Positions 1-46,138 of a DNA stretch of 46,138 bases are shown in pieces. The stretch covers positions 1 through 46,138 of IMG/VR virus record IMGVR_UViG_3300034374_010341; one strand, given 5' to 3'. The notes beneath the pieces were generated by a model, which ran no database searches, had not been told where the DNA came from, and saw only the letters and a program-made list of their open reading frames with translations. The position numbers and the translations under genes were made by a program. The stretch is from a virus. The first letter of the stretch is position 1. Every line of letters starts with the position of its first letter.

Positions 1-173
1 ATGACCCCAAAGGTCAGACATTTCAAAAGGAAGCCCCCTTCTTTGTTGATGGCGAAGACTGGCTTTGCGTCGGCGACTGCATCTATAGCGACGGCATGAT
101 CATCAGAAACGGACGCGCCATCAACGAACCTAGTCAATCCCTAGGAGAGCAAAGGGATAGGGCGTCAGCTTAA
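1..173 (+). CDS. Partial small early protein (C-terminal part only)
   Basis: The reading frame enters from the window edge (first full codon GAC at 3-5) and ends with TAA at 171-173. The encoded 56 residues match the C-terminus of the complete 89-residue protein at 43021-43290 almost exactly. I do not recognise the family. The core is a short acidic and hydrophobic stretch with two cysteines (CVGDC). In the complete copy it is the second gene after the rightward early promoter, ahead of an intrinsic terminator, so it could be an early regulatory protein; that is inference. Confidence 0.75.
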   Translation, partial: DPKGQTFQKEAPFFVDGEDWLCVGDCIYSDGMIIRNGRAINEPSQSLGEQRDRASA

Positions 174-256
174 TAAGCGGCCCTCCAGTTAAGTCGGCTC
201 AAATCGACCGTCAAGCCAAGACGCTAAATTGGCCATTGAGTACCTCCCTAAAACTA

Positions 257-285
257 CTCCTGGCTCAAGGGTCAGGAGGCTTTTT
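257..285 (+). terminator. Intrinsic terminator in early leader (left copy)
   Basis: CTCCTG pairs with CAGGAG across a 10-base loop, followed by GC and five T. A second short hairpin (CTCTC/GAGAG) follows at about 291-304. The structure lies between the small gene ending at 173 and the ERF gene. The equivalent at 43364-43392 is conserved, so it is probably a tL1-like site where early transcription is controlled. Confidence 0.6.
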
Positions 286-326
286 CAAGCTCTCTGAGGA
301 GAGTTTCAGAAAGCAAGGAGAACAAC

Positions 327-1085
327 ATGACGGAAAGCTTAGAACAGGTCAAAACAGACCGGACCGCCATCATTAGCACAAGCGACAACCCTATGATGGC
401 ATTGCTAGAGAAGGTCATGACCGACCCTGACTTGTCAGTTGATAAGCTAGAGAAGTTCATGGACATTCAGCAAAAGCACGAGGACCGAGAGGCGGAAAAG
501 CGTTTCAATGAAGCTCTTAATTCTTCTCAGTCAGGGATTGAGCTTGTGTTTAAAAACAAACACAACAGCCAGACTAACTCTGATTATGCAGACTATGAAG
601 CCGTCAATATAGTTGCCCGCCCTGTTTACACCAAACACGGCCTAAGTCTGGCTTTTACTAACTTTGAGAGCAAGCTTGAAGGCCACTATGGCGTCAGGGC
701 TGAGTTAAGGCACAATGCAGGCTACTCCAAAACCTACGATGCAAACGTGCCTATCGACAATAAGGGCATAAAGGGATCTGTCAACAAGACAGCAACCCAT
801 GCGTTTGGCTCTTCAGTCAGCTATGGCAAGCGATACCTTCTTGTAATGATCTTCAACATATCAACGCTTGTGCAGGACAATGACGGTAACGGGCCTCCTG
901 TTGAATTTATTAGTGACGAGCAAGTTGAAGAGCTGGAGCGCCTTATTGAGGAAACGGGAACAAGCAAGATCAAGTTTCTCAAACTAGGTAAGATCGACAC
1001 CCTTCACCAGATTTCTAAGCATAATTTTGCCGGGGCGAAACAAACGATCAATGAGTCGTTCAGGGCAAGGCAGGCAAAACAATGA
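327..1085 (+). CDS. erf: ERF-family single-strand annealing protein
   Basis: The 252-residue protein matches the ERF superfamily of phage single-strand annealing proteins, which bind ssDNA and pair complementary strands in phage recombination. The conserved core runs from about residue 50 to 185: an early E/F-rich helix, then the YADYEAVNIVARPVY-type segment, the GLSLAFTNFE strand and the THAFGSSVSYGKRYLLVMIF region. The C-terminal third is variable. The start has an AAGGAG ribosome site 7 bases upstream. The stop overlaps the start of the YqaJ gene by ATGA, a typical annealase/exonuclease pairing. The equivalent position in the right-hand cassette is filled by a different, Rad52-like annealase. 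Confidence 0.9.
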   Translation: MTESLEQVKTDRTAIISTSDNPMMALLEKVMTDPDLSVDKLEKFMDIQQKHEDREAEKRFNEALNSSQSGIELVFKNKHNSQTNSDYADYEAVNIVARPVYTKHGLSLAFTNFESKLEGHYGVRAELRHNAGYSKTYDANVPIDNKGIKGSVNKTATHAFGSSVSYGKRYLLVMIFNISTLVQDNDGNGPPVEFISDEQVEELERLIEETGTSKIKFLKLGKIDTLHQISKHNFAGAKQTINESFRARQAKQ

Positions 1086-1714
1086 GTGAGCAAGGTTCAG
1101 CCCTTTGGCAAATGGAGCGAGTAGGAAAAGTCACCGCGTCCAGGATATCTGACGTTATGGCCACTGGCAAAGGCGGCGCTCCTTCCGTCACACGCCAAAA
1201 CTACATGGCCGAATTGATTTCAGAACGTCTTGCGGGCTTCCCATACGAAACTTACTCTAATGCCGCCATGGCGTGGGGGACCGAAACGGAGCCTGACGCA
1301 AGGGCGCATTACGAGTTCGTTAATGACGTTACAGTGGAAGAAGTGGGCTTAATAAACCACCCCCTCATTGAGAATGCCGCCGCGTCACCTGACGGGCTAG
1401 TAGGCCTAGACGGCTTGGTTGAAATAAAATGTCCAAATACTGCAACGCATATCAAGTTCCTGCAAACACAGAAAATTGATCGCCGGTATGTTTTTCAAAT
1501 GCAATGGCAAATGTCTTGTGCGGAAAGAGCGTGGTGTGACTTCGTTTCATTTGATCCAAGGTTGCCTACCAACCTTTCCTACAGAAGCAAAAGAGTAATG
1601 CGGGATAGTGAAGTGATATCTCTTCTTGAGGATAATGTTCGCGAATTCTTGTCTGAGACTGACCAAACGGTGATTAACCTTACTTCGCTAGATGCAGACA
1701 ATGTTGTCGCTTAG
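1082..1714 (+). CDS. YqaJ-type recombination exonuclease
   Basis: A 210-residue member of the YqaJ/lambda exonuclease family (PD-(D/E)XK fold). These enzymes digest one strand of dsDNA ends to expose ssDNA for the annealing protein. Visible features: the N-terminal K-x-TASRISDVMATGK segment, the MAWGTETEPDARAHYE helix that supplies a metal-binding acidic residue, and the catalytic block SPDGLVG...GLVEIKCPN at about residues 98-119 (D, E and K). It is translationally coupled to the ERF gene. The right-hand cassette has no recognisable counterpart. Confidence 0.9.
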   Translation: MSEQGSALWQMERVGKVTASRISDVMATGKGGAPSVTRQNYMAELISERLAGFPYETYSNAAMAWGTETEPDARAHYEFVNDVTVEEVGLINHPLIENAAASPDGLVGLDGLVEIKCPNTATHIKFLQTQKIDRRYVFQMQWQMSCAERAWCDFVSFDPRLPTNLSYRSKRVMRDSEVISLLEDNVREFLSETDQTVINLTSLDADNVVA

Positions 1715-2012
1715 GCAACAAAAGCAGCCACAGCGCAAAGCTTCCAAGCACTTAGCCTACATCCGTACATTACCGTGCTTGCTGTGTGGCCAGTATGGAG
1801 TTGATGCGGCTCATATACGGTACTCAGACTTTCGATTTGGCAAGCCAGCCCCTGGCATGGGTGAGAAGCCAGACGACAAATGGACAGTTCCTTTGTGCCG
1901 CCCTCACCACACAGAACAGCATTCCATGGATGAAAGGACATTCTGGAACGCCCACAAGAAAGACCCTGTAGCAATAGCTAACTGGCTTTGGGAGAATAAC
2001 GATGCAAGATAA
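1692..2012 (+). CDS. HNH-like zinc protein (Ref/DUF968-type)
   Basis: A 106-residue protein with a CxxC zinc pair (CLLC), an AAHIRYSDFRFGKPAPGMG block and a CRPHHTEQH block. This arrangement is typical of the small HNH-superfamily proteins of phage recombination loci, such as P1 Ref and DUF968. It probably nicks or binds recombination intermediates; the enzyme activity is inferred. The gene overlaps the end of the YqaJ gene by 23 bases, and a second ATG at 1701 is possible. A diverged paralogue with the same motifs lies at 45245-45568. Confidence 0.75.
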   Translation: MQTMLSLRQQKQPQRKASKHLAYIRTLPCLLCGQYGVDAAHIRYSDFRFGKPAPGMGEKPDDKWTVPLCRPHHTEQHSMDERTFWNAHKKDPVAIANWLWENNDAR

Positions 2013-2439
2013 AGAAATGCCTATATTCAGGCGGACAATGGACGGTTTTGTTCCTGCTAATGAAAAGGCTGAGACCTTCTACCAGAAAACCAAATACGGC
2101 GATCTGATCACCCTTGAAGCTAAAAAGCCAAGGAATGCGGGGCATCATCGAAAGTTCTTCGCAATGGTTGGCTTGGTCTTCGAAAGCCAAGAGCTATTCG
2201 ACAATCAAGAGTTCATGCGCCAGTGGCTCACAATGGCCGCCGGTTACTTCGACACTTACCAGACACCTACAGGTAAGAAGCAATACATTCCCAAATCGAT
2301 AGCTTGGGCGAAGATGGACCAGAACAGTTTCGAAGTCTTCTATGAGGATTTCATGAACGCGGTCTGGAAACACATCTGGCCAACAGGAACAGAGAAAGAC
2401 AAAGCAAACTTCCAAGAGCAGCTTTTAGCTTTCGCATAG
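2002..2439 (+). CDS. DUF1367 family protein
   Basis: The 145-residue protein matches DUF1367, found in phage recombination (nin-like) regions; its biochemical role is unknown. Seen in the sequence: the basic KKPRNAGHHRKFFAMVGLVF segment, then an acidic helical middle, PKSIAWAKMDQNSFEVFYEDF and a C-terminal helix. The start overlaps the previous gene by 11 bases. The paralogue at 45570-46010 has the same order of motifs but clearly different sequence. Immediately after the stop the two copies become identical, which marks the right edge of the swapped cassette. Confidence 0.8.
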   Translation: MQDKEMPIFRRTMDGFVPANEKAETFYQKTKYGDLITLEAKKPRNAGHHRKFFAMVGLVFESQELFDNQEFMRQWLTMAAGYFDTYQTPTGKKQYIPKSIAWAKMDQNSFEVFYEDFMNAVWKHIWPTGTEKDKANFQEQLLAFA

Positions 2440-2560
2440 GAGATATCATGACAGCAACAATTCACACCCTACACCCTGTTGAGCCGTTCTGTGCTCATTG
2501 CGGCAATGAAGTCGCCAAAGAGTGGGATGCCTACGCCGCTGAACGTGGCGAGACCATGGA
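2436..2560. repeat. 125-bp exact repeat (partner 46014-46138)
   Basis: Bases 2436-2560 are identical to 46014-46138. The base just before differs (C versus G), and the match runs to the last base of the window. It covers the end of the DUF1367 gene, the GGAGATATC ribosome site and the start of the next gene. It is the right-hand shared flank of the two alternative cassettes. Confidence 0.97.
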
Positions 2561-2654
2561 CCTGATAAAAACCATTGTCACAGCGAACGACAACCACCCC
2601 CAACTTGTTCAATGGGAAGGTTCGGTTTTAAGAATTGAGGATTTGAACGCATGA
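2448..2654 (+). CDS. Small CxxC protein
   Basis: A 68-residue protein of unknown function. Near the N-terminus it has a CAHCG zinc-ribbon half, followed by an acidic helix. A GGAG site lies 6 bases upstream. The last codons overlap the next start (GCATGA). The first 38 codons are repeated identically at the right end of the window. Confidence 0.75.
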   Translation: MTATIHTLHPVEPFCAHCGNEVAKEWDAYAAERGETMDLIKTIVTANDNHPQLVQWEGSVLRIEDLNA

Positions 2655-2953
2655 CTATTAAGCTAACAGAAGAAGACATAGGTAAGCAGTTCCTGACCAC
2701 AGGCGGCCACACAGTCACCATAGTAGCTCTTAGCTTTGGCAGATACTACGGCTTCTCTATTGGATGTCATTATCCGTTCACTTTCGATGACACAGGACAA
2801 AATGCACATTCAGAGATTTGCAGCTGGGATGGCGAAGCATCAGACCCTGAGCCTGATTACAACCTCACCCACCGTATAGACGGCTGGCGCGAGTGCTCTG
2901 AATGCGGATACGTCGGCAACGATCATGAATTCCATTCAGGAGAGGACGGATAA
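2651..2953 (+). CDS. Small protein with C-terminal zinc-ribbon half
   Basis: An unrecognised 100-residue protein. The N-terminal part looks like small beta strands (FLTTGGHTVTIVAL). Near the C-terminus CSECG at about residues 84-88 with nearby histidines could form a zinc knuckle. It overlaps both neighbours by 1-4 bases, so it is part of one tightly coupled early transcript. Confidence 0.7.
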   Translation: MTIKLTEEDIGKQFLTTGGHTVTIVALSFGRYYGFSIGCHYPFTFDDTGQNAHSEICSWDGEASDPEPDYNLTHRIDGWRECSECGYVGNDHEFHSGEDG

Positions 2954-3177
2954 TGGCAAAAGCAGATTACTATTCTTGTGACTTGTGCGGAGGCAAGGCC
3001 TTTTATGACGCCAACATACAAGACACGCGATATCCCTATTGCATCTTCACTGACGATGACAGGAGGCCCGTCTGTGACATGCAAGTTCTTTGCGTCAAAT
3101 GCTCTGAGACACACGAGGTTATTGTTCAAGAGCAGTCCAAAAACGTCCTCCGAAGAATGCAGAAGGCTCAAGAATAA
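2953..3177 (+). CDS. Small zinc-ribbon protein
   Basis: A 74-residue protein with two cysteine pairs, CDLCG near residue 9 and CVKC near 48, giving a four-cysteine zinc ribbon. The C-terminus is a charged helix. The function is unknown; small zinc ribbons of this kind in phage early regions often contact host transcription or replication proteins. The start overlaps the preceding stop as TAATG. Confidence 0.7.
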   Translation: MAKADYYSCDLCGGKAFYDANIQDTRYPYCIFTDDDRRPVCDMQVLCVKCSETHEVIVQEQSKNVLRRMQKAQE

Positions 3178-3491
3178 TGCCAGCACACTCAACTTGGTCA
3201 GCCCGCAAGACAGCCATTCTATGTGAGGAATGGATAGCAGGAACATCGGCAGAGGCCATCGGCGAATTGACAGACACGTCTAAAAACGCGGTTATCGGCA
3301 AAGCCCGTCGTCTTGGCCTGCCCCAGCGCAAACCTTCTCGCAAAGTCGAGCCATGGGAAGACGACGACAAGCAGCGCCTTCTTAGACTGAGACGCGAGGG
3401 CACTTCCTGGCCTGCAATTGCGGATGAGCTGGAGAGATCTTATTCTGCCGTTTACCAACAGCATGGCTACCTTATGGAGAATGGATTGTGA
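3177..3491 (+). CDS. GcrA-like cell-cycle transcription regulator
   Basis: A 104-residue protein. Residues 5-45 match the GcrA N-terminal helix-turn-helix: WSARKTAILCEEWIAG followed by a NAVIGKARRLGLP block, whose AViGKxxRLgL signature defines the family. GcrA binds sigma-70 holoenzyme and activates promoters carrying methylated GANTC in alphaproteobacteria. Residues 58-100 form a second Myb/SANT-like HTH (WEDDDKQRLLRLRREGTSWPAIA...), which ordinary GcrA lacks. The gene overlaps both neighbours in the operon. Its place near the end of the early operon suggests it redirects host RNA polymerase; that is inference. Confidence 0.8.
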   Translation: MPAHSTWSARKTAILCEEWIAGTSAEAIGELTDTSKNAVIGKARRLGLPQRKPSRKVEPWEDDDKQRLLRLRREGTSWPAIADELERSYSAVYQQHGYLMENGL

Positions 3492-3730
3492 TCAAAGCTA
3501 TTTTGCCTGCTGCCTTGTTACTGCTCTGGTGCATTTCGGTTTTCGCGGCAATGATCGGAGGAGTGCTAACTGCTATTCTGCTTGTAGGCCTATGGTTCGA
3601 CTTGAGCTTGTGGCCTGAGTTCGTCTCACTGTTCGCGGTCACCACCATTTTAATCGCCCTAACTACCTGGATTTTTGACAACTATTACAACGACGGCGCT
3701 ACCGAACAGCCCGAGGAGAAAGAAGAGTGA
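3488..3730 (+). CDS. Small two-helix membrane protein
   Basis: An 80-residue protein with a GTG start overlapping the previous stop. It has hydrophobic segments at about residues 4-34 and 46-63, and a short acidic tail. It is probably an inner-membrane protein with two or three crossings. I do not recognise the family. Possible roles are exclusion or membrane sensing, but nothing in the sequence decides this. Confidence 0.65.
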   Translation: MIKAILPAALLLLWCISVFAAMIGGVLTAILLVGLWFDLSLWPEFVSLFAVTTILIALTTWIFDNYYNDGATEQPEEKEE

Positions 3731-3966
3731 AACAAATTTATTGCACACATTGCCTCGCCCTGTTCAACAATCACCAAGGCTGCTTGAACCACATAAAGGA
3801 CAAACACGACGGAAGCGGCGCGCCTGCGGATGTTCCGTCTAAGCACGATCTTTTCTTGCGGGAGATGACTAGCCGACTGCTGATCGATCACTTGTTTAAA
3901 CACAGCAGCGACGCGCTGACAATTGCAAAGAGCTACCTTTCCGGCGCGCAAGAAGGCGAAGGGTGA
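3727..3966 (+). CDS. Single C2H2 zinc-finger-like protein
   Basis: A 79-residue protein with a GTG start that overlaps the previous stop (GTGA). The N-terminus has a C-x2-C, then about 12 residues, then H-x4-H, close to a C2H2 finger (YCTHC...CLNHIKDKHDG). The rest is helical. It could bind DNA; no family assigned. Confidence 0.65.
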   Translation: MKQIYCTHCLALFNNHQGCLNHIKDKHDGSGAPADVPSKHDLFLREMTSRLLIDHLFKHSSDALTIAKSYLSGAQEGEG

Positions 3967-4031
3967 TGTCCAGTCAAGTAACTGTTTCGTTCATCCCTCC
4001 GCGCCTGATGAATCTTGAAGAGGCCCTATGA
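3966..4031 (+). CDS. Possible 21-residue linker ORF
   Basis: An ATG overlaps the preceding stop (TGATG), and the frame ends with TGA overlapping the xis start (ATGA). The coupling at both ends suggests it may be translated, if only to carry ribosomes to xis. The peptide has no recognisable feature. Confidence 0.35.
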   Translation: MSSQVTVSFIPPRLMNLEEAL

Positions 4032-4315
4032 CCTATAAGCCCCTGCCCGACAAAGATTGGCTAACGGCCAAAGACATTGCCGACCATATGGAATTGGAAG
4101 TAGGCTCTGTAAAAAGAAACTTGCTCGCCAAAGGGTATATCGAAGCTGTCAAGATCGGTCATGAATGGCGCATAGCGCGGGAGGCATATTTGCTATGGAA
4201 GCAGCCCCAGAGGGTAAACTTGTCTGGTATAGAAAAAAATGGGCAATCTACTATTACGACCCCAAGAGCCAGAGACTTACCCGACGTTCCACCCAGACAA
4301 CCGACCGTGAACTAG
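4028..4315 (+). CDS. xis: Excisionase-like HTH protein
   Basis: A 95-residue protein. Residues 8-60 match the winged HTH_17/excisionase DNA-binding domain: WLTAKDIADHMELEVGSVKRNLLAKG then the IGHEWRIAREAYLLW wing. It should bend DNA at the attachment site and bias integrase towards excision. An AGAGG site precedes the ATG. The low-complexity C-terminal third overlaps the first 120 bases of the integrase gene in another frame, so xis and int are co-expressed. Confidence 0.8.
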   Translation: MTYKPLPDKDWLTAKDIADHMELEVGSVKRNLLAKGYIEAVKIGHEWRIAREAYLLWKQPQRVNLSGIEKNGQSTITTPRARDLPDVPPRQPTVN

Positions 4316-5199
4316 CAGAGAGGGTCTTGCAGGAATGGAATGCGAAACTAAGACAGCCAGCAGACACAACCGTAGCCTCGATACTGGACTACCGCTATCA
4401 AGCCGTCGCGTCCTCGTTGGAAGCGCCAGAGGCTATGGTTTACAATATGAACGTGCTCAAGGCCCATCTAGGCCACATGGACGCCTCACGGCTCACAAAG
4501 GCCGATTACGCCGCGTTCATAGACAAGAGGCGTCCACACCTACCAGCAGCACGGAGAGAGCTAGCAACGCTCAACGCCGCCATCCGACTGGCGATAGAAG
4601 ACAAGATAATCTCAGAAGGCACTATAGCGAAAAGGCCCAAGGCTCCGCCACCGAGAGAACATTACGCAACGAAAGAACAAGTAGCGCTGTTGATATCCCA
4701 CCCAGAGACTTCGCCGCACCTACGGCTATTCGTGCAGCTGGCGTCTCTAACAGGCCGACGATCCGGCGCAATTCTAGATCTAACCTGGGAGCGCGTTCTA
4801 TTCGAGATCAATCAAATAGATTTCAAAGTCCCAGGGGAGCAAGTGACAACCAAGCGCCGTGGCATCTGTCGGATGAATTCTATCATGAAGAGAGTGTTAC
4901 TTACGGCCTACGAAGACAGGACGTGCAAGCATGTGATAGCGTTTCGTGGGAAGAGAATTCGCTCGATCAAGAAATCGTTTGCTCGCCAGAGAGAGAAAGC
5001 GAATCTCCCAAGTTGGTTCACGCCTCACGTCTTGCGCCACTCGGTCGCCAGTTGGCTAGCAATGGACCGGCTAACGTCAGACCAGATAGCGGACATTACG
5101 GACTTAGATCCCGACACGGTGAAGCGCGTTTATCGGAAATTCAACCCCGATTACTTGCGCGACGAAATGGAGACTTTAGGGTCTGGTTTCGACTGGTGA
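4195..5199 (+). CDS. int: Tyrosine-family phage integrase
   Basis: A 334-residue tyrosine recombinase. I place the start at 4195 because a GGGAGG site lies just upstream; a longer frame begins at 4165. An arm-binding region (YRKKWAIYYYDPKSQRL) occupies the first 40 residues, a core-binding SAM-like domain about 55-150, and the catalytic domain 155-334. Catalytic residues visible: Arg in TGRRSGAILDL (188/189), Lys about 220, His278 and Arg281 in HVLRHS, and Tyr313 in KRVYRKF. It reads into the attachment region 75 bases downstream, whose core is part of a tRNA-Pro gene. Confidence 0.93.
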   Translation: MEAAPEGKLVWYRKKWAIYYYDPKSQRLTRRSTQTTDRELAERVLQEWNAKLRQPADTTVASILDYRYQAVASSLEAPEAMVYNMNVLKAHLGHMDASRLTKADYAAFIDKRRPHLPAARRELATLNAAIRLAIEDKIISEGTIAKRPKAPPPREHYATKEQVALLISHPETSPHLRLFVQLASLTGRRSGAILDLTWERVLFEINQIDFKVPGEQVTTKRRGICRMNSIMKRVLLTAYEDRTCKHVIAFRGKRIRSIKKSFARQREKANLPSWFTPHVLRHSVASWLAMDRLTSDQIADITDLDPDTVKRVYRKFNPDYLRDEMETLGSGFDW

Positions 5200-5207
5200 G
5201 CGCTTGT

Positions 5208-5225
5208 TTTGTTCAACTGAACAAA
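5208..5225. repeat. 18-bp palindrome flanking att core (copy 1)
   Basis: TTTGTTCAACTGAACAAA has 8-base arms around a central AC. An identical copy lies at 5433-5450, and the two sit either side of the tRNA-derived core. They are good candidates for Int or Xis arm sites, or for an int operator. Confidence 0.7.
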
Positions 5226-5273
5226 TCGCCAAAACCGGCCAAAAACATAACCTATTGTTTTTATTCAGTAAAA

Positions 5274-5318
5274 TGGTCGGAACGGCAGGATTTGAACCTA
5301 CGACCCCTTCACCCCCAG
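5274..5318 (-). other. Attachment core: 3' part of tRNA-Pro(GGG)
   Basis: The minus strand reads from the anticodon loop CTGGGGG through the TGAAG stem half, variable loop, a T arm of GTAGG/CCTGC with loop TTCAAAT, acceptor strand CGTTCCG and ACCA. The acceptor strand implies a 5' end CGGAACG, with the C1-G72 pair typical of bacterial tRNA-Pro. The 5' half of a tRNA is absent on the right, so this is not a working tRNA. With int on the left and phage cargo on the right it has the structure of attP, or of the junction between two tandem prophages. Confidence 0.85.
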
Positions 5319-5346
5319 TTTAATAGACTAGCCGAAAAATCCCATA

Positions 5347-5372
5347 AGTTAATGAAAGTTAACGAAACTTTC
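5347..5372. repeat. Tandem 10-mers and hairpin beside att core
   Basis: AGTTAATGAA is followed directly by AGTTAACGAA. Overlapping them, GAAAGTT (5354-5360) and AACTTTC (5366-5372) form a 7-bp inverted repeat. Such short direct repeats next to an attachment core are typical of Int/Xis arm-binding sites. Confidence 0.5.
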
Positions 5373-5432
5373 AAATCGAGTTGCCGCTTAAAACAACAAT
5401 TGGGCCTTAAAATCAAGGATTCGATGCTGTTT

Positions 5433-5450
5433 TTTGTTCAACTGAACAAA
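5433..5450. repeat. 18-bp palindrome flanking att core (copy 2)
   Basis: Identical to 5208-5225. Each copy is followed within a few bases by an AAACCGG sequence, so the similarity extends slightly beyond the palindrome. The spacing between copies is 225 bases. Confidence 0.7.
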
Positions 5451-5540
5451 ACCGGTAAATTGGCCACATGGCGCATTGTTCCGTGAATGAGCAGAAAGAG
5501 GAAGAAGACAGCACACAACCCGTAACGCATCAGGAGAGCC

Positions 5541-6374
5541 ATGACGCCGTATCAATCGCCGCCATGGCGTAAACTCACCGAGCTTTCTGGTGGCAAGGGT
5601 GTAAAAGCCGAATGGCAAGAGTTTCCGGAAGAGCTGCTTGCCATCACCAATGAGCAGGCATCCGCCATACCCTGTAATGGCCGATCCGGATGCTACATGA
5701 ATGTCGTGCGGCATGGGCCAAGCGATATTGTGGGCATTTGTACATCTGACACAAAGCAATGCGACCGTCGCACGCTTAAAAAGTCAGAACTGGCGCTGTA
5801 TCGTATTGATCATAAAAAGCTGGCGACCAAGATTGCTGAGACTATTGGTTTTACCGAGCAACACGAAAAGGTCGCAGGCTATACAGCCCTTTGGAAATTT
5901 GGTGTGCTCAATCCACAAGCCGAGCACAGCTTTCTTGTCTATTGCTTTTTGGGGCAGACATCCTCGCAGCTGGATAAAATCGTCAATCAGCTTTGCATGA
6001 CCGATCAGCCATTTCTGTTAATTGCCTCGACCAGCAGTCTTATCAGCACTGCCAGCTCTGATGCGAGCAGCAGGCATAAATCTAAGCTCATCGGCATAGA
6101 TGATGTGCTTGCCGTTGATGTCGCAGGAAAGGTCACAGCGAAAGATAGTGCTCAAACCATCGTCTCCAATTGGCTGGAAACGGTATTACCAAAATCAGCC
6201 AAACCGGGATCGGAGTATCAATTCCCGACACCAGCAGGCGCAACATGGGAACAGTTTGTATTCGAATTTACCGCAACAGAGATGTTGTTGGTCTCATGCG
6301 GACAGATTCAAGAACGGCTGGAACCTGAGCACTTGAAGATGAAGAACCAGAATTCCGGCAAGCCAACAGGTTAA
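5541..6374 (+). CDS. Cargo protein with four-cysteine N-terminal motif
   Basis: A 277-residue protein I do not recognise. It has an AGGAG ribosome site 5 bases before the ATG. The N-terminal third has four cysteines at 45, 51, 67 and 74 (C-x5-C...C-x6-C), suggesting a zinc-binding domain. The middle (about 110-215) is alpha/beta-like. The last 55 residues (GATWEQFVFEF...) look like a small strand-rich or winged domain that stops abruptly at KPTG, so the protein may be C-terminally truncated. The gene is read opposite to the neighbouring late genes and sits next to the attachment core, the usual place for lysogenic cargo. A defence or regulatory role is speculation. Confidence 0.7.
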   Translation: MTPYQSPPWRKLTELSGGKGVKAEWQEFPEELLAITNEQASAIPCNGRSGCYMNVVRHGPSDIVGICTSDTKQCDRRTLKKSELALYRIDHKKLATKIAETIGFTEQHEKVAGYTALWKFGVLNPQAEHSFLVYCFLGQTSSQLDKIVNQLCMTDQPFLLIASTSSLISTASSDASSRHKSKLIGIDDVLAVDVAGKVTAKDSAQTIVSNWLETVLPKSAKPGSEYQFPTPAGATWEQFVFEFTATEMLLVSCGQIQERLEPEHLKMKNQNSGKPTG

Positions 6375-6408
6375 AGAGCTGTTCGGGAAATCATACCACG
6401 GCGAGACG

Positions 6409-6597
6409 ATGGAAAGGCGTCCTGGGGGTGGTGCAACTCTCTCCTATTGGGAACACGTAATGGGCACCAAGTCACTTCGCCAGGTGGTCGCCGGTGACTG
6501 GATCGTCAAGACTGCGGGCGGTGAGATTCAAGGGTGGCGGGAAGAACTTTTCAATGAATCGTTCCAGCCTGTTCAGCCAGAAGACGCGCCGCAATAA
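6409..6597 (+). CDS. PGDYG-like small protein
   Basis: A 62-residue protein whose second half (VVAGDWIVKTAGGEIQGW...LFNESFQPV) resembles the short beta-barrel-like PGDYG family common in phages and mobile elements. The role of that family is unknown. No strong ribosome site is visible. The frame is open upstream to about 6343 without another ATG, so the N-terminus could be a degraded extension of the previous gene. Confidence 0.5.
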   Translation: MERRPGGGATLSYWEHVMGTKSLRQVVAGDWIVKTAGGEIQGWREELFNESFQPVQPEDAPQ

Positions 6598-6624
6598 AAT
6601 CTAGGCGACTGTATTTAACAGCGG

Positions 6625-6912
6625 CTAACCCCGCTCCCCATCCTTCTCGATAACAGCTTTACTCCCCCGTATTTGCTCCCTAAGAACCATGTGGTCTTTA
6701 GCGAACTCTGCGGGGGCAAAGCCTTCCGGCTGCTGCTCTAGCCAGTCAGCAAGCTCTAAAACGAAGGCCTCGTTGTATGCCTTCAACTCAGGCAACGCAG
6801 AGACATAGACCAGCTTAGAGCCTGTTGTTGTCTCGCAAGCGCTTAGCAGCATCGCTATTAGAAAGAGGCCGCGCATTAGCAGCTTTGATCTGGCTTTTTT
6901 GTATCCGGTCAT
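6625..6912 (-). CDS. Outer-membrane spanin lipoprotein (Rz1-like)
   Basis: The protein carries a lipoprotein signal: a basic start, the hydrophobic stretch GLFLIAML, and the lipobox LLSAC followed by a polar mature chain. The frame gives 95 residues; an internal ATG at 6876 gives a more typical signal length. The gene starts inside the last third of the Rz-like gene in another frame, the classic overlapping Rz/Rz1 arrangement. Together the two proteins should fuse inner and outer membranes at the end of lysis. Confidence 0.75.
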   Translation of the reverse strand: MTGYKKARSKLLMRGLFLIAMLLSACETTTGSKLVYVSALPELKAYNEAFVLELADWLEQQPEGFAPAEFAKDHMVLREQIRGSKAVIEKDGERG

Positions 6913-7102
6913 ACTTATCTCTCACTCTCTCATTGTCTTCAAGTCGTTGCTTTTCGTGCTTTGCCATCTGCTCTTCGGCTCCTTTGCGCTTTTGCTTTTC
7001 GCTCCAGACCTTAGCCCCCAACAAGAGCAAGACAACGCCGCCAATGGCCTGAACGATCTTGTTGTTCATAATCACGTCGATGATTTTCAAAACCCAGATC
7101 AT
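6815..7102 (-). CDS. Inner-membrane spanin (Rz-like)
   Basis: A 95-residue protein with one N-terminal membrane segment (about residues 15-30, IVQAIGGVVLLLLGA) followed by a long charged coiled-coil-like periplasmic helix rich in K, E, Q and R. This is the plan of an i-spanin. The start overlaps the stop of the 24-residue membrane peptide (ATGA), and the 3' end overlaps the Rz1-like gene. Confidence 0.75.
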   Translation of the reverse strand: MIWVLKIIDVIMNNKIVQAIGGVVLLLLGAKVWSEKQKRKGAEEQMAKHEKQRLEDNERVRDKYDRIQKSQIKAANARPLSNSDAAKRLRDNNRL

Positions 7103-7173
7103 AAGCCTACTCCTGAATTCGCGATGAGCATGACGACGAGAACGGCAGCCGCAAGGGCTAGAACGACCCCCAT
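7099..7173 (-). CDS. 24-residue membrane peptide in lysis cassette
   Basis: A very small gene whose ATG overlaps the lysozyme-gene stop (TAATG) and whose TGA overlaps the spanin start (ATGA). Almost the whole peptide is one hydrophobic helix (GVVLALAAAVLVVMLIA). The position between endolysin and spanin, and the tight coupling on both sides, argue that it is translated. It could be a mini-holin, an antiholin-like or a lysis-timing peptide; this is inference. Confidence 0.55.
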   Translation of the reverse strand: MGVVLALAAAVLVVMLIANSGVGL

Positions 7174-7949
7174 TACGCGACCCTTACTTTTTTGCGGTCG
7201 ATGATACGGGAGAGGATGGCCAGAAGGCCGCCGCCAATTGCCACGCCGAGGATAAGCATAAACAGATAAGAAGGCTCTTTGTTGGTTACGAATTCCCCGA
7301 TTTGAACAGGTGAAAAATGCGCTGTCACTTTCTCCCACAAGGCGTAGACACTGCCGCTGGAGGCCGCAACAGCGCCCCACAAGGTCTTAGACTTCAATAC
7401 AGGCTTAGGCTCGGGCAGCGGCGCAAACTCGACAGACTCCCCAATGACTTGGACGCGCATGATGCCCAGGGCTGCCGCAACGCCTGCCTCGATATCGCCG
7501 CGGTAAAATGGATTTTTCCGTCCTGCTTCAACTTCACACATAGCCGCCGACATCTTCGCCAACACAACAGGGTCGCTAAGGTCTAGCTCTTCATGCATCC
7601 CTAAGCCTGTTCGATCGGCCACTCGCTCGGCGTAGTCTCTCGGATTGTTGCCTTCACCGCTGTTACTCGGCGCCCACCGTTCATAGACGCCGATCAACGT
7701 CCTAACGCCGTGGCGCTTTTGGTAATTGCGCAAGATCATTGCGAGAGCACGGAACCCGAAAACCGCCGAAGAAAAGGCGCAGTGTTTCCCGTCTGGTGAG
7801 GCAACCAAGCCTTGCCAGTCTGCTCCTACTTTAACCCCGCCTGGATTGTTAAAAGCGAGAGTGAGGGGCAGCTTTTTGCCGTTTACGAACCTCTCGCCGG
7901 TGATGTAGGTTTTAGGGCTGTCTGCCCCTAGTCCTTTTGGTAGTAACAT
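7173..7949 (-). CDS. Peptidoglycan hydrolase with C-terminal membrane anchor
   Basis: A 258-residue protein. Residues 30-150 resemble the muramidase/transglycosylase-like domain often annotated as structural protein P5: FNNPGGVKVGADWQGL, a FGFRALAMILRNYQKRHGVRTL helix, and the YERWAPSNSGEGNNPRDYAERVADRTG block. A proline-rich linker (PLPEPKPV) leads to hydrophobic segments near the C-terminus (about 225-250). It should cleave the cell wall during lysis. The membrane tail is unusual for a plain endolysin and may hold it at the inner membrane. Holin-like genes lie just upstream in transcription. Confidence 0.75.
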   Translation of the reverse strand: MLLPKGLGADSPKTYITGERFVNGKKLPLTLAFNNPGGVKVGADWQGLVASPDGKHCAFSSAVFGFRALAMILRNYQKRHGVRTLIGVYERWAPSNSGEGNNPRDYAERVADRTGLGMHEELDLSDPVVLAKMSAAMCEVEAGRKNPFYRGDIEAGVAAALGIMRVQVIGESVEFAPLPEPKPVLKSKTLWGAVAASSGSVYALWEKVTAHFSPVQIGEFVTNKEPSYLFMLILGVAIGGGLLAILSRIIDRKKVRVA

Positions 7950-8257
7950 GTTTTAAACCGCGCTAGGCGGCCTCCTTTTCTGGCTACCACCCAGAAGCTT
8001 ACAGCTAAAACAACTATGCCGTAATCTTTCAAAACCCAGAATGGGAACTCTAGATCTGAGGGCGATATGCCGGTTTGAAGATAGTAAATGTTTCGCCCTA
8101 ATTGGCCGATTAAGCCCGCTGCTATGACGCTAAGCCCTAATCTGTGCCACTTAGGAGCCTTTACCAACCTATCGTGAGACTGAAGAATGGCGATGATTGA
8201 GATCGCCCCGATAGGATCAGCTATCAATATCCCGTAGACAGCAATTATCTCAATCAT
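7928..8257 (-). CDS. Membrane protein of lysis cassette (holin-like)
   Basis: A 109-residue protein with three predicted membrane segments, about residues 3-25, 40-60 and 72-92, and a basic C-terminus. No family recognised. It overlaps the upstream membrane gene by 8 bases and the endolysin gene by 22 bases, so it is probably a holin or antiholin partner. Confidence 0.6.
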   Translation of the reverse strand: MIEIIAVYGILIADPIGAISIIAILQSHDRLVKAPKWHRLGLSVIAAGLIGQLGRNIYYLQTGISPSDLEFPFWVLKDYGIVVLAVSFWVVARKGGRLARFKTCYYQKD

Positions 8258-8576
8258 CGCCTGATCTGCCGCCTCTCAAAGAGTTCACCGTTTTGATCGG
8301 ATCTTTCGAGAAGCGCTCTGCTATTTTAAAAAGACCAGCCAAGAGATACATCGCAAACAGACCGGTTAAAAAGGCAGAGGCTCCTTGAGAATGCTCCTTA
8401 AGCTCCCAAAGGTCACTTATCAGTGGCGTAAAGTAAGCGGCGCAGAAGGCTCCTGCTATCACAGAAATCAGCGATTTGCGCCATGTCAGTTCAGGTAAAA
8501 AGGCCAATGAAACTACTCCGCCAACAAAGCCCGCTATGAATTCGGGAAATTTAAATCCAAGAAGATTTTCTATCAT
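8250..8576 (-). CDS. Putative holin
   Basis: A 108-residue protein with a short N-terminus and three hydrophobic segments (about residues 12-28, 36-53 and 68-85), then a charged tail with K, R and D. The first segment contains the small-residue stretch FIAGFVGGVVSLAFLPE, followed by TWRKSLISVIAGAFCAAY, similar in layout to class I holins. It is the first gene of the lysis group after the tailspike. Confidence 0.6.
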   Translation of the reverse strand: MIENLLGFKFPEFIAGFVGGVVSLAFLPELTWRKSLISVIAGAFCAAYFTPLISDLWELKEHSQGASAFLTGLFAMYLLAGLFKIAERFSKDPIKTVNSLRGGRSGDD

Positions 8577-8697
8577 CGCCCTATCATTTCTGGCAGTTGT
8601 CAGCCTGGTTGGATTGTGTCATTTTGGCCTTGCATTACGGGGCCGATATGAACTGGTCCAAGGTTGTTGAGGGCGTGGCTTAGGCTGCGCTCTTTTT

Positions 8698-10566
8698 TTA
8701 TCTAGAACCTGCCCCATAGATCGTTTGATTGTAAGCCCCAGGAGAATTGTAAGCTCTGTTAGTGGTAGTCGCCGCCAGTTGGGATTTTGCGCTAATCACC
8801 GCGTCAACAGCGCTCGCGACAAACAAATCGTTTGTTCCGTTGTTTACGATATCGGCGTTGTCAACTTTTGCAGCTCCACGGTAATCACAATAAATCCCAT
8901 AGCGTGTGTTGTGAGTGATTAGCGCTCCGGGGACGTCGGCAGAGCCGTTGATCACTTTTATTCCGTCTTGGCAGTAGGAAACCACAATCTGGGGATCGCC
9001 CACCAAACCACCAGCATAAATTTGTCCGAACTCTTTTACTTCAACACCAGCTTCATTGAAGTCATGGATGCCGACCCTTTTGACCTTCGCCCTGCCACCA
9101 CGCCGCGCGCCAGTCTCGTCCCCCAACAACAGACCGTCCGCATTCACGTCGCCTATAAGAAGGAAGTTTTCGAGGCCGGCAAAATCTCCCATTACGGCCA
9201 TACCTTGGCCGGATACTTCCAGTTGCGTTGGCCAAACACCACGCAACATAGTTTCATCCGTTGCCTTGGTTCCAACAAAGCTTGCTGCTGTCGGCATAGT
9301 GCCTGGCGTTGCACCTCTAAAGATAAGGTTTTGCCCGTAAGGCGATTCCATCGCAACAGAGGTGTAGGTGTGGACCCCAGCTTTCAAGCTAATCACCAGC
9401 TTCTTACCATTGGCGACGACATGCTGCTGGACGAAGGCTGTCACGTCTTCAATTGAGTTGAAAAGCCCTGGCAGGCCAGTCGGCTCCACCTCTATAGTGG
9501 CGTTGTCTTCTATGAAAAACTGATTAAGTCTCTGCACCGGAGGTGCAGCGATGGCGGCGGCAGCTCGCCCTCCGATTATGTCCAAAGATGCCCCTGTGTA
9601 GTGAACTCCATCCGTTGTAGGCAGGTCTGTTGTTGGGATCACCGTATGACGAATACCCATTTGTCTAGCAAAAAGCTGTTTGGTTAAGTTTTGCGCTCCG
9701 TTGGGCGTCGCAAGGGCAACATCCAAAAGCCTTGCGTCGCTTCCCCACCAACTTTGAGCTTTAAGCCCATTTTCCAAAAAGTCTTCAAACTGTTCATAGT
9801 AAACGTTGACGGCGGTCCCGTCGTTGCTTTCTCCTTGAGTGAAAATTACGGCGGATATTTGACTTGCTCCCAAATTCGCCAGTGCCGCGCCTACATCCGC
9901 CAGCAGCGGGTTCCACATGTCAATTGTTGGGGCTGCACGACCGTTTAACGGTTCAGTCCAGTTTTCTAGTGAAAGCCCACCCTGAACATTTAAGACAATC
10001 CTCACTTCGACGTTAAAACGAACAGCTAGCTGGTGAGCAGCCTGTAACGTCGAATTGTTGTGCCCATTGTCAAACGGTGATACACCGTTTTGTGCCACTA
10101 CCCATTGTGTTCCGTCCCAGACCTTGACCAGGTCTGATATAGTCACGTTCCCTCCCGCCCCCTTGCCCTTGGCGTTCGACTGCCCTATCGCAACAAGGAT
10201 AAGCCGCAACTTCCCATCAGAACAGGCGACGACCGGCAAAGGATGTAGGAATTCCGTCTCTTGGTCTACTATTAATTGCCAGGACGGCCCCGGACCTGGA
10301 GTTTCGGCAAGAGAATCAGCTATCGCTATATAAGATCTCCCGAAATGTCCGGCTACGTCATTTACAACGTAATTCGTGCCTGCGGACCACTGGCCACGCC
10401 AAACCATCCCTCTAATTAAAGACAGTTTTTGCGCTAAAGTGTCATGAACGCGGCCCGTTCTCGTCGTGACGGTCTCCCCTGTACCACCATTAATCACCCC
10501 CCCTAGAGAAATAACGTCTAAACCCGCTTCCTCCATTTGCGTTCGGGTTGCTGGCTGGTTTGTCAT
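8698..10566 (-). CDS. Tailspike with SGNH esterase and beta-helix domains
   Basis: About 622 residues; numbering below uses the longer frame from 10578. I choose the ATG at 10566 because GGAG sits 6 bases before it. Residues 57-88 resemble a small carbohydrate-binding motif (W-x-GT-x-Y-x-x-ND...G-x-SYIA). Residues 125-345 are an SGNH/sialate O-acetylesterase-like domain: the GQSN block with Ser134, the QGE block at 248-250, and Asp323/His326 in DGVHY. From about 355 to the end the repetitive sequence fits a right-handed beta-helix, as in phage tailspikes. It probably binds and de-esterifies host surface polysaccharide. Confidence 0.8.
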   Translation of the reverse strand: MTNQPATRTQMEEAGLDVISLGGVINGGTGETVTTRTGRVHDTLAQKLSLIRGMVWRGQWSAGTNYVVNDVAGHFGRSYIAIADSLAETPGPGPSWQLIVDQETEFLHPLPVVACSDGKLRLILVAIGQSNAKGKGAGGNVTISDLVKVWDGTQWVVAQNGVSPFDNGHNNSTLQAAHQLAVRFNVEVRIVLNVQGGLSLENWTEPLNGRAAPTIDMWNPLLADVGAALANLGASQISAVIFTQGESNDGTAVNVYYEQFEDFLENGLKAQSWWGSDARLLDVALATPNGAQNLTKQLFARQMGIRHTVIPTTDLPTTDGVHYTGASLDIIGGRAAAAIAAPPVQRLNQFFIEDNATIEVEPTGLPGLFNSIEDVTAFVQQHVVANGKKLVISLKAGVHTYTSVAMESPYGQNLIFRGATPGTMPTAASFVGTKATDETMLRGVWPTQLEVSGQGMAVMGDFAGLENFLLIGDVNADGLLLGDETGARRGGRAKVKRVGIHDFNEAGVEVKEFGQIYAGGLVGDPQIVVSYCQDGIKVINGSADVPGALITHNTRYGIYCDYRGAAKVDNADIVNNGTNDLFVASAVDAVISAKSQLAATTTNRAYNSPGAYNQTIYGAGSR

Positions 10567-10578
10567 ATCGTTCTCCAT

Positions 10579-10608
10579 AAAGAAAGCACCCTGAAGGATG
10601 CTTTCTTT
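10579..10608. terminator. Hairpin before tailspike gene
   Basis: AAAGAAAGCA and TGCTTTCTTT form a perfect 10-bp stem with a 10-base loop in the 48-base gap between tail tip and tailspike genes. On the plus strand it is followed by a T run; on the minus strand, which is transcribed, only a short T-rich end follows. It may act as a partial terminator or as an mRNA stabiliser that uncouples tailspike expression. Confidence 0.55.
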
Positions 10609-10626
10609 TTTTCGGTTTAATTCTAC

Positions 10627-13569
10627 TTAAATTGGGTCGCCGTTAACATCGATGACTCCCGTTGTGTAGTCATCGTCGGCTTGGTGAACTCTAGCGTCAT
10701 AGTTGGTCGCCTTGACCATGTGCGCCATGCTGTCTTCTGATTTGACGGCCTCTTGAAAAATCCAGAGGCCTTTTGTTGATTCAGTCGCTTTCACAAGACT
10801 AAATTTGGTCTTGGTGTTTGCTGTGTCGCTTGTGACAAGATCTTGGCTCGGCGCTACAGTCAGAGCCACCTGATTGCTCGCAGGTGAGGAGGAGACGACT
10901 AATTCCTCAACCGTTGCGGTCTTGTGAAGGATTTGAAGTTTGTAGGCTGTCGACGGCTCTAGAACTACATCACGCGATAGCGTCAGTGTGGTGCCATTCT
11001 GTGCCTCGATATCGCCGGTTTGCGCTCCGTCTCTCGTTGTGTCTTCCACAACAATTCGGTCTTTTGGGGCGATTAGCGCGGCTTCTTCGGTCGCTTTGAA
11101 CTCCGTAGCTTCACGCTCGTATCTAATTCTATTCCATGCTTTGTTGGCATGGAAGTAAGCCTGAAACTTCGACGCAACCCAGTTCGCCTCAATTCTTTTG
11201 GGGTTGGTCGGGTTGGTGCCAAGCGTCATCGTCGCAGGTTGGTAGTTGTGTCTATAGACGTATTCTACCCCGTCGTGGTCTTTGTTGTGTCCAAATGAGG
11301 TCTGCACCTTTTGCGGCATGTCAGCGACCATGTTCAACTCATTAAAGAGTAGTGTTGAAAAGGTCTTTTCGCCGTCGAAAGTTAACTTGATCTTGTCGCC
11401 TCTGCGATAGGGAATGCAATGCGCCGCCCCCGCTATCGTAGCAAGAATGTCCTCAAAAGTGGCGTCTGGGTTGTCAAATGTGTGGTTGAACTCTGTCGCT
11501 TTCGGGTCGCCGAATTTTGCCCTTGCTGCGGCTACCGCTCCATAAATGCTGTCTAGGTCCAACTCACTCAATTGACGCCTTCCGAATTTAGGATCTTGCG
11601 CAACAAAAGCGATTATCTCGTCGACTTGACTTGTCGCGTGCAAATCCGTCGTAAAGGTCGTTCCGCTAATCCTCGTCGGGATTTTGCGAGTAACCATCAC
11701 ATTGAAAAGAAGCGATTCAGATGATAGCGCTGTTTCTGTCGTCGCTGTCTTGATGTAAACGGTTGTCACATCGCCTAAATCAGAGACGCTATGTGGCGAT
11801 AGATAGTAGATTTCCTCTAATTGAACGTCATCAACAACCGTCCCGGAGTAATCATAATCCGTATTGGTTACACGTTGGATAGAAACTAGAGATCGACCTG
11901 AAAGACTTAATCTGAAACTGTCCGCGATTCGATTGGTAAGGTTTGCGGAACCGTCAAGTGTTATAGTTGTCTCTACCGCCGCCCCGGTTGCCGTCCCACT
12001 CGCGTCAGCCGGTGTAACCGAAACCTTGAAGTCAACGTCATGGTCATATTGTCTTGTACTTGTTTTTTTGTACAAGCCATTTAGGGCTATGAGGTTTATG
12101 AGCAACTCATCGGCATTCGGTTCATCAACGAAATAAGGGCCTACAGGTCTGTCCTGAATAGTGACGAACTCAGAGTTTTCTAACCCCGATTTATCGCCGA
12201 CAAGGTACTGTATAGTCCCCCAATCACGTTGAACAGCAGAGGGATTATCTAGTGTCAATTGAGTAGAGGTGACACCGGATAGGGTGAAAGAACCTGAAAC
12301 ATCGACTGTTCGTGTTGTTGTATCTAGAACTTCAATATCTAGACCCGTTGTCGTGTGGTCATATCCGAAATTGTCCATGTACTCGATATTGACAGGATTG
12401 CCACCCAGCCAGACAAAAACAAACTTGTTGTTATCAGCATCAATTTCATCAATTCGTCCAGAACCGTTTAAATCAATGTCAAACGTTGGTGGACTCGGAC
12501 CTGGCGGCGTGTACTGCAGAACTGTTAATCCGGTCCAGCTGACCTTGTCACTTACGCGGAAATTGTCGATTACAGACGAGTCAGTAAACGTCCAACTCTG
12601 CTCTAACAATCGAAGCGTTCCGCTAGGCCCGCCATAATCAAACAACGTTTCAATCGTTCCTTCGACGCCTGTCAAAGAAATCGAACCGGACTCAACACCT
12701 CTGTCGAATGTCTGGTTTGTTAAGGTCAGGTTCTCACCAACTTTGAAAACCTTTGCAAAATCCACTCCTGAAGAGGCTTCTATTTCGATTATATTTGGGT
12801 GCTTAAAGGTAATGTCTGAAACACCAGTAGCGCTTTTAAAGTGCCTGGAATTTGGGCTCTCCAAAAGTTGGCCATTGATGCCTTTTACCCTCTGAGCCAC
12901 TTTTAGCGCTTCCGTGATCGGAGCACCGATACTGGCTTGCGGCGTGTCGCCTGGGATCGTGTTTGGGCCGTAAAACTCGACTGAGGAGCCTATATCACTA
13001 ACTCTTGTCTCGCCCTCTTTCGCCGTATCGGTTTCAATCGCCAAAGTACCTTCACTGATTAACCCATAAGACAGCTGAACACCTTGATTATTCTGATAGA
13101 ACTTGTACGAACTCAGAAGGTCAGGGATAGCCTTTTCACGGCCCAGAATATAGGGAACCATTCCACCTAAGCGGGGTTTGTTCCTTCTGTCTCCAACTTC
13201 ACCATTTGGCGACGGCGCTTGCTGGTTGGCTCTAGCAAACTGACCCGCCCCGGCTGAAGGAGTTAGCGCGTAGGCTGTTGCGGCTAAGGCGAGCGAGATA
13301 ATGACTGACGCGGCAATTACGGTCCCCGGATCACCCGGATAATGAACAACATATAGGGGGCCTTCTAGGCTCTCCAATTCATAGACATCATCAACCGTTT
13401 TAGGGGTAACATCTTTCCCGCCTTGGGCGGTTGAAGGCGCTTTCTCGAATAGCCTAGCTGACTTTGGAAGAGCGCCGTAATGATCGGCTAGAAAATCAAT
13501 GTATTTGGGCGCGTGAAAGGGTTCTGGCAATTCCTCGCCAGGTCTATCAAGCACATAAATTGTCTTCAT
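10627..13569 (-). CDS. Tail tip / central fibre protein (TipJ-like)
   Basis: A 980-residue protein resembling the host-specificity J/TipJ family, which forms the tail hub and contacts the receptor. Seen: a hydrophobic patch at about residues 83-103 (TVIAASVIISLALAATAYAL), the PSPNGEVGDRRNKPRLGG segment followed by VPYILGREKAIPDLL, then a long series of beta-rich domains with many T, S and V. It lies directly after the NlpC/P60-like gene, as in lambda-type tail modules. The start overlaps that gene by 4 bases. Confidence 0.8.
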   Translation of the reverse strand: MKTIYVLDRPGEELPEPFHAPKYIDFLADHYGALPKSARLFEKAPSTAQGGKDVTPKTVDDVYELESLEGPLYVVHYPGDPGTVIAASVIISLALAATAYALTPSAGAGQFARANQQAPSPNGEVGDRRNKPRLGGMVPYILGREKAIPDLLSSYKFYQNNQGVQLSYGLISEGTLAIETDTAKEGETRVSDIGSSVEFYGPNTIPGDTPQASIGAPITEALKVAQRVKGINGQLLESPNSRHFKSATGVSDITFKHPNIIEIEASSGVDFAKVFKVGENLTLTNQTFDRGVESGSISLTGVEGTIETLFDYGGPSGTLRLLEQSWTFTDSSVIDNFRVSDKVSWTGLTVLQYTPPGPSPPTFDIDLNGSGRIDEIDADNNKFVFVWLGGNPVNIEYMDNFGYDHTTTGLDIEVLDTTTRTVDVSGSFTLSGVTSTQLTLDNPSAVQRDWGTIQYLVGDKSGLENSEFVTIQDRPVGPYFVDEPNADELLINLIALNGLYKKTSTRQYDHDVDFKVSVTPADASGTATGAAVETTITLDGSANLTNRIADSFRLSLSGRSLVSIQRVTNTDYDYSGTVVDDVQLEEIYYLSPHSVSDLGDVTTVYIKTATTETALSSESLLFNVMVTRKIPTRISGTTFTTDLHATSQVDEIIAFVAQDPKFGRRQLSELDLDSIYGAVAAARAKFGDPKATEFNHTFDNPDATFEDILATIAGAAHCIPYRRGDKIKLTFDGEKTFSTLLFNELNMVADMPQKVQTSFGHNKDHDGVEYVYRHNYQPATMTLGTNPTNPKRIEANWVASKFQAYFHANKAWNRIRYEREATEFKATEEAALIAPKDRIVVEDTTRDGAQTGDIEAQNGTTLTLSRDVVLEPSTAYKLQILHKTATVEELVVSSSPASNQVALTVAPSQDLVTSDTANTKTKFSLVKATESTKGLWIFQEAVKSEDSMAHMVKATNYDARVHQADDDYTTGVIDVNGDPI

Positions 13570-13913
13570 CGTGGTATTACGTAGCTTCTTTTGCTGTAGC
13601 CTAAAGCGGCTATGTCGGGTTCATGCCAAGCAGGCCCAGCCTGGCGTAAGTGTCCAACCCTGCCTTCGTACCAAATGCCAACGTGTGAATCATTGTTAGG
13701 GCGGCTAAACCAGACAATACAGGGCGACTGAGGCTCCTTTAGCAACTGCCAGTTTTTACGGTCTGCTGCTGTCACAACTCGGTCAGTGATGATTGTCTCT
13801 ATACGGTGCGCCAGTCTTTGCCCCGTGATCGCTTCCCATGCGTCATGTACCCAATCACCACAGACATATTCGCCTTCGATGTATTGTTTGTTCAACAAAT
13901 CATCTAAAGTCAT
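13566..13913 (-). CDS. NlpC/P60-like tail peptidase
   Basis: A 115-residue protein with the minimal catalytic layout of NlpC/P60 (CHAP-like) peptidases: a Cys at about residue 18 in EYVCGDWVHDAW and a His at about 77 in SHVGIWYEGRVGHLRQAG. These proteins act at the tail tip and may cut peptidoglycan during DNA entry. It is short for the family. Overlaps of 4 bases on both sides show an ordered tail operon. Confidence 0.75.
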   Translation of the reverse strand: MTLDDLLNKQYIEGEYVCGDWVHDAWEAITGQRLAHRIETIITDRVVTAADRKNWQLLKEPQSPCIVWFSRPNNDSHVGIWYEGRVGHLRQAGPAWHEPDIAALGYSKRSYVIPR

Positions 13914-14404
13914 GCGTACTGCTTCAAAAACGGGAAACGCTCTAATGTCTGAATTGAGCCGGTTCTGTTTTTGTCTAGATGCAGAGCGTTTGCATTCATG
14001 ATAGAACCGTTTCTATCTCTGTTGTTTTCTGTCACGTACCTTGTGACCACTTCCAGAGGTGCGTCTGTGTACTCACTCGAGTAAACGCGCATTGTCAGCT
14101 TGACGTACTCTTGAGGATTGGCACTTTCCCTAATCGCATCAATTGCAGCAGGAATGATCTGGCCAAAATCACCAATCGCCAACTGCAAGGGTTGGTTGAC
14201 TGTGCTTGTGACGGCATCTCCTTTTATGTCGAAGCTATAATGCTCGAATACCTGAGATGTAACTCCGTCTTCTAATGTGGCGGTCCAATTATCATGATTT
14301 CGAACCAGATGACGATTAAGGCCAGACGAATGAGTAAGCGAGACACACTCTACAGCGACTTCGGAAGGGTCGCCGTTTAAAAGAAACTCTTCTCTGGTGG
14401 TCAT
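13910..14404 (-). CDS. DUF1833-like minor tail protein
   Basis: A 164-residue protein resembling DUF1833, a minor tail family usually placed between tape measure and tail tip. Visible: FEHYSFDIKG, LQLAIGDFGQIIPAAID and a VKLTMRVYSSEYTDAP strand pair. It probably builds the distal tail. Start and stop overlap the neighbours by 4 bases. Confidence 0.65.
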   Translation of the reverse strand: MTTREEFLLNGDPSEVAVECVSLTHSSGLNRHLVRNHDNWTATLEDGVTSQVFEHYSFDIKGDAVTSTVNQPLQLAIGDFGQIIPAAIDAIRESANPQEYVKLTMRVYSSEYTDAPLEVVTRYVTENNRDRNGSIMNANALHLDKNRTGSIQTLERFPFLKQYA

Positions 14405-14892
14405 GGCAACGCCTCAACCAATTCCTCAAGTGAATTGCACATTTCCAACGAGCCTTGCTTTGTGTCTATGTCGTAATGCTGCACAAACCAAATAAGCGTG
14501 CCGTCGCTGTAGTAGATACCAGGCGACGGTGAAGGCTTGACCTCTAATATTGCCGAATGCTGGAAAGCGCCATCACAGTAAATTCGGTCTGGATTAAAGG
14601 AGTTCGCTACAAACTTACATTCATGCTCCAAAAGCGTTGATTGATCAGTGTATAGGTCCATTCGGAATTTCAGCTGCCCCTCAAGCAGGACATCCTTCCA
14701 AAACGAAACTAGTTGCTCACTCTTGCCCGCGCTTTCTGATGCCCAAGTAACCGGGATCTTGTAGATCCTGCTCGCGGAAAGCGATCTTGTCCGGCTAAAC
14801 CCCCCAAGCGTTTCAACAGAGCCTATATGCTGGCCTCTATTGAACTTGTAGGATGTTCTTAGCGGTGAAAATTCGAGCTTAGGAAGCGTCAT
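14401..14892 (-). CDS. Minor tail protein
   Basis: A 163-residue protein. I do not recognise a named family, but the position directly after the tape measure gene, in an overlapping series, is that of a distal-tail or minor tail protein (lambda gpM-like slot). The N-terminal half has a PVTWASESAGKSEQLVSFWKD segment typical of beta-sandwich tail proteins with one helix. Confidence 0.6.
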   Translation of the reverse strand: MTLPKLEFSPLRTSYKFNRGQHIGSVETLGGFSRTRSLSASRIYKIPVTWASESAGKSEQLVSFWKDVLLEGQLKFRMDLYTDQSTLLEHECKFVANSFNPDRIYCDGAFQHSAILEVKPSPSPGIYYSDGTLIWFVQHYDIDTKQGSLEMCNSLEELVEALP

Positions 14893-17800
14893 GATGCCTT
14901 CTTATTCACTCCGAACGTCCCCATGATTGCGCGGCTGGCGGGGCTGTACGAGTCGCCCAATTCCTTAGCCATAGCACCCGGTAAGCGCTCGTCTAATTCC
15001 TTGCGGATCAAATAGGTAATGTTGCCGTTGCTATCTTTGCTTTCATCAACAACGACACCCGGTGCCTGGTTAATAACCGTTGACTTGACGACAACACCCC
15101 CGCCATTAGGGTTGAAATCGCCACGGTTCATTGCTTCAGCAATAGGCCTGTATTCTCTTGTAGCCCTTTGGTGCAAAACGAATTCTTCTTTGTGTACCGG
15201 CCCAGCTATATCAGCAGGGTTGCCATAACCTGTGTGCCCACCCTTGCGGAAACCTTCCCCGGAAACGGCAGCGATATTTGAAACAATCGAAGCTCCTTGA
15301 GCCGCTATAATCCCATATTCAGCCAACTTCTGGGCGGGCGTTAGTGATGTCGGGTTAGCCATCACCTGAGCTGCTGCCTGCTGGATCTTCAATAGAGAAT
15401 CCGCTATTGCAAAACCCTTGCTCACTGCGAACAACGCCTTGTAGGCTGCGCTTTGCTCTCCTGAGAACCCTTTTACGATATTAGCTAGGTTGCCGAAGGT
15501 TGTTTCAGCACTCTGTATCGCCTCAGATTGCCGCCTCTGCTCTAAGTCTCTTAGTCTTTCCGCTGCATGTTCATTAATCGCAACAATACGCTCCATGGCG
15601 CTTTGTTCGGTCAGAACGCGCTCTTCTAAAGCCGTCTTTACGACCTCAATTTGGGAAGCCTTGTCACCCCATATTTGAGCGACACCGGAATCAGAGCCAC
15701 CTAGTGTCTGATCAAGCTGAGAAAGAGCCACAGAGGCTTGCTGACGGCGCTTTTGTTCTGCTAACAGGATATCCGTTTTCTGTTTTTCGAAAACGGCTGT
15801 CGCCATGAGGCGGGAACTTTGCTTGTCTTGCTCAGACAAGGCGAGTTCGTTTATCCTATCTAATTGCTTCTGGTGTTCGTGTTGGGCTAGACCAATTCTG
15901 TCTTCTGTGGCGTTGAAATGAGCTACGGTCAGTTGATCAAGGAAGCTTTTTGCCTCTGCTAATTCCTGCTCTCTTTGCCTTTTTACTTCTTCAGCTGCAC
16001 GGCTTCGCTCTTTAGCTATCCTTTCTACGGCCTGACGCTCTTTTTCAGCTGCTCTTTGGGCAAAATCGACGTTGATAACATTAAGATTTGACTGATAAGC
16101 CGCACGAGCTTGGTTTAGGGCTTCCTGACTAGCGCCAGCCTCTTCAAGCTCACTTACCAACTCTTTAAATCTAATACCCTCACGTTCTAGCGCTCTATCC
16201 CTATCACCTAATTTGTTAAGGTGTGCGCTTTGCAAGTAATCGTCTAAGGCCTCACTGGCAAATTGTGCTGCGGGAGATAGAGCAGAAAGCTGCAAGCCTG
16301 TATCTCCTGCAGCGTCTGCAAAACCTCTCAAGCCAACAGTAGCAGAGCGAGACTTTTCATCAACAAGACTAACGACGGCGGCGGCTGTTCGGGCTTGACG
16401 CTCAAGGCTTTCTGTCTCTTTTGTGGCCTCAAGAAGGCTTTCCGCCACTGACTGCAAACTTGGGTTTGCTCTTCTTAGATCATCTACAGACTTTCTAAAC
16501 GCCTTTATAGATATCTCGCCTGTTTCTGCTTTCTGAACTAATTCACCAAGTTCTCGGCCAAACACACCGATAATCGAGGCCCCTTGTTGCTGAGACAAAG
16601 CACGAGTGAAACCTACGGCACTTTCACGTGACGATTCAAACTTTTCTTGTAAGACACGAGCATTCTTAACCGCTTCTGTTAAAGACAGTTCCTTCGATAT
16701 ATCTGCTATGCGCTTGGCTTGGTCTCCTGCGCCTTGGTAAGCCTTTTCTAGCCCCCCGACCATCTCTTTTAGGCTGTCTGTAGCGTCCCTAACTTCATCC
16801 GTTCGTTCACGCATCAAGTAGAGCGCTGCACCTGCGGCAGCAAGACCAAGCCCTATTGGACCTGTTAGACCCAGCAAGGCAGCCCTTGCGGCATTCGCCG
16901 CTATCGCCGTCGCACCCAACCCCGCATTTAGCGCCAGAGTCGACGTTGTCATTGCGTAAGCCTGCACGGTAACGGAAGCTAGCATCGGCGCAAGTTTAAC
17001 AGCGCCAAAACCAACGGCGGCGGCTGTTAACAGATCCATGTTTTCGACAACAAGCTCAAAGGCTGGAACCAGCCCTTTAGCCATTAGCTCTCCGTATTCC
17101 TCGCCCTCGGCTTTTGCGGTCGCTAGCGCTACGTTCCAACGCTGAGAGAGACTTTCTGACATTTTCTTGAATGCCTCATCAGCCGCCCCCGTGCTATTCT
17201 CCATTTGGCCTAGAATGGTGTCGAATTGCTGGCCCGCTCCGCCACTGAAGGCCAAAACAGCATTCAGCGCCTCAACAGAGCCAAAGAGCTGTGCCATCTG
17301 CTCCTTATTACCATTTGTGGCCTCGGCCACATTGTCGAGGAAACCAGCTAGACCTTGTGAGGCCAGAGCCGTAGTATCATACTCAAGGCCTAGTTCTTTG
17401 GCCAGGTCAGCCGCTTCCTTGGTCGGTTTAGCAACGGCTGTCAAAACCGCGCGAACACCCGTGACAGAGCTTGCGGTGCTAAGACCCTGCGTAGTCAGTG
17501 CCGCTATGGACGCTGTCAGCTCAGAGAAGCTAATACCAAGACCAGAAGCAATAGGAACCACATTACCAAGAGTAGCGCCCAGTTCACTTGCTGTCGTCTT
17601 GCCAGCCTTAATTCCAGTAAACAAAATATCCGCTGTTCTTGCAGCCGTCAGACCAGTTGACTTATACGCATTCATTGCCGTCGTCAGAGCGTCAACGGAC
17701 GTTACCATATCCGTTACACCGCCAACGGCTAACTTGTTCGCTGTGTCTAGAATTCTTTGTGCTTCAGCCGCACCACCAGCACCGGCGGAAATCGCTTGGT

Positions 17801-18236
17801 AATAGGCTTTGACTTGATTGGTGGCGCTGCCACCGTACAAAGTAACAAAGTCTCTAGAGGTCTCTCTAATTCTGGCTAACTCACCGTCAACACCGCTCAA
17901 TAGTGTTGATGTTTCCGCTAGCGCTCTATCGAATTCGAGAAATGTAGTAAGAGCGGTTCTTACGCCAAAAGCCGCAGAAAACGCGGCCCCCATTTGTTTG
18001 GCATTTCGGGCTACATCGTCAAATTCTTTGCCCGTCGCCCGTGCTTGTTTGGCGACTTGGGGCATTCCTTGGTTACCTGCCCTGACGAAACGCCCAAGCT
18101 CTTCCCGTGCTCTTTCAGCCGAACCCTCAATCTTATCATTAGTGCCAACAACACCAAGGCCAGCCTGCCGATACTGAGCAGCACCTGAAACGGCACCGCT
18201 AGGGTCAAACGCTAGGCCTACTGTTCTTACTGACAT
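14889..18236 (-). CDS. Tail tape measure protein
   Basis: An 1115-residue protein. Residues about 90-370 match the TP901-type tape measure core (FDRALAETSTLLSGVDGELARIR...; GVTDMVTSVDALTTAMNAYK; GNVVPIASGLGISFSELTASIAALTTQG). Hydrophobic segments at about 390-470 (AAAVGFGAVKLAPML, AALLGLTGPIGLGLAAAGAALYL) may be membrane-active. A long charged coiled coil spans about 700-900. It sets tail length and is expelled on infection. The start overlaps the 3' end of the frameshifted chaperone T frame, as in lambda-like phages. Confidence 0.93.
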   Translation of the reverse strand: MSVRTVGLAFDPSGAVSGAAQYRQAGLGVVGTNDKIEGSAERAREELGRFVRAGNQGMPQVAKQARATGKEFDDVARNAKQMGAAFSAAFGVRTALTTFLEFDRALAETSTLLSGVDGELARIRETSRDFVTLYGGSATNQVKAYYQAISAGAGGAAEAQRILDTANKLAVGGVTDMVTSVDALTTAMNAYKSTGLTAARTADILFTGIKAGKTTASELGATLGNVVPIASGLGISFSELTASIAALTTQGLSTASSVTGVRAVLTAVAKPTKEAADLAKELGLEYDTTALASQGLAGFLDNVAEATNGNKEQMAQLFGSVEALNAVLAFSGGAGQQFDTILGQMENSTGAADEAFKKMSESLSQRWNVALATAKAEGEEYGELMAKGLVPAFELVVENMDLLTAAAVGFGAVKLAPMLASVTVQAYAMTTSTLALNAGLGATAIAANAARAALLGLTGPIGLGLAAAGAALYLMRERTDEVRDATDSLKEMVGGLEKAYQGAGDQAKRIADISKELSLTEAVKNARVLQEKFESSRESAVGFTRALSQQQGASIIGVFGRELGELVQKAETGEISIKAFRKSVDDLRRANPSLQSVAESLLEATKETESLERQARTAAAVVSLVDEKSRSATVGLRGFADAAGDTGLQLSALSPAAQFASEALDDYLQSAHLNKLGDRDRALEREGIRFKELVSELEEAGASQEALNQARAAYQSNLNVINVDFAQRAAEKERQAVERIAKERSRAAEEVKRQREQELAEAKSFLDQLTVAHFNATEDRIGLAQHEHQKQLDRINELALSEQDKQSSRLMATAVFEKQKTDILLAEQKRRQQASVALSQLDQTLGGSDSGVAQIWGDKASQIEVVKTALEERVLTEQSAMERIVAINEHAAERLRDLEQRRQSEAIQSAETTFGNLANIVKGFSGEQSAAYKALFAVSKGFAIADSLLKIQQAAAQVMANPTSLTPAQKLAEYGIIAAQGASIVSNIAAVSGEGFRKGGHTGYGNPADIAGPVHKEEFVLHQRATREYRPIAEAMNRGDFNPNGGGVVVKSTVINQAPGVVVDESKDSNGNITYLIRKELDERLPGAMAKELGDSYSPASRAIMGTFGVNKKAS

Positions 18237-18962
18237 TTGACAAGTGTTCCTTGTACACAGACGCCAACGAACGCATTACAGAAATAAACACTTCCCTTTG
18301 GTAAAAGGAGGTGATTTCGTAATGTTTCATCAGAGCCAATATTGATGGCATTTTAAGCGGGTTATCGAGTGTGATCTCGCCCGCGAGGTGCCAAAAAGCG
18401 CGATAATAAAATTCGAGCCCTTGGCTTAATTTGGGGGCCTTAACAAGGCATTTAGGCTGATGGCTGTAATCAGCTCTAGCTAGTTCAATATGCCAGTCTA
18501 TATGCTGGCCATTCTTTAGCTCCCATTCGAGAGCTTCCTTTAGTTTTTTACCGCTTGCCTCTTAAGCTGGAAGCTTTCTCGCTGAGTGGCCTGTCTGCAA
18601 AGCTTATCAAAGATAACGGAGCCTTTTTTGCTGGTCACAAATCCAACGAAGTTATCACGATTGGCGGCAATTGGCTGCCCCCCCGACTTCATTGTAGTAC
18701 TCCATGAGGCGATACAGGTATCGTGTACCAATTCAGCAAAAAGTCGCCTGCCCTCCTCTTTGGAAAGATCCTCGCCTTTTTCGGCTACAGCCTGAACGGC
18801 TGCGCCATTGGTGTATTTCTCATTTTCAGGCGAAAGCCAACGACAAAAGAAAGTCACTGAACCACTTTTACCTTCATCAAAGGTGAATTCCTGGCCTTCG
18901 TCGAAAGCTAGGTTGTCGTCGTAGTCGTACTGATCAAGACCGTCGATCTCAAAGGTTGACAT
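18205..18962 (-). CDS. Tail assembly chaperone G-T frameshift product
   Basis: The zero-frame protein (140 residues, 18962-18540) ends in GTA AAA AAC TAA, which contains the slippery heptamer AAAAAAC. A -1 slip bypasses the stop and opens 112 more codons to a TGA at 18205, 32 bases inside the tape measure gene. The extension (LKEALEWELKNGQHIDW...LEFYYRAFWHLAG...LKMPSILALMKHYEITSFY) has the helical composition of chaperone T domains. The product of about 252 residues, with the shorter G form, should keep the tape measure protein soluble while the tube assembles. No other gene explains the 300 bases between G and the tape measure gene. Confidence 0.85.
18540..18962 (-). CDS. Tail assembly chaperone G (zero-frame form)
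   Basis: A 140-residue acidic protein, starting MSTFEIDGLDQYDYDD, with an F-T-F-D-E-G-K repeat near residue 27, a tryptophan/cysteine strand (VTFFCRWLSPE) and a basic end (FQLKRQAVKN). This is the form made when ribosomes do not slip at 18543-18549. It lies between tail tube and tape measure genes, the conserved position. It overlaps the previous small gene by 14 bases. Confidence 0.8.
   Translation of the reverse strand: MSTFEIDGLDQYDYDDNLAFDEGQEFTFDEGKSGSVTFFCRWLSPENEKYTNGAAVQAVAEKGEDLSKEEGRRLFAELVHDTCIASWSTTMKSGGQPIAANRDNFVGFVTSKKGSVIFDKLCRQATQRESFQLKRQAVKN
18543..18549 (-). promoter_or_regulatory. Slippery heptamer AAAAAAC for -1 frameshift
   Basis: In the zero frame the site reads GTA AAA AAC directly before TAA, matching X XXY YYZ with X=A, Y=A and Z=C. 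The -1 frame after it is open for 112 codons. The stop codon immediately next to the slip site would favour slippage. Confidence 0.85.
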
Positions 18963-19110
18963 CTTTTTCTTTCTTAAATGTGGATTTTGGAAGCTCGATT
19001 AGGCCTGAAGCGGCCCACTCTTGCGCTTTATCTTTAGGAACGTCTTCAGGGTTCCTAATTCTGACTTCTTCGCCGTCGATAACGGCAAAAAATGGCTTAA
19101 CAATTTTCAT
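18949..19110 (-). CDS. Small tail-region protein
   Basis: A 53-residue protein starting MKIVKPFFAVIDGEEV. Its ATG overlaps the tail tube stop (TAATG), and its end overlaps the chaperone gene. A longer frame from 19134 is less likely because it lies within the tube gene. The sequence, with RNPEDVPKDKAQEWAASGLIE, resembles small SHOCT-like or head-tail accessory peptides found beside tube genes; function unknown. Confidence 0.65.
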   Translation of the reverse strand: MKIVKPFFAVIDGEEVRIRNPEDVPKDKAQEWAASGLIELPKSTFKKEKDVNL

Positions 19111-20033
19111 TAGATACCCCTTGTAATCTTCCAAGTTGCACCAATGCCTGCTTCATCTCTGATTGCGTCCATCGTGAAGTTGATCATAGAGTCGCCGGTG
19201 GTTAGTGTCGGCATGTCTGCGTTGATATACAGCTTGGGAACGTTGATTCGATACTTAGAGCCCGCGCTATTGCCTAGCTCGGATGTTAGAGACACTTCGG
19301 TGTGGTTTTTAACAGCGTCCCATAGCGCCATATTATCAAAATAGGCTTCTACAGTTACCTGCAACTGAGGCTCTCCAAATGATAACTCCCCAGACGCACA
19401 AGTGCCGAGGTGAGGAGTAAATTCGTGATTGTTACTCCAATTGTAAGTAATCTTCTTAACTGTGGCTGTCGCGCCAAGGTTTCCAATCGCCAAATTGGCA
19501 AAGCCCGCACAGACGTTGATCACTTCAACAGAACTAGGGTCAGGATAGGTGGCCCCCACCACAGCTGCACCACTGGTGGCTGTCATGCCCATCATGCCAG
19601 CTTGCCAGGTGACTTTCTTCTGAAATTCAGCATCAATGGTCAATGTGTTAGCGTGAACGCCGTTGAACCTAAAATGGTTGTTTGTGCTGCCGGTTTTTAG
19701 CATTCGCTCCCAAGTCACCGGGTTCCGGTCCTGGGCATTTGTGATGATGTTACTGGTCCAGGTGCTACGAAGAGCGTTTTCAAGCAGCCAGTCTATTTCA
19801 CCATAAACCATCTCTGCGCCAAGGTTCCCTTCAACGGTGTATCCATCACTAGATACGTGCGTTTGGTCCCCATGTGAGGCTAGGTTTGCTGAACCTTCCT
19901 TGATGTACCTTTGATTGATACTGTCTTCGGTAAGGTGCATTTGTTGGAAGACTGGAGTTGCTACAGTTGAGCCCTCCGTGGTTTCTGCCGCCCAGCTGGA
20001 ACGGCCACGCGCGGCGCGTGCTATATTGGTCAT
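19110..20033 (-). CDS. Major tail tube protein
   Basis: A 307-residue protein resembling the phage tail tube family: an N-terminal RGRSSWAAETTEGSTVATP segment, then GYTVEGNLGAEMVYGEIDWLLENAL, and beta-rich repeats with LTIDAEFQKKVTWQAGMMGM. The position before the chaperone G/T pair and after the terminator-type gene fits. It should form the tube rings by self-assembly. A clear gap of 19 bases follows the previous gene. Confidence 0.85.
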   Translation of the reverse strand: MTNIARAARGRSSWAAETTEGSTVATPVFQQMHLTEDSINQRYIKEGSANLASHGDQTHVSSDGYTVEGNLGAEMVYGEIDWLLENALRSTWTSNIITNAQDRNPVTWERMLKTGSTNNHFRFNGVHANTLTIDAEFQKKVTWQAGMMGMTATSGAAVVGATYPDPSSVEVINVCAGFANLAIGNLGATATVKKITYNWSNNHEFTPHLGTCASGELSFGEPQLQVTVEAYFDNMALWDAVKNHTEVSLTSELGNSAGSKYRINVPKLYINADMPTLTTGDSMINFTMDAIRDEAGIGATWKITRGI

Positions 20034-20052
20034 TGACTTAATCCTTTAAGAT

Positions 20053-20457
20053 TTAATGATTGGTCTCGTCTCGAATGAACGGACAAGCGATTGTTCTTGT
20101 GGTTAGCTTTTGTCTTGTGGACTCGCCGACGGGATACGGCGTGAAAAACTCAAGATTTGAGAAATGTTTATTAAGAAACACCGCTGAAACGGCGTCGATC
20201 AGTTGTGTAAAGCCTTTTTCACCCGCATCTGAAGGCCCATGGATCTGCACCAGCAACGTTCCTGCGTAGCGCCCAATATTATTGCCAGGCGCACCGACGC
20301 TAACCGTTTCCCCCCGTCCATTGTCGATATGAAGCTGAATAGAAAATTCGTCTTCCGGCACTACGAATTTATGCCTTGGGTATCCTACCTTCTCAGACCG
20401 CCCCCAATTGGTCTTAAAGTGGTCGGTTATATTCTGGCGTTCTGTTTCGTAGCTCAT
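20053..20457 (-). CDS. Tail terminator-like protein
   Basis: A 134-residue protein resembling DUF4128/gpU-type terminators: an N-terminal helix (ERQNITDHFKTNW), then strands (FSIQLHIDNGRGETVSVG, RYAGTLLVQIHGPSDAGEKGF) and a helix containing LIDAVSAVFLN. It caps the finished tube and joins it to the head. The overlap with the upstream gene and the tube gene downstream support the assignment. Confidence 0.7.
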   Translation of the reverse strand: MSYETERQNITDHFKTNWGRSEKVGYPRHKFVVPEDEFSIQLHIDNGRGETVSVGAPGNNIGRYAGTLLVQIHGPSDAGEKGFTQLIDAVSAVFLNKHFSNLEFFTPYPVGESTRQKLTTRTIACPFIRDETNH

Positions 20458-20879
20458 AAACCACCAACGGAAATGCCTAGATCCAGGTGCGCTATCTCTG
20501 TCGCAATCGTGTCAATCCAACCTTCTGGGGCCTGCAATGAATGACCTGTCGCGAGCGGAATAGCGTATTCGGTGCTATTGGTAACATAGGTCATTTGAAT
20601 AGTGCTGACCCCTTCTATTACGGCCTCGCCTTCGGCCACGGTATTAGCTCTAATCTCATTTGTCGTTGTATCATCAATACTGCCAACGCTTACATTCCAT
20701 TGTGAGCGAAAGTAACCCGTGTTGACGGGGCTCCTTTTAACCGCCTGGCCGAACCCGTAAAGCATGACTGCTTGTAAGTTTTCGACAATGTAATCGGTCT
20801 CGACGTATTCCATATCAGCCATCATAGCTGCGTTAGCTTGGTCAACTGTCATCGCCATTATTCTAAGACCAATCCCCAA
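20454..20879 (-). CDS. HK97 gp10-like neck/tail completion protein
   Basis: The frame gives 141 residues; the ATG for MAMTVDQAN eight codons in is also possible. The middle carries VKRSPVNTGYFRSQWNVSVG, close to the RTPVDTGRLRxSW motif of HK97 gp10-type neck proteins, followed by STEYAIPLATGHS, also conserved in them. It probably joins head connector and tail. Confidence 0.75.
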   Translation of the reverse strand: MGIGLRIMAMTVDQANAAMMADMEYVETDYIVENLQAVMLYGFGQAVKRSPVNTGYFRSQWNVSVGSIDDTTTNEIRANTVAEGEAVIEGVSTIQMTYVTNSTEYAIPLATGHSLQAPEGWIDTIATEIAHLDLGISVGGL

Positions 20880-21226
20880 AGGCCACCAACTTCTACTATG
20901 TCGCCGACTTGAGCGACTTTGTATGTGTCGGCACCAACTGTAATCGTGTCTGTTTTTTCGGGGGCGGTTGTGAACCCAATAGCTAAAGCTGGCTTTTGGT
21001 TTGGCCCAACTGTTAAAGCTGGGTAATCGTCCATAAGCTGCTTTGACGTGGTGAATATTAAGCGCCCCTCATAAGCTGTCGATGCACCATCTGAAAACGT
21101 GTCTGTGGCTGTGTCATGAACGCTGCCGGTCACTTTTGTAAGTGTAGCCGTTTTGACCACACCATCACTAAATTCAATCGCAACGGCGTCAAAAGCCTCT
21201 TTGGCTATCTCTGCTACTGTGGTCAT
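20858..21226 (-). CDS. Head-tail stopper-like protein
   Basis: A 122-residue, mostly beta protein (GRLIFTTSKQLMDDYPALTVGPNQKPALAIGF, then TDTITVGADTYKVAQVGDIVEVGGLWGLVLE). The size and place between adaptor and gp10-like genes fit a head-tail stopper (gpFII-like), which plugs the connector. Family membership is by position more than by sequence. Confidence 0.6.
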   Translation of the reverse strand: MTTVAEIAKEAFDAVAIEFSDGVVKTATLTKVTGSVHDTATDTFSDGASTAYEGRLIFTTSKQLMDDYPALTVGPNQKPALAIGFTTAPEKTDTITVGADTYKVAQVGDIVEVGGLWGLVLE

Positions 21227-21723
21227 GAGCGCAACATCTCAACGGAGTTTGAATTGCTTGTAATGAAGTCACTTAACAGACCTTGAACGGACCTAATTAC
21301 GGTCCTTGAACTACCTCCGCCAACGAACTTCTTTTCTGTTTCAACAGGCCCAGCTTTAACTCGGCTTTCAGAGATGCCGGTTGTGTCAACTGGTTGTAGG
21401 TTAGTCCCTTTTATGGCCTGCAACGCGGCCTCAAAGCAGGCATTCCTAATAAACACAGGTATAGCCGTTGATGACACGGCATAGCCGTTTCTGTCTGTGA
21501 CGTTGATGCGAGGCCACTCGAGCGCTTGAGCGCTTGTGGCTTTAGTCCCGATAAAGTCAAATTGATGATCAAGATAATCTGTCGCTTTGATCAAAGCAGC
21601 CTGCTTGGCGGCATCAGTGCCAGTCCAGGCTGTAATGCTTCTGTCGGCAAAATAGTTATCGGCATCAGACACAGTGCCATAGGAATTTGCACTAGCGCCG
21701 CCTACTGTTGTGTCAAAAGCCAT
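21223..21723 (-). CDS. Head-tail adaptor (DnaT-like family)
   Basis: A 166-residue protein with SYGTVSDADNYFADRSITAWTGTDAAKQAALIKATDYLD, DFIGTKATSAQALEWPR and VPVFIRNACFEAALQ-like segments. This pattern is typical of the small family named DnaT-like ssDNA-binding protein in databases. Its constant position after the coat gene indicates a connector/adaptor role rather than replication. The first gene after the coat hairpin. Confidence 0.75.
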   Translation of the reverse strand: MAFDTTVGGASANSYGTVSDADNYFADRSITAWTGTDAAKQAALIKATDYLDHQFDFIGTKATSAQALEWPRINVTDRNGYAVSSTAIPVFIRNACFEAALQAIKGTNLQPVDTTGISESRVKAGPVETEKKFVGGGSSRTVIRSVQGLLSDFITSNSNSVEMLRS

Positions 21724-21745
21724 AGTAAATTCCCTAAAAGGAGAA

Positions 21746-21767
21746 GGGGCCAGCCGAAGCCAGCCCC
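21746..21767 (-). terminator. Strong UUCG-type hairpin after coat gene
   Basis: On the minus strand GGGGCTGGC and GCTGGCCCC form a 9-bp stem (two G-U pairs) around a TTCG tetraloop, followed by TTCTCCTTTTAG. It lies between the coat stop and the adaptor start. It should terminate part of the transcripts or protect the coat mRNA 3' end, giving high coat expression compared with the connector genes. Confidence 0.7.
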
Positions 21768-21784
21768 AAATTAGACTACTGGGG

Positions 21785-22930
21785 TTAGCCCATCAGAATA
21801 GCAATATACTCGTCTTTCCAGGCCTTTTTACCCCATGTGGCTGAGACGTTGATCATCATCTTCTGGAAACCTTTGTAGACTGCGATATCAAAGATGAGGC
21901 CGGAGTGGTCATCTTGAACAACAAGTCTCTCAGAGGCCGCATCACCACCAGGAGGAACCGCAGGCGCACGCATGGCCAGTTCTAGAGCTGCTTGGTGCAT
22001 AGCCACGTTTGCCGTAAAGTTGTTACCAACAGTTATGGCGCTGTTATCCGCAACCGCTGTTCGTAGGCCTGGGCCGTTAATGACAAGCGGGGTCGCAGAG
22101 GCATCCGCTTTGACAACATAGTTGTTAGCATCGCCGTTGAACGTCACGACATCACCAGCATTAAACGCACCGGACCCCGTGTCAAATGCGATTGACGTGT
22201 CGCCAATAGCTAAAGACGCGGAATTTGCGAGACGGCCTGATGCACTGCCTTTTGTGTGCGTCTTAACCTGTGCAGATTCACGCAGTGCTAGACCTTGGAG
22301 ATCAAGCAGCACGCCTTGGCGAAGCATTTGATCACCGCCAGCTTCGTTTGCCTTCTGCAACTGAGCTAGGTTTCTGAGATTAGTTCCTGCTGCTGAATTC
22401 AAAATCAAAGAGGCGCGGCCATCATTTGACGGCATACCGTTATCAACAAGAACCTGACGAACCTTTGCCACATCATTAAAGTTTGATCCAAAAGGCGTTG
22501 TACCAGCTGTGCCAACTGCTCGTGACGCGCTCTGGTAAGCCGCCTGTGCCAGGTCAGCTTCAATCTCGTTCACAAGAGCTCGCATTGCCTGCAACACCTG
22601 GTCCCCATAAACGGTTTCAAAACCAGAACCATTGTTGACGTGCTTGATATCTTCACCAGTCCATGGGATTTGCACCCCACGTGATTTATCAAGTGTCAGG
22701 GTTTTGCTGTCGACCGTTTGATCGGTTCCTTCTGGAATCGTCATAGCTGGTGTCTGGTCCCCAACAGTCGCAGAACGTGTGAAGTGTGACCGGACAGTAT
22801 CGCCTTTAGCCGCCTGTTCCGAACTGTCGGAGTTGATAGTGCAAGCCGGAATAAAACCGACCAATTCACGGCCAATGACATCTGCACTTTTGTAAATGTC
22901 GGCGGCCAAATCAGTAAGAACGTTTGCCAT
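21785..22930 (-). CDS. Major capsid protein, P22 coat type
   Basis: A 381-residue protein starting MANVLTDLAADIYKSADVIGRELVGFIPACTI, the characteristic opening of the P22 gene 5 coat family (HK97 fold). Later it has GDTVRSHFTR, TLTLDKSRGVQIPWTGEDIKHVNNG and AMRALVNEIEADLAQAAYQSA. It forms the icosahedral shell. It is preceded by a scaffold gene and bracketed by hairpins, which suggests separately tuned, high expression. Confidence 0.9.
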   Translation of the reverse strand: MANVLTDLAADIYKSADVIGRELVGFIPACTINSDSSEQAAKGDTVRSHFTRSATVGDQTPAMTIPEGTDQTVDSKTLTLDKSRGVQIPWTGEDIKHVNNGSGFETVYGDQVLQAMRALVNEIEADLAQAAYQSASRAVGTAGTTPFGSNFNDVAKVRQVLVDNGMPSNDGRASLILNSAAGTNLRNLAQLQKANEAGGDQMLRQGVLLDLQGLALRESAQVKTHTKGSASGRLANSASLAIGDTSIAFDTGSGAFNAGDVVTFNGDANNYVVKADASATPLVINGPGLRTAVADNSAITVGNNFTANVAMHQAALELAMRAPAVPPGGDAASERLVVQDDHSGLIFDIAVYKGFQKMMINVSATWGKKAWKDEYIAILMG

Positions 22931-22965
22931 TCTATAATTTTCCTATACCTATTTTAAAGAAAGAT

Positions 22966-22980
22966 TTGGCCAATGGCCAA
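22966..22980. repeat. Palindrome between scaffold and coat genes
   Basis: TTGGCCAATGGCCAA has 7-base arms around one base. On the minus strand it is followed by a T-rich ATCTTTCTTTAAAA stretch, so it may act as a weak terminator or as an mRNA processing hairpin just before the coat ribosome site. Confidence 0.4.
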
Positions 22981-22996
22981 GGACGCCACTAAGCGC

Positions 22997-23758
22997 CTAA
23001 TCAACCACCTTGACGCCTTCCAAAGCTACCTTCTTTCGATCACTGTGTGAAAGAGCCTGAAATTCGTTCATTGTGATTGTTTTACTACCACCAGCGGCAC
23101 CACCCGGCTTGGGGTTCGGTCCTGTTGGCTTTGCGACGAATCGTTTTCCGTCATCTGTAGAAGCCCAACCCTTAACAAACTCGTCTAGGGATTGCGGGCC
23201 TAGATCTGTGTCTACCGAGGCCTTGAAAACACCGTCTGACTCTTCAAGCTCAATCTTAGCCTTGCTCAATAGAAGCGCTTGGGCTGCGTCCTTAAAGCTT
23301 GGGTCAATTGACGCTTGGTCGAGCGCGTCCGCCAACCCTTGATGAATAGTCATCTTGTGAATGCTGGCTTTGTACTTCTCATTCTCAGACTTAAGAGGGT
23401 CAACAGCAGCGGCCATTTTGGCTTCATAAGCTTTAGCCTGAGCCTCTAGCCTTGCTCGAATTACCTCTTCGTCCGGCCTGCCTTCCTTCGCCTCTGCCGC
23501 CTCTTTGAGGGTGTTGTAAGCATCAAGGTTAAAGTCCTCGGGCAAACCGTCAAAACGAGCCTCTAGAGCCTCTTTTTCGGCTCTAAGCTTGTCTCTAGCT
23601 GCCCTGTTTGACTTGTTAGCAGTGACGACGCCGCGAACGGCTGGGTGGTTGTCAACGCCTTCGATATCCAGCTTAAAGCCGTCTCCGTCCTCGACGTAAT
23701 AGGTTTTCAGGCTGTCATCAACGTTGTCTAGGTTCTCTACAGTTGCGAGGATTCCCAT
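22997..23758 (-). CDS. Scaffold protein
   Basis: About 253 residues from the ATG at 23758, chosen because GGAG lies 8 bases before it and because a terminator hairpin sits inside the longer frame from 23815. The protein is highly charged and helical: E/K/A-rich coiled coil at about 55-140 (ARDKLRAEKEALEARF, RARLEAQAKAYEAKMAA), then a proline/glycine-rich linker (PTGPNPKPGGAAGG) and a basic C-terminal helix that would bind coat. It directs procapsid assembly. Confidence 0.75.
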   Translation of the reverse strand: MGILATVENLDNVDDSLKTYYVEDGDGFKLDIEGVDNHPAVRGVVTANKSNRAARDKLRAEKEALEARFDGLPEDFNLDAYNTLKEAAEAKEGRPDEEVIRARLEAQAKAYEAKMAAAVDPLKSENEKYKASIHKMTIHQGLADALDQASIDPSFKDAAQALLLSKAKIELEESDGVFKASVDTDLGPQSLDEFVKGWASTDDGKRFVAKPTGPNPKPGGAAGGSKTITMNEFQALSHSDRKKVALEGVKVVD

Positions 23759-23773
23759 CGGGAGTTTCTCCAT

Positions 23774-23797
23774 AAAAAAAGACCGGCATCGCCAGTC
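23774..23797 (-). terminator. Intrinsic terminator just before scaffold gene
   Basis: The minus strand reads GACTGGC, loop GAT, GCCGGTC (7 bp with one G-T pair), then seven T. It lies 16 bases before the scaffold start, so it would limit readthrough from the terminase-portal genes. Confidence 0.75.
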
Positions 23798-23831
23798 TGT
23801 TAAAGTTTGATCCATCGGATCGATTGGGCAT

Positions 23832-23855
23832 AAAAAAAGGCCGCCTAAAGCGACC
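23832..23855 (-). terminator. Second intrinsic terminator before scaffold gene
   Basis: The minus strand reads GGTCGC, loop TTTAG, GCGGCC (6 bp), then seven T. It lies 35 bases before the other terminator. Two terminators in series separate the DNA-packaging genes from the scaffold-coat genes. Confidence 0.75.
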
Positions 23856-23878
23856 CTCGTTTATCTCTGTGTTAGCGC

Positions 23879-24091
23879 TCACCAGTCCCAAAGAACATGG
23901 TCACAATTCGCGCATCGTGTTTGTTTGTTCCCGCCTACAGGTTTTCCGTTCCTGATATGGCGGCCTAAAGTAACGTCATAGCTTGCTCTGCTGTCACACT
24001 CTGGGCATACAAGCAAATCTATGTCGTTTTCAGACTTCTTTCTGTATTCTTTTGGCTTAGCGCCACCTTCGACGATTTTGAGCCTAGACAC
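23879..24091 (-). CDS. Small zinc-ribbon protein of head region
   Basis: Seventy residues from a GTG at 24091 that overlaps the previous gene. The C-terminal half has CPEC and CANC pairs separated by about 30 residues, a typical zinc ribbon, ending in VLWDW. Function unknown; such proteins often follow the MuF gene in related phages. Confidence 0.6.
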   Translation of the reverse strand: MSRLKIVEGGAKPKEYRKKSENDIDLLVCPECDSRASYDVTLGRHIRNGKPVGGNKQTRCANCDHVLWDW

Positions 24092-24416
24092 TTTTTTTTG
24101 CCTGCTTCTCCGCCGCCTGCTTTTTGCGCAGCTCCACAAGTTCCGCGTAGCCTCCACGAGCTAATCTCCTCGGAATCAACGCTCTGCCATCTGAGTTCGC
24201 GAGATACCCTTTGCGAACGCCACAAGACACAGCTTCGTAAAGCGTGGAGGTACAGCAACTGCCGGAACCAACCAGACTGTGATAATGCTCCCAACAATCT
24301 TGCAGCGCGTAAAAAACACACCCCCCATCATCTGTTTCCTCTAGTCCTGCTTTCATCAACTCTGAAAAAAGGTCTTCTACAAGAAATTTTAACTGTTCTA
24401 TGTCTGGGTGGCTCAT
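24084..24416 (-). CDS. Hypothetical protein of head region
   Basis: About 110 residues, start at MSHPDIEQLKFL where ATG overlaps the MuF stop (ATGA). An acidic N-terminal helix is followed by a cysteine-rich middle (GGCVFYALQDCWEHYHS, GSGSCCTS) and a basic K/A/Q-rich tail. Not recognised. Longer starts upstream lie inside the MuF gene. Confidence 0.6.
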   Translation of the reverse strand: MSHPDIEQLKFLVEDLFSELMKAGLEETDDGGCVFYALQDCWEHYHSLVGSGSCCTSTLYEAVSCGVRKGYLANSDGRALIPRRLARGGYAELVELRKKQAAEKQAKKSV

Positions 24417-25480
24417 GCCGCCAATTTCGCTGCTTCCCAAGCGTCTGGCTCTCTCTGTCTCAACTGGTCTAGTGTTAATTCCTTGCCGTTGCGGTCGACA
24501 AATCTATCTAGATCTATCTTGCCTCGACGGAACAATTGAGCCTTTTTAACACCAAGCACGTCTTCTTGAAAGTCCTTTGGCTGTTTTCTTAACCAACTTG
24601 AGTAGGTTAGATCACCAGCAACTTGACCATTCATAGAGGCTCTTTGGCCTGCTGGAAGGCCCTTAACCCCCAAGGCACTCCAACTTTTTATGATTGGTAT
24701 AGTCGTTGATCTGCAATTCAGGTGCGCCGGTGGCCTTGGCCCTTTATCAACATCAAACACCATACCATCACGGCTTCGGCAGATAGCGCTTGTTCTGCCA
24801 TCAAGTGTTGACACCCACTCGACGCCCTTAATTAAGCGACGGTTTTGTTTGTAAAGCTCGCCTCTAGCGACATTCGAGGTGTGGGTTACAGCTGTTCTAA
24901 CAACTGTTCTTAGTGAGTTTCTGCTAACCTCTGTGATGCCGTCTTTGTAACGGAGTCCTTTGGTCCCGATAATATCACGAACGATTTGGTCTGTGCCACG
25001 CCCTTCGACCCACCCCATACGGATTTTATCGCGAACCCGTTTAAAAGCACCTTCCTCAAGATCTCTATAGGTGTCTTTTAGTAATCGCCCCTGAAACGGC
25101 CTTGCGTGAACCGCCGCATAAAGATTGTTGGGCGAGACGCCCACAAATTCCCACTTCATGGGCAATGCGTTTTGAATTAGGCCCGTGTGATGCCCGAATT
25201 CGTACTTTGCAAACTCTTTTAGTTCCTTGTCCAAGTTGGCTGTTAACGTCGTGTAACCTTCTTTAACAATCACCCTGATTGCTTCGAGCATAAGCTGCAA
25301 TCGGCGCTCTGTAAACGGCGCGCTGCCGATTTGACGGGTGGCCAAATCATTAGCTATCCGGTCATCAACGCGATTAAGAAGAGCGATCATCTTCCTAATG
25401 GTTGAATCAGAATAGCGCCTAATCCCTATCTCATGCCGTAGGACGTTATTAAGGATCTCCTCATTAACTGTCGCCATCAC
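24413..25480 (-). CDS. MuF/SPP1 gp7-like head morphogenesis protein
   Basis: A 355-residue protein whose C-terminal half matches the MuF domain of minor head proteins: TVVRTAVTHTSNVARGELYKQN, GVEWVSTLDGRTSAICRSRDG and PPAHLNCRSTTIPI. These proteins associate with the portal and may be ejected with DNA. The N-terminal half is helical. It overlaps the portal gene by 17 bases. A second Met directly after the first is equally possible. Confidence 0.85.
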   Translation of the reverse strand: MMATVNEEILNNVLRHEIGIRRYSDSTIRKMIALLNRVDDRIANDLATRQIGSAPFTERRLQLMLEAIRVIVKEGYTTLTANLDKELKEFAKYEFGHHTGLIQNALPMKWEFVGVSPNNLYAAVHARPFQGRLLKDTYRDLEEGAFKRVRDKIRMGWVEGRGTDQIVRDIIGTKGLRYKDGITEVSRNSLRTVVRTAVTHTSNVARGELYKQNRRLIKGVEWVSTLDGRTSAICRSRDGMVFDVDKGPRPPAHLNCRSTTIPIIKSWSALGVKGLPAGQRASMNGQVAGDLTYSSWLRKQPKDFQEDVLGVKKAQLFRRGKIDLDRFVDRNGKELTLDQLRQREPDAWEAAKLAA

Positions 25481-26843
25481 GACCAGCCATGCTTAAGTCG
25501 GGGCTTTCCTCTAATATGAGGTCTTCTTCATCCTCAAAGCTGCGTTCTCCGTCGATGACACCACCACGCTTAAGATTGTCAAACAGAGTAAGCTTTGAAT
25601 AAGCGCCAGACTGCCAGCCAGAGACTAGAGCAAGAATCTCTTGAGGCGACAATTCAGGGTCGACAAATTCTGTATTTGGTTCAACGGTTACTTCATCTGG
25701 GTTAGAGCCAGACCAGATAGCTGTGTATTGCAGCAATTGCTCAAGAGCCGCGGCTGACGACTTTGAGATCGTTGTAAGCGTGGCTCTTTGTGCGCCAAGG
25801 CGAAGAGAGATGGCGTCGCCGCTTTCTGCCGCTCTGTTGTTGTCTGCGAACAACTGAGCCCCAAACATCACGCCACGCTCTAGTGTGTCTTTAATCGCTT
25901 CTTTTTGTGCGCCAGCACCAGAACCGCTAAATTCTAGATACTCCGCCTTTGAGCCTTCGCCTGGCAAAATCCAAAGAGAATTACCCCCTATGGTCTTTGG
26001 GGCGTCTTCCTTTGTAACGCCTGTGATGACCGGCTGCGGACTGCTGGTCCAGTGCAGAGTGCGTCTATAGTCTGCATCCAGAGTATAAGCCCTAATTGCC
26101 AAACTCGCCAAACCAGATAGCGGAACCTCGTCAACATTACTTGACAGGTCAAAGGTGCCAGCAAAAACCACTGGGAAAACGTTTAACCCGTTCCTGCCGT
26201 TGATAGTAGCCAGAACTTCCTCTTGAGGAATGAACTCGTCTTTTTTGTGGTCTTCTTTAACCCACAAACGGGAGGTGAAGACTCCGGCCTCATTTAGATA
26301 GCACTCTCTGAACTTCCTAACTTCGCCCCATTTGCCCGTTTCCTGGTCTCTTTCGGAGCCAGATTCATCAAACAAGGCCCAATTTGTGTCCCAGTTTGTG
26401 CATGACTTGGCACCATACCCGGCCAGATACATTTGCCCGCCTTCACTTACCCCAGGCATCATAACAAAACGGCCCTGCCGCAACAAACTAAGCGTAATTT
26501 GCTGATGGAATAATTGAAGTGTCAGACCGTCTTCTGTGGCCTTGTCCCTCAAATACTCCAGGGCTTTAGGCAGTTTTATGTTTGTGTCTTCTTTGTGAAT
26601 CAGGCCCGCTGAGCCCCGAATTGTCGGCGCTACGATCTCTGGGAATTCGGCTAAAGCTTTGTATGCGTTAAAGGCGTTTGTTTGTTTGATTTTGTCGGCA
26701 ATCACCTTCATGCCGGAAGGCATAGGAAGATAGATTTCGCCCTTTGCCTTGATGGCGTCTTCCCCTGCAAAAGCGTCATTCATTCTATTCCACAAAGACA
26801 GGTTACTGTCATATTGTGGGTGCGTCGCTTTTACATCCAGCAT
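25464..26843 (-). CDS. Portal protein (DUF4055 type)
   Basis: A 459-residue protein with the DUF4055 layout, a portal family of siphoviruses: an N-terminal WNRMNDAFAGEDAIKAKGEIYLP segment, the VAPTIRGSAGLIHKEDTNI motif, LLRQGRFVMMPGV and the C-terminal acidic region. It forms the ring at the capsid vertex through which DNA is pumped. It abuts the large terminase gene (1-base overlap) and precedes MuF, the usual order. Confidence 0.8.
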   Translation of the reverse strand: MLDVKATHPQYDSNLSLWNRMNDAFAGEDAIKAKGEIYLPMPSGMKVIADKIKQTNAFNAYKALAEFPEIVAPTIRGSAGLIHKEDTNIKLPKALEYLRDKATEDGLTLQLFHQQITLSLLRQGRFVMMPGVSEGGQMYLAGYGAKSCTNWDTNWALFDESGSERDQETGKWGEVRKFRECYLNEAGVFTSRLWVKEDHKKDEFIPQEEVLATINGRNGLNVFPVVFAGTFDLSSNVDEVPLSGLASLAIRAYTLDADYRRTLHWTSSPQPVITGVTKEDAPKTIGGNSLWILPGEGSKAEYLEFSGSGAGAQKEAIKDTLERGVMFGAQLFADNNRAAESGDAISLRLGAQRATLTTISKSSAAALEQLLQYTAIWSGSNPDEVTVEPNTEFVDPELSPQEILALVSGWQSGAYSKLTLFDNLKRGGVIDGERSFEDEEDLILEESPDLSMAGRDGDS

Positions 26844-28282
26844 TAATAGAAGCCTTCTATCTCGATCTCTTCGAACTCGCCAGCACTAGCCAGCTCATTA
26901 AACGCACGTGACGCTGCGTCTACTTGGTCCTTAAACTTCCCAAATGGGAAAACCACCAATTCGTCTAAGAATTCTTTGTTCCAAGCGCCTTCCAGAATAT
27001 CCACATTCCCCGCCTCTGCTTGTGCCGCCAATGGCTCGGCCCTTGTTTGCTTGTCGCCACTTTCCGGTGTGGCTTTGTAAGTAAAACCCGCTAAGGCCCT
27101 AACCAAATATGACGCTTGGGCTTTGCCCGCCTGCCCTGGATCTTGCGGCAGAGACCCCCTCACAGACACGCCATCCTGGGATGCTGTGTTCTTAAGCAAG
27201 CGCTCGACTTCGGCTGCTGTGCCTTGAATTCTGGTGCTATCAGCTATGATAAAGCGGCCATTTGGCGTGCGCCCTATTTTTACGCCGGCTGTCCAGGCTG
27301 CCTTTTCGTCTTTTGTCGCGGCCAAATCCCAACCACGGACAAATCTTGTCCCTGCTGGCACAGCCCTAACGACATTAAACCAATCTTTTTGGAACATACC
27401 GCCGCCGCGAGGCGCGGGGCGCTGCTGGAATTGGCCAGCTGTCCCGTATGGTCCAAGAAGCTTCTTATCTCTCTCAACGACGTCTATTGGGAATCTTTCG
27501 GGGAAGAATAGCTCGCCCTCTTCTTTTCTTGGGTCTTCCCAGCCTATTGAAGTAAAGCATTTACGCTCTGGCTCAAACTCCATGGGAATGCAAAGGTGTT
27601 CATACCCGTGATCGCCATCAAGAATGATTCCTGAAGGATCTTTTTCATGCAAGCGCTGCATGACTACTACAATTGCCGACTTTTCAGGGTCACTAAGCCT
27701 GGTCGGCAGCGCTTCCAAAAATGTTGCTTCAACAGCTTTTAGCTTAGCTTCTGACTTAGCGTCATCGACCGACAAAGGATCGTCAAGTGCCACCCTGTCG
27801 CCCCTGGCCCCAGTCATTGAGGTAAAGGCCATTGCTGACCGCTCCCCAGACTTATCGTTGCCAAATTCCCTTTTGGCGTTTTGGTCCGTTACCAGCTTAA
27901 ATTTGTCGCCCCAGTTCGATTGATACCACTCGGAGGCTATCAGATTCCTGCACTTCCGGCTGTCTCTAATCGCCAAAGGTTCTTTGTGCGCCGTGCCTAT
28001 GAAGCGCTTAGAGGGCTCTTTGATCCATTCCCACGCAGGCCAAAAAACACCCGTTGTTAGGCTCTTCATGGAACCAGGGGGGACATTAATAAGAAGCCGC
28101 TGGATCTCTCCGCTGGTAACGGCCTCTAAATGCTCGCATATAGCCTCTATGGCCCACCCTACTTTTAGTTCCGCTGAAGGCTCTAGAACGTGCCAGCCGT
28201 ACCTTATGAAGTCCATTAGACTTCGTTCTGCCAATTCCTTCTTAAAGGCCGCTATGTCTGTCGCTGTGAGCGAAACATTCAT
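26843..28282 (-). CDS. terL: Terminase large subunit
   Basis: A 479-residue packaging motor. The ATPase has a Walker A-like PPGSMKS at residues 68-74 and the acidic VALDDP box at about 164-169; the coupling region VVVMQRLHEKDPSG follows at 206-218. The nuclease domain begins near GWDLAATKD (Asp319) and continues to the C-terminus with further acidic residues (PQDPGQAGKAQ region). It cuts and translocates DNA into the procapsid. It overlaps terS by 4 bases. Confidence 0.92.
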   Translation of the reverse strand: MNVSLTATDIAAFKKELAERSLMDFIRYGWHVLEPSAELKVGWAIEAICEHLEAVTSGEIQRLLINVPPGSMKSLTTGVFWPAWEWIKEPSKRFIGTAHKEPLAIRDSRKCRNLIASEWYQSNWGDKFKLVTDQNAKREFGNDKSGERSAMAFTSMTGARGDRVALDDPLSVDDAKSEAKLKAVEATFLEALPTRLSDPEKSAIVVVMQRLHEKDPSGIILDGDHGYEHLCIPMEFEPERKCFTSIGWEDPRKEEGELFFPERFPIDVVERDKKLLGPYGTAGQFQQRPAPRGGGMFQKDWFNVVRAVPAGTRFVRGWDLAATKDEKAAWTAGVKIGRTPNGRFIIADSTRIQGTAAEVERLLKNTASQDGVSVRGSLPQDPGQAGKAQASYLVRALAGFTYKATPESGDKQTRAEPLAAQAEAGNVDILEGAWNKEFLDELVVFPFGKFKDQVDAASRAFNELASAGEFEEIEIEGFY

Positions 28283-28692
28283 TCTTGCTCCGAAGCAGCG
28301 ATTAGCTCTCTAAGCGTCTCAGACTTTAGCTTGCCAAGATTGTACGTCGTTTGAGGCGTCATAGAGCCATCAGAACTTGTATGGTCTACTCTTTCACCGT
28401 AGGCCCTAGGCTTTAGCTTTGCGGCGGTCCACTTCCTAGCCTCGATTTGAAGTCGCGCTTTTTGCGGGTCTTCGCAGTTGTCCGCAATAGAAATGATCTC
28501 TTCGGCGTAAAAGTCAGCACATTCTTGTTTCGCGCGCGTGTATTTGTCAACCAAAGTTTGATCACCGTCTAACCATTTGTAAAAAGCCGCCCTAGAGGGG
28601 AATTCTTTACTTTCACAAATTGTAACTAATGATTTACCTTGCGCGATCTTGGCGCAAATTCCGTCAAAGATCTTTTCTGAGTACTCTACCAT
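28279..28692 (-). CDS. terS: Terminase small subunit
   Basis: A 137-residue protein with the N-terminal HTH of small terminases (KIFDGICAKIAQGKSLVTICES...SRAAFYKWLDG), a helical oligomerisation middle (YTRAKQECADFYAEEIISIAD) and IEARKWTAAKLKPRAYGERVDH, which is strongly conserved in the family. It recognises the phage packaging site, probably close by. The 76 bases before it hold no clear gene. Confidence 0.85.
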   Translation of the reverse strand: MVEYSEKIFDGICAKIAQGKSLVTICESKEFPSRAAFYKWLDGDQTLVDKYTRAKQECADFYAEEIISIADNCEDPQKARLQIEARKWTAAKLKPRAYGERVDHTSSDGSMTPQTTYNLGKLKSETLRELIAASEQE

Positions 28693-28768
28693 ATAGAGCG
28701 CTCTTGCTTAGGAGTTAGCGTCGCCTTCCCCATGATGTTATCCCCTCGGGATTGTTATAGATGTTCGC

Positions 28769-29107
28769 TCATCGAGCGTTGATTGTGATTGCGCCGTCTT
28801 CGTCTTTAGTGCCGATGCGCTCTAGGACGGCAGACACGTTTGCCTTAGATTGTCCTGTGTTTATCTCGTAAACGTTGCCCGATGGCCTTTGATCTTTTGA
28901 GTGGCCTGTATAACCGCCGCACTTAAATCCTGCTGACGAAAACCTAAGCTCGTCTAGCGCGGCCAGCTCGTCTATGTGCAATTTTCTGACAGCTTCGCCT
29001 AGATACTGCCCCTGCTTTATCGCTTTGGCGAAATCTTCGTAGGCGTTAGCCCATTTCCTGGCGAACTTTAGAGCGCGAAACAATAGGGCTAGTTGCTTGA
29101 TTTTCAC
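28769..29107 (-). CDS. Hypothetical protein before terminase
   Basis: An unrecognised 112-residue protein. The basic, helical N-terminal half (ALLFRALKFARKWANAYEDF) is followed by a beta-rich part with a GGYTGH motif and an acidic end. It is read with the late genes and placed just before terS, where nuclease or packaging accessory genes often lie. Confidence 0.55.
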   Translation of the reverse strand: MKIKQLALLFRALKFARKWANAYEDFAKAIKQGQYLGEAVRKLHIDELAALDELRFSSAGFKCGGYTGHSKDQRPSGNVYEINTGQSKANVSAVLERIGTKDEDGAITINAR

Positions 29108-29129
29108 AGGGGGTTCCCTTTAAAGCAAA

Positions 29130-29189
29130 AGCCCCGAAAGCTTCTAATAATCTCCCTGGCGGACCAGAGGCTTCGAAGCAATCAGGGCT
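29130..29189 (-). ncRNA. Structured RNA element, copy 1
   Basis: On the minus strand AGCCCTGATTGCTTC pairs with GAAGCTTTCGGGGCT: 13 of 15 positions pair. The 30-base apical region begins GAAGCC, and TTTT follows the stem. The element recurs at 29298-29359 with compensatory base changes in the stem. Direction is inferred from the surrounding minus-strand genes and the trailing T run. Confidence 0.6.
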
Positions 29190-29297
29190 ATTTCACAAGA
29201 CGCCTTGGCTATATCCGCACTCTGTCGGAAACCTCTTGCGAGGCGCGTAGGGTCACGGCATGTGCCGCCTTGTTTGAACACCTATTGACAAAGAGAA

Positions 29298-29359
29298 AGC
29301 CCCGAAAGTTCCTACTTTAGACCCCACGTGATACGCAAGGCTTCGGAACATTCAGGGCT
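29298..29359 (-). ncRNA. Structured RNA element, copy 2
   Basis: On the minus strand AGCCCTGAATGTTCC pairs with GGAACTTTCGGGGCT: 14 of 15 positions pair. Compared with copy 1, the inner stem GCTTC/GAAGC has become GTTCC/GGAAC, changing both sides so that pairing is kept. A GAAGCC sequence follows the 5' strand in both copies. Confidence 0.6.
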
Positions 29360-29567
29360 CCTCAAAGGCCTAAATTGCAGAGAGACGCTTAAATCAGGGA
29401 TCAAACCAATAATTCACGGCGCGCCGATTCTGGGCTATCACATGCAAAGCGCTCTGCCTTGTTCGCCTCGCAATAGGTTAAGTCACCCTACAAAACCCTT
29501 CTAGAGGCGCTTCAATTGAGAGGCGAGACGGGTGTTGTTCTCGGTTAGAGTTTACCTCTAATAACAA

Positions 29568-29601
29568 AAGGCTGAGCTCACTACCACATGAACCCAGCCT
29601 T
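29568..29601 (-). terminator. Possible terminator after 29675-30358 gene
   Basis: AAGGCTG and CAGCCTT form a 7-bp stem with a 20-base loop. On the minus strand it is followed by TTTTGTTATT. It lies about 75 bases after the stop at 29675. The large loop makes this uncertain. Confidence 0.35.
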
Positions 29602-29674
29602 GAGCTTGTATAACTAAGAAAGAGGTGCCTTTGTGCCTTTTGACAGTTCTTCTATCTTATAGATTTACCCCATA

Positions 29675-30358
29675 TCACCTTTTACCCGAGTCGTCAAGTG
29701 CTGGCGTCCATCTGTCACCGTGGCCAGATATACTGGCTCTTTGTTGTTGAGACGGCAAACCCCAATAATCCGCCAGTGCGTCTAACCCTGCTTTAAGAAC
29801 GTCTAGCGCTTTTTCAGGACTTGCCGAAAACTTGAGGCGGGTTAGGTCTGCATTGCCCGCTTTTGCGTTAAATCGAAAGCTGTCTAAGCCCCTGTTATCG
29901 GCGCAAACAGACTTTGTTACAAATGAACACAGTGTCCCCTCTTGCTCAATGACAGATTGCGCGGCGCTGAAGCGTTCTTTAGTTATCGAGCATTGCTCGT
30001 CTATCTCGTCTGGTGTTTTGCTCTCTCGGAGGCTATCTGCGCCATATTGAGCAATGCGGTCTCTGGGGCTTAAGTCACAAAACCCCGCACCATGGTAGAG
30101 TGAATGATAACGAACGGCGGCGTCATGCTGTCGATCTGTTAGCCGACCATTTAAATTCAACTGCCCCACAACCGTTTGTGTCTTAGGCTCTTTAACAAGA
30201 TCAATGCCAAATTGCGCTATTCTTCGCAGAATGTTTGGGTTGTCATGCAGCTCTCTTGGAACGTTAGGCATTTTAGGCTTAGCCGCTGCTCTACTCTTTC
30301 GAGCTTTGCCCTTCACTCGTAATGTCGGCATTGGAATTGATCTTGTTACGTCTACCAT
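29675..30358 (-). CDS. Hypothetical protein, late region
   Basis: About 227 residues if started at MVDVTRSIPMP (30358); the frame extends to 30418. The N-terminus is very basic (KGKARKSRAAAKPKMPN). The middle contains NGRLTDRQHDAAVRYHSLYHGAGF and the repeated phrase RIAQFGIDLVKEPK / RIAQYGADSLRESK, an internal duplication. I do not recognise it. It might bind nucleic acid. It follows an overlapping 80-residue gene under a strong minus-strand promoter. Confidence 0.6.
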   Translation of the reverse strand: MVDVTRSIPMPTLRVKGKARKSRAAAKPKMPNVPRELHDNPNILRRIAQFGIDLVKEPKTQTVVGQLNLNGRLTDRQHDAAVRYHSLYHGAGFCDLSPRDRIAQYGADSLRESKTPDEIDEQCSITKERFSAAQSVIEQEGTLCSFVTKSVCADNRGLDSFRFNAKAGNADLTRLKFSASPEKALDVLKAGLDALADYWGLPSQQQRASISGHGDRWTPALDDSGKR

Positions 30359-30533
30359 AAAAACCTTCTGCGACATTGATGATAGCTTGCTTTGCGAAAG
30401 GGTCATGAACTTCATCAATAGGTATCATTGCAACACCGTGATTTTTCCATGCTGCGACTCTCAACGCCGCATAGTCTTCATCATCCCAAGTTTTGGGTTG
30501 TGACCGGCCTAGCTGTGAACTTAGTTCAGTCAT
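30291..30533 (-). CDS. Hypothetical protein, first gene of late operon
   Basis: An 80-residue protein, start MTELSSQLGRSQPKTWDDEDYAALRVAAWKNHG, rich in charged residues and probably helical. Unknown. It is the first gene after the promoter at 30563-30591 and overlaps the next gene by 68 bases. Confidence 0.6.
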   Translation of the reverse strand: MTELSSQLGRSQPKTWDDEDYAALRVAAWKNHGVAMIPIDEVHDPFAKQAIINVAEGFYGRRNKINSNADITSEGQSSKE

Positions 30534-30562
30534 TGGACAAATGATCGTTTTTCACAAGTTAC

Positions 30563-30591
30563 GTTATACCATATTGGCGTCTTATGTTCAA
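30563..30591 (-). promoter_or_regulatory. Sigma-70-type promoter for late-side operon
   Basis: The minus strand has TTGAAC, 17 bases, TATAAC. It lies 30 bases before the gene starting at 30533 and could drive the small genes and, by readthrough, the head genes. A GATCGTTT sequence lies nearby at 30543 and again at 30610, possibly a shared operator. Confidence 0.6.
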
Positions 30592-30642
30592 TAACGGTAA
30601 ATATTTGAAGATCGTTTATGAAATTTCAGGCTAATTTAGTTA

Positions 30643-30671
30643 TTGACATCTATGATCTAAAATCATACATT
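30643..30671 (+). promoter_or_regulatory. Promoter with internal operator for 30717 gene
   Basis: TTGACA is followed by 17 bases and TACATT. Most of the spacer is the palindrome TATGATCTAAAATCATA (30651-30667), whose 6-base arms differ from the CI operator, so a different repressor may act here. It drives an isolated two-gene unit with its own strong ribosome site. Confidence 0.65.
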
Positions 30672-30716
30672 ATATTCATAGCCAATGAGGCAGCGCCCTA
30701 ACAAAGGAGAATAAAA

Positions 30717-30890
30717 ATGCTAGACTGGAACACACTTAGACAGAACCAAATTAAAGGCTTCATCTTCACAAAGACACCTCTTGCGCAAAGAGAAAAGAGG
30801 CTGGCAATGTTTGACGAAAGCCGCCGAAGATCTCAAATCAAGCCGCGCCCTCAAGGACGTGACGCCATCTACGCAAAAAGTTGGGCTTAA
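30717..30890 (+). CDS. 57-residue basic protein of isolated operon
   Basis: Strong AAAGGAG site 8 bases before the ATG. The protein is basic (many R and K; ends DAIYAKSWA) and not recognised. It begins a two-gene unit read against the minus-strand genes on either side, the usual pattern of a moron expressed in the lysogen. Confidence 0.6.
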   Translation: MLDWNTLRQNQIKGFIFTKTPLAQREKRLAMFDESRRRSQIKPRPQGRDAIYAKSWA

Positions 30891-30891
30891 T

Positions 30892-31386
30892 ATGGAAACC
30901 TCTCAAGCATTGAGAATTCTAAAAGATTGGATGACCGGCTTTGTTGGTCGTCCAGTTTCCTATGAGCAGCTTGCAAAGATTATCGGATACAAGAACGGTC
31001 GATCTCTTCAGGCGGTCGCTGAAGGTAAACCAGTCTCCCAACTTGGAGAAACAAGCATCAGGCACCTACTGGACTCTTTACCAAGCGAAGATGAGAAGTT
31101 GTGGTTCCCAGAATTTACGTTCGGTGAGAATACTTTGACCGACGAGGACACAATGACCATTCATAGAAATTGGTATCCTCGCTTTCTCGGAGCACTGGTA
31201 GATCCCGATATGCCTGTCGCGTGGGCTGAAGATTATCTGCCCATAGACAATGAGGACCGCCTTGCGGTTTATTCCTGGATAGACCAACCAATCGATGACG
31301 AGTGCAAGAAGTCTGCACTTCAGAAGTGCGTCACATTTGTTGTTATTGAAAAGCAAAACATAGAAACTGGTGAATTTGGCTCTTAA
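30892..31386 (+). CDS. Hypothetical acidic protein of isolated operon
   Basis: 164 residues, starting one base after the previous stop. The N-terminus (ALRILKDWMTGFVGRPVSYEQLAKIIGYKNGRSLQAVAEG) looks like a helix-turn-helix. The rest is acidic with tryptophans (WFPEFTFGE, NWYPRFLGAL). I do not recognise it; a regulator or superinfection protein is possible. Its TAA overlaps the stop of the convergent gene on the other strand within TTAA. Confidence 0.6.
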   Translation: METSQALRILKDWMTGFVGRPVSYEQLAKIIGYKNGRSLQAVAEGKPVSQLGETSIRHLLDSLPSEDEKLWFPEFTFGENTLTDEDTMTIHRNWYPRFLGALVDPDMPVAWAEDYLPIDNEDRLAVYSWIDQPIDDECKKSALQKCVTFVVIEKQNIETGEFGS

Positions 31387-31562
31387 ATCATCACAGACCC
31401 ACTATTCCTTGTCTCTGCTGGCCCTTTGCCCTTAGATCCACAGAAAGCACATAGAAACCCCTTGTCTAGGGCTTCTGGAGCCCACCGGTCGACATTCTGG
31501 CATTCCTTGCACTTGACAAGCTGAGTGCCGAATTCGGCTCCTGCGAACTCATAGGGGACCAT
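31383..31562 (-). CDS. 59-residue zinc-ribbon protein
   Basis: An ATG with an AGAGG site about 9 bases upstream opens a 59-residue protein with CKEC and CAFCG pairs 20 residues apart, a full zinc ribbon. The tail is G/K/S-rich. Its stop TTA (TAA on this strand) overlaps the convergent stop by 4 bases. Confidence 0.65.
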   Translation of the reverse strand: MVPYEFAGAEFGTQLVKCKECQNVDRWAPEALDKGFLCAFCGSKGKGPAETRNSGSVMI

Positions 31563-31611
31563 TTATTAACCTCTAATCTGTTTGACGCTCAAAAATCGCG
31601 AAGTGTGATCT

Positions 31612-32043
31612 TCAAGCTGTACCTCCAAACATTTGTGCTTCTAACTTTTGTGCCTTCTGCGAGACAAAAATTCTCACTGGCTCTCGTAGCAACTTAGTCT
31701 CATTGGTGGCCCTGGCGAGATCAAGCTCCTTGCATGATCTAGAGAAAACACTATAGCTCATTTGAACGCCAAATTTTTCCTTAAACGCAGAATACAAGTT
31801 TGTCCTGTTGAGTCTCCCTGCTTCTGACTGCAAGAACTGCTTGTGATCATCAGTGAAGCATTTAAGGAATTTCTCCTCTCTGAAGATCTGTAGGCCTCTG
31901 CGACGACAGTAATTGTCTATCGCTGTTGCATCTCTCTTGAACCCCAGCTCCTTCAGCCCTTCAGCTATTTGCTGAGAACTGAACTTTCCTGACAAATCTT
32001 TGATGTACTTTTCCTCTTTTGGGTGGAATTTTCTGCCTGCCAT
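31612..32043 (-). CDS. Double-HTH DNA-binding protein
   Basis: 143 residues from the ATG at 32043, supported by AGGAGAG upstream; the longer frame to 32325 is a shadow of neighbouring genes. Residues 3-50 (FHPKEEKYIKDLSGKFSSQQIAEGLKELGFKRDATAIDNYCRRRGL) form a SANT/HTH-like domain, and residues 58-105 (FTDDHKQFLQSEAGRLNRTNLYSAFKEKFG) a second one. This layout is often seen in the DNA-binding part of phage HNH proteins, but no nuclease motif is present. Confidence 0.65.
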   Translation of the reverse strand: MAGRKFHPKEEKYIKDLSGKFSSQQIAEGLKELGFKRDATAIDNYCRRRGLQIFREEKFLKCFTDDHKQFLQSEAGRLNRTNLYSAFKEKFGVQMSYSVFSRSCKELDLARATNETKLLREPVRIFVSQKAQKLEAQMFGGTA

Positions 32044-32048
32044 CTTTC

Positions 32049-32279
32049 TTACTCTCCTCTTGGGCTGTAGTTGTGTTTGTCGTGGGTTGAACCTAATTTG
32101 ATGTCTAACCCCTTGTTGTTGATTATCGCTCTCACCGTGCATTCTGGTAGCTCTAGGGCGCAAGCCACTTCGATATGGTCTAGGCCTAGCCCTGCATAGC
32201 CTGCTACTTGCTGTGTGAGGGGCTCCGTTTTGGGCTGTGAAGGCTGCTGAACGGCAAGCTTGATTACTGCGGCGCTCAT
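32049..32279 (-). CDS. Small HTH-like protein
   Basis: 76 residues. The middle (GLGLDHIEVACALELPECTVRAIINN) looks like a sigma-type or resolvase-type helix-turn-helix. Unknown. Four-base overlap with the gene before it and a 5-base gap to the next. Confidence 0.55.
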   Translation of the reverse strand: MSAAVIKLAVQQPSQPKTEPLTQQVAGYAGLGLDHIEVACALELPECTVRAIINNKGLDIKLGSTHDKHNYSPRGE

Positions 32280-32821
32280 GACTTTCGCCTGTTCTGCTTA
32301 GCCCATGGACGGCCTGGGAATTCACGGTCTATGGCCTCACTCACGACGACGCCGCCCGAAGCCTCCCACTCCTGGAAGTGTCTGCTCTGAGAGCGATAGG
32401 ATAAATCGTTAACTGCTCGTCCGATATCCTGGCTGGCCTTGATCGCCTGGGAGTAGTCCTTAAAGCTTCCGAGGTAGTCATTTAGCGCCTTACTGTGCTG
32501 GACCATGAGATCACGCTTTCTAGCTAGAACCTTCTCAAAAAGCTGCTTCTGGCCTTCCTCAACCCCGTTGTCGTTACCTGCCTTTTTCGGCAGGGCGTTG
32601 TTGAATTCCGCTGGCTTGGGAAAGTATTGGTTGGTAGCTTTCAATCGGTTGATAGCTTCTCGGCAATCAGCCAATGGCTTGCCCTCTGCCTGCTCGAGAA
32701 TTCCCGTTATCTTGTCCGGCAGCTCCCGTGTGCCGTGCCAAGCCGTTCTTGCAGCCTGGTTGAGATGATCCTGGAAAGCAATCATGTGAGCGCTGCCAGT
32801 TCTGCAAATCTCCTGCATCAC
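32276..32821 (-). CDS. Hypothetical replication-region protein
   Basis: An unrecognised 181-residue, mostly helical protein. The place directly after a DnaD/O-like gene is where phages encode helicase loaders (lambda P slot), but I see no ATPase motif. It contains FPKPAEFNNALPKK and a long helix to the C-terminus, ending basic (AKQNRRKS). A replication accessory role is inferred from position. Confidence 0.55.
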   Translation of the reverse strand: MMQEICRTGSAHMIAFQDHLNQAARTAWHGTRELPDKITGILEQAEGKPLADCREAINRLKATNQYFPKPAEFNNALPKKAGNDNGVEEGQKQLFEKVLARKRDLMVQHSKALNDYLGSFKDYSQAIKASQDIGRAVNDLSYRSQSRHFQEWEASGGVVVSEAIDREFPGRPWAKQNRRKS

Positions 32822-33408
32822 GCCTCACCTCCCTCTGACAGCCAGCCTTGCTTTTCAAGGGTGTGGATGAGCCCAGCTTCAACCATGTTGTTTTGCTGCC
32901 AGACTTCCCAAGTCACGCTATCAATCAGGTCAGGACAAGGATTAGCGATCTCGCGCGCGCACGCGTTATTTCCTTCTATCTTCTTTAAACTTCTTAATAT
33001 TCCTTCTTTAGCAAGTTGCGGTGAAGTTGCGGTGAAGTTGTCATCAGGTGCAGGCTTCAAGTTGTCGTGCTGTTTGTCAGCCTGATATTCCTCGTATTTA
33101 CAAATAGTTATGAGGCGTTTCTTTTGAGTTACTTTAGAAGCAATCATTTTTTGATTTTCCAGCAAAACGCGGAAATTCCTCGATTTGGTATTCCCCCACC
33201 CCCAAAGGTCCATAAGTTGCTTATCAGAGTAGTAAAGCTGCCCTCTTTTGACTGGTACGACCACATGAGAATTGGGCGCTCTCTGCTCTGTATCCTGCCA
33301 GGCAGCAACAGCTATGAGCTTGAGAAAGTTGTATTGCTCGAGCGGATCTTTAAGGATTTTGTGGTCCATCAAAGATCGATAATATTTGATGTATCCCCCC
33401 TTACTCAT
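32818..33408 (-). CDS. Replication initiator-like protein (O/DnaD type)
   Basis: 196 residues from the ATG for MSKGGYIKYYRSLMDHKILKD (33408). This opening and the later LYYSDKQLMDLWGWGNTKSRNFRVLLENQKMI block are typical of the winged-helix N-terminus of phage DnaD/O-like replication proteins; the middle ITICKYEEYQ segment is also characteristic. The C-terminal part is variable, as in initiators that bind iteron-like origins. The origin may lie within the gene; GTTGCGGTGAA is repeated at about 33015-33040 inside it. Confidence 0.7.
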   Translation of the reverse strand: MSKGGYIKYYRSLMDHKILKDPLEQYNFLKLIAVAAWQDTEQRAPNSHVVVPVKRGQLYYSDKQLMDLWGWGNTKSRNFRVLLENQKMIASKVTQKKRLITICKYEEYQADKQHDNLKPAPDDNFTATSPQLAKEGILRSLKKIEGNNACAREIANPCPDLIDSVTWEVWQQNNMVEAGLIHTLEKQGWLSEGGEA

Positions 33409-33718
33409 TGCTGCCCCCGATCCGCACTCTTTTCGCTTCATCCGCCAGCAACAGCAGCGCCTTTTTTATGGGCTCTTGTTGCTCTTTTGGTTTGTCGTTT
33501 GGGAGTCGTTCTGAAGCGTAGTGGATAAACGCACTTATATCCGCCCTAGTGAAGCTCTCTTCCTGGTCTGGAAACAGCCTTTGAAGGACGATACACAACA
33601 TTGACCAGTCGTTGATGTAGCCACATTCTCTTATAGAGCCCTCGAGAGCTGCCTTGAACTGCTCCACCGTGTATCGCATTTGCTTCTGTGCGGGCTTCTC
33701 TGGGCTGTTATTGGTCAT
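33401..33718 (-). CDS. Hypothetical protein
   Basis: An unrecognised 105-residue protein, helical, with a MRYTVEQFKAALEGSIRECGYI opening after a proline/lysine-rich start. It overlaps the neighbouring genes on both sides. Confidence 0.55.
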   Translation of the reverse strand: MTNNSPEKPAQKQMRYTVEQFKAALEGSIRECGYINDWSMLCIVLQRLFPDQEESFTRADISAFIHYASERLPNDKPKEQQEPIKKALLLLADEAKRVRIGGSNE

Positions 33719-33944
33719 CTGAGGGATCCCTTAGCTTGAACTCACCACACCAATTCTGAGGCGGAACAGATGGATTTAAAACGCTCATTCCGGCCCCGTG
33801 CATATGAATTGACGGAGGATATCTCATGCACAAACCTTCCACATCCCCATTGTAAAAATCCTTAACTTCATGACTGAGGTTGGACGCAAAAAAGTGGCAT
33901 TTTCGACACTCGGGCCTAGCTGGTTTTTTTCTTAGAAACCTCAC
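33708..33944 (-). CDS. Small cysteine protein
   Basis: 78 residues with a GTG start overlapping the previous stop. CRKC near residue 14, GLCMRYPP near 38 and NWCGEF near 65 form a four-cysteine pattern shared by small phage proteins from alphaproteobacteria and suggest a metal or Fe-S site. Function unknown. Confidence 0.65.
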   Translation of the reverse strand: MRFLRKKPARPECRKCHFFASNLSHEVKDFYNGDVEGLCMRYPPSIHMHGAGMSVLNPSVPPQNWCGEFKLRDPSDDQ

Positions 33945-34114
33945 GCTCTCACTCCTTCCGCGCGCAATTCCTCAGCGCGTTTCATAAATCGATTGAACTC
34001 TTGCAACACCTTTGGACACACAGAACAGTTCCAGTTACTGCCTCCGTTGTCGTTGGTCGCGTGCTTGATTGGGAACTTGTCCCATTTGCATAAATTGGGC
34101 TCTGGGAGGCTCAT
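33941..34114 (-). CDS. 57-residue cysteine protein
   Basis: ATG overlaps the upstream stop (ATGA), and the stop overlaps the downstream GTG. Three cysteines (Cys9, then CSVC at about 30-33) and a C-terminal basic helix suggest a small zinc-binding protein. Confidence 0.6.
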   Translation of the reverse strand: MSLPEPNLCKWDKFPIKHATNDNGGSNWNCSVCPKVLQEFNRFMKRAEELRAEGVRA

Positions 34115-34320
34115 GACTGCTCTCCCACGAGTTCAATAACCAACCTACCGTCCTTCATGTAAGCACGTGCAGTGCCAACATGAGGCATAGACTGACCGTC
34201 AACGGTCATAGGCGGGGCCGTAGGGGCGTTTGTTCCGTCTGGGGCCTTAAAGACCCTATTGAGGACTAAACCGCATGAGGTTTGGTGAAATGGGATATAA
34301 AGGGGGCTCTCTGGCGTCAT
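34111..34320 (-). CDS. Small protein under structured RNA leader
   Basis: A 69-residue protein of unknown function, proline-rich at the start, then a strand-like MPHVGTARAYMKDGRLVIELV end. Its AGGAG ribosome site, 7 bases before the ATG, is perfectly complementary to a segment of the upstream RNA (see 34328-34532), so its translation is probably controlled by RNA folding. Confidence 0.6.
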   Translation of the reverse strand: MTPESPLYIPFHQTSCGLVLNRVFKAPDGTNAPTAPPMTVDGQSMPHVGTARAYMKDGRLVIELVGEQS

Positions 34321-34327
34321 GACGCTG

Positions 34328-34532
34328 CTCCTACAGATGTTTTAACTAAACCCGCAAAGAGCGCTTCCAAACGCAACAAAGCGGAGTGCACCAAGTTGGA
34401 AGACAGGCTCTGTAGGAGACCTGCAAGCCTTTCGGCTTCTCGATACACTCCGCTATGTAGACACAAATATAGCGCCAAAATCAGAGTATACCGCGGCGCT
34501 TGTGCACCTACAGAATTAGTTCCGGCTTCCAA
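34328..34532 (-). ncRNA. Candidate bistable RNA leader / thermosensor-like switch
   Basis: Read on the minus strand, a central strand CTCCTACAGA-x6-CTTCCAA (34418-34396) can pair downstream with TTGGAAG (34370-34364) and TCTGTAGGAG (34337-34328), which includes the ribosome site of the 34320 gene. It can pair instead with an upstream copy, TTGGAAG (34532-34526) plus TCTGTAGG (34514-34507). Both pairings are correctly nested and mutually exclusive. A third fold closes AGCGGAGTG with CACTCCGCT around a stem AAGCC-GAAA-GGCTT with a GNRA loop. What it senses is unknown. Confidence 0.6.
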
Positions 34533-34634
34533 CCCGAGTAAGCAGAATTTGCTGCTCAACGAGTTAAACTTAGCGCTTATTGGTTGACTTTTCAAGCCTG
34601 TTGTTTTTTGCTTGAGCTTTAAAGGGAGGGGACT

Positions 34635-34889
34635 GTGGATCTTGACCCACGAACGATAGGGCAGCTTACAGGTGGCGTTCTTGTGACACTGGTTTTCATA
34701 AAGCTTACCGCACGATGGCACCGAAACTGGCCATCTAAGATCCTTAAGCCCTTTGTTGTATGCCTTGCCCTCAGTTCTGTTTTTACCAGCATCTATGCTT
34801 TTAGCACCGGCGTTTATCAGCCAGGGTATATCATCGCCGCCGTTGTCGTTGCTCTGGGCTGGACAGGCTGGAATTTCGCGAGACGATAG
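34635..34889 (+). CDS. Small membrane protein on opposite strand
   Basis: 84 residues from GTG, with a strong GGGAGGGG site 4-8 bases upstream. Three hydrophobic segments at about residues 10-24, 39-57 and 63-80 and a basic C-terminus (NFARR). It lies inside a block of minus-strand genes and is followed by a second tiny membrane gene. The overlapping 224-residue frame on the other strand has no protein-like composition. Confidence 0.6.
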   Translation: MDLDPRTIGQLTGGVLVTLVFIKLTARWHRNWPSKILKPFVVCLALSSVFTSIYAFSTGVYQPGYIIAAVVVALGWTGWNFARR

Positions 34890-34892
34890 GCT

Positions 34893-34982
34893 ATGCGCTT
34901 TCCCTACGGCTACACCTGGCCTATAGCCGCTGTTATTGTCGCTATATGGGCCGCTTACAGGGCTCTGGTGTGGATGATGTGA
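34893..34982 (+). CDS. 29-residue membrane peptide
   Basis: An ATG three bases after the previous stop opens a peptide that is one membrane helix (WPIAAVIVAIWAAYRALVW) with a short aromatic N-terminus. The TGA ends one base before the stop of the convergent minus-strand gene. It may work with the 84-residue membrane protein before it. Confidence 0.45.
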   Translation: MRFPYGYTWPIAAVIVAIWAAYRALVWMM

Positions 34983-34983
34983 G

Positions 34984-35148
34984 CTAGTCATGGCTGGGCT
35001 CCTCTTCTATCCAATGAGTGCCTTTGCCGTGGATGTTGTTGAATAGTCCGCAAGCCAGGTCTGCTACTATACGCTCATCAATCCATTCGCCTTTCACGAG
35101 GCCCTTCTTCTCGGTGCTGTAATGCACAACACGATAACGCTTACTCAT
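34984..35148 (-). CDS. 54-residue hypothetical protein
   Basis: ATG overlaps the end of the upstream gene by 8 bases. The protein is basic at the start (MSKRYRVVHYSTEKKG) and acidic at the end. Not recognised. It marks the end of the minus-strand block before the two (+) membrane genes. Confidence 0.55.
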   Translation of the reverse strand: MSKRYRVVHYSTEKKGLVKGEWIDERIVADLACGLFNNIHGKGTHWIEEEPSHD

Positions 35149-35428
35149 GGTCAGCCTCCCCTATTGCGATCTCCCTCCAAAGGCGGGTCCTGTACTGAGG
35201 CTCTTTGACAACCACGACATCAACAGAGTATGACTCACCGCCCTTAAGATCCGTCACCACGCAATGACATTCACCTTTTTCTGCAATAGTGAATTCAGTA
35301 GTTTGCCAGTCGGCTCTTTCGCAGGCCTTTAATGCTGCTTCGTGAGGAGTGGAGCCAGACTCATGCAGCATGGAATATTCCCGGTTAGGAAAGACCACTA
35401 AGTAATCATTCTCAGATGGGCAGCTCAT
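35141..35428 (-). CDS. Hypothetical protein
   Basis: An unrecognised 95-residue protein with a STPHEAALKACERADWQTTEFTIAEKGE segment, likely a small alpha/beta fold. Start overlaps the previous stop by 4 bases. Confidence 0.55.
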   Translation of the reverse strand: MSCPSENDYLVVFPNREYSMLHESGSTPHEAALKACERADWQTTEFTIAEKGECHCVVTDLKGGESYSVDVVVVKEPQYRTRLWREIAIGEADHE

Positions 35429-35781
35429 TCTTCAGCCTCCCCTATCTTAACAACGCCACCCTCAAGACGATCAGGCAACGTCTCTATCGCGACCATGGAA
35501 GCGTGAATCTCTTCCTCAGTGCCGCAGTCAGACAGCTCGCGGCGGAGGAAAGCAATAATTTCAGGCAGGGTGTAGGTTGGTGGAGCGCCTAGGGCTTCTT
35601 CTATTACGAGGGTGCCGTCTTTAATCATTGAGATTGTTTTCTCTAGAGCATCAACCACACCGCATTCATAGGTTCCTGGCTCTATGTCATTAGAGTAGAA
35701 ATCGCAGGTCTGTGCTAGATCGATCTCAAGCGCCTCAACAACAGCCCTAAGCGTCACCTTCTTGTCTAGATCAACGGTCAT
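35425..35781 (-). CDS. Hypothetical protein
   Basis: A 118-residue acidic, helical protein (LRAVVEALEIDLAQTC..., YTLPEIIAFLRREL). Unknown family. Overlaps of 4 bases on both sides; the C-terminal VKIGEAEE codons hold a weak ribosome site for the next gene. Confidence 0.55.
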   Translation of the reverse strand: MTVDLDKKVTLRAVVEALEIDLAQTCDFYSNDIEPGTYECGVVDALEKTISMIKDGTLVIEEALGAPPTYTLPEIIAFLRRELSDCGTEEEIHASMVAIETLPDRLEGGVVKIGEAEE

Positions 35782-36458
35782 AGGATCGCCCTTTCAATAT
35801 TCTCAAGTTCCGGGATGAAACTAATCTCCATTACCCAGGGATTGTCAGCCCAGGCTTTGCCTTTAGTTTTCCCATTAATGCTGTCCCAAAGCCTTTTAAA
35901 ATCGTCTACAGGACTCTTTAATGGGGCTCCTTCCATCCCACTCATTGCCTCTGTATTTTGGTAGTCGAAATATGGGCGGCATCCCTCCCACGCTGCATCA
36001 CTCTCACTAATGTCCTGAAGACGCTCAACCTTCACACCACAAACTAGCAACGACAAACGGCTCGCATGCTTTGGCATAAAGATAGAAGGCTTCCATTTAA
36101 CCGTGGACGGGTCAGGATACGGTTTATCAAAGCCGTAGTTATCGCATTGCTCCGTGTAGTCATCGGCCCTCAACAGCAAAAACCCAGGGTCGCCACCGCC
36201 AACATACGAAAACGTTTCTCTTACCCATAGCCAATCACCTGAACGGACAGACAGGAATTGTGGCATAGTGGTCTTTACTTCCTCTTCTGTACAATCATAG
36301 GAGCCTGCGTGACGATGATTGGTTTTGCTATAACAGTGCCAAAGATCATTAACTTGCTGCTCAAGGCCTTTTGTTATCACCCGCCTCGTTTTGGTCTTGC
36401 GGCCCTCTATGATTGCGCGAACCATAGGCCCACTGAAAAGAATTGGCTTAACGTTCAT
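35778..36458 (-). CDS. ASCH-like phage protein
   Basis: 226 residues. The opening KPILFSGPMVRAIIEGRKTKTRRVI is the signature of a widespread phage family with an ASCH/PUA-like RNA-binding fold, often loosely annotated as a morphogenetic protein. Later parts, RSGDWLWVRETF, WKPSIFMPKHASRLSLLV, VERLQDISESDAAWEG and WDSINGKTKGKAWADNPWVMEISF, are also conserved. It may bind RNA or modified bases; the true role is not established. Confidence 0.8.
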   Translation of the reverse strand: MNVKPILFSGPMVRAIIEGRKTKTRRVITKGLEQQVNDLWHCYSKTNHRHAGSYDCTEEEVKTTMPQFLSVRSGDWLWVRETFSYVGGGDPGFLLLRADDYTEQCDNYGFDKPYPDPSTVKWKPSIFMPKHASRLSLLVCGVKVERLQDISESDAAWEGCRPYFDYQNTEAMSGMEGAPLKSPVDDFKRLWDSINGKTKGKAWADNPWVMEISFIPELENIERAIL

Positions 36459-36639
36459 CGCTCTTCCCCTTCTCTACAAACACACGGCCATTTTCAAAGT
36501 GGATAGTGTCGCCATAGTCAGCCCGTAAGTTCACCCCTTCTCCAAAAGGATCGATGAACATGAAAACGCCAGTCAGCTTTTCGAATTCTTTCAACTGTTT
36601 AAAGGTTGTGCTTTTCTTCACGATCAAGCTATGCATCAA
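36448..36639 (-). CDS. Hypothetical protein
   Basis: A 63-residue protein with an N-terminal basic helix (IVKKSTTFKQLKEFEKLTG) and a strand-rich end. Unknown. Overlaps both neighbours. Confidence 0.5.
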   Translation of the reverse strand: MMHSLIVKKSTTFKQLKEFEKLTGVFMFIDPFGEGVNLRADYGDTIHFENGRVFVEKGKSDER

Positions 36640-36842
36640 AACACCTCCGCCGCGTCACATGCGTTTGAAAACACAAAGGAACTAGCATCTTGCAAGTCGC
36701 TTTCCGGCAAAGCACCGCCGCATTCGGGGCAAGAACCGAATTCGCTAATCTCAGCAAGAAACTCGTAGTCGTTCCACGGTTCTCCGCATTCTTCACAAAT
36801 GTGGTGGTGGTTCATTTTGGCTAACATCACTTCCCCTCCCAC
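36636..36842 (-). CDS. Small zinc-ribbon protein
   Basis: Up to 68 residues; internal ATGs at residues 6 and 10 are also possible. CEECGEPW and CPECGG form a two-pair zinc ribbon, followed by an acidic tail. Unknown role. Confidence 0.6.
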   Translation of the reverse strand: MGGEVMLAKMNHHHICEECGEPWNDYEFLAEISEFGSCPECGGALPESDLQDASSFVFSNACDAAEVF

Positions 36843-37012
36843 TCTCTGAGGATCTGGTGAAGCTCACCGGCAGCAATAAACCGGTACTTACCAGGCGAAT
36901 ACTGAGCCTCCGACTTCCCAACAATCGGATTGTATCGAGCATCTCGGCACATAACCTTAATGCTCATGATTGATATGTCGTTGCGCTGTGCTGGTCTGTG
37001 CTCTTCAAGCAT
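36827..37012 (-). CDS. Hypothetical protein
   Basis: 61 residues; its ATG overlaps the previous stop (TAATG) after an AAGGAGG site within the coding end of that gene. A second ATG (MSIKVMCRDARYNP) is possible. Strand-rich middle (SPGKYRFIAAGELHQIL). Not recognised. Confidence 0.5.
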   Translation of the reverse strand: MLEEHRPAQRNDISIMSIKVMCRDARYNPIVGKSEAQYSPGKYRFIAAGELHQILREWEGK

Positions 37013-37188
37013 TACGCGGCCTCCTTGTTTGGCAGTTCGCCGGTTTGGGAATAGTAAATGCCTGCTATTGCACGAGACATGTCGTCAAACTCGGCTGGCG
37101 TTAGATCTCGACCGTTGGCAACAAGATCAAGTTGACGGGACACAGTGCCCAGAACCAACACTTCGTAGGTGCTGAGAGGACTAGCCAT
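37012..37188 (-). CDS. 58-residue hypothetical protein
   Basis: ATG overlaps the end of the upstream gene and the stop overlaps the next start. The protein is helical (STYEVLVLGTVSRQLDLVANG) and ends PNKEAA; those last codons contain the AAGGAGG ribosome site of the next gene. Confidence 0.6.
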   Translation of the reverse strand: MASPLSTYEVLVLGTVSRQLDLVANGRDLTPAEFDDMSRAIAGIYYSQTGELPNKEAA

Positions 37189-37384
37189 TATGCGGCCTCC
37201 CTGTTTGAAACAGTGGGTCGCTAATCATGTACTTAATGACAGGGCCGCGGTCTTCGTTCCAACGATCTTCAATCGCTGTCACAAGCTCTTCATCGAGGTC
37301 ATGATCGAATGCGATATCTACAAGACGGGCCAAAAGCTCGGACTTGCTAAGTTGTGCGGAATCTTTTAATGCTGGAACTGTCAT
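37181..37384 (-). CDS. Small protein, paralogue of 42854 gene
   Basis: 67 residues. The core L-D-E-x-x-V-x-x-IE-x-x-WNE, then I-x(3)-I-x-DP-x-F matches the small protein at 42854-43024, so one phage carries two members. It is the first gene of the minus-strand operon that follows the promoter at 37469-37497. Function unknown. Confidence 0.6.
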   Translation of the reverse strand: MTVPALKDSAQLSKSELLARLVDIAFDHDLDEELVTAIEDRWNEDRGPVIKYMISDPLFQTGRPHNG

Positions 37385-37468
37385 GTCAGTTGCCCTTTCA
37401 GTGGCTGTGTGACTTGAGGCCCTAGAACGTTGTGGAGACTGACTAGGGCTTCTTTGTTTGTAAGACTG

Positions 37469-37497
37469 TTATAGCTTATCTTGCGTGTGACTGCAAC
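37469..37497 (-). promoter_or_regulatory. Promoter for minus-strand operon from 37384
   Basis: The minus strand has TTGCAG, 17 bases, TATAAC, ending about 85 bases before the first start codon. It faces the divergent HTH regulator unit, so those regulators may control it. Confidence 0.6.
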
Positions 37498-37529
37498 ACA
37501 CTTATTTAAGTTAATGGTCACTTTTTTTG

Positions 37530-37557
37530 TTGCTATCTCAATAGCTAGGTGTATAAA
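37530..37557 (+). promoter_or_regulatory. Promoter for HTH regulator pair, probably leaderless
   Basis: TTGCTA, 16 bases, TATAAA. The -10 box ends only 8 bases before the ATG at 37565, so transcription would begin at or next to that codon, giving a leaderless mRNA. Confidence 0.55.
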
Positions 37558-37564
37558 TATGCGC

Positions 37565-37801
37565 ATGATATCAAAAACACAGCTACGCATGGCTTTGTCC
37601 GCACTCAATATGCAAAGCGCCGATCTCGCTGAGTTGACGGGGCTGCACAAGAACACAATTTGGAAAGCGAATAAGGGCAAGGCCTCTAAACAAACGTATG
37701 CTGTAATTGAGCTTGTGTTTCGAGAAAAGGGCGTTCTGTTTGGGGTATCTGACGATGGCCGCGAGTGGGTTGCTGTAGAGGTAGAGGAAGACGCGGAATG
37801 A
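37565..37801 (+). CDS. HTH transcription regulator (Cro/CI-like)
   Basis: About 78 residues from ATG at 37565; an ATG at 37559 lies too close to the -10 box. Residues 3-45 (SKTQLRMALSALNMQSADLAELTGLHKNTIWKANKG) are a lambda-repressor-like helix-turn-helix. The remainder is a short strand-rich tail with an acidic end. It is divergent from the minus-strand operon at 37384 and likely represses it. Confidence 0.7.
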   Translation: MISKTQLRMALSALNMQSADLAELTGLHKNTIWKANKGKASKQTYAVIELVFREKGVLFGVSDDGREWVAVEVEEDAE

Positions 37802-38121
37802 GTCTTGTTACGGCGGCAAGAATTGCCAGCATCCGATCTAAGTGGGGGAACGCTTCTAGCGAGCGGTCCGTTGCTGGAAAGATCTGTAGAGCCTACAGAA
37901 TGACCTCCAGCCAAAAGATATATGATCTTGCGCAAGCTATAGGAGTTCCGTCTGCGGCTATAAGCAAGTTTGAGGGCGGCTTTAAGATTGAAGACAAAGA
38001 CCACGCCGCTATTGTCGCCCACTTTGATCATTTGTCCACTCTTGCAGATAATAGAGGTTTGGCCGATTGCTTGCGTGACAGCGGGCAGACTTGGGAAGGT
38101 GTAGAGGTGAAAGCAGAATAG
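37798..38121 (+). CDS. Second HTH (XRE-like) regulator
   Basis: About 107 residues, ATG overlapping the previous stop (ATGA). The N-terminal half is basic (ARIASIRSKWGNASSERSVAGKICRAYRM). Residues about 40-75 (TSSQKIYDLAQAIGVPSAAISKFEGG) look like an XRE-type HTH. It is co-transcribed with the upstream HTH gene. A partner regulator or part of a toxin-antitoxin-like pair are both possible. Confidence 0.6.
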   Translation: MSLVTAARIASIRSKWGNASSERSVAGKICRAYRMTSSQKIYDLAQAIGVPSAAISKFEGGFKIEDKDHAAIVAHFDHLSTLADNRGLADCLRDSGQTWEGVEVKAE

Positions 38122-38283
38122 ATGACCGACAAGATAGGCGATATAAAAAGGAACCTTGAAGACTTGTACAGGTCAGGCTTTATGTCCGCCCCAATACAGC
38201 AACAGCTAAGAGAAGCTGCCGAGAAACTAGAGGGCAGCAAGAACGCTACAGGTAAGCTTGTTAAGCCAAAGGAAGACGAATGA
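38122..38283 (+). CDS. 53-residue helical protein
   Basis: ATG one base after the previous stop. The protein is charged and helical (IGDIKRNLEDLYRSGFMSAPIQQQLREAAEKLEG). Third gene of the HTH unit; unknown. Confidence 0.55.
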   Translation: MTDKIGDIKRNLEDLYRSGFMSAPIQQQLREAAEKLEGSKNATGKLVKPKEDE

Positions 38284-38311
38284 CGGCTAGAAAGGCTGTT
38301 AAGGGATAGGG

Positions 38312-38626
38312 TCATAGCAGGGCCATCGACAGCCAACATACTGCCCCAATTGTGACGACCCAAACACCTAGCGTTAAAAGAGTTGAGTTTTCCCAATCCT
38401 GCTCCGCCATTACCGCCCACCACAAAAGAGCCAGCATAACAACGACAGAGACAGGCCAAAGAATTGATATGGTTAGAGGAGTGTTTTCCGGTTCATAAGG
38501 GGGCGAGTTTTTCTTACTCACTCTATAACAGTAGATAGTCCCAACCAGATAAACAGCCCCAATAAGAACTAACCCTATATCCCATGGGCCAATCTTTGCT
38601 ATTTCATTGATTTCTGATAGGGTCAC
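38312..38626 (-). CDS. Three-helix membrane protein
   Basis: 104 residues from GTG at 38626, within the end of the 48-residue gene upstream. Hydrophobic segments at about residues 14-34, 52-72 and 82-103. Not recognised. At the end of the minus-strand operon; might be an exclusion protein. Confidence 0.6.
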   Translation of the reverse strand: MTLSEINEIAKIGPWDIGLVLIGAVYLVGTIYCYRVSKKNSPPYEPENTPLTISILWPVSVVVMLALLWWAVMAEQDWENSTLLTLGVWVVTIGAVCWLSMALL

Positions 38627-38750
38627 AACCTCTCTCCTTAAAAGCTACTAGAGCGCTGTAATAAGTCTCATACTCTGCGACCAGCCGGTCGCCGTTCCAG
38701 ATCTGGCCTTTGCCTTTGTTGGGGCCGTTCTTGACCTGGACTAGCTTCAT
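38604..38750 (-). CDS. 48-residue hypothetical protein
   Basis: ATG overlaps the methyltransferase stop (ATGA). The basic start (KLVQVKNGPNKGKGQIWNGDRLVAEYETYYSALVAF) suggests a small SH3-like barrel followed by a helix. Unknown. Confidence 0.55.
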   Translation of the reverse strand: MKLVQVKNGPNKGKGQIWNGDRLVAEYETYYSALVAFKERGCDPIRNQ

Positions 38751-39547
38751 GCGGCTTTCTCCTGATGCTCTCTTTCTGCTTCAAGAATAGCGCGGCCTAT
38801 GATTTCAGGGATTTGGGGAACTACGGCGTTACCGAGGGCTCCAACTCGGTCCATAAAGGTGGGAAGCCCATCATCTTTTCTATGATCACGGTAGTTTCCG
38901 GCATCGTAAAGCCTAGAGCTAAGAAAATTGGCCAAGCCCTTACTTGGTGCGTTGACCTTAAGCGCTGCGACTTCAGTTGTGTTGAAACTTTGAAACGACC
39001 GATTGTCAAGGCGTCCGATTTTAGAGGTGTAGGCAACAACCCAGACTCTCTCTCTGCTATGGGGAGCGCCCAAGGCTGCCGCTGGTATGTTTTCCCATTC
39101 AGCATCATACCCGAGGCCGGCCAAGTCCGCGAGTATTCTTCCAAACCACCGTCCTCGCCATTCGCTTGGGCCACTAAGCAAGTTTGCGACGTTTTCCACA
39201 ATGATGTATTTCGGTCTAAGCTCGCTAGAAAGTCTAACGATTTCGGACCACAACCCACTTCTTGTGCCTTCCTCAATGCCATCTTTTTTCCCAGCAACGC
39301 TGATGTCTTGGCAAGGGAACCCCCCTGTAATGACATCAACGGCAATTCCATCGGAAGCAAGCTTTGTGGCTGTGAGTTCTCTAACATCGTCATAAATAGG
39401 CACCTCTGGCCAATGCTTTTTCAATACTTTTTGGGGAAAGGGCTCAATCTCGCAAAAGGCGACTGTTTCAAATCCCCCCGTTCTCTCTAGGCCTAGAGAA
39501 AATCCGCCGATTCCCGCAAAGAGATCAAGGACACGTAGCTTGTTCAT
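38747..39547 (-). CDS. DNA (cytosine-5) methyltransferase
   Basis: A 266-residue C5 methyltransferase. Motif I FAGIGG at 10-15, motif IV PCQ with catalytic Cys79, motif VI ENV at 118-120, motif VIII RERVW at 165-169 and motif X GNAV at 239-242 are all intact. The target-recognition region between VIII and X is short (about 65 residues). No restriction partner is near, so it probably protects phage DNA from host nucleases or alters expression. It overlaps rusA by 4 bases. Another open frame of 190 codons is nested inside it. Confidence 0.92.
   Translation of the reverse strand: MNKLRVLDLFAGIGGFSLGLERTGGFETVAFCEIEPFPQKVLKKHWPEVPIYDDVRELTATKLASDGIAVDVITGGFPCQDISVAGKKDGIEEGTRSGLWSEIVRLSSELRPKYIIVENVANLLSGPSEWRGRWFGRILADLAGLGYDAEWENIPAAALGAPHSRERVWVVAYTSKIGRLDNRSFQSFNTTEVAALKVNAPSKGLANFLSSRLYDAGNYRDHRKDDGLPTFMDRVGALGNAVVPQIPEIIGRAILEAEREHQEKAA
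38821..39393 (-). other. Nested 190-codon frame inside the methyltransferase gene
   Basis: On the same strand but another frame, it begins at ATG 39393. Its C-terminal part (TWPASGMMLNGKTYQRQPWALPIAERESGLLPTP) resembles a motif I recall from phage proteins annotated near C5 methyltransferases. It may be an overprinted gene, or only the shifted reading of motif VIII. No independent ribosome site was found. Confidence 0.25.
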
Positions 39548-39948
39548 GCGGCTTCCACAAACACAGAAACAGCATCTTCCAAGCCGTAGGACTTGCGGAT
39601 TTCCAAATGATCAATAGAGGCGTCATCATTGTAGACGATCTTGTTCATGCCATCCAAAACGGCCTTGCCGATATTGTCTACATCAGGCCTAGACGTGTGC
39701 TTTAACTCACCGTCTAAAGCTGCTTGCTTTTTCTTTTTTGACCACGACTTAGCAGGTGTGAACTGCGCCCAGATAATCGCTTTTAGCCCCCCTTCTAAAG
39801 GATCGACCCCTTCCATAGCCACAGCCGCTTCTTTCGCTACCAGCGCCTCAAAATCTGTTGTCTTACCAGGGGTGTAGTAACCGTACTTACCCTTTCGGGC
39901 TCGAGCTTTGGCGACTGGTCGGGAGTTTACGGTGAAGGTGATCATCAA
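39544..39948 (-). CDS. rusA: RusA-type Holliday junction resolvase
   Basis: 134 residues matching RusA, a dimeric nuclease that resolves Holliday junctions. Seen: the KARARKGKYGYYTP basic start, the acidic site RPDVDNIGKAVLDGMN at 87-102 (Asp89, Asp91) and the DD pair at 108-109. Two ATGs in a row open the frame. It should clear branched recombination intermediates before packaging, matching the annealing proteins of the early operon. Confidence 0.9.
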   Translation of the reverse strand: MMITFTVNSRPVAKARARKGKYGYYTPGKTTDFEALVAKEAAVAMEGVDPLEGGLKAIIWAQFTPAKSWSKKKKQAALDGELKHTSRPDVDNIGKAVLDGMNKIVYNDDASIDHLEIRKSYGLEDAVSVFVEAA

Positions 39949-40214
39949 GCCGCTTCCTCAAACAGGTCAGGCTGCATTCCAAGAGCGCGCTTGTAGAGAT
40001 CAAGCAAATGATCCTGCTCCTGACGGTCGGTTTCTTCCATCTTTCTGAGCTTGATTAACTGGCGCATGATTTTTGTGTCAAAGCCATTGCCCTTGGCTTC
40101 CTTGAATATCTCGCTGATATCTGTTGCTATTGTCTCCTTCTCGGAATTCAACCTCTCCACACGCTCTATGTACTGGCGCAAGAGATCGCCAGCAATGCCG
40201 CCAACTTCAGACAT
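39945..40214 (-). CDS. DUF2312/GapR-like nucleoid protein
   Basis: 89 residues. The opening GGIAGDLLRQYIERVERLNSEKETI and the RQLIKLRKM...YKRAL end are the hallmarks of the DUF2312 family, whose best-known member, Caulobacter GapR, binds overtwisted DNA and aids replication. It is nearly all coiled coil. Phage copies may help phage replication or disturb host chromosome work. It overlaps rusA and the gene before it. Confidence 0.85.
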   Translation of the reverse strand: MSEVGGIAGDLLRQYIERVERLNSEKETIATDISEIFKEAKGNGFDTKIMRQLIKLRKMEETDRQEQDHLLDLYKRALGMQPDLFEEAA

Positions 40215-40458
40215 TTTGCTTCTCCATTGCTTCTATTAGTGCCGCTGTGCCGCCACCGGGCAGCTTAGGCAAATTTAGTGGTTCCGTTGGCTTGTTAGCG
40301 TGCAGAACGTACACCCTGAGCTTTCTATGGGCTTCTGGCCCGCCCTCTCTCCCGTAGAGATCAACGGACGCCTTCGCTAATGAGGCCATTTGGCAAATCT
40401 GCTCAAAGTCAAAACCACTCAGGTTTTCAGGAACAGGCGTGTTAAACGGATAGCTCAT
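40207..40458 (-). CDS. Hypothetical protein
   Basis: An unrecognised 83-residue protein, with FDFEQICQMASLAKASVDLYGREGG in the first half and a glycine/proline linker in the second. ATG overlaps the previous stop. Confidence 0.5.
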   Translation of the reverse strand: MSYPFNTPVPENLSGFDFEQICQMASLAKASVDLYGREGGPEAHRKLRVYVLHANKPTEPLNLPKLPGGGTAALIEAMEKQNV

Positions 40459-40607
40459 TTCCCATTCTCCGCTCTGTGAAAGTCCCGCTGATCAATGACA
40501 TCATTCAGGAGCCACCTAGGTTCTAAGTTAAGGTCATCGTCGATGAACCTAGACAACAGCAGCACGACAAAGCAGCAAACGATCATTGTGATCAGATATC
40601 TACCCAT
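40455..40607 (-). CDS. 50-residue single-pass membrane protein
   Basis: The N-terminus is one membrane helix (LITMIVCCFVVLLL); the rest is polar and acidic. Start and stop overlap the neighbouring genes, which supports translation. Unknown. Confidence 0.55.
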   Translation of the reverse strand: MGRYLITMIVCCFVVLLLSRFIDDDLNLEPRWLLNDVIDQRDFHRAENGK

Positions 40608-40779
40608 TTTTCAGTTCCGCCATTTTCGACACGAGCAAATCAACAGACCGGGTAAAAGCACTTTTTTCAGCCGTCACTGCCATTGCCGCCGCTGTACTCT
40701 CGGGGGATAGCTTTTTGATCTGCTTCTCAAAGTCCGCTAAGATTTCCTCTCTCGCATTCAGAATATCTTCGATCTTCAC
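40600..40779 (-). CDS. 59-residue helical protein
   Basis: GTG overlaps the stop of the HTH gene (GTGA) with a GGGAGG site within that gene's last codons. Charged helix (IEDILNAREEILADFEKQIKKLS). Unknown. Confidence 0.5.
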   Translation of the reverse strand: MKIEDILNAREEILADFEKQIKKLSPESTAAAMAVTAEKSAFTRSVDLLVSKMAELKNG

Positions 40780-41084
40780 GCTTCGCCTCCCATGCTTAAA
40801 GCATTGCGTACAGTGTCAACGATGGCGGCATTCTGTGTTGCGTTAGCCAGAACAGTGTCACCCGTCGTTTGGGCCCATACGAGGCGGAACCTCTGGCTAT
40901 TGACACAAAGGCTAAGCAGCTTCGAACCGCTCGGCTCACAGGTGCCGTTGAACCAGTTGTCAACGGTTTTGGGGGTTACGTTGGCAGCGATAGCCGCTGA
41001 TCTCAGGGCTTCCGGCCCCGCTCCGAATGCGTCGTTGAGCATTTTGGGAAAAACTTTTCCCATTTTTGGAAAGTCATTATCCAT
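40776..41084 (-). CDS. HTH regulator downstream of Cro region (CII-slot)
   Basis: About 102 residues from the ATG at 41084, chosen because GGAG lies 6 bases before it; the open frame runs to 41249, and Met at 41204 is possible. Residues about 20-60 (FGAGPEALRSAAIAANVTPKTVDNWFNGTCEPSGSKLL) are an HTH with the TVDNWFNG recognition-helix pattern. It follows the Cro-side terminator at 41226-41250, the place of cII in lambda-like maps; a CII-like role is only positional. Confidence 0.6.
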   Translation of the reverse strand: MDNDFPKMGKVFPKMLNDAFGAGPEALRSAAIAANVTPKTVDNWFNGTCEPSGSKLLSLCVNSQRFRLVWAQTTGDTVLANATQNAAIVDTVRNALSMGGEA

Positions 41085-41216
41085 TTTCATCTCCATTGTT
41101 GTTGGAGATGAAGACACGATACGTAAATGGTCGTTATCGTTGGAGCGCTTAGGAGCCGGTGAAGATGTTACTTCGCTAATTATTGTTGTTTGTTGTGCGA
41201 ACATGGAGGAAACCTT
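41085..41216. promoter_or_regulatory. Possible operator region upstream of HTH gene
   Basis: ACGATA and TATCGT form an inverted repeat within 41119-41143, separated by 13 bases. The region before the HTH start has no coding content if the start at 41084 is right. Confidence 0.35.
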
Positions 41217-41366
41217 GTGAAAGATAAAAAAACCGGTGGCCTTATCCACCTATCGAGTTTTACTAATCGGATTGTTAATGAGCTGGAATCCAAGCGGGTG
41301 AACCACCCAAGACAAGGCCAGCTCTTGTTGACGATTCGAGGAGACGGGAAGCATAAAGGCGATTGA
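41217..41366 (+). CDS. Possible 49-residue basic protein
   Basis: GTG preceded by a strong GGAGG site at 7 bases. The basic peptide contains FTNRIVNELESKRVNHPRQG. It runs antisense to the Cro-side transcript and its start overlaps a terminator hairpin, so it may be spurious in spite of the good ribosome site. Confidence 0.35.
   Translation: MKDKKTGGLIHLSSFTNRIVNELESKRVNHPRQGQLLLTIRGDGKHKGD
41226..41250 (-). terminator. tR1-like terminator on Cro side
   Basis: The minus strand reads GGTGG, 6 bases, CCACC, GG and seven T. It lies between the Cro-like operon and the HTH gene at 41084. This is the relative place of tR1 in lambda, so it may be an antitermination control point. Confidence 0.6.
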
Positions 41367-41554
41367 TCGTGCCGCTTCCCGCTCTTCGATCAGACGCGGG
41401 GACTTGCGCTGATTGCGTATTTGGTAGCGGTGAGGCTGAGGGAAGGAGGATAGAGGGAACTAAGCCCCACCGCTTTACAGGCGCGCGAGTGATGATATAC
41501 GCGCCCGAACTCATTGGATTAAACTTTGGGTGTGAGAGCCAAGTTCAGCGCTAG
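41275..41554. other. Ambiguous small frames on both strands
   Basis: Minus: a 79-codon frame whose ATG overlaps the stop of the 41684 gene (ATGA). Plus: a frame from TTG 41363 or GTG 41369 to 41554 with a CADC pair. Neither has a convincing composition plus ribosome site, so I cannot choose. Confidence 0.3.
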
Positions 41555-41684
41555 CAACAACCGCCATCACCGCAAACAACCAGTATTCGGTGTTCAGCGG
41601 TATGGTGCCATCAGGGTCAAGCCCTTTGTTGATAGCCGCAAGAACGGCGAACGTGATACCTGCCCCAAGCAAAGCACCTATCAT
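41511..41684 (-). CDS. Small two-helix membrane protein after Cro
   Basis: 57 residues from ATG overlapping the Cro-like stop (ATGA). Hydrophobic segments at about residues 2-18 and 33-46. The longer frame to 41732 lies within the Cro-like gene. Unknown; possibly an exclusion or lysis-timing protein. Confidence 0.55.
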   Translation of the reverse strand: MIGALLGAGITFAVLAAINKGLDPDGTIPLNTEYWLFAVMAVVASAELGSHTQSLIQ

Positions 41685-41887
41685 GCTGCTTTTCCTTTTT
41701 CGTCTGCGTAGCAGTTCATCCAAGCATCGCACTGTTCAATGGTCTTGGTTGTGACGGACCCCCGTCCCTTTATCTCCCGCAGGAATGACGGCCACTTTCC
41801 TATTTCGCGGCTAAACTTTGTGTCACTGATGCCATACTCACTTTGGAACAGGACAATCCGGTCGATGAACTCTGAATAAATACTCAT
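41681..41887 (-). CDS. Cro-like repressor
   Basis: 68 residues. The sequence YSEFIDRIVLFQSEYGISDTKFSREIGKWPSFLREIKGRGSVTTKTIEQCDAW has the spacing of a small HTH repressor. It is divergent from the CI-like gene, is the first gene after a promoter containing one of the shared operators, and ends GKAA. These support a Cro function; the HTH match is moderate. Confidence 0.65.
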   Translation of the reverse strand: MSIYSEFIDRIVLFQSEYGISDTKFSREIGKWPSFLREIKGRGSVTTKTIEQCDAWMNCYADEKGKAA

Positions 41888-41893
41888 TGTTTC

Positions 41894-41922
41894 TTTATAT
41901 AGGTTTTTACCTACATCGTCAA
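41894..41922 (-). promoter_or_regulatory. Leftward early promoter (PR-like)
   Basis: The minus strand has TTGACG, 17 bases, TATAAA. The operator TAGGTAAAAACCTA fills most of the spacer, so repressor binding would block polymerase directly. It drives the Cro-like gene and the minus-strand early genes. Confidence 0.8.
41900..41913. promoter_or_regulatory. Repressor operator O1
   Basis: TAGGTTTTTACCTA, with 5-base arms TAGGT/ACCTA around TTTT. Identical to the copies at 42777 and 42806. Confidence 0.8.
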
Positions 41923-41932
41923 TGAGAAAACA

Positions 41933-41946
41933 TAGGTTTATGCCTA
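41933..41946. promoter_or_regulatory. Repressor operator O2 (variant)
   Basis: TAGGTTTATGCCTA keeps the outer TAGG/CCTA. It lies next to the putative -35 box of the repressor gene, where it could mediate autoregulation, as OR sites do for PRM. Confidence 0.7.
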
Positions 41947-41947
41947 T

Positions 41948-41976
41948 TTGCCTGTAAGCTTGTTTCTAAATATGTT
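41948..41976 (+). promoter_or_regulatory. Repressor promoter (PRM-like), leaderless
   Basis: TTGCCT, 17 bases, TATGTT. The expected start of transcription, 6-7 bases after the -10 box, falls on the ATG at 41983, and no ribosome site is present, so the mRNA is probably leaderless, like lambda cI from PRM. Confidence 0.5.
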
Positions 41977-41982
41977 GCTGCG

Positions 41983-42654
41983 ATGATTCACAAGGACAAA
42001 TTGCGCGCGTTGATTAAGGACTCCGATTACTCCAATCGGTCCCTGTCGCTAGCTGTTGGGACAAATCCAACGCTGATCGCTGACATATTCAAACGCCCAT
42101 CAGGCAACGCAACGCTAGACAAGCTGTCTGCGCTTGCGTCAGCTCTCGGCTGTTCAATCTCTGACTTTACTGACTACTCCGAGGCGACCGCGCCAGAAGA
42201 CGAGCTAGAGAACCTAAATAGAGACTACATTGCTTTGGTTGGCTCTGTGCAAGCGGGATCGTGGAGGGAAGAAGCTGCCACTCCACAAGACGTGATCCAA
42301 TTAGGACTTGCCTTTCCTGATCTCCCGAAGCCTCAATTTGCGTACAAAGTTGAGGGAGAAAGCATGAACAAGCATGCACTGCCTGGTCATTTTTGGGTGT
42401 GCCACGCTTACGAGGATGCTAACAACGAGGCTGCATCTGGCCACTTCGTCGTGGTTGAGCGTTCACGAGGACAGCTGATTGAACGAACGGTTAAGAAATT
42501 AGTGTTTTCATCGAACGGAAACATGGAATTCTGGCCTGACTCCCATGACGACAATTGGCAAAGCCCGTACATCCCAGCCGAAGTTACAGGCCAAACTGAC
42601 GAGACTTATAGAATCATCGCTAGAGCGCGCATAGTGCTAAGCGAACGCCTTTAA
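41983..42654 (+). CDS. CI/LexA-like self-cleaving repressor
   Basis: 223 residues. The N-terminal HTH spans about 1-65 (LIKDSDYSNRSLSLAVGTNPTLIADIFKRPSG). The C-terminal S24 peptidase domain has the probable cleavage pair Ala91-Gly92 in GSVQAGSW, the catalytic Ser127 in GESMN and Lys171/172 in the RTVKKL strand. It should hold the lysogenic state by binding the TAGGTTTTTACCTA operators on both sides of its gene, and be inactivated by RecA during the SOS response. Confidence 0.9.
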   Translation: MIHKDKLRALIKDSDYSNRSLSLAVGTNPTLIADIFKRPSGNATLDKLSALASALGCSISDFTDYSEATAPEDELENLNRDYIALVGSVQAGSWREEAATPQDVIQLGLAFPDLPKPQFAYKVEGESMNKHALPGHFWVCHAYEDANNEAASGHFVVVERSRGQLIERTVKKLVFSSNGNMEFWPDSHDDNWQSPYIPAEVTGQTDETYRIIARARIVLSERL

Positions 42655-42776
42655 CTGCCCATACTCCTCCCAAGTCAAGGCACGTCGCCCCTGCCCCCGC
42701 CATCCCCTAAAGCGGTGAGAGCCTCACGCAATAAAGAGACATATGGACAAATGCGCGTGTTGTTTTTTTTGGAATG

Positions 42777-42790
42777 TAGGTTTTTACCTA
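42777..42790. promoter_or_regulatory. Repressor operator O3
   Basis: TAGGTTTTTACCTA, 15 bases before O4 and just upstream of the -35 box of the rightward early promoter. Identical to O1 and O4. Confidence 0.8.
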
Positions 42791-42798
42791 TATTTCTG

Positions 42799-42827
42799 TT
42801 GACAATAGGTTTTTACCTATATATTGT
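42799..42827 (+). promoter_or_regulatory. Rightward early promoter with operator O4
   Basis: TTGACA is followed by 17 bases and TATTGT (TATATT begins two bases earlier). Operator O4, TAGGTTTTTACCTA, lies at 42806-42819 inside the spacer, the same design as the leftward promoter. It drives the recombination operon. Confidence 0.8.
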
Positions 42828-42853
42828 ATCCCTATAACCAAGGGAGACAAACA

Positions 42854-43024
42854 ATGCTCATCACCAAAGACACACCAGCAGAAGACATCGCAAAGCTCTT
42901 AATCGAACTAGACCTAGATGAGGTCGTTATCATGGAGATAGAGAGCGCTTGGAACGAGCAGAGCCCCATGAACATTGGCGCTGTAATCAACGATCCAGTC
43001 TTTGCAAGTAAGGAGGCCGCGTGA
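42854..43024 (+). CDS. Small early protein, paralogue of 37181 gene
   Basis: 56 residues from ATG with a GGGAG site 8 bases upstream; the longer frame from TTG 42824 would start inside the promoter. The core LDEVVIMEIESAWNE...INDPVF matches the 37181 protein. It ends SKEAA, codons that contain the AAGGAGG site of the next gene. As first gene of the rightward early operon it could be regulatory. Confidence 0.65.
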   Translation: MLITKDTPAEDIAKLLIELDLDEVVIMEIESAWNEQSPMNIGAVINDPVFASKEAA

Positions 43025-43290
43025 TGCCTCAAGTTAATGAGCACTTCGAGTTCTCCGACATCTCCGAAACTCAAGCCCTTGCCACCTTCTTAATCACCGG
43101 CGGCGTTAAGTTCGAATATGACCCCAAAGGTCAGACATTTCAAAAGGAAGCCCCCTTCTTTGTTGATGGCGAAGACTGGCTTTGCGTCGGCGACTGCATC
43201 TATAGCGACGGCATGATCATCAGAAACGGACGCGCCATCAATGAACCCAGTCAATCCCTAGGAGAGCAAAGGGATAGGGCGTCAGCTTAA
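43021..43290 (+). CDS. Small early protein (complete copy)
   Basis: 89 residues, GTG overlapping the previous stop, or ATG directly after. Mostly short strands with FDEYDP-like and DWLCVGDCIYSDG segments. The last 56 residues are repeated at the left end of the window. Not recognised. It lies directly before the intrinsic terminator and is therefore a candidate antiterminator or leader regulator, by position only. Confidence 0.65.
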   Translation: MMPQVNEHFEFSDISETQALATFLITGGVKFEYDPKGQTFQKEAPFFVDGEDWLCVGDCIYSDGMIIRNGRAINEPSQSLGEQRDRASA

Positions 43291-43423
43291 TAAGCGGCCC
43301 TCCAGTTAAGTCGACCGTCAAGCCAAGACGCTAAATTGGCCATTAAGTACCTCCCTAAAACTACTCCTGGCTCAAGGGTCAGGAGGCTTTTTAAAGCTCT
43401 CTAAGGAGAGTTTCAGAAAGCAA
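43118..43423. repeat. Right copy of long flanking repeat (partner 1-316)
   Basis: The first 124 bases are identical to the start of the window; later there are five substitutions and a 10-base deletion relative to the left copy. Ends at CAGAAAGCAA, the left edge of the cassette swap. Confidence 0.95.
43364..43392 (+). terminator. Intrinsic terminator in early leader (right copy)
   Basis: CTCCTG/CAGGAG stem with a 10-base loop followed by GC and five T, as at 257-285. The stem is unchanged between copies while neighbouring bases differ, which suggests selection on the structure. Confidence 0.6.
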
Positions 43424-43437
43424 TTCTCAACTGAGAC

Positions 43438-43487
43438 GGCTGGTGAAGCGTTATCGCAAATAGCCTGAGTAAGTCAGGTCACCAGCC
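43438..43487 (+). promoter_or_regulatory. Three-way-junction RNA leader of right cassette
   Basis: GGCTGGTGA (43438-43446) pairs perfectly with TCACCAGCC (43479-43487). Inside, CCTGA-GTAAG-TCAGG forms a perfect hairpin, and GCG-TTAT-CGC a short one. The AAAGGA ribosome site of the next gene begins 3 bases after the closing stem, so folding could affect translation. The left cassette lacks this element. Confidence 0.6.
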
Positions 43488-43501
43488 AGAAAGGAACGAA
43501 G

Positions 43502-44191
43502 ATGCCAGAGGCAGCAATAGGCCACAACAACCCGCCCTCACCTGTTCAGGAGCTGACTGTCGAGCTTGATAGCTTGATGGTTGAAGCAAAAAATTGGCTG
43601 GACGGTACACCGGTTCAGAACGAAGGCCAGATGGCCGCTGTCGAAAAGCTAGTTGCCATGTCGAAAGACATCACCAAGCGCGCCAAAGCGACCAAGGAAG
43701 AAGAATACCGCCCTCATAAAGAGGCAGGCGATAAGGTTGTCGCTACTTGGAAGCCCATTCTCGACGACACTAAGAAAATCACGGATGGCTGTAACGCTAT
43801 TCTGTCTAAATTCAAAGCTGACTTGGCGGCGAAGAAGGCCGCAGAAGCCAGGGCGATCAAAGAAAAAGCCGAACGGGAGCTTGAGGAAGCAAGGAAGGCA
43901 GCCGCCACCGTAGACAAGGGAGACCTTGAGGCAAGGCAGCAAGCTGACGATCAAGCATTGGCCGCAAGACAACAAATGGCCGCCGCCCAAAGGCACAGCA
44001 AAGAAGCTCATGTTAAGGGTCTTCGCACAGTAACTGAATACGTCGTCGTTGATGGTAGGGCTTGCATTAATTGGATCGCCACACACGACAAGGAAGCCGT
44101 TCAAAACTTCATGAATGAATATGCCCGCCGCAAGGGTCATTTGACCCCAATCGCAGGCGTTGAAAAGCAAAGCAGAAAGGTAGCTGTGTGA
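43502..44191 (+). CDS. Recombination-operon helper protein, coiled coil
   Basis: 229 residues. The N-terminus, with IGHNNPPSP, is an opening common to alphaproteobacterial phage proteins placed before annealases. A long charged coiled coil spans about 90-175 (KAKEEE, RAIKEKAERELEEARKAAA). The C-terminus is a small folded part (LRTVTEYVVVDGRACINWIATHDKEAVQNFMNEYARRKG). Comparable proteins are annotated DUF1351-like; the function is unknown. It overlaps the Rad52-like gene by ATGGA. Confidence 0.65.
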   Translation: MPEAAIGHNNPPSPVQELTVELDSLMVEAKNWLDGTPVQNEGQMAAVEKLVAMSKDITKRAKATKEEEYRPHKEAGDKVVATWKPILDDTKKITDGCNAILSKFKADLAAKKAAEARAIKEKAERELEEARKAAATVDKGDLEARQQADDQALAARQQMAAAQRHSKEAHVKGLRTVTEYVVVDGRACINWIATHDKEAVQNFMNEYARRKGHLTPIAGVEKQSRKVAV

Positions 44192-44865
44192 TGGACTGGA
44201 ATCTAGTCTCTGAAAAACTCTCCCAGCCTTTGGACCAAAAGAACGTAGTAAAGCCGTCTGGCAAGTTCGGTCCTCAAGGCGATTATATTGAAGGCTGGCA
44301 CGCGATCAATGAAGCCAATCGGATCTTCGGTTTTGATGGGTGGTCGTACAGCATCAATCTTATAAAGGACAGTCTTGTTGAAGGCGTTGACCGCAATAGC
44401 AACCCGCAATGGCAAGCCGCATACACCTGCATTTGCACAGTCAAAGTTGATGGTGTCACCCGTCAAGATGTTGGCTTCGGTTCAGGCTTTGCTAAGCAGG
44501 TTGGGGACGCAATCGAAGGCGCGACAAAGGAAGCCGTAACGGACGCCCTAAAGCGTTGCTTGCGAACTTTCGGCAACCCGTTTGGCTTGGCCCTTTATGA
44601 CAAAAGCAAATCAAACGTTGTTGATGCCGAGGCCGAGGCAGCCAAATTGGCAGGGCAGCAAGAGGCTGTTGATAATTTCATTACTCAAGTCAAGAACGGC
44701 CTCCCTTCATTCACGAACGCCCTTGACCTGGACAACGCTCTTAAGGGGATAAAAGACAAGCTAAGCCATTTAGCCAAAAACTTCCCTGACAAGCATCAAG
44801 ATCTAATGACGACAATTCAAGCTCGCCAAGATCAACTCAACACCCAAATGGAGGACGCAGCCTAA
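44188..44865 (+). CDS. Rad52/22-like single-strand annealing protein
   Basis: 225 residues matching the Rad52/Rad22 family. The core runs through LSQPLDQKNVVKPSGKFGPQGDYIEGWHAINEANRIFGFDGWSYSI, a VDGVTRQDVGFGSGF strand, and KQVGDAIEGATKEAVTDALKRCLRTFGNPFGLALYD, the strongly conserved DNA-binding segment. The C-terminal 80 residues are a variable helical tail. It anneals complementary ssDNA, the same job as the ERF protein of the left cassette but by a different protein family. It is followed directly by ssb. Confidence 0.9.
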   Translation: MMDWNLVSEKLSQPLDQKNVVKPSGKFGPQGDYIEGWHAINEANRIFGFDGWSYSINLIKDSLVEGVDRNSNPQWQAAYTCICTVKVDGVTRQDVGFGSGFAKQVGDAIEGATKEAVTDALKRCLRTFGNPFGLALYDKSKSNVVDAEAEAAKLAGQQEAVDNFITQVKNGLPSFTNALDLDNALKGIKDKLSHLAKNFPDKHQDLMTTIQARQDQLNTQMEDAA

Positions 44866-45245
44866 TGAGTGTTAACCAGATTGTGATCCAGGGGCGGATC
44901 GGTAAAGACGCTGAACGCCGGACAACCCAGAGCGGCGATGATGTCTTTAACTTTAGCGTTGCAACCGATCAAGGCTTTGGTGATAGCAAGAAAACTGACT
45001 GGCATAGGTGCGTTATGTGGGCGAAGTCCAAGCCGCAAGCTGATTTTCTATCTGCCCAGCTTGTCAAAGGCGCAATAGCCACTTGCTCCGGCTCCCTGAA
45101 CTATAGGCAGTACGAAAGCAACGGCGAAAAGAGAACCGTGGCTGAGATCTCCTGCCGAAAGGTAGAAGCGTTCATGGCTCAAAAAACAGAGCGCCAAGCC
45201 TCAGACGACCCCTTTGCAGGTGGTTTTGGTAAAGGCTCATTCTGA
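44865..45245 (+). CDS. ssb: Single-stranded DNA-binding protein
   Basis: 126 residues with the SSB OB fold: VNQIVIQGRIGKDAERR, FNFSVATDQ, DWHRCVMWAK and GSLNYRQYESNGEKRTVAEISC. The tail is short and ends DDPFAGGFGKGSF, lacking the usual acidic DDIPF tip, so it may recruit partners poorly or specifically. TAATG overlap with the Rad52-like gene. SSB and annealase are often paired in phage recombination. Confidence 0.9.
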   Translation: MSVNQIVIQGRIGKDAERRTTQSGDDVFNFSVATDQGFGDSKKTDWHRCVMWAKSKPQADFLSAQLVKGAIATCSGSLNYRQYESNGEKRTVAEISCRKVEAFMAQKTERQASDDPFAGGFGKGSF

Positions 45246-45568
45246 TGGATGAACTACCCCAAGCCTTTCCCCTCAGACAAAAGAAGGGCAGGCCTAAAAA
45301 GTCACCCCGCTACCTCACGTGGATAAGAGGCAAGAGGTGTCTTCTTTGTTCCGTTTGGTATCCAATCGAAGCCGCTCACATTCGAATGAGCGACTTTAGA
45401 TTTGAGAAAGAGGCCCCTGGGGAAGCTGAGAAGTCAGACGATAAATGGGCAATCCCGCTCTGCGCTCCATGCCATCGCGCACAACACGAAAGAGGCGATG
45501 AGCGAAAGTTCTGGGAAGAAATGAAGATTGATGTGGTCGCAAGGGCCGACCAGTTGTGGAGAGAATAA
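45245..45568 (+). CDS. HNH-like zinc protein (right-cassette copy)
   Basis: 107 residues, the counterpart of 1692-2012: basic start (RQKKGRPKKSPRYLTWIRGKRCLLC), AAHIRMSDFRFEKEAPGEAEKSDDKW and CAPCHRAQHERGDERKFW. The C-x2-C pairs and the HIR/H motifs are kept, but the overall identity looks only moderate. The start overlaps the ssb stop (TGATGG). Confidence 0.75.
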   Translation: MDELPQAFPLRQKKGRPKKSPRYLTWIRGKRCLLCSVWYPIEAAHIRMSDFRFEKEAPGEAEKSDDKWAIPLCAPCHRAQHERGDERKFWEEMKIDVVARADQLWRE

Positions 45569-45569
45569 A

Positions 45570-46010
45570 ATGGCGAAAGTGTACCTAATCAAGACTTTGA
45601 CAGGGTTAGCGCCCGATGATGAGGCTTCAGAAGAGATCCTTAAAAAGCTCAAGCTTGGTGAGGCAGTTTCTTGTGACCTTAAGAAATCACGGAATTACAA
45701 ATTCCATAAGAAATATTTCTCCATGGTTAACCTCGCTCTTCAGAATCAAGACCATTTCCCAGAAACAAAGATTGGGAGAGAAACCTTTTATGACTGGCTA
45801 AAGCTGCAAGCTGGATACGCTAACTATTATACCGACCCTGTGACGGGAATGGAGATGGCGCAACCGCAATCGATAAGCTTTGCCGCCATGGATGAGACAA
45901 GCTTTCAGGTTTTCTATGACGACGTGAAGAACGTTATTTTCGAAAAGCTTATCCCAGCTGCAACGCCTGAGAACATCAGAGATTTTGAAATGGAACTGCT
46001 TAGCTACTGA
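45570..46010 (+). CDS. DUF1367 family protein (right-cassette copy)
   Basis: 146 residues from the ATG two bases after the previous stop. It matches the left copy (2002-2439) in motif order: KKSRNYKFHKKYFSMVNLALQNQ, then GYANYYTDPVTG, PQSISFAAMDETSFQVFYDD. Sequence is clearly diverged, so the swap includes this gene. Exact identity between cassettes resumes four bases after its stop. Confidence 0.8.
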   Translation: MAKVYLIKTLTGLAPDDEASEEILKKLKLGEAVSCDLKKSRNYKFHKKYFSMVNLALQNQDHFPETKIGRETFYDWLKLQAGYANYYTDPVTGMEMAQPQSISFAAMDETSFQVFYDDVKNVIFEKLIPAATPENIRDFEMELLSY

Positions 46011-46013
46011 GCG

Positions 46014-46138
46014 ATAGGAGATATCATGACAGCAACAATTCACACCCTACACCCTGTTGAGCCGTTCTGTGCTCATTGCGGCAATGAAGTCGCCAAAGAG
46101 TGGGATGCCTACGCCGCTGAACGTGGCGAGACCATGGA
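46014..46138. repeat. 125-bp exact repeat (partner 2436-2560)
   Basis: Identical to 2436-2560 and runs to the last base of the window. Confidence 0.97.
46026..46138 (+). CDS. Partial small CxxC protein (N-terminal part)
   Basis: The first 37 codons of the same protein as at 2448-2654, with identical DNA including the GGAGATATC ribosome site. The frame runs off the end of the window. Confidence 0.75.
   Translation, partial: MTATIHTLHPVEPFCAHCGNEVAKEWDAYAAERGETM

Follow-up and report, generated by a model that had tools for sequence, protein, structure and literature searches.

A divergent C4-type antisense RNA module, apparently ahead of a replication operon, in a temperate phage

What kind of RNA device precedes the ORF that starts at position 34320 on the minus strand of a 46,138-nucleotide viral stretch (IMG/VR record IMGVR_UViG_3300034374_010341; here, the window)? 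The original prediction, made from sequence alone, saw between 34328 and 34532 a possible bistable riboswitch or attenuator of no known class: a central strand that pairs with either of two partners, both carrying TTGGAAG and TCTGTAGG in nested order, of which only the downstream one masks the ribosome site. We found the two alternative partners to be described correctly to the base. Uninterrupted Watson-Crick pairing of the central strand extends over 8+8 nt upstream and 10+7 nt downstream, nested on both sides; the downstream partner, with its 10+7 perfect pairs, does cover the ribosome site, the Shine-Dalgarno AGGAG lying inside segment b2 with a gap of 7 nt to ATG 34320 (Table 1). The predicted third fold, a 9-bp closing stem with a GCCGAAAGGC arm inside, is also there, and is the structure of C4 antisense RNA.

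A cmscan of the window placed RF01695 (C4 antisense RNA) at 34460-34379 on the minus strand, covering the full model (1-87) with E 6.9e-7 and 50.5 bits, a score that barely exceeds the family's cut-off of 45. The features of the family are recognisable: a' is unpaired, b' lies in a loop (where about half of it is predicted to be paired), and both are complementary to downstream a2/b2 segments covering the ribosome site. By chance, 7+7 nt matching the C4 segment in order arose in 387 of 20,000 shuffles of the upstream flank and 133 of 20,000 of the downstream flank; both flanks used the same C4 segments in 0 of 20,000. That no known riboswitch class fits remains true of riboswitches and aptamers, none of which matched the window in Rfam 15, but a known antisense-RNA family does fit, and the claim of a riboswitch or attenuator of no known class falls to it. 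What stands is an RNA device controlling the 34320 ORF, by pairing over the ribosome site and with a competing upstream partner, though not one of a riboswitch class.

Table 1. Features of the C4 locus and its operon in window coordinates, with the Gifsy-1 locus in record coordinates
Feature	Position	Strand	Description and basis
Candidate promoter of C4 transcript	34567-34595	minus	TTGAAA, 17 nt, TAAGTT; 8/12 consensus matches; weak
Leader hairpin with AGCAGCAAATTCTGCTT	34539-34560	minus	resembles start of c4-a1b1 leader
a1 TTGGAAG	34532-34526	minus	upstream target of C4 a'; complementarity; same relative place in P1
b1 TCTGTAGG	34514-34507	minus	upstream target of C4 b'; complementarity; P1 b1 as counterpart
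Weak terminator-like hairpin	34461-34500	minus	AGCGCC...GGCGCT then ATATTTGTGT; sequence inspection; place of IsrK terminator in relatives
C4 antisense RNA	34379-34460	minus	closing stem 34454-34446/34388-34380; GAAA arm 34438-34425; second arm 34424-34403
b' antisense element CTCCTACAGA	34418-34409	minus	loop of second C4 arm
a' antisense element CTTCCAA	34402-34396	minus	predicted unpaired in C4 fold, unpaired probability 0.94-1.0
a2 TTGGAAG	34370-34364	minus	downstream target of a'; complementarity
b2 TCTGTAGGAG	34337-34328	minus	downstream target of b'; contains Shine-Dalgarno of 34320 ORF
69-aa ORF, putative C4 target	34111-34320	minus	position of P1 icd (73 aa); b2 at its ribosome site
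57-aa ORF	33941-34114	minus	ATGA-coupled to 69-aa ORF; position of ant1; no family
DnaD-like helicase loader	32818-33408	minus	same operon; phrog_2514 E 3.3e-21, scanned from longer start 33441
Gifsy-1 locus L039 (NC_010392.1 33150-34400)	C4 34214-34131; isrK 34316-34240		

C4 and its a1/b1 leader have been described as phage motifs (PMC2864571, PMC5320573), Weinberg et al. including 'c4 antisense RNA' and 'c4-a1b1' in their motif list (PMC2864571). In P1, RNase P processing goes with a GG start and a CCACC 3' flank; the window has neither, showing AGCGG... and CCGCTT in their place. The GG and CCACC ends accompany the C4 family and are not part of what defines the Rfam model. The c4-a1b1 leader model RF03163 (cut-off 46.7) was not reported in the window at E<=1, though a1 and b1 are present by complementarity. 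Overlapping the leader hairpin there is only a weak match to isrK (RF01394; 34558-34466, 19.4 bits, below the 50-bit cut-off); a second weak isrK match (13.8 bits) occurs elsewhere in the window, and such matches are found in 13 of 14 control genomes.

Conserved homologues with covariation had been proposed as a check, and 12 further loci provide them: in P1, Gifsy-1 and ten IMG/VR contigs we found a'/b' elements with complementary downstream targets in several letter sets, antisense and target letters having changed together. The ten viral loci came from pattern scans and all score above the RF01695 cut-off; two of them (L033 and L034) are near-identical to a third (L028). Because b2 falls out of register in the MAFFT alignment A1, we counted target pairs by complementarity at each locus. 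Among the ten viral loci, P1 and Gifsy-1, a'/a2 and b'/b2 each come in no fewer than four different letter pairs, with CTGTCAA/TTGACAG, CTTCCAA/TTGGAAG, TTACCAA/TTGGTAA and ACGCCAA/TTGGCGT among the former and TCACTAAC/GTTAGTGA, CTCCTTGAC/GTCAAGGAG, TCCTTGAGTA/TACTCAAGGA and CGGTGAT/ATCACCG among the latter. Since the letters differ in concert across loci, the pairing covaries. Downstream matches are perfect over 6-10 nt at every locus, with b2 directly before a start codon; a1 lies upstream at all of them, and b1 is weaker in several. Phage and plasmid collections yielded no near relatives of the region, the exact central strand did not occur in other viral contigs, and 14 viral loci with a related helicase loader had no C4. 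Family match, complementarity, overlap with the ribosome site and covariation support the assignment at the sequence level, and we are confident that the locus is an antisense RNA module of the C4 type in a temperate phage, acting as set out below. The C4 family is itself known; the window copy is a divergent addition to it. What had looked like a new riboswitch class thereby gives way to a divergent C4 module whose target is apparently an early replication operon.

We wondered how far the RNA would in fact be bistable. The 241-nt minus strand folds with z = -4.3 relative to shuffles. Folding of a 261-nt RNA gave -102.0 for the free fold, which pairs a1 with a', and -101.9 for the C4 fold, so that the two tie; mean probabilities are 0.78 for the C4 closing stem and 0.21 for a1:a'. 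The nested cis fold onto a2/b2 comes to -88.1, about 14 kcal/mol worse, and the three predicted folds are thus not equally likely. Such predictions vary with construct length and come from a pseudoknot-free model: once the 3' flank is left off the window precursor, the C4 fold reaches P = 0.98, and it is dominant in eight of nine shorter precursors, the window's included. Only that of L030 has a1:a' more probable than the C4 fold. Conserved bistability as a family-wide rule was rejected, the nested a1:a' fold lying about 1-8 kcal/mol above the C4 fold across the nine precursors.

The near-isoenergetic pair in the 261-nt RNA would suit a leader that acts in cis, its central strand flipping between a1/b1 and a2/b2 within one molecule and no small RNA being set free; so would the two conformers and compensatory mutations reported for Gifsy-1 isrK-orf45 (PMC4825925), an RNA that is itself a C4 precursor. 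We consider such a leader unlikely, given the cost of the fold that would mask the ribosome site, the dominance of the C4 fold in shorter precursors, and the action in trans of P1/P7 C4 (PMC5320573, PMC12197685). Of the term 'bistable', published experiments support the use only for that relative, a C4 locus, and the window folds depend on length; bistability of the window RNA is possible in these models, not established. A ligand-binding riboswitch or attenuator of unknown class would likewise be a structured leader terminating at a ribosome site, but a full-length antisense-RNA match, no riboswitch match in Rfam 15 and target complementarity that covaries across relatives make it very improbable. 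It is equally hard to credit a coding reading in which the repeats are codons for a protein of 224 aa (34991-34317, minus): the frame is open through the region, but it has no family match, overlaps an opposite-strand ORF and stops at the controlled start codon, and the match to an RNA family, together with the covarying targets, accounts for the sequence.

The C4-type module would be carried by a single minus-strand transcript, probably starting near 34560, in the order a1/b1, C4 and a2/b2, the last of these where the early operon begins. The candidate promoter is below the promoter-scan threshold; P1 has TTGACC-N17-TATAGT at the same place relative to its leader hairpin, the counterpart hairpin there, GTAGCAAATTCTGCGAC, also being in the same place. 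The terminator-like hairpin, compared with L031, Gifsy-1 and P1, was not picked up by the terminator scan. A CI operator at the C4 promoter was considered and rejected: no CI-operator-like palindrome is found there, the exact TAGG-N6-CCTA sites lying at 41900-42819 and none near 34560. These four exact palindromes (41900-41913, 41933-41946, 42777-42790 and 42806-42819, with TAGGTTTTTACCTA three times) flank the S24-type repressor gene and are possibly its operators. Directly upstream of the candidate promoter, on the opposite strand, is an 84-aa ORF (34635-34889, plus) with hydrophobic stretches and no family match.

Downstream, the 69-aa ORF matches nothing in PHROGs or Pfam and has no relatives in viral contigs. 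Its stop overlaps the next ATG (ATGA), a coupling shared with P1, whose record annotates the immI operon as a1, b1 (putative target sites), C4, a2, b2, icd and ant1, the icd stop overlapping the ant1 start. No Ant-like family was recognised among the operon ORFs; an antirepressor may yet be among the small ORFs (57, 78 and 105 aa). The order of the operon suggests that C4 may control the helicase loader. Integrase and S24-type repressor genes mark the record as that of a temperate phage; among phages the closest TerL, that of Rhizobium phage RHph_X3_2, shares 56% identity, and bacteria gave only distant TerL matches. Elsewhere in the window are a DUF3800-VIII RNA (RF03075; 29296-29361, minus, 57.6 bits), on the same strand as C4, and a C-5 cytosine DNA methyltransferase gene (38747-39547, minus).

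By analogy with P1/P7, whose C4 acts in trans once processed (PMC5320573, PMC12197685; processing and target mechanism are summarised in PMC5320573), the C4 part would fold by itself, be cut out and act in trans. Its b' loop would pair with b2 and hide the Shine-Dalgarno of the 69-aa ORF, a' pairing with a2 for specificity. Translation of this leader ORF would be blocked, and with it, through the ATGA overlap and polarity, that of the genes behind it as far as the DnaD-like helicase loader; the block would presumably keep the lysogen silent. The a1/b1 copy may act as a competitor for a'/b', either in cis or after release as a short, terminated leader RNA, and so relieve repression, as the analogy with IsrK of Gifsy-1 suggests. 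Promoter, processing, trans action, polarity and the antagonist role of a1/b1 are all parts that we infer.

Gifsy-1 bears on that antagonist role. Its isrK (79.3 bits) is followed 25 nt downstream by a C4 RNA (69 bits), the AUG of 'orf45' falls inside this C4, and a2 and b2 are in the stretch preceding the anrP start. With isrK nt 1 set at the first base of the Rfam match, all isrK-orf45 bases that we checked (G28, G31, A107, G114, AUG 119-121, C159, C162, G173 and C175) fit the published numbering, and the compensatory pairs of that study, G28-C162 and G31-C159 (PMC4825925), are exactly a1:a'. C159U and C162U give high basal expression (PMC4825925), which on our reading is expected from lost C4 repression. 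The Gifsy-1 IsrK/orf45 switch is thus a C4 locus, a link absent from the searchable, non-subscription literature: PMC4825925 mentions neither Rfam, Citron, bacteriophage P1 nor C4 antisense, and in that same literature only a Xylella paper has both isrK and 'C4 antisense', its table placing them adjacent in one strain. In L031 (7694-7890), the isrK and c4-a1b1 (RF03163) models match overlapping sequence just upstream of C4; isrK is listed outside the C4 clan. With the published Gifsy-1 mutants a test of a1:a' pairing already exists, and in their light the a1/b1 element of C4 systems, so far unexplained, can be read as an antagonist. This identity is the most useful by-product of the analysis, the interest of the window itself being modest. 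We tentatively propose, as a possibility short of even odds, that C4 operons are three-RNA switches in which attenuation releases the a1/b1 leader (IsrK in Gifsy-1), which titrates C4, that the published 'orf45' is largely C4 RNA, and that in the window what the device gates is a replication operon, not an antirepressor. If so, repressor RNA, antagonist and target would all come from one transcript.

How does the window compare with known systems? With P1/P7 (C4, RF01695; a1/b1 leader, RF03163; icd-ant operon) it shares the order a1-b1-C4-a2-b2-short ORF, the closing stem with two arms, the unpaired a', b' in a loop and b2 at the ribosome site; it differs in its a'/b' letters, in being without the GG...CCACC ends, and in its second ORF, which is no recognisable Ant and is followed by a replication gene. 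With Gifsy-1 isrK-orf45-anrP (RF01394) it has in common a leader with a1, then C4 RNA, then a2/b2 at the ribosome site, whereas in Gifsy-1 a strong terminator follows the leader (IsrK sRNA) and an AUG lies within C4 (orf45), where the window has a weak hairpin and lacks such an AUG. C4 loci of elements carrying DUF3077, Ogr and Toprim genes (L003, L027-L029, L034 and similar) have C4, a1 and a2/b2 like the window, but their target letters differ and their ORFs show no recognisable homology to those of the window; in L003 the Ogr-like and Toprim (primase-like) operon genes were family-checked, L027-L029 and L034 being alike by sequence. What follows C4 in the window is apparently a DNA-replication operon, with no recognisable anti-repressor gene; Ogr-like and Toprim genes follow C4 in L003-like loci, so the window is not alone in having a replication-type operon there. 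Satellite phage P4 makes a CI RNA with seqA/seqC as targets, one upstream and one downstream; as described in PMC4825925 it is processed, acts as an antisense RNA and silences replication genes, features that by description would be shared with the module proposed for the window. A difference is that P4 CI works through transcription termination.
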